Shown here: one piece after another, positions 1-64,000 of the stretch
Numbering within the stretch: position 1 is the first letter of the stretch
Layout of the letters: the number at the start of each line of letters is the position of its first letter
Assembly: GCA_019745555.1 (NCBI GenBank)
Contig: JAIESX010000001.1
Span: forward strand, 186,001-250,000
Direction: 5' to 3'
Source of the DNA: Burkholderiaceae bacterium
Lineage (GTDB): Bacteria > Pseudomonadota > Gammaproteobacteria > Burkholderiales > Burkholderiaceae_C
Length of the DNA: 64,000 nt
Position numbers and translations under genes: made by a program
The notes under the pieces: generated by a model
What the model saw: the letters and a program-made list of their open reading frames with translations, nothing else
Databases searched by the model: none
What the model was told of the DNA's origin: nothing

Positions 1-135
1 GGCTTTGGCCCAGCGCTCGATCTCGGCGCTGCGCCGCGCCACCAGGGCCAGGCGCCAGCCCTGATCGTAGGCATGGCGCGCCAGCGCCTGGCCGATACCG
101 CTGGACGCGCCGGTGATGAAGAGCAGGGGTGCCAT
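1..135 (-). CDS. SDR-family oxidoreductase, N-terminal part only (runs off window start)
   Basis: Reverse-strand translation MAPLLFITGASSGIGQALARHAYDQGWRLALVARR has the TGxxxGIG Rossmann motif; ATG at 135. Confidence 0.85.
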   Translation of the reverse strand, partial: MAPLLFITGASSGIGQALARHAYDQGWRLALVARRSAEIERWAKA

Positions 136-149
136 GGGCTGTCTGTCCG

Positions 150-764
150 TCAGCGCTGCGGCGGCAATAGCGTGCCCCGTACCCGCCCGCGCATTTCGAC
201 GACTTGGTCGAAATTGCTGTAGTCCAGGCTGTCCGCCGTGACGCGGTCACCGGCCCGCTCCAGCTCCACGGGCTTGTGGGACTTGATGCGCTCCTCGTTC
301 AGAAAGGCGTGCAGGAACTCGCCGCTGAAGCTCACGCGGGGCAGGGCCGTGCCGCTGCGGTCCACCGTGGCCTCGCGCACCACGCGCGCGTTGCCCATGA
401 GCTGCACCTCGGTCGCGTCATTGTTGGCCAGCGCCTGTCGGGCCGTGGCCACGGTGACGAAGCCGCGCGGGTTGTAGCTGCGGATACGCACCTGGTCGAT
501 CTCCAGGATGTCGGTGTGCGGGTAGTGACGGGCCTGCTCGCCGTAGACCTCGCTCTTGAGGCGGCCGTCGCCATCGAAGGTCTTGATGGAGAAGCGCTCC
601 ATCAGGTAGTCGGGGTCGCGGCGCTGCGCCTGCTCGGGAGCGTCAGGCTCGAACAGCGGCGTGCTGCGCACCAGCCAGTAGGTGCCCAGCGCCAGCACGC
701 CCATCAGCACCAGGGGCAGGTAGATGGAGAGCCGGTCCCAGGCCAGCCGCGCGTAGCGGTTCAC
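150..764 (-). CDS. lptC: LPS export ABC transporter periplasmic protein LptC
   Basis: LptC-like single-TM N-terminus and OstA-like domain; GTG start overlapping the kdsC stop; next to kdsC/kdsD. Confidence 0.85.
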   Translation of the reverse strand: MNRYARLAWDRLSIYLPLVLMGVLALGTYWLVRSTPLFEPDAPEQAQRRDPDYLMERFSIKTFDGDGRLKSEVYGEQARHYPHTDILEIDQVRIRSYNPRGFVTVATARQALANNDATEVQLMGNARVVREATVDRSGTALPRVSFSGEFLHAFLNEERIKSHKPVELERAGDRVTADSLDYSNFDQVVEMRGRVRGTLLPPQR

Positions 765-1309
765 CGCAGGGTCTCCTGAAGCAAAGCGGCATAGCGGCCG
801 CTGGCCACGAGCAGCAGATCGCAGAATTCGCGCGCGGCACCGCCACCGCCCGGGGCCCGGGTCACGTGGTGGGCCCGGGCCAGCGCCTCGGCGTGTGCAT
901 GGGCGGGAGCGCAGGCCAGGGCGCAGCGCTGCATCACCGGCAGGTCGGGCCAGTCGTCACCGATCACCGCCGCCTGCGACCAGTCCAGCCCCAGGGCCTG
1001 CAAGGTCTGCTCGGCGGCCGGGCGCTTGTCTTCGGTGCCGTAATGCACATGTGCTATCCCCAGGGCCTTGAGACGGGTGCGCAGCGCGGGACTGTCGCGC
1101 CCGGTGATCACAGCCGGGGTGATCCCCGCACGCGGGAGCAACTTGAGACCATGGCCGTCCAGGGTGTGGAAGCGTTTGAGGGTCTCGCCGGCCTCGCTGA
1201 TGTAGAGGCCACCATCGGTCAGCACGCCATCGACGTCGAAAAAGGCCACACGCACGCCCTGGGCGCGCAGCAGCAATTCGGGGGGAAAATTCAGCGCCGG
1301 GGCGATCAT
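761..1309 (-). CDS. kdsC: 3-deoxy-D-manno-octulosonate 8-phosphate phosphatase (HAD family)
   Basis: FFDVDGVLTDGG and GDDWPDLPVM HAD motifs; start placed at MIAPALNF. Confidence 0.9.
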   Translation of the reverse strand: MIAPALNFPPELLLRAQGVRVAFFDVDGVLTDGGLYISEAGETLKRFHTLDGHGLKLLPRAGITPAVITGRDSPALRTRLKALGIAHVHYGTEDKRPAAEQTLQALGLDWSQAAVIGDDWPDLPVMQRCALACAPAHAHAEALARAHHVTRAPGGGGAAREFCDLLLVASGRYAALLQETLR

Positions 1310-1311
1310 CG

Positions 1312-2313
1312 TCAGATCACCTTCGCGCGCATCAGATCGTTGCTGTTGAGGGCACCGCACAGGCGGCCTTCGCCGTCAACCACCAGCACACTGGTAATGC
1401 GCCGCGCCTCCATCAGATCAGCCGCTTCCACGGCCAGGGCATCGTGCGCCACGGTGACGGGGTTGGGATGCATGAATTCGCCGGCCGAGCCCTGGCGCAC
1501 GTCCACGCCCTTTTCCAGCAGGCGACGCAGATCGCCATCCGTGAAGATGCCCAGCACCCGGTCCTCGGTGTCCACGATGGCCGTTGCGCCCAGGCCCTTG
1601 GCCCCCATCTCGCGCATGATGACGCTGAAACCCGCGTCCGGCGGCACACGCGGCACGGCGTCGCCGCTGCGCATGACGTCGCTCACGAGGGTCAGCAGCT
1701 TGCGCCCGAGCGCGCCGCCTGGATGCGAGCGCGCAAAGTCCTCGGCCTTGAAGCCGCGGGCATCGAGCAGGGCCACGGCCAGCGCATCACCCAGCGCCAG
1801 CTGGGCGGTGGTGCTCGCCGTGGGCGCGAGGTTGAGCGGACAGGCCTCCTTCTCGACCGCGGTGTTGAGCACCAGATCGGCATGGCGGCCCAGTGTCGAG
1901 GCCGGATTGCCGGTCATGGCGACCAGGGGCACACCCTGGCGCTTGAGCACGGGCAGGATGGCGGTGAGCTCTTCGGATTCACCGCTGTTGGAGATGGCCA
2001 GCAGCAGATCGGACGCGGTGATCATGCCCAGGTCGCCATGGCTGGCCTCGGCCGGGTGCACGAACATGGCCGGGGTGCCGGTCGAGGCCAGGGTGGCCGC
2101 CATCTTGCGTCCGATGTGCCCGCTCTTGCCCATGCCCATCACGACCACACGGCCGGCAACATTGAGCATGAGCTCGACCGCCCGGGTGAAATCGGCATCC
2201 AGCCGGCTGCGCAAACCCAGCACGGCAGCGGCCTCGATCTCCAGTGTCTCGTGGGCGAGCCGGGTGGCGCGCCCGGGATCCAGACGGTGGCGCGCGTGCT
2301 TGCTGTCGTTCAT
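1312..2313 (-). CDS. kdsD: Arabinose-5-phosphate isomerase (SIS + CBS domains)
   Basis: KpsF/GutQ-type SIS domain (MGMGKSGHIGRKMAATLASTGTPAMFVHPAEASHGDLGMI) plus two CBS domains. Confidence 0.92.
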   Translation of the reverse strand: MNDSKHARHRLDPGRATRLAHETLEIEAAAVLGLRSRLDADFTRAVELMLNVAGRVVVMGMGKSGHIGRKMAATLASTGTPAMFVHPAEASHGDLGMITASDLLLAISNSGESEELTAILPVLKRQGVPLVAMTGNPASTLGRHADLVLNTAVEKEACPLNLAPTASTTAQLALGDALAVALLDARGFKAEDFARSHPGGALGRKLLTLVSDVMRSGDAVPRVPPDAGFSVIMREMGAKGLGATAIVDTEDRVLGIFTDGDLRRLLEKGVDVRQGSAGEFMHPNPVTVAHDALAVEAADLMEARRITSVLVVDGEGRLCGALNSNDLMRAKVI

Positions 2314-2357
2314 GCCCGGATTCTATCGACCGGCCACGCTCTTGCTAGTATCCGGAC

Positions 2358-4343
2358 ATGAGCGGGCTCGAACTCACCTTGATCTATCTGCTGGCCGCTG
2401 TGCTGGGCGTGGTCGTGTTCCGCAGCCTCAGGCTCCCGCCCATGCTGGGCTACCTCGCGGTGGGCGTGCTCATCGGCCCCAACGCCCTGGCACTGGCCCA
2501 GAATTCGGAGGACATCAGCCACCTTGCCGAATTCGGCGTCGTGTTCCTGATGTTCGCCATCGGGCTGGAATTCAACCTGCCGCGGCTGCGCGCCATGCGG
2601 CGCCACGTCTTCGGTCTGGGGCTGCTGCAGGTGCTGTTGACCATGATGCTGACCATGGCAGGCGCCCATGTGCTGCAGCTGCTGTTTCCGGCGCTCTGGT
2701 CCATCAGCTGGCAAGCCGGGCTGGCGCTGGCGGGGGTCATGGCCATGAGCAGCACGGCCATCGTGGTCAAGCTCATGGCCGACCGTCTGGAGCTGGAATC
2801 CGAACACGGCAAGCGGGTCATGGGCATTCTGCTGTTCCAGGATCTGGCCGTGGTGCCGCTGCTGGTGCTGATCCCCGCTCTGGGCAGTCCGGCGCAGGAA
2901 ATGTTCCAGGCCCTGGGCCTGGCTCTCGTGAAGGCGGTGGCCCTGCTGGCGCTGCTGCTCATGGGCGGCCAGCGCATCATGCGCCGCTGGCTGACCCTGG
3001 TGGCACGGCACAAGAACAACGAGCTTTTCATGCTCAACCTGCTGCTGATCACGCTGGGTCTGGCCTGGCTGACCGAGCTGGCCGGATTGAGCCTGGCGCT
3101 GGGTGCCTTCGTCGCCGGGATGCTGATCGCGGAAACCGAGTACAAGCATCAGGTGGAGAGCGATATCCGCCCCTTCCACGACGTGCTGCTGGGCCTCTTC
3201 TTCATCACCATCGGCATGCTGCTGGACTGGACCATCGTCTGGCAACGCTGGCCCCTGGTGTTCACCTTGCTGGCCTGCTCGCTGCTGCTCAAGCTGGTGC
3301 TGATCACCGTGCTCACCCGTGCGCTCGGCGCGGGCATGGGTGTGGCGTTGCGCACGGGTCTGTACCTGACCCAGGCGGGCGAGTTCGGCTTTGTATTGCT
3401 GACCCAGACCTACCAGCGCGGCCTGATCGAGGCCGACATGCTCAACCCCGTGCTGGCGTCCATGGTGCTGTCCATGCTGGCCACGCCCTTCATCATCATG
3501 TACAGCAACCGCATCGTGCTGCGCCTGGTTTCCAGCGAGTGGCTGCAGCAGTCGCTGCAGATGACGACCATCGCACGCCAGTCGATCGGCACCAGCGGCC
3601 ATGTGATCATCTGCGGCTACGGACGCTGTGGCCAGAACCTGGCACGCATGCTGGAGGTCGAGAAGATTCCCTATCTGGCCCTCGACCTGGACCCGGACCG
3701 GGTACGCCAGGCCGTGGCAGCGGGCAACAGCGTGGTCTACGGTGACGCCGCACGCCTGCAGGCGCTGATGGCGGCCGGCCTGGCACGCGCCAGCGCCGTG
3801 GTCATCACCTACCTGGACATCCCGGGTGCGCTCAAGGTGCTGGACCACGTGCGCACGCACGCGCCGCAGGTGCCCGTCATCGTGCGCACCCAGGATGACC
3901 ATGCCCTGGAGCGCCTGCGCGCCGCCGGTGCCACGGAGGTCGTGCCCGAAGCGATCGAGGGTTCGCTCATGCTGGCCAGCCACGCGCTGGCCCTGGTGGG
4001 CGTGCCCATGCGCCGCGTGATCCGGCTGGTACAGGACCAGCGCGATGCACGCTACAACCTGCTGCGCGGCTACTTCCATGGGGCCGATGACAACGGCACC
4101 AGCGACGGCGAACAGGAGCGCCTGCACAGCCTCACGCTGCCCGCCGGCGCCCACGCCCTGGGCCAGCGTCTTGGCGCGTTTCTGCCCGCGCTGGGCACCA
4201 TCCGCATCCTCAGCCTGCGCCGGCGCGACGGCAAGACCCTGACGCCGGACGATCAGCTGCAGCTGGAGGATGGCGACACCCTGGTCCTCTCGGGCCAGGC
4301 CGAAGCCCTGGCCAGGGCCGAAGAAGCGCTGCTGCGCGGCTGA
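2358..4343 (+). CDS. Kef-type cation:proton antiporter with TrkA-N domain (CPA2 family)
   Basis: Multi-TM antiporter followed by GYGRCGQNLARMLE NAD-binding domain and TrkA-C-like tail. Confidence 0.88.
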   Translation: MSGLELTLIYLLAAVLGVVVFRSLRLPPMLGYLAVGVLIGPNALALAQNSEDISHLAEFGVVFLMFAIGLEFNLPRLRAMRRHVFGLGLLQVLLTMMLTMAGAHVLQLLFPALWSISWQAGLALAGVMAMSSTAIVVKLMADRLELESEHGKRVMGILLFQDLAVVPLLVLIPALGSPAQEMFQALGLALVKAVALLALLLMGGQRIMRRWLTLVARHKNNELFMLNLLLITLGLAWLTELAGLSLALGAFVAGMLIAETEYKHQVESDIRPFHDVLLGLFFITIGMLLDWTIVWQRWPLVFTLLACSLLLKLVLITVLTRALGAGMGVALRTGLYLTQAGEFGFVLLTQTYQRGLIEADMLNPVLASMVLSMLATPFIIMYSNRIVLRLVSSEWLQQSLQMTTIARQSIGTSGHVIICGYGRCGQNLARMLEVEKIPYLALDLDPDRVRQAVAAGNSVVYGDAARLQALMAAGLARASAVVITYLDIPGALKVLDHVRTHAPQVPVIVRTQDDHALERLRAAGATEVVPEAIEGSLMLASHALALVGVPMRRVIRLVQDQRDARYNLLRGYFHGADDNGTSDGEQERLHSLTLPAGAHALGQRLGAFLPALGTIRILSLRRRDGKTLTPDDQLQLEDGDTLVLSGQAEALARAEEALLRG

Positions 4344-4367
4344 TCCTCTTTTTGAAAGTACCTCGCC

Positions 4368-4925
4368 ATGATGCAAGACCTCTCCGTCACAGACTATCTG
4401 CGCCGCCATATCCGCACGGTCCCCGACTGGCCTTCGCCCGGCGTGCAGTTTCGTGACATCACGCCCCTGCTGCAGAACCCGCGCGTGTTTCGCGTGTTGA
4501 TCGACGCCTTCGTGCACCGCTACATGGAGCCGGGCCTGCGACCCGATGTGGTCGCAGGACTGGACGCCCGCGGCTTCATCATCGGCTCGGTGATCGCCTA
4601 CGAACTGGCGGTGGGTTTCGTGCCCATCCGCAAGAAAGGCAAGCTGCCCTACACCACGGTGGAAGAGACCTACGAGCTCGAATACGGCAGCGCCACCGTG
4701 GAACTGCACACCGACGCGGTCAAGCCGGGCGACCGCGTGCTGCTGGTCGACGACCTGATCGCCACCGGCGGCACCATGATGGCCGGCAAGAAGCTGCTGG
4801 AGAAGCTGGGGGCGCAGGTGATCGAGGGCGCCGCCATCGTGGACCTTCCCGAACTTGGCGGATCCGTGCGCTTGCGTGAGGCGGGCCTGCCGCTGTTCAC
4901 TCTGATCGACTTCGCCGGCCACTGA
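4368..4925 (+). CDS. apt: Adenine phosphoribosyltransferase
   Basis: PRTase motif [31 protein letters not shown]-terminus. Confidence 0.95.
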
Positions 4926-4946
4926 TGCCGGGCGCGGCCTAAGGAC

Positions 4947-5663
4947 TCAGATCAGGTCGCCGTACTGGGTGCGGCTCAGGGGCAGCCGGTCGTTCTCTTC
5001 CTCCAGCCGGGTTTCCTCGAACTCGGTGGACGGAAACTCCGTCGGCGCGAAATCCGCCGGCGTTCTCGCGGGAGCCGCCGGTTTCTTGCCGCTACCAAGT
5101 CCCTGCTTGAAGGCATGGACCTCATCGGGGCGGATAGGCTCGAAACGGGGCTTGCGATCGCCCGGCAGGGGCGCAGGTCGGGCCATCACGTCGGTTTCGG
5201 CATGCACACGACTCAGGACCGGCGGGGTCGCACCGGGCTCCGGCTCCGCACGCGGCTTGCGCAACACCGAGCTGACCACCTTGGCCAGCTGGTTGATCCG
5301 CCAGTAGACCGCCGTGACTTCGATCTGGTGCCGCTGGCGCGCGTTCTGGGTGATGATCTCCTCGATCTCGGCGAGCTGTCCGATGTGCTCGGCCATCTCG
5401 CGCGGCAGGTCCATCATGATCAGGTACTGCCTGCCACGCGAGTCGAGCGAGAGCACCTTGTACTTGTAGCTCGACGACAGCATGCCCACGCGTGCCATCG
5501 ATTCACGCACGACCGCATACAGCAGCTCACGGCGCTCCAGGCGCATGGACTTGCGATCCTGTGCCTGCTCGTCGTCCATGGGCGGATGGGAGGGCGTGGC
5601 GTCCTGCACAGGCGCACTCTTGGCCACGGATTTCTTCGCGAAGAGATTGTCGAGTCGTACCAT
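4947..5663 (-). CDS. Hypothetical protein of unknown family
   Basis: ORF 4947..6176 trimmed to MVRLDNLFAKKS; charged soluble protein without a recognised motif. Confidence 0.7.
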   Translation of the reverse strand: MVRLDNLFAKKSVAKSAPVQDATPSHPPMDDEQAQDRKSMRLERRELLYAVVRESMARVGMLSSSYKYKVLSLDSRGRQYLIMMDLPREMAEHIGQLAEIEEIITQNARQRHQIEVTAVYWRINQLAKVVSSVLRKPRAEPEPGATPPVLSRVHAETDVMARPAPLPGDRKPRFEPIRPDEVHAFKQGLGSGKKPAAPARTPADFAPTEFPSTEFEETRLEEENDRLPLSRTQYGDLI

Positions 5664-5844
5664 GTTTCTGGTTCCTGTTGTGCGGCTGGCACCGAGGACG
5701 TGCAGCGGGGCCTGCATGCCGGATTTTCCCTTGATCCCGGCGTTTGTGTGTGTACCGGGGTAAGCAAATGTTTCGACCCGGCCTGTCCATATGGATTTGG
5801 ATACGACAGTACGCCGATTCCAGACCTCAGGCAACTGCCGCGCC

Positions 5845-7245
5845 CTATTTGCCGATGCAGAAACGGGAAAAGATGACGCCGAGCAGATCGTCCGAAGTGA
5901 AGGCCCCCGTGATCTCGTTGAGTGCGTTCTGCGCGAGTCGCAACTCCTCGGCCAGCAGATCCAGCGCTTGCGCCCTCGCGGCCAGATGCGCCCCCGCCTG
6001 CGCCAGATGCTGCTGCACACGGCGCAAGGCCTGCACATGACGTTCGCGCGCGATATAGACACCCTCGGGCGCGGACTGCCAGCCCACCGTCTGCAAGAGC
6101 TGCTGCCGCAGCGCCTGCAGACCGGAACCGGTTTTGGCGGAGAGGGCCAAGCCCTCGGACGGAGGGGCAGCCGCATCGGCCTTGTTCCAGACGTTCAGCA
6201 CCGGTACGCTCGCCGGCACACGTTGCGCCAGCGCCAGCGCGATCTGTTCATCGGCCTGTCGATAGTCGGCCTGGGTTGCGCGGGTGAGATCGTGCAGAAA
6301 GAGCACCACGTCGGCCCCCTCGATCTCGCTCCACGCCCGGGCGATGCCGATGCGCTCGACCTCGTCGCTGCTCTCGCGCAGGCCCGCGGTGTCAATCACA
6401 TGGAGCGGCACGCCCTCGATCTGGATGGTCTGCTGGACCTTGTCGCGCGTGGTGCCCGGGATGGGTGTGACGATGGCCAGTTCGGCGCCCGCCAGGGCGT
6501 TGAGCAAAGAACTCTTGCCCGCATTGGGCTGGCCGGCGATCACCACCTTGATGCCTTCGCGCAGGAGGCTGCCCTGGCGTGCATGCTGCAGCACCGCCGT
6601 CAGCTGCGCCTGCAGGCGTGCGAGCTGGCCCTGGGCATCGGCCTTCTGCAGAAAGTCGATCTCTTCCTCCGGGAAGTCCAGCGTGGCTTCGACCAGCATG
6701 CGCAGCTGGATCAGGGCTTCGCGCAGCACGCCGATCTCGCGCGAGAACGCGCCGCCCAGCGACCGGCTGGCACTGCGTGCAGCGGCCTCGGTGCTGGCGT
6801 CGATCAGGTCAGCGACAGCCTCGGCCTGGGCGAGGTCGAGCTTGTCGTTGAGAAAGGCGCGCTCGGTGAATTCACCCGGCTGCGCCAGGCGCAGGCCGGG
6901 CAGCAGGGCGCAGCCGGTGCTCGCGTCGACCTGGGCCGCAACCTCGAGACAGCGTGCCAGCAACAGTTGCAGCACCACCTGGCCGCCGTGCACCTGCAGT
7001 TCGAGCACATCCTCCCCCGTATACGAATGCGGGGCCGGGAAGTGGATGGCCAGGCCATGATCCAGCGGTTCACCAGCGGCGTCGCGCAGCGGCAGATAGG
7101 TAGCGTGTCGTGGGATCAGCGTTCGGCCACACAGTGCCTGCACCAGGGCACCGAGGCCGCGCCCGCTGATGCGCACGATGCCGACGGCGCCGCGGCCAGG
7201 TGCCGTGGCGATGGCTGCGATGGGTTCCTGATGACGCGCCAGCAT
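5845..7245 (-). CDS. mnmE: tRNA modification GTPase MnmE
   Basis: G-domain motifs [21 protein letters not shown]-terminal CIGK; start at [28 protein letters not shown]. Confidence 0.97.
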
Positions 7246-7276
7246 GTGTCGATTGTCTGTTCGCCGGGGCCGCAAG

Positions 7277-7304
7277 CACAAGGGCCGCTTGCGCGGCCCT
7301 TGTG
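7277..7304 (-). terminator. Perfect 12-bp stem-loop between yidC stop and mnmE start
   Basis: CACAAGGGCCGC-TTGC-GCGGCCCTTGTG; no clear U-tract, so terminator assignment is tentative. Confidence 0.5.
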
Positions 7305-7312
7305 ATGTCTGC

Positions 7313-9016
7313 TCACTTGAACTTCGGCAGGTTGAACTGGGGTGGCACGCCCATACGGGTGTTGATGATCCACTGCTGGGCAATCGACAAGATGTTGTTG
7401 GTCAGCCAGTACAGCACCAGGCCCGAGGGGAAGAAGAAGAACATCACGCTGAAGATGAGCGGCATGAACCACATCATCTTGGCCTGGATCGGATCCGGCG
7501 GCTGCGGATTGAGCGCCGTCTGCAGCAGCGTGGTCAGCGTCATCAGCAGGGGCAGGATGTAGTAAGGGTCTTCGGCCGAGAGATCCTTGATCCACAGGAT
7601 CCAGGGCGCGTTGCGCATTTCGACACTGGACAGCAGCACCCAGTACAGGGCGATGAAGACCGGGATCTGGACCATGATGGGCAGGCAGCCACCCATGGGG
7701 TTGACCTTTTCCTCGCGGTAGATGCGCATCATCTCCTGCTGCATCTGCTGCGGCTTGTCCTTGAGCCGCTCGCGCATCTCCGTGATGCGCGGCGTGATGG
7801 CCTTCATCTTCGCCATGCTGGCGTAGGCCTTGGCGTTGAGCCAGTAGAACGCGATCTTGAGCAGGAAAACCAGCGCGACGATGGACCAGCCCCAGTTGTG
7901 CAGCAGGCCGTTGAGCTTGTCGAGCAGCCAGTACAGGGGCTTGGCCAGGATGGTCAGCCAGCCATAGTCCTTGACCAGTTCCAGGCCCGGGGCCAGGGCT
8001 TCGAGCTTGTTTTCCTCCTGCGGGCCGACGAAGAGGCGGGCGTCGACCGTTCGGCTGCTTCCCGGTGCAATGGTGTCCAGCGGCGTGATCATGCCGACCG
8101 AGTAGAGATTGGTATCGATCTTGCGCGCGAAGATCTCGCGCTGCAGACCGTCCGCCAGCAGCCAGGCGCTGGCGAAATAGTGCTGCACCATGGCGATGTA
8201 GCCATTGGGCGAGGTCTTTTCGAACTCGGCCTTGCCCTTCTCGATATCGCTGAACTCGACCTTCTGGTATTTCTTGGCCTCGGTATAGACGGCGGGACCG
8301 GTGAAGGTGGAGTAGAAAGCCGACTCACCGGCGAGCTTGTTGCCGTCGCGCACCAGCTGCAGGTAAAGCTGCGGGGCCACCTCGGCGTTGCCGACGTTCT
8401 GCACCTCGTGCTTCACATCCAGGGCGTAGCTGCCGCGATTCAGTGTGTAGGTCTTGATCAGGCGCACACCACCGATCTCGGCCGACTCGAACTTCACGAT
8501 CAGGCTGTCACTGCCGTCCTTGAGTTCACGCTCGCTGCTGACCAGCTTCATCACGGTCTTGTGCGTGGGAAAGCTGCCACCACCGGCGCCAGCGATCAAG
8601 CCGGTCTGGGACAGGTAGACACGATCACGACTTTCGTCGAGCAGGACGACGTTGACTTCCGGATTCTGCTGGTCACGGTGGCGCAGGAACTCCGCACGCA
8701 CCAGCGAGCCTCCCTCGGTATCGAAATCGAGCTGCAGGACATCGGTACGCACGCGAACCCGCTCCCGCGTCACCGCGGGCTGGGACTCGACCTTGGCGAT
8801 CCGTTCGCTGCCCTGGACGGGGGCCTGGGCCTGTGGCACGGCCACTACCGGCACGGACGCATCGGCCGATTCGGGTTGGGCCTGCACCGCCTTCGCGGCC
8901 GGAGGCGTGGGGAAAAAAGTGGCAGGACGGCCGTTGTGGAGCTGCCACTGGTCCCAGAGCAGAACCAGGGAGAAGCCGAAGATCACCCACAGGATGGTGC
9001 GACGGATGTCGTTCAT
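7313..9016 (-). CDS. yidC: Membrane protein insertase YidC
   Basis: [25 protein letters not shown]-terminus and conserved 60KD_IMP C-terminal region. Confidence 0.97.
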
Positions 9017-9285
9017 GTCGTTTCTTTTTCAGAAGAGGAAGGAAGCAGACCGGTGAAAAGGCGACGGGGCTGCTCGGGAACCGGATCATGGCCACCCGCG
9101 CACCAGGGGTGGCAACGCAACAGACGGCCCGCCGTCAGCCTGCTGCCCGTGAGGGCACCGTGCTGGCGCAGGGCCTCCAGGGCGTACAGGGAACAGGTCG
9201 GCTCGAAACGGCAGGCCGAGCCCAGCCAGGGGCTGAGAAAGTAGCGGTAGGCCCGCACCAGACCCATGAGCATGCGCGCGATCAT
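9013..9285 (-). CDS. yidD: Membrane protein insertion efficiency factor YidD
   Basis: LVRAYRYFLSPWLGSACRFEPTCSLYALEAL signature; between yidC and rnpA. Confidence 0.95.
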   Translation of the reverse strand: MIARMLMGLVRAYRYFLSPWLGSACRFEPTCSLYALEALRQHGALTGSRLTAGRLLRCHPWCAGGHDPVPEQPRRLFTGLLPSSSEKETT

Positions 9286-9734
9286 GCAGCCACCCGCCGG
9301 TCGTTGCGGGCGCGATCGAACAACTGTTCGACCTCGCGGCGAACCGCTGCACGCAGAAGCTCGGACGCAGCGCTGCGAAACTGCTGCCGGTCGTAGGCAG
9401 CGCGCAGGCGCACGAGATACGCGGCATCGGCCGGCGACGCCAGGCGTTGCTCGCCGATGCTGTAGATCTGTCGTTTGATGAGGTTGCGCGTCACCGCCCG
9501 GCGTGCCCAGCGCTTGGGCACCATGGCACCGAGCCAGAGGCCGCCCGCAGGAAACGGTTGTCCCGGCGCAGCCGGGCGCGCAGACTGTTCGTCGGAACCC
9601 GATGGCAGGTCCAGGCGATGCATGACGAAGTGCTCCGTGCGGGCCAGTGGAGTCGAAGCCAGCAAAGCCTGAAACTGTGCCTGTGTTTTCAGCCGTCGCG
9701 CCTGCACGGTGCGCTCTGCAGCGGGCTGATGCAC
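9282..9734 (-). CDS. rnpA: Ribonuclease P protein component
   Basis: WLGAMVPKRWARRAVTRNLIKRQI motif; next to rpmH. N-terminal start uncertain. Confidence 0.9.
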   Translation of the reverse strand: MHQPAAERTVQARRLKTQAQFQALLASTPLARTEHFVMHRLDLPSGSDEQSARPAAPGQPFPAGGLWLGAMVPKRWARRAVTRNLIKRQIYSIGEQRLASPADAAYLVRLRAAYDRQQFRSAASELLRAAVRREVEQLFDRARNDRRVAA

Positions 9735-9765
9735 CGTTTCAGGACCGCATGCCGGATGGGCCGGC

Positions 9766-9900
9766 TCAGACGGCCAGGCGCTTGCGGCCCTTGGCGCGGC
9801 GGGCGTTGATCACGGCGCGGCCGCCACGGGTCTTCATGCGGACCAGAAAACCGTGGGTACGGGCACGACGGATCTTGGAAGGCTGGTAAGTACGTTTCAT
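9766..9900 (-). CDS. rpmH: 50S ribosomal protein L34
   Basis: Reverse-strand 44-aa translation [44 protein letters not shown]; absent from the ORF track because of its length. Confidence 0.97.
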
Positions 9901-10143
9901 CTCGAAATCCTAGTGAAAGAGCGGTGGATTTTTTCTGCCCTCGGCTGCATCCGCCCAAGCGGCGGCAGGTTCCGGGCCACGTCCCGCCCGCTTGTACGTA
10001 TCGGGACCGGCAAGCTGAATCCGGTCCCGGCACGCCACAGGCCTCGGGAAAACCGCGAATTATCGCAAAATTTTCCAATCCCGGCAATGCTTTGGCGCGG
10101 CCCATGCATGCAGAACCTGAAGCTCGGGGGCGCCTGCCCTTGG

Positions 10144-10152
10144 TGTGGATAA
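10144..10152 (-). promoter_or_regulatory. DnaA box (TTATCCACA on minus strand) upstream of dnaA
   Basis: TGTGGATAA, perfect consensus in rpmH-dnaA intergenic region. Confidence 0.8.
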
Positions 10153-10192
10153 ATTCTTGATAAATTACAATTCCAGCTCCCGCCTCGACAAA

Positions 10193-10201
10193 ATATCCAC
10201 A
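10193..10201 (+). promoter_or_regulatory. DnaA box-like ATATCCACA upstream of dnaA
   Basis: 8/9 match to TTATCCACA. Confidence 0.65.
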
Positions 10202-10214
10202 ATAATCTTTCTCC

Positions 10215-11627
10215 ATGAGCGAGGGACCCCTCCATACCCCAGCCGCCAGTTCCCCGGCGAACGCCGGACCCAGCCTCTGGCAGGCTTGCGTTGACCAGCT
10301 GGCGCAGGAACTGCCCGAACAGCAGTTCAACACCTGGATCAAGCCCCTCACGGCCCAGCTGGCCGAAGACTATTCACGTCTGACCCTGTTCGTTGTCAAC
10401 CGCTTCAAGCTGGACTGGATCCGGGCGCAATACAGCCACCGAATTGCCGACCTGCTGGAAAAGATCTATGGTCAGCCCATAGCCATAGAGTTGGCACTTA
10501 CACCCAGGGAAAATCAAGTCAAGCCTCGTGATACAGCCATCGATATGGAATCGATCCCGGTGGAGGAGCCCTATGCCGGAGGTGCAGAACGGGTGCTGCC
10601 CAACAGCCGGCATCGTCTCAACACGGCCCTGACCTTCGAAACCCTGGTCGAAGGTACAGCCAACCGCATGGCGCGGGCCGCGGCCATGCACGTGGCCGGT
10701 TCGCCCGGCCAGCTCTACAACCCTCTGTTCATCTACGGCGGGGTGGGTCTGGGCAAGACCCACCTGATCCACGCCGTAGGCAACCGTCTGCTGGCGGAGC
10801 GGCCGAACGCCAAGGTTCTCTACATCCATGCGGAGCAGTTTGTTTCGGATGTGGTCAAGGCTTACCAGCGCAAGACTTTCGATGAGTTCAAGGACAAGTA
10901 CCACTCCCTGGACCTGCTGCTGATCGATGATGTGCAGTTCTTCGCCAACAAGGACCGGACCCAGGAAGAGTTTTTCAACGCTTTCGAAGCCCTGCTGGCC
11001 AAGAAGTCGCACATCGTGATGACCAGCGACACCTATCCCAAGGGGCTGCTGGACATCCATGAACGCCTGGTTTCGCGCTTCGACTCCGGCCTGACCGTAG
11101 CCATCGAGCCACCCGAACTTGAAATGCGCGTGGCCATCCTGATCAACAAGGCCTTGAGCGAAGGCGCCGAAATGCCCGAGGAAGTGGCCTTCTTCGTCGC
11201 CAAGAACGTCCGCTCCAACGTGCGTGAGCTCGAAGGCGCCCTGCGCAAGATCCTGGCCTATTCACGCTTCAACCAGAAGGAGATCTCCATCCAGCTGGCC
11301 CGCGAAGCCCTGCGCGACCTGCTGTCGATCCAGAACCGCCAGATCTCGGTGGAGAACATCCAGAAGACGGTGGCTGACTATTACAAGATCAAGGTCGCCG
11401 ACATGTACTCCAAGAAACGTCCGGCCAGCATCGCCCGGCCGCGCCAGATCGCCATGTACCTGGCCAAGGAACTGACCCAGAAGAGCCTGCCCGAGATCGG
11501 CGAACTGTTCGGAGGGCGTGACCACACCACCGTCCTGCATGCGGTGCGCAAGATTTCTGCGGAACGCCAGCAGCTGACCGAGTTGAACCAGCAGCTGCAT
11601 GTGCTGGAACAGACCCTCAAAGGCTAG
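10215..11627 (+). CDS. dnaA: Chromosomal replication initiator protein DnaA
   Basis: [17 protein letters not shown] Walker [10 protein letters not shown] Walker B, C-terminal [15 protein letters not shown] box-binding domain. Confidence 0.99.
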
Positions 11628-11891
11628 GAAGGAGCATTTCCCATCAGTCATCTAGAGCGACGGATAAACCTGGGGACAGTTCCGGCACAAGTCGATACTT
11701 ATCCACAGATCCTGACGACAAGGACAAGTTATGCAGGTCCGGCAAACTGTTTCCGGGTCCTGCTCACACAGGGTTCTACCGCGCTCAAGTGCTTGATAAA
11801 AAAAGGGAAAATGAGGCTGTCCACAGAAAGTCGCGTGCTTTAACTACTACTACTAATTTGAAATAGAGAAATCAAGGAAGAGGTTGGCAAC
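11628..11891. other. Probable core of oriC (dnaA-dnaN intergenic)
   Basis: TTATCCACA at 11699..11707, CTGTCCACA at 11817..11825, DnaA-trio-like TAACTACTACTACTAATTT at 11841..11859, A-rich stretch before the second box. Confidence 0.75.
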
Positions 11892-12998
11892 ATGATCGTC
11901 CTGAAGGCAACACAAGACAAGGTCCTTTCCGTATTCCAGTCGGTCTCGGGCATCGTGGAACGTCGTCACACCCTGCCGATCCTGGCCAATGTGATGATCC
12001 GCAAGACGGGCAGTGCCTTGCAGTTCACGACCAGCGATCTGGAGATCCAGATCCGGACCACGGCCGAACTCGATGGCGACACCGGCAACTTCACCACCAC
12101 CGTCGGTGCACGCAAACTGATCGACATCCTGCGTACCATGCCGGCCGACCAGACCGTGTCGCTGGAGTCAAGCCAGAACAAGCTCATCCTCAAGGGCGGC
12201 AAGAGCAAGTTCACGCTGCAGACCCTGCCGGCTGAAGATTTCCCGCTGGTGCAGGAAGCGGCCAATTTCGGGCCGAAGTTCAGCGTGCCGCAGAAGACGC
12301 TCAAGGACCTGCTGGGTCAGGTATCGTTTTCCATGGCAGTCCACGACATCCGCTACTACCTCAACGGTATCCTGTTCGTGGCCGAAGGCAAGCAGCTCAG
12401 CCTGGTCGCGACCGATGGTCACCGTCTGGCCTTTGCCTCGGCGACGCTGGACGTGGAAGTTCCCAAGCAGGAAGTCATCCTGCCGCGCAAGACCGTGCTC
12501 GAAATGCAGCGCCTGCTCAGCGATGCCGAAGGGGCGATCGAGATGCAGTTCGCGAGCAACCAGGCCAAGTTCAGCTTCGGCGGCATGGAGTTCGTGACCA
12601 AGCTGGTCGAGGGCAAGTTCCCCGACTACAACCGCGTGATCCCGAAGAACCACAAGAATGCCATCGTGCTGGGCCGCCAGCCCTTGCTGGCGAGCCTGCA
12701 GCGCACAGCCATCCTGACCAGCGACAAGTTCAAAGGTGTGCGTCTGAACATCGATCCCGGCACGCTGCGTGTCGCGTCGAACAACGCCGAACAGGAAGAA
12801 GCCGTGGATGAACTGGACATCGATTACAGCGGTGACAGCATCGAGATCGGTTTCAATGTGACCTACCTGATCGACGTGCTGACAAACATGGAACAGGACA
12901 TGGTCAAGGTCGAACTGTCCGATTCCAACAGCTCTGCGCTGATCACCATTCCCGACAATCACAGCTTCAAGTACGTTGTGATGCCCATGCGCATCTGA
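11892..12998 (+). CDS. dnaN: DNA polymerase III subunit beta
   Basis: MIVLKATQDKVLSVFQSVSGIVERRHTLPILANV; C-terminal YVVMPMRI. Confidence 0.99.
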   Translation: MIVLKATQDKVLSVFQSVSGIVERRHTLPILANVMIRKTGSALQFTTSDLEIQIRTTAELDGDTGNFTTTVGARKLIDILRTMPADQTVSLESSQNKLILKGGKSKFTLQTLPAEDFPLVQEAANFGPKFSVPQKTLKDLLGQVSFSMAVHDIRYYLNGILFVAEGKQLSLVATDGHRLAFASATLDVEVPKQEVILPRKTVLEMQRLLSDAEGAIEMQFASNQAKFSFGGMEFVTKLVEGKFPDYNRVIPKNHKNAIVLGRQPLLASLQRTAILTSDKFKGVRLNIDPGTLRVASNNAEQEEAVDELDIDYSGDSIEIGFNVTYLIDVLTNMEQDMVKVELSDSNSSALITIPDNHSFKYVVMPMRI

Positions 12999-13028
12999 AC
13001 GGAAGTCTGGAACCACGACCCGCGATGA

Positions 13029-15683
<2,655 letters not shown>

Positions 15684-15688
15684 TTTCC

Positions 15689-15710
15689 CCGCAGGGCAAT
15701 GCCCCTGCGG
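15689..15710 (+). terminator. Stem-loop just downstream of gyrB
   Basis: CCGCAGGG-CAATGC-CCCTGCGG; weak T-tract. Confidence 0.5.
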
Positions 15711-15769
15711 TTCACAGGCGTTTGGGCGCGCGCGGTGTGGGCACTCGCGCTTTGTTCCACACTGCGCGC

Positions 15770-16357
15770 ATGAATCACAAACGCTCCCATCTGCTCGGCT
15801 TGCTCGGCCTCGTGGCAAGTCCCCTGTGGGCTTCCACACCTGTGCCGGCTTCTGGACCCGCCGCGCTGCTCCCTCCGGCCGAGCTGGGAGCCTTCGGCAG
15901 CGGCTGGCAGCTGCGCGGCAGCGGGGTGCTGCGCTTCTTCGGCTTCAAGGCCTACGACGCCCATCTCTGGCTGACGCCTGGACCAGCGGACTTCTCCTAT
16001 GCCCGGCCCTTTGCCCTGGACATCCGCTACGACATGGGCATCAAGGGCAGTGACATCGTCAACACCTCGCTGATCGAGCTGTCGCGCATCACGCCCACGC
16101 CGACCGAGCAGCTCAACGCCTGGAACGCGCTGATGACCTCCATCTTTAGCGATGTGAAAGCGGGCGACCGCCTGGTCGGCGTGCATCTGCCAGGACGGGG
16201 CGTGCGCTTTTTCCTCAACGGCCAGCTGCGCGGGGAATCGTCGGACACGGCTTTCAGCGAGGCCTTTTTCAAGATCTGGCTCGATCCGGCGACCAAGCGG
16301 CCGGAACTGCGCGCTCGCCTGCTGGGGCAGGGTAACGCCACAGCGGTGGCGCAGTAA
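15770..16357 (+). CDS. Chalcone isomerase-like domain protein, predicted exported
   Basis: N-terminal signal peptide; FGFKAYDAHLWLTP...DIRYDMGIKGSDIV...SLIELSRI pattern. Confidence 0.65.
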   Translation: MNHKRSHLLGLLGLVASPLWASTPVPASGPAALLPPAELGAFGSGWQLRGSGVLRFFGFKAYDAHLWLTPGPADFSYARPFALDIRYDMGIKGSDIVNTSLIELSRITPTPTEQLNAWNALMTSIFSDVKAGDRLVGVHLPGRGVRFFLNGQLRGESSDTAFSEAFFKIWLDPATKRPELRARLLGQGNATAVAQ

Positions 16358-16443
16358 CCACAGCACCGCCGTCCGGCAGGGACTGGCCTGTGGGCTTGCC
16401 CGCATAATCCTCTCCAGATCCCCCAGGCCACCGAGTCGTCTGC

Positions 16444-17976
16444 ATGAGTGACAAGAAACCCTTCGAGATTGCACGCGAGGCGCTCAAGCAGATCACGGCG
16501 CGCAAGCTCCTGCCCACGCCGGTGAACTACCAGGCGGTCTACAACGAAATCGCGGGCGTGCCCAACGTCCAGCCCTTTCCCGAGGAGCCGCTGCGACGCA
16601 TCGCGCAATCCCTGCCGGCACGCAACCCGGGGCAGGAGAAACAGCGCAGCCTGATGGAATACGCCATTGGCCAGCGCAACTGGGCTGGCGTACAGAACGC
16701 ACTGGTTGCCTACGCGGGTTTCATCACCGCTGGCACTGGCGAGACCGGTCCCGCGCCGCTGGCACCCGCACCCGGCGTGCCGGCGCTGACCCCGGAATTC
16801 TTCGAGCAGATCGCGCGCCTGATCGAGTACACCCGCCCTGCGCTGGGTGAGGACGATGCGCGCTTTCAGGAGCAGCTGCAGCAGGTCACGCGGGCCCTGC
16901 GCGACCCGGCCGCCGAGGCCTACAAGGTCAAGGCCCTGCTGGCCGACTTCAGCCACCGGCTTTCTTTCGCTGCCGAAGACCAGGCCGAGATCCGCCTGAC
17001 GTTGCTCAAGCTGCTGCAGCTCATCATCGAGAACATCGGCGAGCTCAGCATGGACGATGCCTGGCTCAAGGGTCAGACCGATGCCTTGCGGGAGGTCGCG
17101 CAGCCGCCGCTCACCCTGCGCCGCCTGGACGATGTGGAGCGCCGCCTCAAGGACGTGATCTTCAAGCAGAAGGACGCCAAGGGCCGGGCCCTGGAGGCAC
17201 AGGAGGAGCTGCGCCAGATGCTGGCCACCTTCATCGCGCGCCTGTCGCAGATGGTCGAGTCCAGCAGCAGCTTCCAGGGCAAGATCGAAGAGAGCGTCAA
17301 GCAGATCGAGCAGGCGAAGAAGATCGAGGACATCGCTCCTGTGCTCAAGGAGGTCATCAGTGCCACGCGGCACATGAGCACCGAGTCGGCTGGCGTGCGC
17401 GATGAGCTGCGCGCCATGCGTGAGAAGACGCAGGCCACCGAGGCCGAGCTCGTCAAGCTGCACCGCGAACTGGACCGCGTGAGCAGCCAGGCCCGCCACG
17501 ACACCCTGACCGGCGCGCTCAACCGCCAGGGCCTGGACGAGGCCATGAACCGCGAGATCTCCACCGTACGGCGCAAGGACACACCGTTGTCCGTGGCCTT
17601 GCTTGACATCGACAACTTCAAGAAGCTCAACGATGCCAAGGGCCATGAGACCGGTGATGCCGCGCTGACCCATCTGGCCACGGTGGCGCGCGAGTGCATG
17701 CGACCGCAGGACACCCTGGCGCGCTACGGCGGCGAGGAGTTCGTCATCCTGCTGCCCGACACGCCGCTGGACAAAGGGGTAGAGGCCATGACCCGCCTGC
17801 AGCGCGAGCTCAGCAAGCGCATCTTCCTGGCGGGCTCGGACAAGGTGCTGATCACCTTCAGCGCAGGGGTGGCCCAGCTGGCGGCCGGCGAGTCCGGGGC
17901 CGAGGCCATACGCCGCGCCGACCAGGCCATGTACCTGGCCAAGCGCGCGGGCAAGAACCGCGTGATCGCCGCCTGA
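16444..17976 (+). CDS. GGDEF-domain diguanylate cyclase
   Basis: RHDTLTGALNRQGLDEA and ARYGGEEFVILLP. Confidence 0.93.
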   Translation: MSDKKPFEIAREALKQITARKLLPTPVNYQAVYNEIAGVPNVQPFPEEPLRRIAQSLPARNPGQEKQRSLMEYAIGQRNWAGVQNALVAYAGFITAGTGETGPAPLAPAPGVPALTPEFFEQIARLIEYTRPALGEDDARFQEQLQQVTRALRDPAAEAYKVKALLADFSHRLSFAAEDQAEIRLTLLKLLQLIIENIGELSMDDAWLKGQTDALREVAQPPLTLRRLDDVERRLKDVIFKQKDAKGRALEAQEELRQMLATFIARLSQMVESSSSFQGKIEESVKQIEQAKKIEDIAPVLKEVISATRHMSTESAGVRDELRAMREKTQATEAELVKLHRELDRVSSQARHDTLTGALNRQGLDEAMNREISTVRRKDTPLSVALLDIDNFKKLNDAKGHETGDAALTHLATVARECMRPQDTLARYGGEEFVILLPDTPLDKGVEAMTRLQRELSKRIFLAGSDKVLITFSAGVAQLAAGESGAEAIRRADQAMYLAKRAGKNRVIAA

Positions 17977-18001
17977 ATCCACACAGACACAGGAGCAAAC
18001 C

Positions 18002-18580
18002 ATGAAGCTGCTGATCGCCGGACTCGTGATCTTTCTGGGCGTGCATTCGGTGCGCATGCTGGCACCGGCCTGGCGTGACCGGATGCGCGCCCGCCTGGGC
18101 CCGGGTGGCTGGAAGGGTCTGTATTCCTTGCTGTCACTGATCGGTCTGGCGCTGGTGGCCTGGGGCTTCGACCTGGCGCGTGAACAGCCGGTGTTGCTCT
18201 GGAGTCCGCCCCTGGGCATGCGTCACGCAGCCTCGCTGCTGACCCTGCTGGCTTTCGTCCTCTTTGCGGCGGCCTATGTGCCGGGTAACCACCTCAAGGC
18301 GCGACTGGGCCATCCCATGGTGCTGGGCGTCAAGGCCTGGGCCCTGGCCCACCTGCTGGCCACCGGCATGCTCGCGCACCTGCTGCTCTTCGGTGCCTTC
18401 CTGCTCTGGGCCGTGGCCAACTATGCGATCTCGCGCCGACGCGACCGTCGCGAAGGCGTGGTGTATGCGCCGGGCCGCACGGTGCCCACGGTCGTCACGC
18501 TGCTGCTGGGCGTAGCCGGCTGGGCCGTGTTCGCCTTCGGCCTGCACGGCCTGCTTATCGGCATCAAGCCCTTCGGTTGA
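18002..18580 (+). CDS. NnrU-family membrane protein
   Basis: Multi-TM ORF with GVHSVRMLAPAWRD and RHAASLLTLLAFVLFAAAYVPGNHLKARLGHPMVLGVKAWALAHLLATG. Confidence 0.8.
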   Translation: MKLLIAGLVIFLGVHSVRMLAPAWRDRMRARLGPGGWKGLYSLLSLIGLALVAWGFDLAREQPVLLWSPPLGMRHAASLLTLLAFVLFAAAYVPGNHLKARLGHPMVLGVKAWALAHLLATGMLAHLLLFGAFLLWAVANYAISRRRDRREGVVYAPGRTVPTVVTLLLGVAGWAVFAFGLHGLLIGIKPFG

Positions 18581-18583
18581 GGA

Positions 18584-18793
18584 CTATTTCTCCAGGATCC
18601 ACTGGATCACGAACTTGGCGGCAAAGCCCACCATGCCGAAGGCCAGACCCAGAAAGAGCACAAAAGTGCCGAAGCGCCCGGCCTTGGACTCCCAGGCCAG
18701 CTGGGCGATGATGAACAGCATGTAGAGCATGAACGCCCCCACGCCGAAGCTCAGGCCGAAAGCGGCGATCTGCTCTTCGCTGTAACCGAACAT
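18584..18793 (-). CDS. Small membrane protein, DUF2788-like
   Basis: MFGYSEEQIAAFGLSFGVGAFMLYMLFIIAQLAWESKAGRFGTFVLFLGLAFGMVGFAAKFVIQWILEK; two TM segments. Confidence 0.7.
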   Translation of the reverse strand: MFGYSEEQIAAFGLSFGVGAFMLYMLFIIAQLAWESKAGRFGTFVLFLGLAFGMVGFAAKFVIQWILEK

Positions 18794-19626
18794 CAGTCTG
18801 CCCCTTGCGCTGCCGCCGTGGTGCGCTCGGGCCATGCCGAGGCGTCGACCAGTTCACGGTAGGCGTGCCAGCTCGCGTGCCCCAGCACGGGCATCACGAC
18901 GATGAGGCCGAGCAGCGCGGTCAGCAGGCCCAGCAGGGTCAGCCCCATGATGAGCGCGGCCCACAGGGCCAGGGGCAGGGGATTGCGCAGCACCGTTTCC
19001 CAGCTGGTGATCACGGCCTGCAGCACGCTGACGCGCCGGTCCAGCAGCAGGGGCAGGGCGATAGCGCTCGAGGCAAAAATGGGCGCGACCAGCAGGCCAC
19101 CCAGCGCCAGCCAGAGTTCGAACAGCCAGTTGTCGCGCGCCAGCACCACGTGGCGCAGGAAATCCAGCGGCTGCTGGATGGGTACGGGCGAGAGCAGGGT
19201 GATGAAGGCGGCCGAGGTCAGTACCCAGCCGGTGCCGGCCAGGCCCAGCAGCAGGCCGAAGCGCACCAGGCGCCAGTCTTTGCCGTCGCGGCTGCTGCCG
19301 TGGCGACGCCAGCTCAGCCAGGTCTGCAGCACCAGATGCCAGGAAGTGGGTTCGCCTCGTTCGACGGCACGGCTCAGGGCATAGAGGCCCGTGGCCAGCA
19401 CCGGCCCCACGACCAGCAGGCCCGAGAAGGCACCCGCCAGCAGCCAGAACTGGTGATGGGCCACGATGAGCAGCAGCTGACCGAAAAGCGTCAGCGCCAG
19501 TCCATGGGCAAAACTGACGCCACCGCAGCGCAGGCTGTCATGCCAGCCTTGCGCCAGCCAGCGCAGGGGGCGGTCTAGACCGACGGTGTGGATGGTGCCA
19601 GGGGCTACGCTGCTGGGTGGGTTCAT
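18793..19626 (-). CDS. Integral membrane protein, DUF2189-like
   Basis: Multi-TM ORF, ends GHASWHAYRELVDAS. Confidence 0.7.
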   Translation of the reverse strand: MNPPSSVAPGTIHTVGLDRPLRWLAQGWHDSLRCGGVSFAHGLALTLFGQLLLIVAHHQFWLLAGAFSGLLVVGPVLATGLYALSRAVERGEPTSWHLVLQTWLSWRRHGSSRDGKDWRLVRFGLLLGLAGTGWVLTSAAFITLLSPVPIQQPLDFLRHVVLARDNWLFELWLALGGLLVAPIFASSAIALPLLLDRRVSVLQAVITSWETVLRNPLPLALWAALIMGLTLLGLLTALLGLIVVMPVLGHASWHAYRELVDASAWPERTTAAAQGAD

Positions 19627-19635
19627 GCCCCGACT

Positions 19636-20124
19636 TTAACGCGGTCCGTGGTGGCGCCGACCTTCCTCGTGCATGGGACGTGCGGTGCGTGCATCGAAGG
19701 TCTTCTGCTGCTCGGGGCTGAGCCCGGCGTAGAAGCTGCGCGTCGCGGCGTCGCGCTTGTCGAATTCCGCCTCACGCTGCTGGCGCATTTCACGCATCTT
19801 GTCCAGGCGCTCGGGCGTGCTGAGCTTGGCGATGTCTTCGCGCTTGGGCCGCGCCGGCGGAGCCGAGGGTTTCATGGTCGCCAGGTAGGCGTTCCAGCTG
19901 CTTTCCTGCTCGGGTGTGAGCTTGAGATCGGCCTTGAGTTCGGCGGCACGCTTGGCCATGTGCGCTTTCATGCGCTCGTGCCGGTGCGCTCGCTGCTCGG
20001 GCTCGCTCTGCTGCATGCCAGGACCGTCTTGCGGGGGTGGGCCGCCGGCGGGTTGGGCCAGCACGGCCAGGGCGGAGGTGGCCAGGAGGGTGGCCAGGAC
20101 GGCGGGTTTGAACTGCTTGCGCAT
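19636..20124 (-). CDS. Spy/CpxP-like periplasmic LTxxQ-motif protein
   Basis: Signal peptide; LKLTPEQESSW and LSPEQQKTFDARTARPMHE motifs. Confidence 0.8.
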   Translation of the reverse strand: MRKQFKPAVLATLLATSALAVLAQPAGGPPPQDGPGMQQSEPEQRAHRHERMKAHMAKRAAELKADLKLTPEQESSWNAYLATMKPSAPPARPKREDIAKLSTPERLDKMREMRQQREAEFDKRDAATRSFYAGLSPEQQKTFDARTARPMHEEGRRHHGPR

Positions 20125-20149
20125 GTGAGATCCTTTCACAGTAGACCCG

Positions 20150-20173
20150 TGCAGACATCACGGGATGTCTGCA
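20150..20173. repeat. Perfect inverted repeat between pirin and spy-like genes
   Basis: TGCAGACATC-ACGG-GATGTCTGCA (10-bp arms). Confidence 0.7.
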
Positions 20174-20247
20174 GTCTGTGCCTCTTGTGTATCGCGCACA
20201 TGAGGCTGTGCATCGCCTGTGTAAAGAATCGAGGCCAGGCAGAGGCC

Positions 20248-21123
20248 TCAGGCCAGCCGGCCGTTCTGGAAGTCTTCCACCGCCTCGATGAGCTGCTCGC
20301 GGGTGTTCATCACGAAAGGGCCGTACTGGGCGATGGGTTCGTGCAGCGGTTGCCCGGCAATCAGCAGGGCGCGTGCCGGCGTGTCGCCGGGCAGGCCCTG
20401 GAGCTGCACGCCGTCGCCCTCGTTGCCCAGGATGGCCATCTGTCCCCGGGGCACCACCGTTTCGCCGATGCGCACGCTGCCGCGGTAGGTGTAGACGAAG
20501 GCGTTGTACCCGGGCGGCAGCGGCTGCGTGAAGACGGCGCCTGCCGCGGGAAAGTGCAGGTCGAGATAGTGCGGGTCGGTGGGCCAGGCCTCGACCGGGC
20601 GGTCCATGGCGCCGGTGTGGCCGTGGCTGCGGCCGGCGATCAGACGCACCTGCACGCCCTCGGGCGTGGTGAACTCGGGGATCTCGGCACTCTGGATGTC
20701 GCGGTAGCCCGGCGGGCCCATCTTGTCGCGCCCGGGCAGGTTGAGCCAGAGCTGAAAGCCTTCCATCACGCCTTCTTCCTGTTCGGGCAGCTCGCTGTGG
20801 ATCAGGCCGCGGCCGGCCGTCATCCATTGCACGCCGCCGTTCTGCAGCAGTCCTTCGTGGCCCGCGCTGTCGCGGTGGCGCATGCGGCCGGCGATCATGT
20901 AGGTCACGGTCTCGAAGCCGCGGTGCGGATGGTCCGGGAAGCCGGCGATGTAGTCGTCCGGGTTGTCGCTGGCAAAGTTGTCCAGCATCAGGAAGGGATC
21001 GAGGCGGCGCTGCAGGTCCTGCGTGAGTACCCGCAGCAGTTTCACGCCCGCACCGTCCGTCGTGGGCTGGCCGGTGACCAGGCGTTCGACGCGCCGGGCC
21101 TGGGTAAGAGGTGACTTGCTCAT
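20248..21123 (-). CDS. Pirin-family protein
   Basis: DPFLMLDNFASDNPDDYIAGFPDHPHRGFETVTYMIAGRMRHRDSAGHEG motif. Confidence 0.93.
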   Translation of the reverse strand: MSKSPLTQARRVERLVTGQPTTDGAGVKLLRVLTQDLQRRLDPFLMLDNFASDNPDDYIAGFPDHPHRGFETVTYMIAGRMRHRDSAGHEGLLQNGGVQWMTAGRGLIHSELPEQEEGVMEGFQLWLNLPGRDKMGPPGYRDIQSAEIPEFTTPEGVQVRLIAGRSHGHTGAMDRPVEAWPTDPHYLDLHFPAAGAVFTQPLPPGYNAFVYTYRGSVRIGETVVPRGQMAILGNEGDGVQLQGLPGDTPARALLIAGQPLHEPIAQYGPFVMNTREQLIEAVEDFQNGRLA

Positions 21124-21130
21124 GCGGAAA

Positions 21131-22084
21131 TTACACCGCAAAGCCGGTGACCGTGTCGTCGTCAAGGTCGACGCCACGGCCCGCGGCCTTGGCCCGGTAG
21201 AGTGCGCGGTCGGCCCGGGTCCACAGGGTGTGCACGTTGTCGTCGGGCAGGGCATGGGCCACGCCGCTGGAAAAGGTGGTGCGCAGCTGCGGCAGCGCGG
21301 CGACGGGCGGCTGGGCGGTCAGGATGCCGCGCAGGCGGCGCAGCACCTGGTGCACGCCCTGGGGCTCGGTGTTGGGCAGGGCCAGCAGGAACTCCTCGCC
21401 GCCGATGCGCCCCACCAGGTCCTGCGGCCGCAGCGCCTGGCGCAGGACGCGGGCGAAGTGCACCAGCACCTGGTCGCCGACACCATGGCCATGGGCGTCG
21501 TTGACGTCCTTGAAATGGTCCAGGTCGATCACGGCCACGGCCAGCGGGTAGCGCAGCTGGCGCGCGGAGAGGAACAGCTCGTCCAAGCGTTCGAAGACAT
21601 GCCTGCGGTTGTGCAGCCCGGTCAGGGCGTCGGTGACGGAGAGGCGCAGGGCCTCGTCGCGCGCCTCGCGCAGCGTGCTTTCATTGACCTTGAGTGCGGT
21701 GACATCGGCGGTGATGGCCAGCAGCCAGCCGTCGGGATGCAGGGTTTCGGTCACGCGCATCCAGCGGCCGTCGGCCAGGTCGGACTCGAAGCAGCGCTTG
21801 GGCGATTGCCGGCGTTTCAGGCGTACGCGCGTCAGCCAGCTCTCGATGTCCTCGGATTCGATCAGCAGTCCCACGCGTTCGCGGTGGCAGTGCCGCATCA
21901 TTTCCTCCCACGTCGGGGTGCTGTCGGCCGCCAGGTCATAGGCCTGACGGAAGTAGCGGTTGGCGTAGCGCAGGCGATCCCCGGGATCGAACAGGCCGAT
22001 CCCGGTCGCTGCCTCGTCGAGACAGCCCAGCAGCTGGTGTAGCAGGTCGGGGTTCAAGCGGACGTTGCGGAGCGGGTATGGCAT
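21131..22084 (-). CDS. PAS-GGDEF diguanylate cyclase
   Basis: DALTGLHNRRHVFERL, RIGGEEFLLALP. Confidence 0.92.
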   Translation of the reverse strand: MPYPLRNVRLNPDLLHQLLGCLDEAATGIGLFDPGDRLRYANRYFRQAYDLAADSTPTWEEMMRHCHRERVGLLIESEDIESWLTRVRLKRRQSPKRCFESDLADGRWMRVTETLHPDGWLLAITADVTALKVNESTLREARDEALRLSVTDALTGLHNRRHVFERLDELFLSARQLRYPLAVAVIDLDHFKDVNDAHGHGVGDQVLVHFARVLRQALRPQDLVGRIGGEEFLLALPNTEPQGVHQVLRRLRGILTAQPPVAALPQLRTTFSSGVAHALPDDNVHTLWTRADRALYRAKAAGRGVDLDDDTVTGFAV

Positions 22085-22118
22085 TCATTGAACCACAGCC
22101 CGCCCGCTTTTGTCCGCC

Positions 22119-22319
22119 TCAGGCCTGATGGTCCTTGACCTTGCAGGTGTTGATGCCCAGCAGCGCGTAGGGCGGGCACCAGCCGACGAGGCCGGTGGCC
22201 ATCGGCACCAGGCCCAGCCAGCCCCACCAGCCCACGGTGCCGGTGGCGGCGAGGGCCACCAGCACGAGGCCGGCCACGACACGGATGCCGCGCTCGATAT
22301 TGCCGATATTGGTTTTCAT
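22119..22319 (-). CDS. DUF2892/YgaP-type inner-membrane protein
   Basis: MKTNIGNIERGIRVVAGLVLVAL...GLVGWCPPYALLGINTCK; ATG at 22319. Confidence 0.88.
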   Translation of the reverse strand: MKTNIGNIERGIRVVAGLVLVALAATGTVGWWGWLGLVPMATGLVGWCPPYALLGINTCKVKDHQA

Positions 22320-22374
22320 GGTGCAACTCCTGGGAGGGGTGGAAAAATCATCATGGGCGTTCCGGCCGCGGGCG

Positions 22375-22821
22375 TCAAGCGCCGGCGGACCGACCCGACA
22401 GGTCGTCGAGGATGGGGCAGTCGGGCCGTGCGTCGCCATGGCAGTGGTGCAGCAGGTGGCCCAGGGTGCGCTGCATGGCCTGCATGGCGGCAATGCGGGC
22501 CGCGAGCTCGTCGACATGCTTCTGCGCGATGCGCTTGACGCTGGCGCTGGCCCGGCGGCGGTTCTGCCACAAGGCCACAAGCTCGCCGATCTCGGCCATC
22601 GAGAAACCCAGGTCCCGCGCGCGCTTGATGAAGCGCAGGGTGTGGACATCGGTTTCGCTGTACTGGCGGTAGCCGCTGTCGGTGCGCGTGACGCGCGGCA
22701 GCAGGCCCAGCGACTCGTAGTGCCGCACCATCTTGGCCGAGATGCCCGAGAGCGCGGCGGCCGATCCGATGTTGACGGGCCAGGCCACCGTGACCCTGTC
22801 CTGTTCAGGCCGCGACGGCAT
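22375..22821 (-). CDS. cueR: MerR-family Cu(I)-responsive regulator (CueR-like)
   Basis: NIGSAAALSGISAKMVRHYESLGLLPRVTRTDSGYRQY; beside copZ/copA. Start uncertain, a downstream GTG is possible. Confidence 0.85.
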   Translation of the reverse strand: MPSRPEQDRVTVAWPVNIGSAAALSGISAKMVRHYESLGLLPRVTRTDSGYRQYSETDVHTLRFIKRARDLGFSMAEIGELVALWQNRRRASASVKRIAQKHVDELAARIAAMQAMQRTLGHLLHHCHGDARPDCPILDDLSGRSAGA

Positions 22822-23002
22822 AGCCTTCTTCGGCGATGGCCTGCGCCAGGGCCTCGCGCGGTTGCTGCGACTGCACTTCAACGAGATTCTTGCTGCGGTC
22901 GATCCGGACCTCGGCCTGCGGGTCGAGCTGTTTGAGCGCGCGGGTCACGGATTTCTCGCAGTGGCCGCAGGTCATGCCGGTGACAGTGAAGGTCTGATTC
23001 AT
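22805..23002 (-). CDS. copZ: CopZ-like heavy-metal-associated (HMA) domain copper chaperone
   Basis: VTGMTCGHCEKSVTRAL; ORF trimmed to MNQTFTV. Confidence 0.9.
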   Translation of the reverse strand: MNQTFTVTGMTCGHCEKSVTRALKQLDPQAEVRIDRSKNLVEVQSQQPREALAQAIAEEGYAVAA

Positions 23003-23045
23003 GGTGGATGCTCCTTGAGCAGGGTTGAACATGAGCATATGCTGG

Positions 23046-23066
23046 ACCTTGCCATCATGGGAAGGT
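23046..23066 (-). promoter_or_regulatory. CueR operator/promoter for copZ
   Basis: ACCTTGCCATCATGGGAAGGT dyad; minus-strand TTGACC -35 with long spacer. Confidence 0.75.
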
Positions 23067-23122
23067 CAACGGCCCCCGGCAACAACCTTTTTCACATCAA
23101 GGTTGATGCAGCGCAAGGATTG

Positions 23123-23143
23123 ACCCTGCCATGATGGCAAGGT
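23123..23143 (+). promoter_or_regulatory. CueR operator/promoter for copA
   Basis: ACCCTGCCATGATGGCAAGGT dyad; TTGACC (23120..23125), 19-nt spacer, CATCAT (23145..23150). Confidence 0.75.
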
Positions 23144-23156
23144 TCATCATGACGAC

Positions 23157-25373
23157 ATGAACACCACCTCCACCCCCATTTCCCCCGCCACGCTGGACCT
23201 CGGCATCGCTGGCATGACCTGCGCCTCCTGCGTGACCCGCGTCGAGAAGGCGCTCAAGAAGGTACCGGGCGTTACCGAGGCCACGGTCAACCTGGCCACC
23301 GAATCCGCGCGCGTGAGCTACCAGCCCTCGGAGCAGATCGAGGCGCGCCTGCGGCGTGCCGTGCGCGATGCCGGCTACGAGCCCCGGGCCGCCGATGCGC
23401 TGGAACAGCAGCAGGATGCCTCGCCCTGGGCCGGTTTTGCGCCCGTGGCCTTCGGTCTGGCCCTGTCCCTGCCCCTGGTCGTGCCCATGGTGGGTGACTT
23501 CTTCGGCCGGCACTGGATGCTGCCGGCCTGGGTCCAGTTCCTGCTGGCCACGCCGGTGCAGTTCATCCTGGGCGCGCGTTTCTATGTCGCGGGCTGGCAT
23601 GCGCTCAAGGCGCGCACGGGCAATATGGACCTGCTGGTGGCCATCGGCACCACGGCGGGCTGGGCGCTTTCGGTCTGGCTTTGGCTGTTTGCCGGCCATG
23701 AGGGTATGCCGCATCTGTATTTCGAGGCCTCGGCCGTGGTGGTGACCCTGGTGCTGCTGGGCAAGTGGCTGGAGGCCCGGGCCAAGCGCCAGACCACGGC
23801 GGCCATCCGCGCCTTGCATGCGCTGCGGCCGGACGTGGCGCATCTGATCGGCCCGGACGGTGAGGTGGACGTGCCCGTGGCCGAGGTGCTGGTGGGTGAC
23901 CGCATCGTGGTGCGGCCGGGCGAGCGTTTTCCGGTCGACGGTATCCTGCTCGAAGGTCACACCCAGGTCGACGAATCCATGCTGACCGGCGAGCCCCTGC
24001 CCGTGGCCAAGGACGCCGGCGAGCGGCTCACCGGTGGTTCGATCAACGGCGAAGGCCGCATCGTGATGCAGGTCGCGGCGGTGGGCAGCGAAACCGTGCT
24101 GGCGCGCATCATCCGTCTGGTCGAGGACGCCCAGGCGGCCAAGGCGCCGATCCAGCGCCTGGTGGACCAGGTGTCAGCGGTTTTCGTGCCCGTGGTGCTG
24201 CTCATCGCCCTGGCCACATTGGCGGGCTGGCTGATGGCGGGACACCCGCTGGAACATGCCGTGATACATGCGGTTGCTGTGCTGGTCATCGCCTGTCCCT
24301 GTGCCCTGGGACTGGCCACGCCGGCGGCCATCATGGCGGGTACGGGGGTGGCGGCGAAGCACGGCATCCTGATCAAGGACGCGCAAGCCCTGGAAATTGC
24401 GCACCGTGTCGACACCGTGGCTTTCGACAAGACGGGCACGCTGACCGTGGGCCAGCCGCGCCTGACGGCTTTCGAGGTGGCGCCCGGCGGGGACGAAGCG
24501 CAGCTGCTGGCCGCCGCGGCCAGCCTGCAAAGCGGCAGCGAGCATCCGCTGGCCCGTGCCGTGGTGCAGGCCGCGCAGACGCGCGGTATGGCCATCGAGG
24601 CGCCGGACAACGTGCGCGCCGTGCCGGGCCGTGGCAGCGAGGGTGAGGTCGGCGTGCGGAGCTATCTGGTCGGCAGCCTGCGCTGGATGGATGAGCTGCG
24701 TGTCGCCCTGGGCCCGTTGGCTGCGCGTGCGGCCGTGCAGCAGCAGCAGGGCGCCACGGTCTCGGCCCTGGTCGAACGCACCACCGAAGGATTGACGCTG
24801 CGTGCCCTGCTGGCCTTCGGCGACGAGCCCAAGCCCGGAGCGAAGGAGGCGCTGGCCGCGCTGCGTGCGCGCGGTATCCGAACGGTGATGATCTCGGGCG
24901 ACAACCGCGGTGCGGCCGAGGCCATGGCGCGGCGCCTGGGCCTGCGGCCCGAAGAGGGCGAGGTGCTGGCCGAGGTGCTGCCCGGCGACAAGGCGGCCCG
25001 TGTCACCGAACTGAAACAGGGCGGTCATGTTGTGGCCATGGTGGGTGATGGCGTCAATGACGCGCCGGCCCTGGCGGCCGCCGATGTGGGCTTGGCCATG
25101 GGCAACGGCACGGACGTGGCCATGCACGCGGCCGGCATCACCCTGATGCGTGGCGACCCGCTGCTGGTGGCGGGGGCGTTCTCGGTCTCGGACCGCACGG
25201 TGGCCAAGATCCGGCAGAACCTGTTCTGGGCCTTCATCTACAACGTGGCGGGCATCCCGCTGGCAGCCTTGGGTTATCTGAGCCCGGTGATCGCCGGCGC
25301 AGCCATGGCCCTGAGTTCGGTCAGCGTGATGAGCAACGCCCTGCTGCTGCGGCGCTGGCGGCCGACGCGCTGA
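23157..25373 (+). CDS. copA: Cu(I)-translocating P-type ATPase
   Basis: GMTCASC HMA motif, CPC ([12 protein letters not shown]), [17 protein letters not shown]. Confidence 0.95.
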
Positions 25374-25483
25374 TCGGCGAAACAGCGCGGTCTCTACGTG
25401 GTATTACCGCCGCAACATAAGTGGGCGCTCCCCTAGAATTTCAGGGTTAGGCCCCTGCCTGCCGGGCCCCAGGAGGAGTTTCC

Positions 25484-27088
25484 ATGAGCACCAAGCTGTT
25501 TGCCCTCATGCGCCAGTTCACCGTCCGTTTCCGCATGATCGGCGCGATCGGTGTCGTGATGGGCCTGTTGACCCTGGTGGGCGGCGCGGGCATGTTCGGC
25601 ATGTTCCGTATCCACCAGCTCAGCGCCGAGGTCATCGACGAGTCCATGGCCGTGGTCGACCGCGTGGCCAGCCTGCGCTTCGACATGGCCCAGGTCCGGC
25701 GCTACGAGAAGGAGATGATCATCCAGTACGAGAAACCGGAGCTGATCCGCCAGCTTCGCACGCGCTGGGATGCCGATGTGCAGAAGATCGAACAGAAGGG
25801 GGCCGATCTGGCCACGGTGATCTCTGAGGAGCGTCGCCCGCAGCTGCAGAAGGCACTGGAGTTCCTCAAGAGCTACCGCACCATGTTCACGGGCATCACC
25901 CGCCAGCTCGAGGACAGTGCCTACGAGACAGCCACCATTGCCAACCGCATGAGTGCGCGTGCGGTGGGCGAGTTCGAGGAGGCCGACAAGCTGCTGACCC
26001 AGATCGACCAGGGCGTGCGCGCCGAGGCCGAGGTTTCCAACGCCAGCCGCAACGCCATGCTGGACCGCATGCTCTTCATCTTTGCCGCCCTGGTGGTGCT
26101 GGCCCTGGCCATCGTGGTGCCGCTGACCCTGCTGAACATGCAGGCCATCTGCCGTCCGCTGGAGCAGGCGCGTCAGCTGGCCCAGGCCATCGCCAGTGGC
26201 GACCTCTCGCAGCGCATGCAGGTGCAGGGACGCGACGAGGTAGCCGATCTGCAGCGCGCGCTGGAGCAGATGCGCGACAGCCTCTCGGGCATCGTCGGCC
26301 AGCTGCGTGAGGCTGGCGAGAGCATCGCCACGGCCAGCCGCGAGATCGCCACCGGCAACCAGGACCTGTCCAGCCGGACCGAGCAGACCGCCAGCAATGT
26401 GCAGCGGACGGTGAGTGCCATCAGCGCGCTCAGCGGCACCGTGCAGCAGACCGCGGGCTCCGCCCAGACGGCCAACCAGCTCGTGGCCACGGCCTCGCAG
26501 GCCGCGCAGCGCGGTGGCTCGGTGGTGACGCAGGCGGTGCAGAGCATGCACAGCATTTCGCAGTCCAGCCGCAAGATCAATGACATCATCGGCGTGATCG
26601 ACGGCATCGCCTTCCAGACCAATATCCTGGCGCTCAACGCGGCCGTGGAAGCTGCGCGTGCCGGCGAGCAGGGCCGCGGCTTTGCCGTCGTGGCCAGCGA
26701 GGTGCGCAGCCTGGCCGGGCGCAGCGCCGAGGCGGCCAAGGAGATCAAGACCCTGATCGGTGCCAGCGTGACGGCCGTGGACGGCGGCGTGCGCCAGGTC
26801 GAGGAGGCCGGGACCGTGATGCAGGAGATCGTGTCCGGGGTGCAGCGCGTGCGCGACATCATTGGCGAGATCACCGTGGCAGCCGACAGCCAGTCCAGCG
26901 GCATCGGTGCGGTCAACGGCTCCGTGCAGGAGATCGATCGCATGACGCAGCAGAACGCCGCCCTTGTGGAAGAGTCGGCCGCTGCGGCCGAGTCCATGCG
27001 CGAGCAGGCCGACCGGCTGGCCCAGATCGTGCGCCAGTTCCGCCTGGAAAGCCAGGCCCGCGGCGGTGCCCCGCTGCTGCTGAGCTGA
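25484..27088 (+). CDS. Methyl-accepting chemotaxis protein
   Basis: HAMP region and MCP hairpin tip [55 protein letters not shown]. Confidence 0.96.
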
Positions 27089-27137
27089 CCCTGCGGCCCG
27101 TTCACGGCCGGGAAACCGGCCGCAACCGGGCCTGAGC

Positions 27138-27151
27138 TTGACGAACATCAA
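27138..27151. promoter_or_regulatory. FNR/DNR-like box upstream of hemerythrin gene
   Basis: TTGACGAACATCAA versus TTGATNNNNATCAA (9/10 defined positions). Confidence 0.6.
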
Positions 27152-27213
27152 GCCCCGACATGCGGGGCCGTGCCATCCTGCAGACCTCATCTGATCCGAT
27201 CAGGAGGTTTGCC

Positions 27214-27798
27214 ATGGCCCCCCAAAGCGTACGCATCATTCACGAGGAGCATGCCGCCCTGGCGGCCATGCTGCAGTCGCTGCGCATGATGATCCAGCGC
27301 GGCCCGGGCGATGCGCCGGAGCAGTTCTTCGACGTACTGCGTGCCATGCTCTTCTACATCGACGAGTTTCCCGAGCGCCAGCATCACCCCAAGGAATCCA
27401 GCCTGCTGTTTCCGCCCTTGCGCGCGCGGGCGCCGCATCTGCAGGGCACGCTGGAGCGGCTGGAGCGTGACCATGACCGCGGCGAGGCTGCGGTGCGCGA
27501 GCTGCAGCACCTGCTGCTGGCCTGGGAGCTGCTGGGCGAGTCGCGCCGCAGCGCCTTCGAGGTGGCCATGCTGCGCCACCTGGACTTCTACCTGGAGCAC
27601 ATGCGGGTCGAGGAGGCCGAGGTGCTGCCCGAGGCCGTGCGGCACCTGACGCCGCAGGACTGGGCCGTCCTGGACGCCGCCTTCGCCACCAACCAGGACC
27701 CGCTGACCGGCAAGTACCCGCGCGATCCGCTCTACGACCGCCTGTTCACGCGCATCGTCATGCGCACGCCGGCGCCGATCGGGGTCGGCGCGGGCTGA
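27214..27798 (+). CDS. Hemerythrin domain-containing protein
   Basis: IIHEEHAALAAML, PERQHHPKESSLLFPPL, HLDFYLEHMRVEEAEVLPEA iron-ligand pattern. Confidence 0.9.
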   Translation: MAPQSVRIIHEEHAALAAMLQSLRMMIQRGPGDAPEQFFDVLRAMLFYIDEFPERQHHPKESSLLFPPLRARAPHLQGTLERLERDHDRGEAAVRELQHLLLAWELLGESRRSAFEVAMLRHLDFYLEHMRVEEAEVLPEAVRHLTPQDWAVLDAAFATNQDPLTGKYPRDPLYDRLFTRIVMRTPAPIGVGAG

Positions 27799-27805
27799 GC
27801 CGGCC

Positions 27806-30800
27806 CTAGCCCGTTGCCTTGATGCGTCGGCCCGAGAACCACAGTACGTAGAGCACGGGCAGCACGACCAGCGTGAGCAGGGTGGCGGTGACCAGGCCGC
27901 CGATGACCACGATGGCCAGCGGGCGTTGCGTTTCCGAGCCGATGTCCTGCGACAGCGCCATCGGCAGCAGGCCCAGCGCGGCCAGCATGGCGGTCATCAG
28001 CACGGTGCGCAGACGCTGCATGGACCCCTGGCGTGCGGCCTCCAGCACGCTGTGGCCGGCGTTGCGCAGCTGCTGGAACACCGCGAGCATGACCACGCCA
28101 TTGAGCACGGCCTGGCCCGAGAGCGCGATGAAGCCGATGGCGGCCGAGACCGAGAGCGGGATGTCGAAGATCCACAGCGCGATGAAGCCTCCGATCAGCG
28201 CCAGCGGCACGTTGACCAGGATCAGCACCGCCTTCTGGAACGAGCCGAAGGCGTCGAACAGCAGCACGAAGATCAGCAGCAGCGAGATCGGGACGACGAC
28301 GGAGAGACGCTGCATGGCGCGCTCCTGGTTCTCGAATTCACCCGACCAGTTGATGGCGTAGTTCGCAGGCACCTTGACGTTCTCGGCCACGCGGGCTTTC
28401 ATGTCTTTCACCACCGAGCCCATGTCGCGGTCGCGGATGAAGATGCCGATGGCCATGGTGCGCCGCCCGCCCTCGCGGGCGATGTTCATGGCCCCGCTGG
28501 TTTCGCGGATCTCGGCCACCGCGCCCAGCGTGGTGTAGCCCCCACCAGGCACCGGGATGGGCGTGGAGGCCAGCCGCGCGATGGCGCGCTGCTCGGCCGG
28601 CAGGCGCACGGCCACCGAGAAGCGGCGCTCGCCTTCCCAGATCTGGGTCGCGGCCTTGCCGGCCAGGGCGGCCTCGATCACGTCCTGCACATCGCCCACA
28701 TTGAGGCCCTGGCGCGCCGCGCGGTCGCGGTCGATGTCGATCACCAGCTGTGGCAGGTCGCCCAGGCGGTCGATCTCGGCGCGGTAGACGCCGGCCACCT
28801 GCCTCACCTCGGCCTCGATGGCCTCGGTGGTACGGCGCAGCTCGACGAGGTCGTCCCCCGCTACCTTGATCACGATCTGGCCGTCGATCTGCGAGATCGA
28901 CTCCAGCACGTTGTCGCGGATGGGCTGCGAGAACACGGGCACCAGACCCGGGATGGCCGTGACCGCGCGCTCCATGTCCAGGATCAGCTGCTCGCGGGTC
29001 AGGCCCTTGCGCCACTGTTCGGGTGGTTTCACGTCGACGAAGACCTCGGCCATGCTGATCGTCTTGGGGTCGGTGCCGTCCTCGGGCTGGCCGGCCTTGG
29101 AGACTGTGGTGCGCACCTCGGGTACGGTCAGCAGGGCCTCGCGCGCGGTGCGCAGCATGCGCGCGGCCTCGTCGTTGGAGACGCTGGCGGGCAGGCGCAG
29201 GTTGACCCAGATCGTGCCCTCGTTGAGCTCGGGGAGAAACTCCGAGCCCAGGCGCGACGCCGCGCCCAGGCCCACGGCGAAGGCGGCCAGCGCGATCACG
29301 ACCACCTTGCGCTGGTGGCTCAGTGCCCAGTCCAGCACCGGCGCATACAAGCCCTTGGCGGTGCGCAGCACGCGGTTGTCGCCGTGCGGCAGCTTGCGAC
29401 GCAGCATCCAGTAGGCCAGCAGCGGCACCAGGGTCAGGGAGAAGATCAGCGAGCCGATCAGCGCCGTGGTCACCGACAGTGCCATGGGCTGGAAGATGCG
29501 GCCTTCATGCCGCTGCAGCGCGAAGATGGGAATATGGGCCGCGATGATGATCAGCATGGAGAACAGCGTGGGGCGACCGACCTCGCTGGCGGCGTCGATG
29601 ATCACCTGTTTACGCTCGCTCTCCGAGAGGTTTTCGCGGTTCTGCTCCAGCCGGTGCATGATGTTCTCGATCACGATCACCGCACCGTCGACGATGATGC
29701 CGAAGTCCATCGCGCCCAGCGAGAGCAGGTTGGCCGGTACACCCATGATCTTCAGACCCATGAAGGTGGCCAGCAAGGAGAGCGGGATGATCACCACCAC
29801 GGCCAGGCTGGCGCGCAGGTTGGACAGGAAGATGTAGAGCACCAGGGAGACCAGCAGGGCGCCCTCGACCAGGTTGCGGAATACCGTGGACAGGGTCTTG
29901 CCCATCAGCCACGAGCGGTCGTAATAGGGTTCGATCTGCACGCCCGGCGGCAGGCCGCGCGCGTTGAGCTCGGCCACCTTGGCCTTGACGCCCTTGAGCA
30001 CTTCGCTCGCGTTCTCGCCCTTGCGCATGACGACCATGCCGGTGACGATGTCGTCGTCCCCGTCCTGGCCCACTGTGCCCAGGCGCGGCACGGCACCGAT
30101 CTGCACCCGTGCCACGTCGCGGATCAGGATGGGCGTGCCGTTGCGCGTGGCGACCACGATGCTGCCGATGTCGTCGGCCGAGCGCAGCAGGCCGATGCCG
30201 CGGATCGCATACTGCTGCACGCCCTGGGCCACATAGCTGCCGCCGGCGTTCGAGTTGCCACGCTCCAGCGCGTCGAGCAGCTGCTGGAAGCTCAGGCCGT
30301 AGACGCGCAGGCGGTCCAGGTCGGGCTGCACCTCGTACTGCTTGATGTAGCCGCCCATGGTGACCACATCGGCGATGCCTGGCACCTGGCGCAGCGCGCG
30401 CTCCACCACCCAGTCCTGCAGGGTGCGCAGCTCGGTGGTGGACAGGCCGTCGCCGCGCAGGCGGTAGCGCAGCACCTCGCCGACCGGTGTGGCATTGGGG
30501 GCGATGTTGGCTTCCACACCCGGCGGCAGGCTCACGCTGCGCAGGCGCTCGTTGACCTGCTGGCGTACCTCCAGCACCTTGGCCGCGTCGTCATAGGTGA
30601 TGACGGTGAAGGACAGGCCGAACTGCGTGTGCGAGAACAGGCGGATGGCGTTGGGCAGGCCCGAGAGCGCGGTCTCGATGGGCAACGTGACCTGCTTCTC
30701 CACCTCTTCGGCCGCGCGGCCCGGGTAGAGCGCGATCACCGTGACCTGGGTATCGGTCACATCCGGAAAGGCCTCGACCGACAGGTTCTTGAAGGCGATC

Positions 30801-30880
30801 ACGCCGGCCATGGCGAAAAGCAGGGTGCCCAGCACGATGAACAGTGGCTGGTGCACCGCGTAGTGGATGAGCCGTCTCAT
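27806..30880 (-). CDS. czcA: Heavy-metal efflux RND permease, CzcA-type
   Basis: HME-RND family; TM4 motif AMDFGIIVDGAVIVIEN. Confidence 0.9.
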   Translation of the reverse strand: MRRLIHYAVHQPLFIVLGTLLFAMAGVIAFKNLSVEAFPDVTDTQVTVIALYPGRAAEEVEKQVTLPIETALSGLPNAIRLFSHTQFGLSFTVITYDDAAKVLEVRQQVNERLRSVSLPPGVEANIAPNATPVGEVLRYRLRGDGLSTTELRTLQDWVVERALRQVPGIADVVTMGGYIKQYEVQPDLDRLRVYGLSFQQLLDALERGNSNAGGSYVAQGVQQYAIRGIGLLRSADDIGSIVVATRNGTPILIRDVARVQIGAVPRLGTVGQDGDDDIVTGMVVMRKGENASEVLKGVKAKVAELNARGLPPGVQIEPYYDRSWLMGKTLSTVFRNLVEGALLVSLVLYIFLSNLRASLAVVVIIPLSLLATFMGLKIMGVPANLLSLGAMDFGIIVDGAVIVIENIMHRLEQNRENLSESERKQVIIDAASEVGRPTLFSMLIIIAAHIPIFALQRHEGRIFQPMALSVTTALIGSLIFSLTLVPLLAYWMLRRKLPHGDNRVLRTAKGLYAPVLDWALSHQRKVVVIALAAFAVGLGAASRLGSEFLPELNEGTIWVNLRLPASVSNDEAARMLRTAREALLTVPEVRTTVSKAGQPEDGTDPKTISMAEVFVDVKPPEQWRKGLTREQLILDMERAVTAIPGLVPVFSQPIRDNVLESISQIDGQIVIKVAGDDLVELRRTTEAIEAEVRQVAGVYRAEIDRLGDLPQLVIDIDRDRAARQGLNVGDVQDVIEAALAGKAATQIWEGERRFSVAVRLPAEQRAIARLASTPIPVPGGGYTTLGAVAEIRETSGAMNIAREGGRRTMAIGIFIRDRDMGSVVKDMKARVAENVKVPANYAINWSGEFENQERAMQRLSVVVPISLLLIFVLLFDAFGSFQKAVLILVNVPLALIGGFIALWIFDIPLSVSAAIGFIALSGQAVLNGVVMLAVFQQLRNAGHSVLEAARQGSMQRLRTVLMTAMLAALGLLPMALSQDIGSETQRPLAIVVIGGLVTATLLTLVVLPVLYVLWFSGRRIKATG

Positions 30881-32043
30881 GGCTGGGTGGCTCCGCCGGC
30901 ATCACGGCGCGCACCGGCCTGGGCCAGGCGGAACTGGCGTGCCAGCAGCAGGGCGTTTTCCGTCACCACCTGTTCACCAGCCTGCAGGCCTTCGGACACC
31001 ACGACTTCGCGGCTGCCCTCGTAGCTGAGCTCGACGCGTCGTGGCTCGAACTCGCCAGGGCGGGTCTGCACGAAGACCCAGTGTTGCGTGCCCTGCAGCA
31101 GCGCCGCGGTTGCAGGGATCACCAGCCCGCGCTCGAAGCGGCGTTCGAACACGGCGCTGCCCAGCATCTCGGCCTTGAGCAGGCGCTCCCGGTTGGCCAC
31201 CTGGGCGCGGACCTTGACGGTGCGGGTCTGCGGGTCGATGAAGTCCGAGCTGGCCACCACCCGTCCCTCGAAGCGCTGGCCGGGCAGCACGGGCACCTGC
31301 AGCGTGAAGGGCAGGCCGGGACGCACCAGACCGATCTCGTGGTCGCGCACGTCGATCTGCACCCACAGCGTGGACGGGTCGCTGATGACGAACAGCGGCG
31401 GTACGCCCGGGCCGGCCTGTTCGGGACGCAGTTCCTGACCCGGGTTGAGGTTGCGCTCGACCACGGTACCGGCCAGGCTCGCGCGCAGCACCAGCTGCTG
31501 GTCCACGCTGCTGCTGCTGCCGTAGAGGCGGGTACGGGCACGGGCGCGCTCGGCCTCGGCCTGGGTGCGCTCATGCTCGGCTTCTGCCTGGTCTAGCTCC
31601 TTGCGGGCCACGATGCCGGCGTCGAAGAGTTCGCGCTGGCGCTGCAGGTTGCGCGCGGCCAGGCGCTCGTCAGCCTCGGCGCGCGCGGTCTCGCTCTGGG
31701 CCTGGCCGAAATCGGGCGAGGCCAGCACGGCCAGCGTGCTGCCGGCGCTCACCAGCTGGCCGACATCGGCGCGCAAGGCGGTCACGCGTCCGGCGAACGA
31801 GGGGTAGATGCGCTGGGTGCGCTCCTCGTTCCAGACCACGCGTGCGGGCAGTTCGATGCGCAGCGGTCGGGCAGCCTCGGCGCTCGCCAGGGTCAGCAGC
31901 CGCAACTGCGGGTGACCGGAGGGGTAGCGCAGCTGCTGGCCTTGCATGATGGGTGCGGGCGCTTCCGCAGCGGGCTCGGGGGCTTCGCTGCAGGCGCTCA
32001 GCAACAGGCTGCAGAGCAGCAGGGCGAGGGGACGGGTCGACAT
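30877..32043 (-). CDS. Efflux RND periplasmic adaptor (CzcB/CusB-type membrane fusion protein)
   Basis: Lipobox LLLSACSEA, HlyD-like domain; overlaps the permease start. Confidence 0.88.
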   Translation of the reverse strand: MSTRPLALLLCSLLLSACSEAPEPAAEAPAPIMQGQQLRYPSGHPQLRLLTLASAEAARPLRIELPARVVWNEERTQRIYPSFAGRVTALRADVGQLVSAGSTLAVLASPDFGQAQSETARAEADERLAARNLQRQRELFDAGIVARKELDQAEAEHERTQAEAERARARTRLYGSSSSVDQQLVLRASLAGTVVERNLNPGQELRPEQAGPGVPPLFVISDPSTLWVQIDVRDHEIGLVRPGLPFTLQVPVLPGQRFEGRVVASSDFIDPQTRTVKVRAQVANRERLLKAEMLGSAVFERRFERGLVIPATAALLQGTQHWVFVQTRPGEFEPRRVELSYEGSREVVVSEGLQAGEQVVTENALLLARQFRLAQAGARRDAGGATQP

Positions 32044-32075
32044 GGTGTGTTGTGAAGGGAAAAGCGGTGAGGAAC

Positions 32076-33350
32076 TCAGGGAGTGGCTGCGGCGACAGCC
32101 TGGCCCGTGCGCAGTTGCCAGGCGCCCAGGGCCTGCGCGTGTTCCTTGCGCGCGGCCACGGCGTCCAGCGCGGTCACGCGCAGGGTGCGGCGCGCATCGA
32201 GCAGATCGGTCAGCGAGAGCGCGCCCTTGCGGTAGGCCAGCTCCGCGCCTTCGGCCACGCGGCGTGCACGCGGCAGGATCTCGGCGTCAAACACCGTGGC
32301 ACGCTCGGCCGTGCCGAGCACTTCGTGTTGCAGGCGCTCGAGTTCCTGTCGCGCCTGGCGCCGGGTTCTTTCAAGGGCGTCCTGGGCCTGGCCGAGCTGG
32401 GCACTGGCGCGGCCGATCTCGCCCTGGTAGGCGTAACCCCATTGCAGCGGCATCTGCATGCGCAGCTCCATCAGCGCTGTCGAGGTGCCGGGGTAGTGGT
32501 TGTAGGACACGCCCCAGGTGATGTCTGATTTCTTGAGCGCCGTGCTGGTCTCCAGCGCCGCCTGCGCGGCTTCGACGCGCGCGCGCGCGGCGCGCACGTC
32601 GGCACGTTCTTCGACCAGCGCATCGAGGTCGACGCTGGCGATGCCGGGTGCCGGTGCCGGCCAGTCCGCACGCGCCCGCAGTTGTTGCGGTGTGGCCAGC
32701 GCCGTGATCTGCCACAACTCCAGGGCGGTGCGTTGCCGCTCCAGCTCGGCCTGGCGTCGTTCGGCGCGGGCGCGCTGTGCCTCGATCTCGGTGCGCGCCG
32801 TCTCCTGGGCCGAGAGGTCGCCAGCCTGCAGCCGTCGCGCCGCGATGCGGGCCAGTTCGGCAGCATCACCGTCCAGCTGTGTGCTCGTTTCCAGGCGTTC
32901 CTGCGCGGCCAGCAACTCGTAGAAAGCCGCCAGGGCCGCCACACGCTGTTGCACGATGGTCGCATCCAGCTCCGCGCGTGCGGCATCGGCTGAGCGCTGG
33001 GCCGTCAGCGTCCGCATCTCGCGCTTGTTGCCGCGCTCCCAGGTCCAGTCCAGGCCGAGCGACTTGTCGTAGGTCCGGTCCTGCAGCACGCGGCCGCTGC
33101 CGTTGCCGTTCCTCAGGTCGATCTGGCTCACGCCGGCGGACAGCACGGGCAGGGGCGCGCGGTCGGCGCTCACGATGTCGGCCTGGGCGCCGGCGAGGTT
33201 GCGGCGCGAGAGGGCCACGTCCAGATTGTCCTGGGCGGCCTGCAGAACCTGCTGCAGGCTCAGCGCCTGGGGCGGCGTGCCAGCCGGCTGGGCTTGAAGT
33301 GCGAGCGGCAGCAGCAGGCTGGCCCAGAGCGTTGTCAGGCGAAGGTTCAT
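32076..33350 (-). CDS. TolC-family outer-membrane efflux protein (CzcC-type)
   Basis: Signal peptide, coiled-coil OEP repeats; start at MNLRLTTLWASLL. Confidence 0.88.
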   Translation of the reverse strand: MNLRLTTLWASLLLPLALQAQPAGTPPQALSLQQVLQAAQDNLDVALSRRNLAGAQADIVSADRAPLPVLSAGVSQIDLRNGNGSGRVLQDRTYDKSLGLDWTWERGNKREMRTLTAQRSADAARAELDATIVQQRVAALAAFYELLAAQERLETSTQLDGDAAELARIAARRLQAGDLSAQETARTEIEAQRARAERRQAELERQRTALELWQITALATPQQLRARADWPAPAPGIASVDLDALVEERADVRAARARVEAAQAALETSTALKKSDITWGVSYNHYPGTSTALMELRMQMPLQWGYAYQGEIGRASAQLGQAQDALERTRRQARQELERLQHEVLGTAERATVFDAEILPRARRVAEGAELAYRKGALSLTDLLDARRTLRVTALDAVAARKEHAQALGAWQLRTGQAVAAATP

Positions 33351-33451
33351 ACAGCGAGGGGCTAAGGTGCCCGAGTGTCCGGGCGGCGGCCTGACCAGCG
33401 ACTGACCTCGGGACTGAGGGAAAATGCTTAGGGCCACTCTGCCGCGAGGTC

Positions 33452-34156
33452 ATGACCATGAGAATCCTGCTGATCGAAGACGATCCCGTGCTGCGCGAGG
33501 TCATGCGACTGAGCCTGCGCGACGCCGGTCACCGCGTCGACGAAGCGGGTGATCTGGAACAGGCCGCCCACTACTGGCAGGTGCAGCCTTTTGACGCCGT
33601 GCTGCTGGACCTCAACCTGCCCCAGGCTGCTGCGCCCAACAGCCCGCTGGCCAACGGCCTGAGCCTGTTGCGCGAAGCGCGGGCACGCGGCGACCGTACA
33701 CCGGTGCTGGTGCTCACCGCGCGCAACCGGACCGAGGAACGAGTTGCCGGCCTGGACGCCGGTGCCGACGACTACCTGGGCAAACCCTTCGAGCTGGCCG
33801 AGGTCGAGGCACGGCTGCGTGCCCTGGTGCGGCGCAGCGCCGGCACCGATGACGTCTGCGAGGTCGGCGCGCTGCGGCTGGACCGCAAGACACGGCGGCT
33901 GACGCTGGGCGGCGAGCTGCTCGAGCTTCCGGCTCGCGAGTTCGAGGTGCTGTGGGAACTGATGACGCCGCCCGGGCGCGTGGTCAGCAAGCGGGCGCTG
34001 TCGGACAAGCTGTCGGATTTCGACGAGGCGCTGGGCGACAACGCGCTGGAGGCCTTCATCTCGCGCCTGCGCAAGAAGCTGGCGGGCAGTGGCGCCCAGA
34101 TCCGCACCCTGCGGGGCCTGGGTTATGCGCTCGAAGTCGCCGGGGACGCGTCTTGA
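33452..34156 (+). CDS. OmpR-family response regulator
   Basis: LLIEDD, LLDLNLP phosphoacceptor, VLTAR, ADDYLGKPF, winged-helix C-terminus. Confidence 0.95.
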   Translation: MTMRILLIEDDPVLREVMRLSLRDAGHRVDEAGDLEQAAHYWQVQPFDAVLLDLNLPQAAAPNSPLANGLSLLREARARGDRTPVLVLTARNRTEERVAGLDAGADDYLGKPFELAEVEARLRALVRRSAGTDDVCEVGALRLDRKTRRLTLGGELLELPAREFEVLWELMTPPGRVVSKRALSDKLSDFDEALGDNALEAFISRLRKKLAGSGAQIRTLRGLGYALEVAGDAS

Positions 34157-35559
34157 CCGACCTGCAGGTGCCGGGCCGGCCTTCGCTGCGCGCACGACTG
34201 GTGCGCCATGTGCTGCTGCCCCTGGCGCTGACCTGGCTGCTGGGCACCGTGGTCACCGTTGCGGTGGCCTACTACTTTGCACAGAAAGCCTTTGACCGTG
34301 CCCTGCTTGACGATGCCTACGCCCTGGCCTCGCGGGTACGGGCCCAGCCCCAGGGCCTGGCGCTGGAGCTCTCCAGCCGGGAGATGAGCACGGTTCTGTT
34401 CGACCAGAGCGAGAGCATCTACTTCGTCGTGCGCCGCGGCGACGGTACGATCCTGGCCGGCCATCCGGGCCTGCAGGCCCCGCTGCCGCGCAGCCCCGAC
34501 TACATCCGCTTCTCGGAGACGGTCTATGCAGGCCGTCCCTTGCGCTCCGTGGTGGTGGTCCAGGACGAGCCGGATGATTTCGTCGTCACCGTGGGCCAGA
34601 CCACGCGCAGCCGCAAGGCCCTGTTGCGCGATGTGCTGGTCTATTCGGTGGTGCCCCAGCTGCTGCTGCTGGGTTTGCTCGCGCTCTGGCTGCGTCGCAT
34701 CATCGGGCAGGAGCTGCAGCCCCTGAGTGACTTGCGGCACTCGGTCGAGCAGCGCGATGCACGCGACCTGCGGCCGCTGCCGGTCCCGCCCAGCTCGCGC
34801 GACATCGCGCAGCTGGGCGCCGCCATCAATGCACTGCTGGCGCGTCTGGACCACAGCCTGCAGGCCCAGCGCGAGTTCTCGGGCAATGTGGCCCACGAGC
34901 TGCGTACGCCGCTGGCCGGCATCCGTGCGCTGGCGGCCTACGGCTTGGCCCAGAGCGAACCGGCCGTCTGGCGTGAACAGCTGCAGCGCATTGGTGCCAG
35001 CGAAGCCCGTGCCAGCCGGCTGGTGGAGCAGCTGCTGGCCCTGGCCCTGGCGGACGAGGCGGACACCGGTGTGCGCAATGAGCCCGTGGCGCTGGACGAG
35101 CTGGTGCGCGAGACGGTGCTGCGCTACCTGCCACGTGCCGACGCCGCGGGTGTGGATCTGGGGGTGCAGGGTCTGGACCAGCCTGTCCAAGTGATCGGCA
35201 ATGCCGCACTGATCGAAGGCCTGCTCGGCAATCTCCTCGACAACGCGCTACGCCACGCCTGTCCCGCGACGGGTCAGGCCGCTGCGGTGACCGTGGAGCT
35301 GGCCCGCGAGCCCGCTGGCGTGCGCCTGTCCGTCGTCGACAACGGCCCGGGCCTGGATGAGCAGGAGCGCCGCCATCTCCTGCAGCGCGGTGTGCGCGGC
35401 CTGCACGCGCAGCGCCTGGGCGAGGGCGCCGGCCTGGGGCTGGCCATCGTGGGCAAGTTCGCCGAGGTCATGGGGGCGACGTTCGAGCTGGGCGATGCGC
35501 CCGGCGGCCAGGGTCTGCGCGCCAGCGTGCTGCTGCGTCCCGCGGCCCCGGGCGCCTGA
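34153..35559 (+). CDS. Sensor histidine kinase
   Basis: Two TM segments, NVAHELRTPLAGIRALA H-box, N and G boxes; TTG start overlapping the regulator stop. Confidence 0.93.
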   Translation: MTDLQVPGRPSLRARLVRHVLLPLALTWLLGTVVTVAVAYYFAQKAFDRALLDDAYALASRVRAQPQGLALELSSREMSTVLFDQSESIYFVVRRGDGTILAGHPGLQAPLPRSPDYIRFSETVYAGRPLRSVVVVQDEPDDFVVTVGQTTRSRKALLRDVLVYSVVPQLLLLGLLALWLRRIIGQELQPLSDLRHSVEQRDARDLRPLPVPPSSRDIAQLGAAINALLARLDHSLQAQREFSGNVAHELRTPLAGIRALAAYGLAQSEPAVWREQLQRIGASEARASRLVEQLLALALADEADTGVRNEPVALDELVRETVLRYLPRADAAGVDLGVQGLDQPVQVIGNAALIEGLLGNLLDNALRHACPATGQAAAVTVELAREPAGVRLSVVDNGPGLDEQERRHLLQRGVRGLHAQRLGEGAGLGLAIVGKFAEVMGATFELGDAPGGQGLRASVLLRPAAPGA

Positions 35560-35574
35560 CCTGCGTGGCGGGCG

Positions 35575-36303
35575 TCAGAAGCGCGTGCCGCCGGCCAGGC
35601 GCCACATGTCCTGCGTCGTGAAGTTGACCTTGGGGTCGTAACTCAGGCGCACAAACCAGCGCGGCCAGTCGTAGGCCACCGAAAGACCGGTGCGCGAGAT
35701 CGGTTCGCCCTCGACCAGGCCGCGCTTGTGCAGCAGATCCACCGTGAGGCGGTGGGCCTCGGCCAGCGGTGTGCGCCAGACCAGATGCAGGTGCTGCTGG
35801 TCCGGGTTCTCGCGGTTGTCACGCACATACACCAGGCCCAGCGCGGCGCCTTCGGTCCAGCGGTAGCCGCCGCTGAGGCTCCAGGCGTCGTTGGGGTCGA
35901 AGTTGAGGTTCACCGTCGGGCGCAGATTGGTGCGGCCCAGGCCGGCGCCGGCGTACCAGCGCGTACCCGTCTCGACACTGACGCTGCCGTTCCAGGCGCC
36001 CCCGGTGGCAACCTGCGCCGAAGGCAATACCCGCAAGGCGCCCAGGCTGAAGCTGCGGTCCCAACCCAGCCGGTCTTGCGTGAGCTGTTCGGCCGAGGCA
36101 GCGTAGTGCCCGTACCAGACATTGCCCAAGTCCGAGCTGTGGCGCAGGTTGACGTCGGTCGAGAAGCTGGAGGGCTGGCCTTCGGCGCTGGATTGGAAGC
36201 GTCCCAGGGTCAGCTTGAAGGGCGAAGGCGCATCCTGTGCCAGCGCAGGCGCCGGCCCCAGGACCAGCAGCAGGAACAGTCGGACGCTGAAGTGAAGTCG
36301 CAA
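35575..36303 (-). CDS. Predicted outer-membrane beta-barrel protein
   Basis: Signal peptide, alternating amphipathic strands, C-terminal GGTRF; TTG start preceded by AGGAAG. Confidence 0.7.
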   Translation of the reverse strand: MRLHFSVRLFLLLVLGPAPALAQDAPSPFKLTLGRFQSSAEGQPSSFSTDVNLRHSSDLGNVWYGHYAASAEQLTQDRLGWDRSFSLGALRVLPSAQVATGGAWNGSVSVETGTRWYAGAGLGRTNLRPTVNLNFDPNDAWSLSGGYRWTEGAALGLVYVRDNRENPDQQHLHLVWRTPLAEAHRLTVDLLHKRGLVEGEPISRTGLSVAYDWPRWFVRLSYDPKVNFTTQDMWRLAGGTRF

Positions 36304-36326
36304 AAAAGGCTTCCTAGAATGGCCGC

Positions 36327-37025
36327 ATGAAGTTTGCCATCATGCTCGGTCTTTTTTGCGTGCTGCCGGCCTGGGCGGCGCGCCCGTTCGTGACCGACGA
36401 TGCCCGTCTGACAACGGCCGGCAGCTGTCAGGTCGAGAGTTGGACGCGCTCGTACGAGCACCGTCAGGAGGTCTGGGCCCTGCCGGCCTGCAACCCGGGC
36501 GGAAATCTGGAGATCACGGCTGGCGCCGGACGTGCGCGTGAGGACGGTGCGCCGGCCAGCACGGACTATGTGCTGCAGCTCAAGACCTTGTTCAAGCCGC
36601 TGGAAAGCGATGGCTGGGGCTGGGGTCTGGCCCTGGGGCGCATGCAGCATCCTGGCAGCGAGCCGGGGCCCAACCAGTTCGGCAACACCTATGCCTACCT
36701 GCCGTTCTCTGCCGCCTTCGGTCGTGACCGCTATATCGTGCATGCCAATCTGGGCTGGCTGCGTGACCGCGCCAGTCGCCAGGACCGCGCCACCTGGGGC
36801 CTGGGTCTGGAGTACTACCCGGCGCCGCGCGTGGCCCTGATTGCTGAATCCTTTGGCGACGACCAGGCCCAGCCCTACTGGCAGACCGGCCTGCGCTACA
36901 GCATCGTGCCCGAGCTGCTGCAGGTGGACACGACCGTCGGCGCGCAGCATGATGGGAGGCGGGGCGGTCGCTGGTTGTCCTTGGGCCTGCGCTGGACCCC
37001 GGCACGTCTCTTTTCCCGGCCCTGA
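36327..37025 (+). CDS. Hypothetical exported protein, probable outer-membrane barrel
   Basis: Signal peptide MKFAIMLGLFCVLPAWA, aromatic-rich strands. Confidence 0.7.
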   Translation: MKFAIMLGLFCVLPAWAARPFVTDDARLTTAGSCQVESWTRSYEHRQEVWALPACNPGGNLEITAGAGRAREDGAPASTDYVLQLKTLFKPLESDGWGWGLALGRMQHPGSEPGPNQFGNTYAYLPFSAAFGRDRYIVHANLGWLRDRASRQDRATWGLGLEYYPAPRVALIAESFGDDQAQPYWQTGLRYSIVPELLQVDTTVGAQHDGRRGGRWLSLGLRWTPARLFSRP

Positions 37026-37042
37026 TACTGGAGGAGTCCGAC

Positions 37043-37453
37043 ATGACACACAAGGCCCTGGTCCTGTATGCGCTGCTGCTGAGTCCGATGTTCGCACTCG
37101 CGCAGTCGGCGCCTGCCCTCAAGTCCGGCGAGCAGGTCTACCGCGAGACCTGCATGGTCTGCCACGGGCCGGGCCTGGCCGGTGCGCCGCGCGTGGGTGA
37201 CCGGCGGACCTGGGGCAAGCTCGGCGCCGAGGGGCAGGCCGTGGTGACGGCGCACGGCTGGGTCGGCGTGCGTGCGATGCCGCCCAAGGGCGGGCGCAAC
37301 GATCTCAGCCTGGAGGAGTTTGCGCGTGCCGTGGCCTGGATGGCGCGCGAGTCCGGTGGCACCTGGCAGGACCCGGATGCGCGCTTGCTGGAGCGCATCC
37401 GCGTCGAGGAAGGCAAACGCATCGAGCAGCTGCGCAAGGCAGGCAAGGGGTGA
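37043..37453 (+). CDS. Class I cytochrome c-like protein
   Basis: Signal peptide, CMVCH haem motif, later methionine (GVRAMPPKGG). Confidence 0.9.
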   Translation: MTHKALVLYALLLSPMFALAQSAPALKSGEQVYRETCMVCHGPGLAGAPRVGDRRTWGKLGAEGQAVVTAHGWVGVRAMPPKGGRNDLSLEEFARAVAWMARESGGTWQDPDARLLERIRVEEGKRIEQLRKAGKG

Positions 37454-38769
37454 GCAGCGTGCGTTGGCGGCGCTGGCTGTTGATCGCGGGCTCGCTGCTA
37501 CTGTTGTTGCTGGCCGCAGCCGTGCTTGCGCTGCAGCGCTGGATCTCGACGGACGAGTTCCGTCATCGTGTCGAGCGCGAGGCCACGGCGGCGCTCGGCG
37601 TGCCGTTGCGCCTGGAGCGTGTGGGGCTGGCCTTCTGGCCGCTGCCGGCGGTGGTGCTTGAAGGTGTGCAGGTGCGCACGCGTCAGCCGCTCAAGGCCGA
37701 GCGCATCGAGCTGCGACCAGCCTGGGGGTCCCTCATGTTCGGTCGGATGGGGCTGTCCACGCTGGTGGTGCGCCAGGCCATGCTCTCGCAACAGGGCATC
37801 GATGCCCTGCTGCTGTCGCTGCAGCGCGTGCGCCAGCGCGAGCAGGCGCAGCCGGACGGCGACGGTTTGCACCTGCTGCCCCGGCGCACCGTGCTGGAGG
37901 AACTGAGCTGGGTCGACAGCAAGGGGCAGGCGGTGGTGATCACGGCCGAGGCCCGGCTGGACAGCCTGGCGCTGCCGGAGCAGGTGGATGTGCTGGTCGT
38001 GCAGGGCAGGCTGCAGGGTACGCAGCTGGTCCTGCGTCGTGGCACGGGGCTGGACTGGGATCTGCTGCTGCAGGTGGCGGGGGGCACGGTGCGGGGCCGG
38101 ATCGAGTTGCAGCCCGCAGCCCAGCCCGGCGGGGAGTTTGCGCTGCGTGGCCAGCTGCAGACCCGTGAAGTCGAGGTGTCCCGGCTCACCGCGCCGGCGC
38201 CGACGGAGGCGGCGCGGGCAGCCCAGCTGCTGAGCGGTCGGCTGGAGGCCGGCACCACGCTGAGCGCGCGTGCGCGTCAGCCCTCGGCCCTGCTCGATGC
38301 CCTGCAGACCGAGTCGAAGTTCACGGTGCGCCAGGGCGTGCTCAACGGCATCGACCTGATCAAGGCCGTGCAGACGGCCGGTGTGAGCCGCGGCGGCAAG
38401 ACCTCGCTGGACGCGCTCTCGGGCCAGGTGCGCACACGTGGCAAGGCGGTGGAGCTGCAGAACCTCGCCGCGAGTTCGGGTGCGCTCAGCGCCACGGGCC
38501 AGGTCAGCATCTCGCCAGCCCGTGAGCTCGCCGGGCGCGTCTCGGTGGAACTCGGCGGTGCGGTGGGCGTGCCCCTGGCCGTGGGCGGCACCCTGGATCA
38601 GCCCGAGGTCAATCTCACCACCGGCGCGCGCATCGGCGCCGCGCTGGGCACCCTGCTCATGCCCGGTGTGGGCACGGGCGCCGGCGCTTCGGTGGGTGGC
38701 AAGCTCGGCGAGCTCTTCAGCAGGCCGCCGGCGCGCGAGGCAAAGCCTGACGCTTCCCAGTCTCCCTAG
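37450..38769 (+). CDS. AsmA-family-like protein
   Basis: N-terminal TM, GIDLIKAVQTAGVS and glycine-rich C-terminus; GTG start. Confidence 0.7.
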   Translation: MSSVRWRRWLLIAGSLLLLLLAAAVLALQRWISTDEFRHRVEREATAALGVPLRLERVGLAFWPLPAVVLEGVQVRTRQPLKAERIELRPAWGSLMFGRMGLSTLVVRQAMLSQQGIDALLLSLQRVRQREQAQPDGDGLHLLPRRTVLEELSWVDSKGQAVVITAEARLDSLALPEQVDVLVVQGRLQGTQLVLRRGTGLDWDLLLQVAGGTVRGRIELQPAAQPGGEFALRGQLQTREVEVSRLTAPAPTEAARAAQLLSGRLEAGTTLSARARQPSALLDALQTESKFTVRQGVLNGIDLIKAVQTAGVSRGGKTSLDALSGQVRTRGKAVELQNLAASSGALSATGQVSISPARELAGRVSVELGGAVGVPLAVGGTLDQPEVNLTTGARIGAALGTLLMPGVGTGAGASVGGKLGELFSRPPAREAKPDASQSP

Positions 38770-39521
38770 GTCCGGTACGAAGGGTCCAGCTTGTCGAGCT
38801 TGCGCAGCAGCGCCGGCCAGGCCAGGTTGGAACCCTGGCCCACGGTGACTTTCTTCATCGCGCCGGCGACGCCCTTCAGGATGTCGGGGTTCACCTGGAT
38901 CAGCTCGCCGCCGGCCTGCGCGTCGATCTGGATGCGGCAGGTGTTCTCGAAGATGTACATGTTGAGGAAGGCGTCGGGCACGGTGCGGCCCACGGTCAGC
39001 AGGCCGTGGTTGCGCAGCATCAGATAGTTGGCCGTGCCCAGATCGGCCTGCAGGCGCGGCTTCTCATCATCGCGCAGGGCCACGCCCTCGTAGTCGTGGT
39101 AGGCCAGCGAGCCCAGCACGAAGGTGGACTGCTGGCTGATGGGCAGCACGCCGCATTTCTGCGCGCTCACCGCCACGCCCGCGCGTGAATGCGTGTGCAG
39201 TACGCAGCCGGCGTCCTCGCGCACGGCGTGGATGGCGCTGTGGATCACGAAGCCCGCGGGGTTGACGGGGAAGGGCGAGTCGACCAGCTTGTTGCAGTCC
39301 TGGTCGACCTTGACCAGGCTGGAGGCCGTGATCTCGTCGAACATCAGGCCGTAGGGATTGATCAGGAAGTGGTGCTCGGGCCCGGGCAGGCGTGCGCTGA
39401 TGTGGGTGAAGACCAGGTCGCTCCAGCCGTAGTGGGCCACGAGGCGGTAGGCGGCGGCGAGCTCGCAGCGCAGCTGCCATTCCTCGGCGCTGACGACTTC
39501 TTTCATGGAAGGGATGTGCAT
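38766..39521 (-). CDS. Class II aldolase/adducin family protein
   Basis: HTHSRAGVAVSAQKCGVLPISQQS, MLRNHGLLTVGRT motifs. Confidence 0.92.
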   Translation of the reverse strand: MHIPSMKEVVSAEEWQLRCELAAAYRLVAHYGWSDLVFTHISARLPGPEHHFLINPYGLMFDEITASSLVKVDQDCNKLVDSPFPVNPAGFVIHSAIHAVREDAGCVLHTHSRAGVAVSAQKCGVLPISQQSTFVLGSLAYHDYEGVALRDDEKPRLQADLGTANYLMLRNHGLLTVGRTVPDAFLNMYIFENTCRIQIDAQAGGELIQVNPDILKGVAGAMKKVTVGQGSNLAWPALLRKLDKLDPSYRT

Positions 39522-39585
39522 GGCGTGTCTCCTGGTCGAGAGGCCGACTGTCCAACGGGCAGGTGGCCCGGTCAATCCCCGGCGG

Positions 39586-40539
39586 TCACGCCGGCGACGT
39601 GGCGCGGAATTCGCTGGGGCTCATGCCGGTGTGCTCACGGAACACGCGGCTGAAGTGCGAGAGGTTGTTGAAGCCCCACGACAGGGCGATGTCGGTGATG
39701 GGGCGGGTCTGTGCCATCGGGTGCTGCAGCTCGCGGATGCAGGCTTCGATGCGCAACGCCTGGATGTAGCTGGCCAGGGTCTGGGACTCGTCGCTGAAGG
39801 CGTTGTAGAGGTGGCGCTTGCTGCAGTTGAGCGCGACGGCGATGCGATCCACCGTGAGCGCGGGGTCGCGCAGGTGCAGGGCGACGTAGCCGCGGATGCG
39901 GTCCTTGAGCGCTTCCTTTTGCGTGAGCTGCGTCTCCTGGCCCGAAAGTTCGATCAGCGACAGGCGCACCAGCTGGGCGATCAGCTCGCCCGCGCCGCGC
40001 GCAGCGTCCGCACTCATGTGCGGCAGTTCCTGGAAGGTGCTGCGCATGGTGGACAGGGCCACGCGCGCAATGCCGCTGGCGCCGCCGACGGTGCGGGCCG
40101 TCAGGTTCTCCAGCCGCAGCCCGCGCTCGAGCATCTGCGCCTTGGGCAGCATGACGATCAGGTGCTCCACGCGGTCCGGGTTGGCCACCGAGTAGCTGCC
40201 CGTGGTGTCGTAGAGGGTCCAGGCACCGGGCGTGACCCAGGCCTGGCGGCCCATCTGCTCCACACCGGCGCGGCCCACGTTGGGCGCGACGATCTTGAGG
40301 TAGCCCTCCTCGCTGGCGCGCACCATGTCCTCGGTGCGCGTCACATGATGGCGGTTGGCTGCGAGCCGGGTCAGGATGATGTCGCCGGCCCGCATGCTCG
40401 CCATGTGGCCGTCGAAGGTGGTGTCACCGTAGAGATCGCACTCCAGGCCGCCGAACTGCTTCCAGACCCAGTCACGCCAGACCGGCGCGCGTTCGGCCGG
40501 GGCGTAGTCGTCGGTGCTGACGGCGGTGACGTGCGTCAT
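39586..40539 (-). CDS. AraC-family regulator, FeaR-like
   Basis: C-terminal HTH (DIALSWGFNNLSHFSRVFREHTGMSPSEFR) with AraC-binding-like N-domain. Confidence 0.88.
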   Translation of the reverse strand: MTHVTAVSTDDYAPAERAPVWRDWVWKQFGGLECDLYGDTTFDGHMASMRAGDIILTRLAANRHHVTRTEDMVRASEEGYLKIVAPNVGRAGVEQMGRQAWVTPGAWTLYDTTGSYSVANPDRVEHLIVMLPKAQMLERGLRLENLTARTVGGASGIARVALSTMRSTFQELPHMSADAARGAGELIAQLVRLSLIELSGQETQLTQKEALKDRIRGYVALHLRDPALTVDRIAVALNCSKRHLYNAFSDESQTLASYIQALRIEACIRELQHPMAQTRPITDIALSWGFNNLSHFSRVFREHTGMSPSEFRATSPA

Positions 40540-40756
40540 GGGGCGCCCCAACGAAGGTGTGTGGATACGGTGGCGGGCATGGAGACCCGATTATCCGGGA
40601 TCGGCCCGCTGGGACAAACCCGCGCCCCCGGGTTAACCCTAGTGCCCATGCGTGATCGGTCAACTACTTTGTGCACGTTCAGCAAAGCCCCCACGCGGGG
40701 GCGACCCTAGCATTGCTGGGCTTCATTACCGAGCAAACACTTCCATTGGAGACACC

Positions 40757-41956
40757 ATGGTTCAACAAACGAAACGTACCCTGCTCAAAGGCACGGCTGC
40801 TGCCGTCGGCGCTGCCACCTTTGCTCCGCACCTGCTGGCCAACCAGGCCCCGGTGCGCATCGGCTATGCCATCGCCCGCACCGGCCCCTGGACCGGTGGC
40901 GCGCAGGTGAGCCAGGAGCCCAACTACCTGCTCTGGGCCGAGCAGCAGAACGCGGCCGGTGGTCTGGACGTCAAGGGCGTCAAGCGCCCGATCGAGCTGA
41001 TCAGCTCCGACGACCGCAGCGACATCGAGACCTGCGTGCGCTCCTACGAAAAGCTCATGGGTTCGGACAAGGTCGACCTGGTGCTGCCGCCCTGGGGCTC
41101 CAACGCCAACTTCGCGGTGGCACCGCTGGCCAACCGCTACCAGTATCCCTTCCTCGCTCCCACGGCCCTGTCGCGGCGCCTGGCAGAGATGAAGCTGCCC
41201 TATTTCTTCCTGCTGCTGCAGCAGCCCAAGCCCATGTGCGAGGCCCTGGTCGACATGCTCAAGGCCAATGGCTGCAAGACCGTGGCCGTGATCTATGTGG
41301 ACGACCTCTTCGGCCTGGAGAACTATGCCGCCCTCAAGGTGGCCCTGTCCGGCACGGGCATCCAGATGGTGGAAGACAAGAGCTACCCGGGTGGTGTCAA
41401 GGACCTCTCGCCCGTGCTGCGCTCCATCAAGGACAAGAACCCCGACGCCTTCATCGGCTTCACCTACCCGCCGGACACCATCCTGGCCAGCCGCCAGGCC
41501 AAGGAAATCGGCTTTAACCCCAAGTTCTTCTACGCTTCGGTGGGCACGGCCTTCCAGCTCTACCGCAACGTCATGACGCCTGCCGGCGCCGAAGGCGTGC
41601 TGGGCATGGGTTCCTGGAACGGCAAGTCCAGCCCCGCCGCCAAGGCCTACTTCGATGCGCACACCAAGAAATTTGGCGGCAAGGAGCCCGATCGCTGGGC
41701 CAGCGGCGCCTGCTGGGCCGGCCTGGAAATCCTGACCAACGCCGTCAAGGCGCAAGGTCTGGACCGCAAGGCCATCCGCGACTACGTGGCCAACACGACC
41801 CACAAGACCATTCTGGGCGACATCAAGTTCTCCGGCAGCGAGAACGTGGGCACGCCGGGCACGGTGGGCCAGTGGCAGAACGGTGAGTTCGAAGTGGTGT
41901 GGCCGCCCAAGCTGGCGACCGCCAAGCTGAACGCGAACAAGCCGGCGTGGAAGTAA
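40757..41956 (+). CDS. Branched-chain amino acid/amide-type ABC transporter substrate-binding protein
   Basis: Tat/Sec-type signal and Peripla_BP_6-like fold (IELISSDDRSDIETCVRSYEKLM); first gene of a liv-type operon. Confidence 0.9.
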   Translation: MVQQTKRTLLKGTAAAVGAATFAPHLLANQAPVRIGYAIARTGPWTGGAQVSQEPNYLLWAEQQNAAGGLDVKGVKRPIELISSDDRSDIETCVRSYEKLMGSDKVDLVLPPWGSNANFAVAPLANRYQYPFLAPTALSRRLAEMKLPYFFLLLQQPKPMCEALVDMLKANGCKTVAVIYVDDLFGLENYAALKVALSGTGIQMVEDKSYPGGVKDLSPVLRSIKDKNPDAFIGFTYPPDTILASRQAKEIGFNPKFFYASVGTAFQLYRNVMTPAGAEGVLGMGSWNGKSSPAAKAYFDAHTKKFGGKEPDRWASGACWAGLEILTNAVKAQGLDRKAIRDYVANTTHKTILGDIKFSGSENVGTPGTVGQWQNGEFEVVWPPKLATAKLNANKPAWK

Positions 41957-42040
41957 ACCCCTGACGGGTCACCCGGCCCGTCGTTCGTCCCTCTTTTCCG
42001 CCCGCCTCTGCATCCCGGGGGCGGGCGGAACGCTCTCAAT

Positions 42041-42931
42041 ATGTCACTCACTGCCTGGCTCGAACTGATAGCGTCCGGTCTGATCACCGGCGGCATCTAT
42101 GCGCTGGTTGCCCTGGGGTTGAACCTCCAGTACGGCCTGATGCGCATCCTCAACATCGCCCACGGCGAGTTCCTCATGGTCGGGGCCTACCTGACCTGGC
42201 TGGTCCAGACGCAGTTCGGCTTCTCGCCCCTGCTCATGGTGCCCGTCGCCTTCCTCGTGCTGATGCTGCTCGGCGTCATCGTGCACTTCCTCTGCTTCCG
42301 CCGCCTCACGGCCACCTCGCCCAACCTCGACGTCTTCGAGGCGCGTGGCCTCATGGTCGCCTTCGGCCTGATGTTCCTGGTGCAGAACTTCGTGTCCTGG
42401 ATGTGGGGCGGTGACCTGCGCGGCTACGACTACCTGACCGAACCCGTGAAGTTCGGCGAGGTGCAGTTCGCCGCCAACAAGCTGCTGGTCTTCTTCCTGG
42501 CCCTGGTGTTCGCGGGCGCGCTCATCGTGCTGATGCGCCAGACCCTGCTGGGCAAGGGCGTGCGCGCGCTCATGCAGTCGTCCATCGGCGCGCAGCTCAT
42601 GGGCATCGACACCAAGCGCCTGCACCCGCTGATGTTCGGCATCGGCCTGGGTCTCTCGGGCATTGCCGGCGCGCTCTTGTCCATGGCCTACACCATCACC
42701 CCTTATATGGGCCAGCCCTACACCGTGACGGCGCTGATCGTCATCACGCTCGGCGGCTTCGGCAGCATGGGGGGGGCGCTGATCGGCGGCCTCTTCCTCG
42801 GCGTGATCGAGGCCCTGGGCATGCATTTCACCAATCCCTCGCTCAAGGCCCTGCTGTCCTACGCGGTGTTCATCGCCGTGCTGCTGCTGCGCCCCGAAGG
42901 CCTGTTCACCCGCAAGAGCCGTAAAGCATGA
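42041..42931 (+). CDS. livH: LivH-type ABC permease
   Basis: ALGLNLQYGLMRILNIAHGEFLMVGAY motif. Confidence 0.92.
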   Translation: MSLTAWLELIASGLITGGIYALVALGLNLQYGLMRILNIAHGEFLMVGAYLTWLVQTQFGFSPLLMVPVAFLVLMLLGVIVHFLCFRRLTATSPNLDVFEARGLMVAFGLMFLVQNFVSWMWGGDLRGYDYLTEPVKFGEVQFAANKLLVFFLALVFAGALIVLMRQTLLGKGVRALMQSSIGAQLMGIDTKRLHPLMFGIGLGLSGIAGALLSMAYTITPYMGQPYTVTALIVITLGGFGSMGGALIGGLFLGVIEALGMHFTNPSLKALLSYAVFIAVLLLRPEGLFTRKSRKA

Positions 42932-43956
42932 ACTCCCGTCAATTCCTCATCCGCGACGTGCTCGTGCTGCTGGCCTTCACGGGCTGGGCCCTGGCCCTGC
43001 CTTTCTACACCAGCGAGTTCGTCACCTCCATGGCGCTGACCTGCCTGATGTACGTGGCCCTGTCCTCGAGCTGGGGCCTGTTCTGCGGCAGCACGCGTTA
43101 TCTTTCGCTCGCCACCTCGGCCTTCTTCGGCATCGGCGCCTACACCACGGCCATCCTGCTGGGGCAGTTCGGCTGGGTCGAGACCATCCTGATCGGCGCG
43201 GGCATTGCCGTGGTCGTGGCGGTGCTCATGGGCGCGGCCGTGCTGCACCTGCGTGGCACCTACTTCGCCGTGCTGACCTTCGGCATGACCGAGCTCATCC
43301 TGCACGCCGTGACCTACTTCGAGAAGTCGGTCACCGGCACCGTGGGGCGGGTGCTCACCGTCGTGCCCGAGCGCGACACCATCTACCTCACGGTGCTGGC
43401 CCTGGCCGTGCTCTCGGTGGCGGTGTCGATCTGGGTGCGGCGCACGCGCTTCGGCCTGGCCCTCATGGGCATCGGTGCCGACGAGCAACGCGCTCAGACC
43501 CTGGGCGTCAACACGCGCCTGATCAAGATCGCGGGCTTCGCGCTCACCGCCGCCTTTGCTGGCGCCGTGGGTGCGGCCATGGCGGTGCGCTGGACTTACA
43601 TCGACCCGCACACGGTCTTCAACCCCTTCATCGGTTTCCAGACCGTGCTGATCACGCTCATCGGGGGCGTGCTCACGCTCTGGGGCCCGCTGATCGCGGC
43701 CATCATCTTCAGCGTGCTGGCCGAGTCGCTGCGCCTGCAGTTCCCCCAGATCTACCTGATGTCGCTGGGCCTGCTGCTCATCCTCTGCGTGCTCTACCTG
43801 CCGGGCGGCCTGGCCTCGCTGCGCTGGGCCACCTTCAAGAGCTGGTGGAACGACACGCGCGACTGGGCCAAGGATCTGAAGCGCGAACTCAGTGGCGAGA
43901 AGGAACGTGAGAAGCAGCGCGCCAAGCGCCGCGAGAAGGAGAGCTACTTTGTCTGA
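42928..43956 (+). CDS. livM: LivM-type ABC permease
   Basis: GLFCGSTRYLSLATSAFFGIGAYTTA, multi-TM. Confidence 0.92.
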   Translation: MNSRQFLIRDVLVLLAFTGWALALPFYTSEFVTSMALTCLMYVALSSSWGLFCGSTRYLSLATSAFFGIGAYTTAILLGQFGWVETILIGAGIAVVVAVLMGAAVLHLRGTYFAVLTFGMTELILHAVTYFEKSVTGTVGRVLTVVPERDTIYLTVLALAVLSVAVSIWVRRTRFGLALMGIGADEQRAQTLGVNTRLIKIAGFALTAAFAGAVGAAMAVRWTYIDPHTVFNPFIGFQTVLITLIGGVLTLWGPLIAAIIFSVLAESLRLQFPQIYLMSLGLLLILCVLYLPGGLASLRWATFKSWWNDTRDWAKDLKRELSGEKEREKQRAKRREKESYFV

Positions 43957-44749
43957 GCGTCAGAACTACCTGCTGGAAGCCCACGAGGTCACGGTGCGCT
44001 TTGGCGGCCTGACCGCCGTGGATGCGGTCAGCGCCAACTTTGCCCCGGGCGAGCTGGTGGGCATCATCGGCCCCAACGGCGCTGGCAAGACCACCTTTTT
44101 CAACGCCATCTCGGGCGTGCAGGTGCCGACCTCGGGTCGTCTGGTCTGCCAGGGCAGCAACCTGACGGGCCGTGGCCCCCACCGCTTCGCCGCCCACGGC
44201 GTGGCGCGCACCTTCCAGACCCCGCGTGTCTTCGCGGACATGCCGGTGATTGCCAACATCGAGTTCGGCCTCAAGTTCGCGGGCAAGCGCCGACGCGAAT
44301 ACATCTTCTGGGGCGAGGAGAAGGATGTGCCCTGGGCGCTGCGAGATGCGCGCAGCATCCTGCAGCTCATCGGTCTCGGGCCCCAGGCCGAACTGCCGGC
44401 CGCCGCCATCACGCCCTCGCAGCAGCGCCTGCTGGAGATCGGCATGGCCCTGGCCACCCGTCCCAAGCTGCTGCTGCTCGACGAGGTGGCCGCTGGCCTG
44501 ACCGAAGCCGAGATCGAGGAGATGGCGCGCCTGATCGGCCGCCTGCGCGACGAGCTGGACCTGACCGTGATCTGGATCGAACACGCGGTGACCACCTTGT
44601 TGCGCCATGTGGAGCGCGTCATCGTGCTGCACCAGGGCCGCAAGATCGCCGACGACACGCCGCACAACGTGGTGCGCAATCCCGAGGTGATCGAAGCCTA
44701 TCTGGGCGACGAGATGGCCGAGCCCGAAGCAGAGGAGGTGGCCGCATGA
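43949..44749 (+). CDS. livG: LivG-type ABC ATPase
   Basis: GPNGAGKTTFFNAISG Walker A; TTG start (LSERQNYLLEAHEVTVRFGG) overlapping livM. Confidence 0.92.
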   Translation: MSERQNYLLEAHEVTVRFGGLTAVDAVSANFAPGELVGIIGPNGAGKTTFFNAISGVQVPTSGRLVCQGSNLTGRGPHRFAAHGVARTFQTPRVFADMPVIANIEFGLKFAGKRRREYIFWGEEKDVPWALRDARSILQLIGLGPQAELPAAAITPSQQRLLEIGMALATRPKLLLLDEVAAGLTEAEIEEMARLIGRLRDELDLTVIWIEHAVTTLLRHVERVIVLHQGRKIADDTPHNVVRNPEVIEAYLGDEMAEPEAEEVAA

Positions 44750-45552
44750 TGTGGTACCGCGACACCCCCTTTGTGCTGGGGGACCAGAAACGTGCGCACC
44801 TGCAGGTGCGCGGCCTGAGTGCCGGCTATGGCGCCTTCCTCGTGCTGCGCGACCTGCGCTTCGAGGTCAAGCCCGGCCTGACTGTGATCCTCGGCCCCAA
44901 TGGCGCCGGTAAGACCACGCTGCTCAAGTCGCTCATGGGCCTGATCCCGCGTCAGGGCCTGGTGCTGCTCGACGGCGAGGACCTGCCCGAGAAGACGCAC
45001 GAGATCGTGCGTGGCGGCATGACCCTGGTGGCCGAAGGCCGCCAGCTCTTTCCGCAGATGAGCGTGCTGGAGAACCTGGAGCTCGGTGGCTGGCTCGTGA
45101 GCAAGGCCGAGCGCGCGCGCCGCATGGAGCAGGTCCTGGCCGACTTCCCCAAGCTGCGCGAGCGCATCCACCAGCTGGCCGGCACCATGAGCGGTGGCGA
45201 GCAGCAGATGGTGGCCGTGGCACGCGCCATGATGAGTGCGCCGCGCCTGCTCATGCTCGACGAACCCTCGCTGGGCCTGGCCCCGCGCATGGTCGACGAG
45301 CTGCTGGGCATGGCCCGCCGCATCGCCGACCAGGGCACCACCGTGCTCATGGTGGAGCAGAACGTGAAGAAGGCGCTGGCCGTGGCCGACCGCGGCTATG
45401 TGCTGGAGCGCGGCACCCTGGTGGCCAGCGGCCCGGCCCGCCTGCTCGAGCGTTCCAACGTCGTGCGTGAAGCCTATCTGGGCGCGGACGCCGCCGACAA
45501 GACCAGCGCGGCCGACGCCGTCGAGCGCCGCCGCAAGACCACCCCTGTTTAA
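44746..45552 (+). CDS. livF: LivF-type ABC ATPase
   Basis: GPNGAGKTTLLKSLMG, MSGGEQQMVAVARAMM, LLMLDEPSLGLAP. Confidence 0.93.
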   Translation: MMWYRDTPFVLGDQKRAHLQVRGLSAGYGAFLVLRDLRFEVKPGLTVILGPNGAGKTTLLKSLMGLIPRQGLVLLDGEDLPEKTHEIVRGGMTLVAEGRQLFPQMSVLENLELGGWLVSKAERARRMEQVLADFPKLRERIHQLAGTMSGGEQQMVAVARAMMSAPRLLMLDEPSLGLAPRMVDELLGMARRIADQGTTVLMVEQNVKKALAVADRGYVLERGTLVASGPARLLERSNVVREAYLGADAADKTSAADAVERRRKTTPV

Positions 45553-45578
45553 CGAATCGAACCGTCAAGGAGAAAACC

Positions 45579-47033
45579 ATGTCCGATATGTCCATGCTCA
45601 TCAACGGCCTCAAGGTCACGGCCGAGCGCGGTGCGACCTTCGAGCGCCGCAACCCGCTCGACGGCACCGTGGCCACGCGCGCCCCGGCCGCCTCGCCGGC
45701 CGACGCTGTGATGGCGGTCGAAGCCGCCGCCGAAGCCTTCAAGACCTGGAGCCAGACCGGCCCCACCGAGCGCCGCATGCTGCTGCTGAAAGCGGCCGAC
45801 GCGCTCGAAGCCAAGACGCCCAAGTTCATCGAGGCCGTGGGCGCCGAGACCGGCGGCACTGCCATGTGGGCCGGCTTCAACTGCATGCTGGCTGCCGGCA
45901 TGCTGCGCGAGGCTGCCGCGCTGACCACGCAGATCGCCGGCGAGGTGATTCCCTCCGATGTGCCGGGCTCGCTGGCCATGGGGGTGCGCCAGCCTGCCGG
46001 CGTGGTGCTGGGCATTGCACCCTGGAACGCGCCCATCATCCTGGCCACGCGCGCCATCGCCACGCCCCTGGCCTGCGGCAACACCGTGATCCTCAAGGGC
46101 TCGGAGAACTGCCCGCGCACCCACCAGCTCATCATCGAGGCGCTGCAGGACGCGGGCTTCCCGCCCGGCGTGGTGAACTACATCACCAATGCCCCGGCGG
46201 ACGCCGGTGCCGTGGTGGAAGCCATGGTGGCGCATCCGGCCGTGCGCCGCGTGAACTTCACGGGCTCGACCAAGGTGGGCAAGATCATCGCCATGACCTG
46301 TGCCAAGTACCTCAAGCCCGTGGTGCTGGAGCTCGGCGGCAAGGCGCCGCTGGTGGTGCTCGATGACGCCGACCTGGACGACGCCGTCAACGGCGCGGCC
46401 TTCGGCGCTTTCGCCAACAGCGGCCAGATCTGCATGAGCACCGAGCGCATCATCGTGGACCAGAAGATCGCCGACGCCTTCGTCAAGAAGTTCGCCGACA
46501 AGGCCAAGAACCTGCCCCTGGGCGACCCGCGCAAGCCCGAGCCGGTGGTGCTGGGCTCGGTCATCGGCATGAGCACGGTGGAACATTGCAATGCGCTGAT
46601 CGACGATGCGCTGGCCAAGGGTGCCAAGCTGGTCTGCGGCGAGAAGGCCACCACGACGCTGATGCCCGCCACCATCCTCGACCACGTCACGCCCGCGATG
46701 AAGATCTACCACGAGGAGACCTTCGGCCCGGTCAAGTGCATCGTCCGTGTCAACGGGGTGGAAGAGGCCGTGGCCTGCGCCAACGACAACGCCTACGGCC
46801 TGTCGGCGGCGGTCTTTGGCAGCGACATCGCCCGCGCCATGAACGTCGCGCGTCGCATCGATTCCGGCATCTGCCACGTCAACGGCCCCACGGTGCACGA
46901 CGAAGCCCAGATGCCCTTCGGCGGCGTCAAGGGCTCGGGCATCGGGCGCTTCGGTGGCAAGGCCGGCATCGCCGAGTTCACCGAGCTGCGCTGGATCACC
47001 GTGCAGACGACCCCGCGCCATTACCCCTTCTAA
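45579..47033 (+). CDS. NAD(P)-dependent aldehyde dehydrogenase, salicylaldehyde/vanillin dehydrogenase-like
   Basis: LELGGKAPLVVLDDAD, NSGQICMSTERI catalytic Cys, C-terminal HVNGPTVHDEAQMPFGGVKGSGIGRFGG. Confidence 0.9.
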   Translation: MSDMSMLINGLKVTAERGATFERRNPLDGTVATRAPAASPADAVMAVEAAAEAFKTWSQTGPTERRMLLLKAADALEAKTPKFIEAVGAETGGTAMWAGFNCMLAAGMLREAAALTTQIAGEVIPSDVPGSLAMGVRQPAGVVLGIAPWNAPIILATRAIATPLACGNTVILKGSENCPRTHQLIIEALQDAGFPPGVVNYITNAPADAGAVVEAMVAHPAVRRVNFTGSTKVGKIIAMTCAKYLKPVVLELGGKAPLVVLDDADLDDAVNGAAFGAFANSGQICMSTERIIVDQKIADAFVKKFADKAKNLPLGDPRKPEPVVLGSVIGMSTVEHCNALIDDALAKGAKLVCGEKATTTLMPATILDHVTPAMKIYHEETFGPVKCIVRVNGVEEAVACANDNAYGLSAAVFGSDIARAMNVARRIDSGICHVNGPTVHDEAQMPFGGVKGSGIGRFGGKAGIAEFTELRWITVQTTPRHYPF

Positions 47034-49045
47034 GCCAGGCCGCCCGGCACCGTGGGTGCCGGGGTCTGGCGGGCATCGTAAACCCGGGCGGCATTCTTGC
47101 CGCCTTTTTTTGCAGCGTACATGGCCTGGTCGGCGTGCGTCATCAAGGCCTGGGCGTCGGTGCCGTGCTCCGGGTAGAAGGCGATGCCGATGCAGGCCGA
47201 GACGCTGACGCTGACAGCCTGGCTCAGCGTCACGGGACGGCGCACCTCGGAGATGATCTTGTCGGCCAGGGTCAGCGCGTGCCGGCTGTCCTTCATGTCC
47301 GGCAGCAGCACGACGAACTCGTCGCCACCCAGGCGCGCCAGTGTGTCCGAAGCGCGGATGCAGGCGTGGATGCGGCGCGCCATGGTACGCAGCACCACAT
47401 CGCCGGCCTCGTGGCCGTGGGCATCGTTCACATCCTTGAAGCCGTCCAGGTCCAGATAGAGCAGGGCGAGCTGGCCGCTGTCGCGCCGCGCTGCCAGCAG
47501 CGCGCGCTCCAGCCGGTCGGCCAGCAGCACGCGGTTGGGCAGGCCCGTCAGTGCGTCATGCTGTGCGCCGTGGCGGAACATCTCTTCCTGCTGCTTGCGC
47601 TCGGTGATGTCCTGGTGGGTGCCGTACATCATCAGCGGTTGGCCATCGTCAGTCCAGCTCGTGACCTTGCCGCGGTCCAGCACCCAGACCCAGTGGCCGA
47701 GCTTGTGCCGCATGCGGACCTCGACCTCGTAGTGCGGGACGGTGCGGTTGAAGTGCGCCTGCAGCTGCTGGGCCGAGCGTTGCAGGTCTTCGGGGTGCGC
47801 GAGCTTCATCCAGGTCCCGATCGAGACGGGTTCCAGTTCCTGCAGGGTGTAGCCCGCGATCTGCGCCCATTCCTCATTGAAGATCGTGGCGCCACTCTGC
47901 ACATTCCATTCCCAGGTGCCCACCCGCGTGCCCTCGGTGATGGCGCTCAGGCGCGCGCGTTCCCGCAGCAGCTCCTCGTTCATCCGGCGGGCCAGACGCA
48001 GCGCGCGCTCGCGGCCTGTGACCAGGGCCCAGACCAGGGCGCCGAGGATGAGGCTCAGCGCGGCCGTGCCCAGGCCCATGGCCGCGGGCAGAGCGCTCTC
48101 GATGCGTGTGAGCAGGCTCTCATTCGCCCGTATGCGCAAAGTCCAGGTCTGGCCCATCATGGACAGGCGTTGCACGGATTCGTAAGTTGTGGGTGCGGTG
48201 ACCTGGGTATCGCCTCCATGCATCAGGGCCTCGTGGCTAAGGGCTTCGCCATCGTAGATGTCAATGGTCAGATCATGCGCCTGTTCGCCCAGCACACCGC
48301 GCATGAAGTCGTTCATGCGAAAGGGCGCATAGACCCAGCCCAGCAACTGCTCGCGCCGCTGTTCGGGCGTGCGATGGGCGGTCTCTTGGCGGAACACGGC
48401 CTTGTAGATCAGAAAGCCGGCCTGCTCGTCAGCCCCCGTCTCCTGCTGCAGCCGGACCTTGCCGGACAGCGCCATGTGGCCTGTGTCTACCGCGCGGTCC
48501 ATCGCCTGCCGGCGCACCGGTTCGGAATACATGTCGTAGCCGAAGGCGCGCAGGTTGCGCCCGTAGAACGGTTCAATGTAGACGATGGAGGTGTAGAGCG
48601 GGCGGTCGCCGGCGGGCTTGAGTTCATACAAGGGGAATCCCTCGCGTCGCAGCTCGGCCGTGTGCTCGGCCAGGCGTTCCGGTGCAACGACCTGGGCAAA
48701 GGCCACCGCTTGAATGCCGGGGTAGTGCTCGGACAGGTTCTGGTGTTCGACAAAGGTGCGGAATTCCGCGCGACTGACACTCCGCCGGGTTTCGAACAGT
48801 CCGCTGACGCCGCGCAGCACCTGCTGGTAGGCCCGCATCCGGTTGTCGATCAGGGACGCCGCTTCCCTTGCCCGGAATTCGAAGTAAGCGCGTTGCCGCT
48901 TTTCGAGGGATTGCAGGGTGACGCTGTAGATGAGCAGACTCAGCACCAGGCCGAGCAGTACCACCACATGCGGCAGCCGCTGCAGGGGCAGCTTTTCCCA
49001 CAGGATGGGTTCACCAACGACGGGGGCCTCTGGGGCCAAATTCAT
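47030..49045 (-). CDS. CHASE-PAS-GGDEF diguanylate cyclase
   Basis: N-terminal TM/CHASE-like periplasmic region, PAS with PAC, DALTGLPNRVLLADRLE, RLGGDEFVVLLP. Confidence 0.92.
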   Translation of the reverse strand: MNLAPEAPVVGEPILWEKLPLQRLPHVVVLLGLVLSLLIYSVTLQSLEKRQRAYFEFRAREAASLIDNRMRAYQQVLRGVSGLFETRRSVSRAEFRTFVEHQNLSEHYPGIQAVAFAQVVAPERLAEHTAELRREGFPLYELKPAGDRPLYTSIVYIEPFYGRNLRAFGYDMYSEPVRRQAMDRAVDTGHMALSGKVRLQQETGADEQAGFLIYKAVFRQETAHRTPEQRREQLLGWVYAPFRMNDFMRGVLGEQAHDLTIDIYDGEALSHEALMHGGDTQVTAPTTYESVQRLSMMGQTWTLRIRANESLLTRIESALPAAMGLGTAALSLILGALVWALVTGRERALRLARRMNEELLRERARLSAITEGTRVGTWEWNVQSGATIFNEEWAQIAGYTLQELEPVSIGTWMKLAHPEDLQRSAQQLQAHFNRTVPHYEVEVRMRHKLGHWVWVLDRGKVTSWTDDGQPLMMYGTHQDITERKQQEEMFRHGAQHDALTGLPNRVLLADRLERALLAARRDSGQLALLYLDLDGFKDVNDAHGHEAGDVVLRTMARRIHACIRASDTLARLGGDEFVVLLPDMKDSRHALTLADKIISEVRRPVTLSQAVSVSVSACIGIAFYPEHGTDAQALMTHADQAMYAAKKGGKNAARVYDARQTPAPTVPGGLA

Positions 49046-49097
49046 GTCTGTTCCGGAAATGCAGTCTTCCGGTTCATTGTCCGCGCGGCGCTGGCTT

Positions 49098-49370
49098 TCA
49101 GGAATGACGCGCCGGCGTGGGCTGTGACATTTCTTCCAGATTCTTGAGGAAGGTCAAGGCTGCTTCCGTGCTGGCGCCACACATCTCGACCGAGGGGCGC
49201 AGGCTGCTGCAGACGGCGGGCCGTTCGGGCCGCCCGAAGATCAGGCAGCGGCCCGCCGCGTCCAGCTGGACGCACCGTACCCCCGCCGGCTTGCCCAGGG
49301 GCATGCCGGGGATGGGGCTGGAGATCGAGGGGGCGATGCAGCAGGCGGCGCATCCGGGGCGGCAGTCCAT
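49098..49370 (-). CDS. YkgJ-family cysteine-cluster protein
   Basis: [35 protein letters not shown]...[15 protein letters not shown]. Confidence 0.85.
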
Positions 49371-49378
49371 TGTTCGGC

Positions 49379-49440
49379 GCTACTAAAATGATAGCTTGGT
49401 CGGCATGTGCCATGAGGCATAGCGGTGCGACCAAGGCCTG
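49379..49440. repeat. Extragenic palindromic element upstream of mnmG, copy 1
   Basis: GCTACTAAAATGATAGC followed by CTTGGTCG...CGACCAAG inverted arms. Confidence 0.55.
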
Positions 49441-49543
49441 CATTGTCGCCAAAATTTTCAGCAAGGGGTAGAATGCGGGTCTTTCGGCGCCCCGCTGGGG
49501 GCTGGCCGCCGGCGCAGGACGCGCTCACTTTCCCGGATTTTTC

Positions 49544-51520
49544 ATGCTCTACCCTCAGGAATTCGATGTCATCGTCGTCGGCGGCGGTCATGCCGGCACG
49601 GAAGCCGCGCTGGCCGCTGCGCGCATGGGCGCCAGGACGCTACTGCTGACGCACAACATCGAGACCCTGGGCCAGATGAGCTGCAACCCCTCGATCGGGG
49701 GCATAGGCAAGGGCCACCTGGTCAAAGAGGTGGACGCGCTCGGCGGCGCCATGGCCATCGCCACCGACGAGGGTGGCATCCAGTTCCGCATCCTCAACAG
49801 CTCCAAGGGCCCGGCCGTGCGCGCCACCCGCGCCCAGGCCGACCGCATACTTTATAAGGCGGCCATCCGCCGTCGGCTGGAAAACCAGCCCAATCTCTGG
49901 CTCTTCCAGCAGGCCGTGGACGACCTGATGGTGGCGGGTGACGGCGATGGAGCGAGGGTGGTCGGTGCCGTTACCCAGGTCGGCATCCGTTTCCGCAGCC
50001 GTACCGTGGTGCTGACGGCTGGCACCTTCCTGGACGGCAAGATCCACGTCGGCCTCAACAATTACGCGGCCGGCCGCGCCGGTGATCCGCCGGCGGTCAG
50101 CCTTTCGGGCCGGCTCAAGGAGCTCAAGCTGCCGCAAGGGCGGCTCAAGACCGGCACGCCGCCGCGCATCGACGGCCGCAGCATCGACTTTTCCCAGTGC
50201 ACCGAGCAGCCGGGCGACGGCATGCCCGGTGGCGTGAACGAAGGGGCGGTGCCCGTGTTCAGCTTCATGGGCAATGCCGCCATGCACCCGCAGCAGATGC
50301 CCTGCTGGATCACCCACACCAACGAGCGCACGCACGAGATCATCCGCTCCGGCTTCGACCGCAGCCCCATGTTCACGGGCAAGATCGAAGGCGTGGGTCC
50401 GCGTTACTGCCCCAGCGTGGAAGACAAGATCAACCGCTTCGCTGACAAGGACAGCCACCAGATCTTCCTGGAACCCGAGGGCCTGACGACGAACGAGTAC
50501 TACCCCAACGGCATCTCTACCAGCCTGCCCTTTGATATTCAGTACGAGCTGGTCCGGAGCATGAAGGGGCTGGAGAACGCGCACATCCTGCGCCCGGGTT
50601 ACGCCATCGAGTACGACTACTTCGACCCGCGTTCCCTCAAGGGCAGCTTCGAGACCAAGCAGATCAATGGCCTGTTCTTCGCCGGTCAGATCAACGGCAC
50701 CACGGGTTATGAAGAGGCGGCGGCCCAGGGCCTGTTTGCCGGGATCAATGCCGCACTCCAGTGCCGGGGCGAGGGTCCGTGGCAGCCACGCCGCGACGAA
50801 GCCTATCTGGGCGTGCTGGTCGACGACCTCACCACCCAGGGCGTGACCGAGCCCTACCGCATGTTCACCAGCCGGGCCGAGTTCCGCCTGCAGCTGCGCG
50901 AGGACAACGCCGACCTGCGCCTGACCGAAACCGGCCGCCGGCTGGGCCTGGTGGACGACGCCCGCTGGGATGCCTTCTGCCGCAAGCGCGACGCTGTTTC
51001 ACGTGAAACCGAGCGCCTCAAGGCCACCTGGGTCAACCCCCGCATCCTGTCCGCGGCCGAGGCCGAGCGAGTGCTGGGCACGACCATCGAGCGCGAGTAC
51101 CACCTCTTCGACCTGCTGCGCCGCCCCGATGTGAGCTACGCCGGGCTGATGTCCCTGGACGGTGGCAAGTACGCCAGCGCCGATGTTTCACGTGAAACCC
51201 TGGGTGAGCTGGCGGAGGCGGTGGTCGAGCAGATCGAGATCGGGGCCAAGTATTCGGGCTACATCGACCGCCAGAAGGATGAGGTCGAGCGCGCCGCCCA
51301 CTACGAAAACCTCAAACTCCCGGCCGACCTGGACTACATGGCGGTCACGGCCCTGTCCATCGAGGCCCGGCAGAAGCTGCAGAAACACCGCCCCGAAACC
51401 CTGGGCCAGGCTTCCCGCATCTCCGGCATCACCCCGGCCAGCATCTCCCTGCTGCTGATCCACCTGAAAAAAGGCGGCTTCCGCGGCTTCGCCAAGGTCG
51501 AAGAGACCGAGGCGGCATGA
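49544..51520 (+). CDS. mnmG: tRNA uridine-5-carboxymethylaminomethyl synthesis protein MnmG (GidA)
   Basis: [40 protein letters not shown]. Confidence 0.99.
50995..51010. other. parS-like site 1 (inside mnmG)
   Basis: TGTTTCACGTGAAACC, 15/16 to TGTTTCACGTGAAACA. Confidence 0.85.
51184..51199. other. parS-like site 2 (inside mnmG)
   Basis: TGTTTCACGTGAAACC, 15/16 to consensus. Confidence 0.85.
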
Positions 51521-51578
51521 GCGACGCCGGGCTGCCCCAAGTCGCTCGCACCGCAGCGCATCAGAGCGCAGCTTTCCC

Positions 51579-52247
51579 ATGACCGCAGATCTCCAAACAA
51601 CCCTGAAGTCCGGGGTGGCCGAACTCGGCCTGGACCTGTCCGACACCCAGATCGGCCAGTTGCTGGACTATCTGGCCCTGATCCAGAAATGGAACAAGGT
51701 CTACAACCTCACGGCCGTGCGGGACCCGGCCGAGATGCTGACCCACCATCTGCTCGACAGCCTGGCCGTCGTCCGGCCGCTGCGGCAACAACTTTCTGGC
51801 CGCCAGCCGGCGGACGGGCAGGGCTTCCGCCTGCTGGACGTCGGCTCCGGCGCAGGTCTGCCCGGCGTGGTCATCGCCATCTGTTGCCCGGAGATCGCCG
51901 TGAGCTGCGTGGACACCGTAGCCAAGAAAGCCACCTTCATCCAGCAGGCGGCCCTGACTCTGAAGCTGTCCAACCTCAAGGGCCTGCACGCCCGGGTCGA
52001 AAACCTGGACGATCACTACGACGTGGTCAGTTCCCGCGCCTTCGCCTCCCTGGCCGACTTCACCAACTGGTCGCGCGAGGCCCTGGCCCCGGCAGGGCTC
52101 TGGATGGCCATGAAGGGCAAGCACCCGGCCGACGAACTGGCTCAGCTGCCCACCGGGGTGGGGGTGTTTCACGTGGAACAGCTGTCCGTCCCGGGGCTGG
52201 GGGCCGAGCGCTGCATCGTCTGGCTCCAGCCCCAAACCCCAACCTGA
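51579..52247 (+). CDS. rsmG: 16S rRNA (guanine527-N7)-methyltransferase RsmG (GidB)
   Basis: WNKVYNLTAVRDPAEMLTHHLLDSLAV, LLDVGSGAGLPGVVIAI. Confidence 0.98.
   Translation: MTADLQTTLKSGVAELGLDLSDTQIGQLLDYLALIQKWNKVYNLTAVRDPAEMLTHHLLDSLAVVRPLRQQLSGRQPADGQGFRLLDVGSGAGLPGVVIAICCPEIAVSCVDTVAKKATFIQQAALTLKLSNLKGLHARVENLDDHYDVVSSRAFASLADFTNWSREALAPAGLWMAMKGKHPADELAQLPTGVGVFHVEQLSVPGLGAERCIVWLQPQTPT
52165..52180. other. parS-like site 3 (inside rsmG)
   Basis: TGTTTCACGTGGAACA, 15/16. Confidence 0.8.
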
Positions 52248-52289
52248 ACCTGGTCGAGCGGCCGGTCCGGGGTTGAAAAGCCGCCCAGG

Positions 52290-52305
52290 CGTTCCACGTG
52301 AAACA
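52290..52305. other. parS-like site 4 (rsmG-lysE intergenic)
   Basis: CGTTCCACGTGAAACA, 14/16. Confidence 0.75.
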
Positions 52306-52402
52306 TCTGGAGAGCCTTGAACCGGTTCTTGCGGGTCATCCCGGCCCTGAACCGCTGACAAGCTAACGTACACTGCGGGCTTCCGCTTCTCGAAATCTCC
52401 CC

Positions 52403-53017
52403 ATGTTTGGCGTTGCCGATTACGGTGCCTTCGTCGTCACCATCATCATTTTTTTGCTGATCCCGGGCCCCGGCAATCTGGCGCTGATCACCTCCACCGG
52501 CAAGGGCGGGGTGCGCGGCGGGCTGGCCGCCACCCTGGGCGTGATCCTCGGTGACCAGGTCCTGATGTGGGCTGCCGTGGCCGGTGTGGCGGCGCTGCTG
52601 ATCGCCTACCCGACGGCCTTCAATCTGCTGCAATGGGGTGGGGCGGCCTACCTGGCCTGGCTCGGTGTGCAGATGCTGCTGGCCAAACCCGGTCAGGCAC
52701 CCGTGCTCAACATCAAGGCCGGCCACTACCTGAAGCAGGCCATGGTTATCACCCTGCTCAACCCCAAGGCCATCATGTTCTACCTGGCCTTCTTCCCGCT
52801 CTTCGTGGACCCGGCCACGCACCAGGGCCTGTGGACCTTCGGTTTCATGGCCGTGACCATTGCCTTCCTGACTTTTCTCTACGGCCTGGGCATGACCTTG
52901 CTCACCCACCACCTGGCCGGGCACCTGCGCGCCAACCCGCTGGTCGGCCGCGTGCTGGAGAAACTCGCCGGCCTCTGCCTCATCGGCTTCGGCTTGCGTC
53001 TTGCTTTCACCCGCTGA
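52403..53017 (+). CDS. LysE-family (RhtB-like) translocator
   Basis: LIPGPGNLALITSTGKGGVRGGLAATLGVILGD motif, multi-TM. Confidence 0.93.
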   Translation: MFGVADYGAFVVTIIIFLLIPGPGNLALITSTGKGGVRGGLAATLGVILGDQVLMWAAVAGVAALLIAYPTAFNLLQWGGAAYLAWLGVQMLLAKPGQAPVLNIKAGHYLKQAMVITLLNPKAIMFYLAFFPLFVDPATHQGLWTFGFMAVTIAFLTFLYGLGMTLLTHHLAGHLRANPLVGRVLEKLAGLCLIGFGLRLAFTR

Positions 53018-53044
53018 TCTCACAAACACACAAGGGACGACCTG

Positions 53045-53833
53045 ATGGCGAAGATTTTCTGCGTGGCCAACCAGAAGGGTGGCGTGGGCAAGACCACGAC
53101 GACCGTGAACCTTGCGGCGGGGCTGGCCAAGGTGGGGCAGCGCGTGCTGATGGTGGACCTCGATCCCCAGGGCAATGCCACCATGGGCTCGGGGGTGGAC
53201 AAGCGCCAGCTCCCGTACACGCTCTACGACGTGCTGCTTGAATCGGCCACCATCGCCGAGGCGCGCGTCAAAAGCGAGAAGCTCATCGAAGGCGGTTGCA
53301 GCTACGACATCCTGGGCGCCAACCGCGAACTCGCGGGCGCCGAGGTGGAGCTGGTGGATGTGGAGCGTCGCGAGAAGCGCCTCAAGGAAGCGCTGGCCAA
53401 GGTCGACGCCGAGTACGACTTCGTGCTGATCGACTGCCCGCCCAGTCTTTCGATGCTCACGCTCAATGGCCTGTGCAGCGCGCATGGTGTCATCGTGCCC
53501 ATGCAGTGCGAGTACTTCGCGCTCGAAGGCCTGACCGATCTGGTCAACACCATCAAGCAGGTGCACGCCAACCTCAACCCCGATCTGGAAATCATCGGCC
53601 TGCTGCGTGTGATGTTCGACCCGCGCGTCACCCTGCAGGCCCAGGTCAGCGACCAGCTCAAGGCCCACTTCGGCGACAAGGTGTTCGACGCCGTCATCCC
53701 GCGCAATGTGCGCCTGGCCGAGGCGCCGAGCTACGGCCTGCCCGGCGTGGTCTTCGACCCCGCTTCCAAGGGTGCGCAGGCCTTCATCGCCTTTGCCGAA
53801 GAGATGGTCCAGCGCATCCAGAAGATGAAGTGA
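53045..53833 (+). CDS. parA: Chromosome partitioning ATPase ParA
   Basis: NQKGGVGKTTTTVNLAAGLA deviant Walker A, DLDPQGNATMGSG. Confidence 0.97.
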   Translation: MAKIFCVANQKGGVGKTTTTVNLAAGLAKVGQRVLMVDLDPQGNATMGSGVDKRQLPYTLYDVLLESATIAEARVKSEKLIEGGCSYDILGANRELAGAEVELVDVERREKRLKEALAKVDAEYDFVLIDCPPSLSMLTLNGLCSAHGVIVPMQCEYFALEGLTDLVNTIKQVHANLNPDLEIIGLLRVMFDPRVTLQAQVSDQLKAHFGDKVFDAVIPRNVRLAEAPSYGLPGVVFDPASKGAQAFIAFAEEMVQRIQKMK

Positions 53834-53844
53834 GCCTGGTGATT

Positions 53845-53861
53845 GCTAGCAAAACTATAGC
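53845..53861. repeat. Extragenic motif, copy 2 (parA-hydrolase junction)
   Basis: GCTAGCAAAACTATAGC, shares GCTAnnAAAAnnATAGC with the copy at 49379. Confidence 0.5.
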
Positions 53862-54401
53862 ATGCAAGCGAGCAATGTCCTGATCCTCCCAGGCTGGCAT
53901 GACTCCGGCGCCGGCCACTGGCAGAGCCGCTGGGAGGCCACGCACGGTTACGTGCGCGTGCAGCAGCACGACTGGGAACGCCCCCTGCGCGGCGACTGGC
54001 AGATCCAGCTGGAAGAAGCCGTGCTCGGCTGCACCGAACCGGCCGTGCTCGTCGCCCACAGCCTGGGCGTCATCCTCGTCGCGGCCTGGGCCGCGCACAC
54101 GCGCAATGCGCACCGCGTCAAGGGCGCGCTGCTCGTCGCCCCCGGTGATGTGGCGCGTGACGAGGTGCGCTCCATCCTGCCGAGCTGGTGGCCCATCGAA
54201 CGCGCGCGCCTGCCTTTTCCCAGCATCCTGGTCGCCAGTCGCAACGACCCGCGCTGCAGTTACGAGATGGCCGCGGGTCTGGCCACCGACTGGGGCGCCG
54301 AACTGGTGGACGCAGGCAAGGCCGGTCACATCAACGCTGAATCGAAACTGGGCGACTGGCCGGCGGGCCATGCACTGCTGCAGCGCCTCATGGCGCTGTG
54401 A
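53862..54401 (+). CDS. RBBP9/YdeN-family alpha/beta hydrolase
   Basis: ILPGWHDSGAGHWQSRWE, VLVAHSLGVILVAAWA, DAGKAGHINAESKLGDWPAG. Confidence 0.92.
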   Translation: MQASNVLILPGWHDSGAGHWQSRWEATHGYVRVQQHDWERPLRGDWQIQLEEAVLGCTEPAVLVAHSLGVILVAAWAAHTRNAHRVKGALLVAPGDVARDEVRSILPSWWPIERARLPFPSILVASRNDPRCSYEMAAGLATDWGAELVDAGKAGHINAESKLGDWPAGHALLQRLMAL

Positions 54402-54430
54402 ACGAACATTGAAGTGAGAAAGTAAAGAAC

Positions 54431-55372
54431 ATGGTCACAAAGAAACCCAAGGGCCTAGGCCGCGGACTCGAAGCCCTGCTGGGCCCCAAGGTCGATGACA
54501 CCCGCGCCGAAGTGGCCGCCATGAACGAGGCGCGCGAAGGCCAGGCCACGGGCAGCCTCAAGCTCGACGAGATGGTCGCCGGCATGTACCAGCCGCGCAC
54601 GCGCATGGACGAGGGCGCGCTTTACGAGCTGGCCGAGTCCATCAAGGCCCAGGGCATCATGCAGCCGATCCTGGTGCGCAAGCTGACCGACGGCCCCAAC
54701 GCCGGCAAGCACGAAATCATTGCTGGCGAGCGCCGCTTCCGCGCCGCCAGGCTGGCCGGCCTGGACAGCGTGCCCGTGCTCGTGCGCGACGTGCCCAACG
54801 AGGCCGCCGCCGCCATGGCGCTGATCGAGAACATCCAGCGCGAAGACCTCAACCCGCTGGAAGAAGCGCAGGGCCTGCAGCGCCTGATCCGCGAGTTCGG
54901 TCTCACGCATGAACAGGCCGCGCAAGCCGTGGGCCGCTCGCGCAGCGCCGCGTCCAACCTGCTGCGCCTCTTGAACCTGGCCGAGCCCGTGCAGGGCATG
55001 CTCATGGCCGGTGACATCGACATGGGCCACGCCCGTGCGCTGCTCGCGCTCGACCGCGCCACTCAGATCACCGCCGCCAACCAGATCACCGCGAAGAAGA
55101 TGTCGGTACGCGAGGCCGAGAGCCTGGTCAAGAAGCTCGGCGCCGAGTTCAACCTCGCCCCGCAGAAACCCGGCAAGGAAAAATCGCGCGACATCAAGCG
55201 CGTGGAAGAAGAGCTGTCGGACCTGCTGACGGCCGAGGTCGAAGTGCGCGTGAAGAAACGCGTCAAGCGCCACGGCCGTGTCGAGGAGATGGGCGAACTC
55301 AGTATCCAGTTCGGCTCGCTCGACGAGCTCAACGGCCTGATCGACAAGCTGCGCCGCACCGGCGGCAACTAA
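54431..55372 (+). CDS. parB: Chromosome partitioning protein ParB
   Basis: KPKGLGRGLEALLG, GERRFRAARLAGL, IENIQREDLNPLEEA. Confidence 0.97.
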   Translation: MVTKKPKGLGRGLEALLGPKVDDTRAEVAAMNEAREGQATGSLKLDEMVAGMYQPRTRMDEGALYELAESIKAQGIMQPILVRKLTDGPNAGKHEIIAGERRFRAARLAGLDSVPVLVRDVPNEAAAAMALIENIQREDLNPLEEAQGLQRLIREFGLTHEQAAQAVGRSRSAASNLLRLLNLAEPVQGMLMAGDIDMGHARALLALDRATQITAANQITAKKMSVREAESLVKKLGAEFNLAPQKPGKEKSRDIKRVEEELSDLLTAEVEVRVKKRVKRHGRVEEMGELSIQFGSLDELNGLIDKLRRTGGN

Positions 55373-55420
55373 CAAAAGCTGAAAAAATCGCCAGCGGTCG
55401 ATTGAAAGGACGAATCCTGT

Positions 55421-56224
55421 ATGAATCTCCCAGATAAAAAGCAGTTGTCTTTACCGACTCTGGACAAGATCGAACTGGATCATGGGGTGAATTTCGAGTC
55501 CCATACTTATTGGGGCGTGCGTGATCCGCAGAGATTCAAGGAGCTAATGCAGGAGGCCATCACGCTGGTCACGACCACGCACTTCCTGGGGGATAACCTG
55601 TTCACGTGGCAGAGAAACAATTCCATGCTGGAAGACAAGCCGTTTCGTCGGGCGTGGGAGGAAAATCTTCTAAACTCATCGGACGAAGCGATCGTCTGGC
55701 GGCGCTACATACTTGCGTGTGCAGCCTATCATTGTCTGCATGTTCCAGGCGATTTTGTCGAGTGCGGGGTCTATGTGGGCACCGGCATCAAGACGGTCAT
55801 GGACTATCTTGGTGGACCAGAATTTCCCAAAACATTCTGGGGATACGACACATATGACTACAACCCGGTCGAGGGTCATGCCTTCGCGGGGCAGCAGGAG
55901 GGCCTCTACGACGCGGTGTGCGAGCGCTTCAAAGAGTATTCGCAGGTGAGGCTAGTCAAAGGGTTTCTACCGCAATCATTTGAGAACAATATCCCGGACC
56001 AAGTGGCGTTTCTGCATATTGATCTGAACAACGTGGAAGGGGAAATCGCAGTCCTCGACACCTTGTTTGAGCGAGTCTCACCGGGTGGCATCGTCATTCT
56101 TGATGACTATGAATGGTCGGGCCCATACCGACCGCAAAAACAGCAAGAGGACCAGTGGTTCGACCAACGCCGGTATCGGATCTTCCCGTTACCCACGGGG
56201 CAGGGCGTGGTACTGAAGCGCTGA
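55421..56224 (+). CDS. TylF/MycF-like class I SAM-dependent methyltransferase
   Basis: DFVECGVYVGTGIKTVMDYL; FLHIDLNNVEGEIAVLDTLFERVSPGGIVILDDYEW. Confidence 0.75.
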   Translation: MNLPDKKQLSLPTLDKIELDHGVNFESHTYWGVRDPQRFKELMQEAITLVTTTHFLGDNLFTWQRNNSMLEDKPFRRAWEENLLNSSDEAIVWRRYILACAAYHCLHVPGDFVECGVYVGTGIKTVMDYLGGPEFPKTFWGYDTYDYNPVEGHAFAGQQEGLYDAVCERFKEYSQVRLVKGFLPQSFENNIPDQVAFLHIDLNNVEGEIAVLDTLFERVSPGGIVILDDYEWSGPYRPQKQQEDQWFDQRRYRIFPLPTGQGVVLKR

Positions 56225-56263
56225 CTGAACTGCTTGGGTGACCCAGCATACAAAGGCGACACC

Positions 56264-56992
56264 ATGCGTCTGCTTGCTCGCCTGCCCTGGCCCCTGCCGG
56301 CCCTGCTGAGCTGGGGCCTCTGCTGGCTCGCGCTCTCGCTGCTGCTGCGCGTGGGCCTCACCGTCACCGACGCGCTTGCCGCGTCCACCCTGCTCGGTGT
56401 GCTGCTGAGCCTGCTGGGCCAGAGCTGGTGGCGGCGGCTGTTCATCGGCCTCGGCTACCCGCTCTCGCTGCTGCTCATGGGTGGCCTCGCCATCCCGCCC
56501 TGGGGCTGGCTGTTGCCGCTGGCCCTGCTGGCGCTGATCTACCCTCTCAATGCCTGGCGTGATGCACCGCTGTTTCCCACCCCGCCCGATGCGCTGCACG
56601 AGCTGCCCAGCGTCGCACCGCTGGAGCCGGGCGCACGCGTGCTCGACGCCGGTTGTGGCCTGGGCCACGGGCTCGAAGCGCTGCGGCAGGCCTACCCGCT
56701 GGCCGAGTTGCACGGCATCGAATGGAGCCGGCCCCTGGCCTGGCTCTGTGCGCGCCGTTGCCCCTGGGCGCAGTTGACGCGCGGCGATATCTGGCAGGCC
56801 GACTGGTCGGGCTACGACCTGATCTATCTGTTCCAGCGTCCCGAGAGCATGCCGCGGGCGATTGCGAAGGCGAGGGCGGAACTCAAGGCCGGGGCGTATC
56901 TCGTGAGTCTGGAGTTCGAGGCGGTGGGGCTGGAGCCCCTGGCCAAGCTGGAAGGGGTACAAAGCAAGCCGGTGTGGGTCTACACAACCTAG
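56264..56992 (+). CDS. Class I SAM methyltransferase with N-terminal TM segments
   Basis: LEPGARVLDAGCGLGHGLEALRQAYPLAELHGIEWS. Confidence 0.85.
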   Translation: MRLLARLPWPLPALLSWGLCWLALSLLLRVGLTVTDALAASTLLGVLLSLLGQSWWRRLFIGLGYPLSLLLMGGLAIPPWGWLLPLALLALIYPLNAWRDAPLFPTPPDALHELPSVAPLEPGARVLDAGCGLGHGLEALRQAYPLAELHGIEWSRPLAWLCARRCPWAQLTRGDIWQADWSGYDLIYLFQRPESMPRAIAKARAELKAGAYLVSLEFEAVGLEPLAKLEGVQSKPVWVYTT

Positions 56993-57002
56993 GAGGTGAG
57001 CT

Positions 57003-57392
57003 ATGAAGAAGTGGCAGACGCTGGTTCTCTTGGCACTGCTCAGCGGATGTGCGAGTCGATCGCCCATGCGTGCGCCACCGCCTGCTACACCGCCGCAGCT
57101 TGAAAAAGAGCAGGACTTGCTGCAACAAAGCTTCTTCACTGACGCGTGCATGACCCGGCTGCGCCAAGCCGCTCCCGAGCTCAAGCCCGGCTCCAAGCAG
57201 CAGGGCGGCACCACGCTGTACGCCATCGAGTTCCCGCCCAACACGGCTGTACGTGACGGCCTGGCCTATCAGCTGCATGTGAAGCAGCAGGGCCGCATCG
57301 GTTACCTCTATGTCAGCGATGGCACGGCCGGCTCCTGGCGTATCCATGGGCCCATGCCCTTGTGGAGCTGTCTGGAGCCACAGCTGCGCTGA
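57003..57392 (+). CDS. Hypothetical lipoprotein
   Basis: MKKWQTLVLLALLSGCAS lipobox. Confidence 0.7.
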   Translation: MKKWQTLVLLALLSGCASRSPMRAPPPATPPQLEKEQDLLQQSFFTDACMTRLRQAAPELKPGSKQQGGTTLYAIEFPPNTAVRDGLAYQLHVKQQGRIGYLYVSDGTAGSWRIHGPMPLWSCLEPQLR

Positions 57393-57497
57393 GGCCCAGG
57401 TGGTCGCTGCCGATCGGGCGGCAGAACCGAGGTAGCGCACAGGGGCATGGGGCATGCAGCGGGACAGCTGCGCGTGAGATCACTAACATCCAGGCCC

Positions 57498-58196
57498 ATG
57501 CAACTGAATACGGACTACACCCGGCGCGTGGTGCTGCATGGCGCCGAGCTGCCTTGGGTCGATGCGCCGTCGGCGGGCGTGCAGCGCAAGCTGCTGGAGC
57601 GCCAGGGGGACGAAGTGGCGCGTGCCACCTCCATCGTGCGTTACGCACCGGGCTCGCAGTTCCCGCGCCACACGCACGGGCTGGGCGAGGAGATCCTCGT
57701 GCTCGAAGGCGTGTTCAGCGACGAGACCGGGGACTACGGCCCCGGCACCTATCTGAAGAACCCTCCGGGCTCGGCCCATGCACCGGCTTCGACGCCGGGC
57801 TGCACGCTTTTCGTCAAGCTGCGCTATCAGCACCCGCAGGATCTGGCCCGTGTGGTGGTGGACTCGACGCGCACTGCTTGGTACCCGGGTCTGGTTCCGG
57901 GCCTCACGGTGCTGCCGCTGCACGAGTACGGCACCACGCACACGGCGCTGGTGCGCTGGGCGCCGGGCACGCAGTTCAATGCGCACCGGCACTACGGCGG
58001 CGAGGAGATCTTTGTCGTCGACGGCGTATTCGAGGACGAACATGGTCGCTACCCTGCGGGCAGCTGGCTGCGCAGCCCGCACCTGAGCGCACACCGGCCT
58101 TACAGCGTCGAGGGCTGCACCATCCTCGTCAAGACGGGGCATCTGCTGACGCTGTCTGAAGAGCCGGCCCTCGACAGTGCGGGTTCAGCGCGCTAA
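57498..58196 (+). CDS. Duplicated cupin-domain protein (ChrR-like)
   Basis: Two repeats: FPRHTHGLGEEILVLEGVFSDETGDYGPGTYLKNPPGS and FNAHRHYGGEEIFVVDGVFEDEHGRYPAGSWLRSPHLS. Confidence 0.88.
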   Translation: MQLNTDYTRRVVLHGAELPWVDAPSAGVQRKLLERQGDEVARATSIVRYAPGSQFPRHTHGLGEEILVLEGVFSDETGDYGPGTYLKNPPGSAHAPASTPGCTLFVKLRYQHPQDLARVVVDSTRTAWYPGLVPGLTVLPLHEYGTTHTALVRWAPGTQFNAHRHYGGEEIFVVDGVFEDEHGRYPAGSWLRSPHLSAHRPYSVEGCTILVKTGHLLTLSEEPALDSAGSAR

Positions 58197-58249
58197 GTTC
58201 GGCACGGTCGCGGCCTGGGTGCCGCCTGGTACGCATCGGATCGCAGCCC

Positions 58250-58534
58250 ATGATTCCCGCCCCCATCCCCGTCAATGATGCCGAGCGCCTGGCCGCGCTG
58301 CGCCAGCTGCTGATCCTGGACACACCGCCCGAGCAGCGCATCGACAAGGCTGCCAGCGCACGACAGCCCCGTGGTGCTCATGGGCTACGCCTGGCTCGCC
58401 GCCGCGCGGAGATCATCCAGACCCTGGGCGTGCAGCGCTTCGTCATGAAACCCGTCAAGGTGCGCCACATCCTCGAATCGCTGGTGCAGATGGCCCCGCT
58501 GCGTGCGGCGCGCACGCCCAGTGTCGCAGGCTGA
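58250..58534 (+). pseudogene. Remnant joining a GAF-sensor N-terminus to a receiver-domain C-terminus
   Basis: IPVNDAERLAALRQLLILDTPPEQRID is a typical GAF-protein start; EIIQTLGVQRFVMKPVKVRHILESL resembles a receiver end; the middle looks deleted and frameshifted. Confidence 0.55.
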
Positions 58535-58636
58535 GAATATCTGCCCGTCCGGGTGCGGATCACACACAGACGGGCCATCGATTCCTACAATGAACTGCTC
58601 TGGCCTTCGTGGTCATTTCATCGAGAAGGAGCCTCC

Positions 58637-59353
58637 ATGATGCAACGCAAATCCGCACTGGCCGCCGCTGCCGCCACCCTGGCCCTGACGCTGGGCGCAT
58701 CTGCCGCCGCCCAGACGCCGCCCATCATCGGTTACTGGCTCGATAGCAGTGGCCGCATCGTCCGCAACACCTGGGGCGAGTGCTGGCGCACCGGCTCGTG
58801 GACCCCGGCCCTGGCCATTCCCGAATGTGAGGGCGGCGCCAAACCCGCCGCCGCCCCCCCGGCCCCGGCGCCCGCACCCGTGGCGGCTGCTGCGCCCATG
58901 CCTGCACCCGCCGCCGCGCCGGCACCCATAGTGGCCCCGACCCCGACGCCAGCGCCGCAGCCGGTCTTCCGCACTGCCGTCACCGAGAAAACCGTCCGCC
59001 TCGAAGGCGCCAACTTCGCCACCGGTTCCAGCCGCCTGCTGCCCGGTGCGGGCGCGAAGCTCGACGAGGTGGTGAGCGCAGCGCGCGAGGTGCCGGATAT
59101 GACCATGACGGTCACTGGCTACACCGACAGCACAGGCAACGCGCAGTCCAATGTGCGCCTGTCTCAGGCGCGCGCCGATGCGGTCAAGGCCTACCTGGTG
59201 GGCAAGGGCGTGGCGGCCAGCCGCATCACGACCGACGGCAAGGGCGCGGCCGACCCGGTGGCCGACAACGGCACGGCCGAAGGCCGCGCCAAGAACCGTC
59301 GCGTGGAAATCCGCTACACCCTCAAGGAAGAGACGCGCGTGCGCGTGCAGTAG
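58637..59353 (+). CDS. OmpA-family protein with Pro/Ala-rich linker
   Basis: Signal peptide, GECWRTGSW, C-terminal VTGYTDSTGNAQSNVRLSQARADAVKAYLVGKGV...NRRVEI. Confidence 0.95.
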   Translation: MMQRKSALAAAAATLALTLGASAAAQTPPIIGYWLDSSGRIVRNTWGECWRTGSWTPALAIPECEGGAKPAAAPPAPAPAPVAAAAPMPAPAAAPAPIVAPTPTPAPQPVFRTAVTEKTVRLEGANFATGSSRLLPGAGAKLDEVVSAAREVPDMTMTVTGYTDSTGNAQSNVRLSQARADAVKAYLVGKGVAASRITTDGKGAADPVADNGTAEGRAKNRRVEIRYTLKEETRVRVQ

Positions 59354-59373
59354 TCACCGTGCTGAACTTGCAC

Positions 59374-59398
59374 AACGGGGCCTGCGGGCCCCGTTTTT
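59374..59398 (+). terminator. Rho-independent terminator after the OmpA-family gene
   Basis: AACGGGGCC-TGC(G)-GGCCCCGTTTTT GC-rich stem plus T-run. Confidence 0.85.
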
Positions 59399-59405
59399 CA
59401 TGGGC

Positions 59406-62400
59406 TCAGCAGTTGCCCTGCTGTTTGCACCAGCGGTCCAGCACTTCCTGCGCCGGTGCGGGCCGGCCGTGCAGATAGCCCTGCTGGATCACCTGGCCGC
59501 GGGCGTTGAGGAACTCGGACTGCTCCGTGGTCTCCACGCCCTCGGCCACGACCTTGAGCCGCAGATGGCGGGCCACCGAGAGAATGGCTTCCACGAGCGC
59601 GGCGTCACTCGGGTCGCTGGGAGCGTCCTGCACGAAGCTGCGGTCGATCTTGAGCTCGTGGATGGGCAGGCGCTTGAGGTAGGCGAGGGACGAGTAGCCG
59701 GTGCCGAAGTCGTCAAGCGAGAACTTCACGCCCAGGCTGCTCAGGTGCGACATGGTCTGCACCACGTTCTCCATCTGGTCCATCACCGTGCCTTCGGTGA
59801 TCTCGATCACCAGATCGTCGGCCGAGGCGCCCTGGGCCTGCACGATGTCCTGCACCATGTGCACGAAGCCGGGCTGGTGGAACTGGCGCGGGCTGATGTT
59901 GACGGCAATCGGCAGGCGCAGGCCCTGCTGGCGCAGCTGCCCCAGGTGGCCACAGACGGCCTTGAGCACCCAGCGCCCCACCTCGGTGATGAGCTCGCTC
60001 TCCTCGGCAATCGGGATGAAGGTGCCCGGCGCCATGAGGCCGTGCTCGGGGTGCTGCCAGCGCACCAGCGCCTCGGCACCCACGATGTGGCCCTGCGCGT
60101 TGACCTGGGGCTGCAGGAAGACGCGCAGTTCCTCGGCGGCCAGACCACGGCGCAGGTCGCGCTCGATCATGAAGCGACGGCTGATGAGCTGCTCCATCGA
60201 GGCGTCGAAGAAGGCTGTCTGGCGCGCGCCGCTGTCCTTGGCGCGGTGCAGGGCGGTATCGGCACGGCGCAACACCTCGCCCGGGGAGTCATCGTCGCTG
60301 CGCGGCAGCAGCGTGATGCCGATGCAGCAGCTGACCTTGAGCGCCTCGCCACGTTCCAGCTGGAAGGGGGCGTCGAGACGCTCATGCAGGGCCTGGGCCA
60401 GGCGCAGGCCCTGCGCGCTGGCGCCCGCCTCGTCCGTGGGGCCGGCGTGCAGCAGGATGGCGAATTCGTCTGCGCTCAGGTGGGCCAGCCGGTCGTCGGC
60501 ATGCAGCAGGGGGCCCAGACGCTCGCCGACCTGCTTGAGCAGCTGGTCGCCGGCGGCATGGCCCAGCGCATCGTTGACCGTCTGGAAGCGGTCCAGGTTG
60601 AGCAGCAGCAGCACGCAGCGCTCGGCCGTGCGCGCGTGGGCCTGCAGCGCCTCCTGCACATCGCTCAGCAGGCGGTGCCGGTTGGGCAGACCGGTGAGCG
60701 GATTGAACCAGGCCAGCTGGTAGGCCTTGTCCTCGGCATCCTTCTGCGCCGTCACGTCCAGCTGCACGGCCAGGTAGTGCGTGATCTGGCCCTGTTCGTC
60801 GCGCACCGGCGCCACGTCCATGCTCTGCACGTACTCGCGTCCATTCTTGGCGCGGTTGATCATCTCGCCGTGCCAGGGCTGACCCGCGCTCAGCGTGAAC
60901 CACATCGAGGCGTACACCTCGGGCGGCGTGCGCTCCGAGCGCAGCAGGCGCGGGTTCTGGCCCAGGACCTCGGCACGCGTGTAGCCGCTGCTGAGCTCGA
61001 AGGCGTGGTTGACGTACTCGATCCGTGAGTCGAGGTCGGTGATGATGACGCTGGCCGGACTCTGCTCGATGGCCTGGGACAGCCGGGTGAGCTGGGCCTG
61101 GTCCTTCTTGCGCTTGCTGATGTCGCGCGTGACGCCGAGCATGCGGTTGGCGCGGCCCGTGGTCTCGTCGATCAGCAGCGTGCTGACTGCTTCGACCGGG
61201 ATAGGGTGCCCGTCCTTGTGCACATTGATGTTCTCGCGTGTAACGGTGCGCTGGCTTTCGTCGCCCGCGGCGACGGCTTCGCGGCGCTGACGCAGCCGCT
61301 CCTGCGCCGCGGCGTGGGCTTCGGGCGGGATCATGTCGTTGAAGCCCAGCTGCGTGACTTCGGCCACGGTGTAGCCGAAAAGCCTCTCCACCGAAGGGCT
61401 GGCGTAGACGAAGCGGTCCTGGTCGAAATCGTAGAGCCAGACCACATCGCTGCTGTTCTCGGCCAGCAGGCGGTACTGGGCCTCGCTCTCGCTCAGCGTC
61501 TTCTCGACGCGGCGCAGCTCCTCCAGGTCGCGCAGGGAGCGCAGGCGGCGCTGACGCTCGTCGTGCAGGTAGAGCGCACCGCCCAGGGCCATCAGGGCCA
61601 GGGCGCCGGCCAGGATCATCCAGGCGCTGCGTACCAGCGCGTTGGCCAGCAGCTCGGAGCGGTCCTGCTTGGTCATCAGCCACCATTCGCTGTCGCCGAT
61701 GCGCTGCATGACCGCGTAGGAGGGGACGCCACGGTAGTCCACGCCTTCGATCAGCTGGCCCGCGGATACTTCGCCACGCAAGGCACGCGCTGTGAGCTGG
61801 GATCCGTCCATGGGCAGGCTCTTGCGCACGGCGGCGTCGCGCTCGTGGCGCAGGTCGCTCAGGAAGAGGATGTGGTCGTTGTCCTGGCGGAAGAGGAAGG
61901 CCTCGGCACTCTTTTGCGGCAGCGGCCAGTCGGTCAGGGCCGGATGCAGGTAGTCCGGCGGGTCCACGTGCAGCACCAGGGCCGCGGGGTGCGGGCTGTC
62001 GCCGGCCAGCGGCGCCACGAAGGCCAGGCGCAGGCGGCCCTGGCCGTCGCGCCAGGGTCCGGCGCGACGCGGCTCGCCCACCGTCAGCGCGCGCAGGATT
62101 TCCAGGTGCAGGGTGGGCTCGGTGTAGGGCGCATCGTCGGGGCGGCTCAGCAGGCGGTCGGGCTCGTTGCTGTCGAAGGCGCGACGGCCCTGGGCGTCGA
62201 CGATCTCGATGTGCGGGAAGACGGCGCGCGAGTCCTTGACGAAACTGGCCAGGAACTGCTGCAGGCGCAGCGCGGAAGTCGGATCACCTCGCTCCCGCCA
62301 CAGCAGCCACTGTTGCCGCAAAGAAAAGGAGCGCTGGGCCCAGGCGGCATCGGACAGGCGCTCCTGGTGCCAGGTCCATAGCTCGCGCGACTTCGACTCG

Positions 62401-62789
62401 GAGATGGCCAGCAGCTGGGTGTAGGCTTTTCCCTTTTCCTCGCGCAGGCCGTTCCATATTGCCAGTACCACCAGCGCGACGATGGCTGCCGCAAGCAATG
62501 CGAAGATGGCCAGCGGGCGGCGCCGCAGCGCCGCCCGGTCCGCCACGGATTCGGTCGGCTGGACCTCGCCGCGCAGCATGACGTAGAGCAGGGCCGAGGT
62601 GACCGCCACGAAAACCCAGCCCTTGACCGTGCTGGCCAGCAGGATCAGCGACGGGTCATTGAACAGCCAGTCCACCAGCTGGTCCGACAACAGGATCCAG
62701 AGCGCCGCGAAGCAGGCATAGACCAGCACCACGGTGATGGCCCGGCGCGGACCGCGGGCTGCAGGGCGGGAGGCCGGAGGCTGGTTCAT
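59406..62789 (-). CDS. PAS-PAS-GGDEF-EAL protein with periplasmic sensor region
   Basis: NPLTGLPNRHRLLSDV, HLSADEFAILLH (degenerate GGDEF), EALVRWQHPEHGLMAPGTFIP (EAL). Confidence 0.93.
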   Translation of the reverse strand: MNQPPASRPAARGPRRAITVVLVYACFAALWILLSDQLVDWLFNDPSLILLASTVKGWVFVAVTSALLYVMLRGEVQPTESVADRAALRRRPLAIFALLAAAIVALVVLAIWNGLREEKGKAYTQLLAISESKSRELWTWHQERLSDAAWAQRSFSLRQQWLLWRERGDPTSALRLQQFLASFVKDSRAVFPHIEIVDAQGRRAFDSNEPDRLLSRPDDAPYTEPTLHLEILRALTVGEPRRAGPWRDGQGRLRLAFVAPLAGDSPHPAALVLHVDPPDYLHPALTDWPLPQKSAEAFLFRQDNDHILFLSDLRHERDAAVRKSLPMDGSQLTARALRGEVSAGQLIEGVDYRGVPSYAVMQRIGDSEWWLMTKQDRSELLANALVRSAWMILAGALALMALGGALYLHDERQRRLRSLRDLEELRRVEKTLSESEAQYRLLAENSSDVVWLYDFDQDRFVYASPSVERLFGYTVAEVTQLGFNDMIPPEAHAAAQERLRQRREAVAAGDESQRTVTRENINVHKDGHPIPVEAVSTLLIDETTGRANRMLGVTRDISKRKKDQAQLTRLSQAIEQSPASVIITDLDSRIEYVNHAFELSSGYTRAEVLGQNPRLLRSERTPPEVYASMWFTLSAGQPWHGEMINRAKNGREYVQSMDVAPVRDEQGQITHYLAVQLDVTAQKDAEDKAYQLAWFNPLTGLPNRHRLLSDVQEALQAHARTAERCVLLLLNLDRFQTVNDALGHAAGDQLLKQVGERLGPLLHADDRLAHLSADEFAILLHAGPTDEAGASAQGLRLAQALHERLDAPFQLERGEALKVSCCIGITLLPRSDDDSPGEVLRRADTALHRAKDSGARQTAFFDASMEQLISRRFMIERDLRRGLAAEELRVFLQPQVNAQGHIVGAEALVRWQHPEHGLMAPGTFIPIAEESELITEVGRWVLKAVCGHLGQLRQQGLRLPIAVNISPRQFHQPGFVHMVQDIVQAQGASADDLVIEITEGTVMDQMENVVQTMSHLSSLGVKFSLDDFGTGYSSLAYLKRLPIHELKIDRSFVQDAPSDPSDAALVEAILSVARHLRLKVVAEGVETTEQSEFLNARGQVIQQGYLHGRPAPAQEVLDRWCKQQGNC

Positions 62790-62799
62790 GCAGCTGTGT

Positions 62800-63984
62800 T
62801 TATAACGCGAAGATCTTGCCCGGGTTCATGATGTTCTGCGGGTCCAGCGCGCGTTTGATGGTGCGCATCATGTCCACCGCGCCGGCGCCGGCCTCATCGA
62901 CCAGGAAGCCCATCTTGTGCAGGCCTACGCCGTGCTCGCCGGTGCAGGTGCCGCCGAGACGCAGCGCGCGCTGCACCAGCTGGTGGTTGAGCTGCTCGGC
63001 CAGGGCGCGCTCGGCCGCGCTGTCGGGGTCGATCAGGTAGCCCATGTGGAAGTTGCCGTCGCCTACGTGGCCGACCATGAAATAGGGGATGCCGCTGGCC
63101 TCGACCTCGGCCACGCTCTCGACCACGGCGGTGGCCAGCTGCGAGATGGGCACGCAGGCATCGGTGGTGATGGCGCGGCAGCCCGGGCGCGACTGCAGGC
63201 CCGCGAAATAGGCCATGTGGCGCGCATTCCAGAGGCGGGTGCGCTCCTCGGGTGTGCTGGCCCACTCGAAGGCCTGGCCGCCGAACTCGGCGGCGATCTC
63301 CTGCACGGTCTCGGCCTGCTCCTGCACGCCGGCGGGCGAGCCGTGGAACTCCATCAGCAACATGGCTTCTTCTCGCAGGCTGAGCTTGGAGTGGGCGTTG
63401 ACGGCGCGCACGGTGTTGGCGTCGATCAGCTCCACGCGCGCGATCGGTATGCCCATCTGGATGATCTGGATGGTGGTGCGCACCGCGGCCTCGATGCTGG
63501 GGAAGGAGCAGACGGCCGCCGAGATGGCCTCGGGCAGGGGGTAGAGCTTGAGCGTGATCTCGGTCATCACGCCCAGCGTGCCTTCGCTGCCGACGAAGAG
63601 GCGCGTGAGGTCGTAGCCTGCGCTGCTCTTCTTGGCGCGGGTGCCGGTTCGGATCACCTCGCCGCTGGCCGTGACGACTTCCAGCGCCAGCACATTCTCA
63701 CGCATGGTGCCGTAGCGCACGGCATTGGTGCCGGAAGCGCGCGTGGCGCACATGCCGCCCAGGCTGGCGTCGGCGCCCGGGTCGATGGGGAAGAAGAGCC
63801 CCGTGTTCTTGATCTCGTCGTTGAGCTGCTTGCGCGTCACGCCGGGTTGCACGGTGACCGTCAGATCCTCGGCGTTGACCGAGAGCACCTTGTTCATGCG
63901 GCTCACGTCCACGCTGATGCCGCCCTCGATGGCCAGCAGGTGGCCTTCGAGCGAGGAGCCCACGCCATAGGGGATCACGGGCAC
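62800..63984 (-). CDS. FAD-linked oxidase, D-lactate/glycolate dehydrogenase-like (probably truncated at window end)
   Basis: PYGVGSSLEGHLLAIEGGISVD FAD-binding motif, C-terminal GGTCTGEHGVGLHKMGFL. Confidence 0.9.
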   Translation of the reverse strand: MPVIPYGVGSSLEGHLLAIEGGISVDVSRMNKVLSVNAEDLTVTVQPGVTRKQLNDEIKNTGLFFPIDPGADASLGGMCATRASGTNAVRYGTMRENVLALEVVTASGEVIRTGTRAKKSSAGYDLTRLFVGSEGTLGVMTEITLKLYPLPEAISAAVCSFPSIEAAVRTTIQIIQMGIPIARVELIDANTVRAVNAHSKLSLREEAMLLMEFHGSPAGVQEQAETVQEIAAEFGGQAFEWASTPEERTRLWNARHMAYFAGLQSRPGCRAITTDACVPISQLATAVVESVAEVEASGIPYFMVGHVGDGNFHMGYLIDPDSAAERALAEQLNHQLVQRALRLGGTCTGEHGVGLHKMGFLVDEAGAGAVDMMRTIKRALDPQNIMNPGKIFAL

Positions 63985-64000
63985 GGCGTGCTGGCTGGCC

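Follow-up and report, generated by a model that had tools for sequence, protein, structure and literature searches.

A conserved DnaA box, IHF site and DnaA-trio module between dnaA and dnaN as the probable replication origin of a Burkholderiaceae bacterium

The stretch of 64,000 nucleotides analyzed here (the window) belongs to the draft genome of a Burkholderiaceae bacterium (2.99 Mb, 57 contigs, 88.6% complete). The gene order is dnaA, dnaN and then gyrB, and the gap between dnaA and dnaN is 264 bp long. The following genes and features are present, in window coordinates:

10144-10152, - strand: DnaA box upstream of dnaA, overlapping a promoter-like TTGTGG-17-TACAAT conserved in relatives
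10193-10201, + strand: second DnaA box upstream of dnaA, ATATCCACA, kept in relatives
10215-11627, + strand: dnaA, 470-aa initiator (curated model TIGR00362)
11671-11679, - strand: reversed DnaA-like box CTGTCCCCA, weak (3 mismatches), within a conserved CCTGGGGAtAgTT block
11699-11707, + strand: distal DnaA box TTATCCACA, perfect, all nine columns ≥90% conserved
11729-11737, + strand: weak DnaA-like box TTATGCAGG, 3 mismatches, conserved in part
11786-11798, - strand: IHF consensus site CAAGTGCTTGATA, reverse complement of WATCAANNNNTTR, 9/9 specified positions, followed by an A tract
11798-11813, + strand: A-rich tract beside the IHF core
11817-11825, + strand: proximal DnaA box CTGTCCACA, 2 mismatches, exactly 19 nt from TTGAT
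11826-11839, + strand: spacer GAAAGTCGCGTGCT, 14 nt
11840-11842, + strand: first DnaA-trio, TTA (3'-AAT-5' on the - strand), +14 from the box
11843, + strand: one-base slip (A) separating trios 1 and 2
11844-11855, + strand: four CTA trios CTACTACTACTA (3'-GAT-5' on the - strand)
11856-11878, + strand: AT-rich tail, probably the rest of the duplex unwinding element (DUE)
11892-12998, + strand: dnaN, sliding clamp (curated model TIGR00663)

A first-pass annotation, made from the letters of this DNA, had placed a perfect DnaA box at 11699-11707 and a near box at 11817-11825, and both are found there. Its remaining elements are real, but are here read differently. The A-rich element GATAAAAAAAGGGAAAA, present from 11795, belongs to the perfect IHF consensus site; because of this consensus match and its fixed spacing, we dropped its reading as an unwinding element, and it is best read as part of the putative IHF site. 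A GC-rich spacer GTCGCGTGC is present at 11830-11838, but what is fixed among relatives is the 14-nt length of the spacer, while its sequence varies. The annotation had also seen four ACT/TAG triplets in TAACTACTACTACTAATTT (11841-11859). The four-unit repeat stands, but ACT and TAG are the same repeat read in different phases. Its predicted functional register is + strand CTA, equivalent to 3'-GAT-5' on the - strand, and the array has an earlier start, with the TTA at 11840-11842 and the extra base at 11843.

The array is set in DNA of 78% AT (11840-11875), with surroundings of 56-66% GC. (CTA)4 occurs once in the 64-kb window, and this is also the only run of at least three CTA within 20 nt downstream of a DnaA box with ≤2 mismatches. 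Applied to dinucleotide shuffles, the same criterion yielded no equivalent composite motif in 2000 shuffles of the gap or in 60 of the window.

To examine conservation, 30 relatives were picked by DnaA similarity alone, the window's own genome being one of the 30 rows. The module lies in the dnaA-dnaN gap in 25 of them, so the triplets, whose conservation in related Burkholderiales the first-pass annotation had proposed to check, are kept. Conservation is strongest at the distal box, the TTGATAAAAAA block, the proximal box together with CCACAG, and the CTACTACTA array plus the AT-rich tail behind it; what separates these blocks varies freely. Two Clostridia matches and one gammaproteobacterial match of the contig scan are omitted from the conservation statistics. 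Twenty other families of the order were inspected by eye, and in many of them trio-like repeats of a looser form precede dnaN. A module much like this one (TTGATAAAAAAAC, TTATCCACA, CTATTACTACTACTA) occurs in a gammaproteobacterial MAG (L047, 3324-3386), just downstream of glyS, and dnaA is absent from the surrounding 8 kb examined.

Statistics on the IHF site were restricted to the relatives chosen independently of the motif. In each of the 25 modules, exactly 19 nt separate the end of the best match to the IHF consensus from the proximal box that follows; the match has 9/9 positions in 23 modules, 8/9 in one and 6/9 in one. A 9/9 site appeared in 0.9% of gap shuffles and occurs twice in the whole window. 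In E. coli oriC (L156), the best IHF match is oriented as in the window and likewise lies 19 nt from R1, so that the predicted site of the window adjoins the DUE-proximal box as in E. coli. Genes for both IHF subunits were counted as present in the window's genome: ihfA (TIGR00987, 127 bits over cut-off) and an ihfB-like gene, whose 118 bits with TIGR00988 are slightly below the cut-off of 119.95.

The basal unwinding system (BUS) was described for Bacillus subtilis oriC and is predicted in 85% of 2070 bacterial origins (PMC6669920, PMC8287927, PMC10721633). Its principle is thus already known and predicted in most origins, and the module of the window is a variant of it. The proximal box has ≤2 mismatches to TTATCCACA and points to the trios; the four CTA (3'-GAT-5') and the TTA provide at least three trios with a central A (3'-NAN-5') opposite the box strand; and the dnaA-dnaN location agrees with a place in the chromosome origin, with skew minima at or near the modules in relatives G003, G030 and G036. 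Residue I190 of B. subtilis DnaA has a role in single-strand binding (PMC8287927) and aligns with V214 of the window's DnaA, a conservative substitution. RLVSRF aligns with the arginine-finger region, and the box-reading motif GGRDHTTV is also kept, so that the protein is predicted to retain both the single-strand capture position and the arginine finger.

The designation as a variant follows from the slip. The BUS search program takes contiguous trios and a spacer limit of 16 (PMC8287927); applied literally (spacer 0-16 bp), the published rule yields no site in the gap because the slip after trio 1 makes the contiguous trios begin at +18. The sequence agrees with the rule only if the TTA at +14 is counted as trio 1 and one slipped base is permitted. 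A survey of 301 family genomes found YTA at +14 in 105 of 137 pattern matches, and in all 30 comparable modules with CTACTACTA at +18 (30 genomes of 17 genera), where ∼1 in 32 would be expected per site. These counts argue for a first trio at +14 and a tolerated single extra base. Among the 25 modules of the DnaA-chosen set, the first YTA is at +14 in 21 and at +15 in 4, and the slip is present in 24, L021 being without it. A one-base deletion in the trio array of B. subtilis slowed unwinding (PMC6669920), which makes a natural slip unexpected. In L048, L059, L068 and L074 the slip follows the second trio (CTAGCTACTACTA) or occurs twice per array, which suggests that 3- and 4-base steps may both be allowed.

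GC skew, another check put forward in the first-pass annotation, was computed from sampled stretches of genomes. The cumulative minimum of G003, a complete genome of the same genus, is at 728,415, ∼1.3 kb from the module. In G018 the sign of the skew changes between the samples flanking dnaA and the fine minimum is 36 kb off, and the minimum of the window's own contig is 34 kb from the module; neither of these two alone proves the position of the origin. Within the window itself, the skew profile is too coarse to place an origin. Five relatives have no module in the dnaA-dnaN gap, which there is ∼130-150 bp long and without boxes. A pattern search located displaced modules, 27-69 kb from dnaA, in four of the five (G026, G029, G030 and G036), and found none in the fifth, G034, a genome only 65% complete. 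The skew minimum of G030 is at 39,888, with a module at 40,117 and dnaA at position 1; that of G036 is at 278,389, with a module at 277,818 and dnaA at 304,237. In both, the minimum is ≤0.6 kb from a displaced module and away from dnaA. The minimum of G029 falls between modules and dnaA and is ambiguous, as are the skew profiles of G333 and G197. Because the minimum follows the module over dnaA in the two resolvable cases, the module itself tracks the origin. In Malikia (L051, L055 and L067) the module lies beside min genes, far from dnaN, with intact trios. In four genera, one displaced copy follows a PagL-like gene.

The rpmH-dnaA gap (window 10130-10201) contains two conserved DnaA boxes around the TTGTGG-17-TACAAT promoter-like sequence, and it remains beside dnaA where the oriC of relatives has moved. 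These boxes and the promoter-like sequence probably serve dnaA autoregulation, as does probably the box at 10144-10152 itself, which may possibly mark a second origin sub-region.

The dnaA-dnaN gap is very probably the place where the chromosome opens for the start of replication in this beta-proteobacterium. We consider it highly probable that the gap is the chromosomal oriC and that its unwinding module, a basal unwinding system assisted by IHF, spans 11786-11878. The computed basis is sequence, conservation, fixed spacings, and co-location and co-movement with skew minima; DnaA binding, IHF binding, strand capture and opening direction are drawn by analogy from other species. DnaA would bind the distal box at 11699 and the weaker sites, and IHF bound at 11786-11798 would bend the DNA so that distal DnaA meets DnaA on the proximal box (11817-11825). 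From there, DnaA would extend over the spacer of 14 nt to the trios of the - strand (TTA, slip, and four CTA as 3'-GAT-5') and capture the - strand. The AT-rich stretch up to dnaN would then melt and the helicase load. The first-pass annotation had suggested opening as in B. subtilis. Conservation, skew and the box-to-trio orientation support that view, but the layout also includes the IHF site at the E. coli spacing and the one-base slip. On account of this IHF site, the predicted layout combines the B. subtilis type with that of E. coli.

As in B. subtilis, a DnaA box points at a short spacer and at 3'-GAT-5' trios on the opposite strand, AT-rich DNA lies beyond the trios, the setting is the dnaA-dnaN gap, and a distal box is found upstream. 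Unlike the B. subtilis BUS, the window has one proximal box, not a tandem pair, and the conserved predicted IHF site. The spacer to the first trio is 14 nt against a published peak of 10-13, and the slip puts the contiguous trios, from +18, past the program limit of 16. With E. coli oriC (DUE, R1, IHF) the module shares order, orientation, the 19 nt between IHF core and DUE-proximal box, and weaker boxes beyond IHF. It differs by its strong CTA trio array, the BUS score of E. coli being described as weak (PMC8287927), and by its location, the E. coli origin lying at mnmG-mioC. By eye, no E. coli-type 13-mers were noticed in the window origin. The eTrio of Thermotoga maritima oriC is alike in that TAG repeats occupy the DnaA-captured strand next to the DnaA-binding region; that origin has a DnaA box of its own, a separate TTATT motif, and presumed HU instead of IHF (PMC10316083).

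The comparison with E. coli raises an alternative in which oriC opens mainly as in that species, by an IHF bend, melting of AT-rich DNA and return of the strand to upstream DnaA, the CTA repeat being melt-prone or supportive and no track for a DnaA filament. The E. coli spacing of the IHF site in all 25 modules is consistent with this, as is the slip, which would upset a strict three-base track (PMC6669920). Thermotoga can be cited on both sides: its annotated DnaA-trio is only supportive, yet an adjacent TAG repeat is essential (PMC10316083) and its DnaA binds TAG repeats. We regard this alternative as unlikely, since the conservation of YTA/CTA identity and of the +14 start goes far beyond what AT richness would require, and since in several displaced modules (e.g. 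G026, G029 and L159-L162) it is the IHF core that has decayed, while box, spacer and trios are kept.

Could the sequence instead be a DnaA-regulated promoter or leader of dnaN, with the true origin elsewhere, for example in the rpmH-dnaA gap? It does lie directly before dnaN, and the rpmH-dnaA gap likewise has two conserved boxes. The module, however, persists with intact trios far from dnaN in Malikia, G026, G029, G030 and G036, and for this reason the dnaN reading was dropped as very improbable. Where the module has moved, the dnaA-dnaN gap has shrunk and lost its boxes, and in G030 and G036 the skew minimum has shifted with the module away from dnaA. Short repeats are common, and the family-wide pattern scan yields background matches too, but that the array is a functionless trinucleotide repeat near boxes by chance is hardly credible: conservation already refutes it, and the shuffles, the fixed spacing and the co-movement with skew minima speak against it.

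The window's genome has one module, and several relatives have more; displaced modules often occur in more than one copy. Contig G030:C1 carries three, at 40117(-), 49317(-) and 69385(-). G029:C1 has two, at 3272034(+) and 3272406(+), 372 bp apart; G036:C2 two, at 268549(+) and 277818(+), 9.3 kb apart; and G333:C1 two in inverted orientation, at 98556(-) and 119121(+), 20.6 kb apart. Further tandem pairs occur in L183 and L184. The family-wide pattern has a chance background, estimated in control columns, and some single matches are probably coding (e.g. L158 and L177); pair counts were therefore restricted to pairs on one contig. Two or more strict-pattern matches within 50 kb on one contig were found in at least 24 of 301 family genomes, from 12 genera. 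The displaced copies examined contain the distal box, an IHF-like region, the proximal box and trios, and they differ in sequence and so are not assembly duplicates. A more speculative reading, which we hold to be doubtful but conceivable, is that this family has a portable origin unit ∼190 bp long, made up of the distal and proximal boxes, the IHF site between them, the 14-nt spacer and a trio array with tolerated slip, and that this unit left dnaA and multiplied, giving two or three separately usable modules 0.3-50 kb apart, direct or inverted, that would share initiation.

Bacterial origins are usually described as B. subtilis-like, with trios, or E. coli-like, with an IHF bend and a DUE. 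We found no prior description of a fixed IHF-box-trio layout in this family, of a tolerated slip at +14, or of moved and multiplied modules, and a search of literature outside subscription journals on Comamonadaceae origins, duplicated oriC and trios with IHF returned nothing direct. Here a single conserved module of fixed spacings combines both layouts, and since the family has many members that can be cultivated, point changes can be used to measure what each layout contributes. Whether DnaA truly steps in threes is a question on which the conserved one-base slip bears. The relatives amount to a natural experiment, in which relocation of the module was accompanied by a shift of the skew minimum in both resolvable cases. 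According to a 2015 article, there was no evidence for a bacterium using more than one origin per chromosome (PMC4403523); chromosomes with several modules bear on this question, and if the portable-unit reading is true, the window would exemplify the state with one copy next to dnaA.
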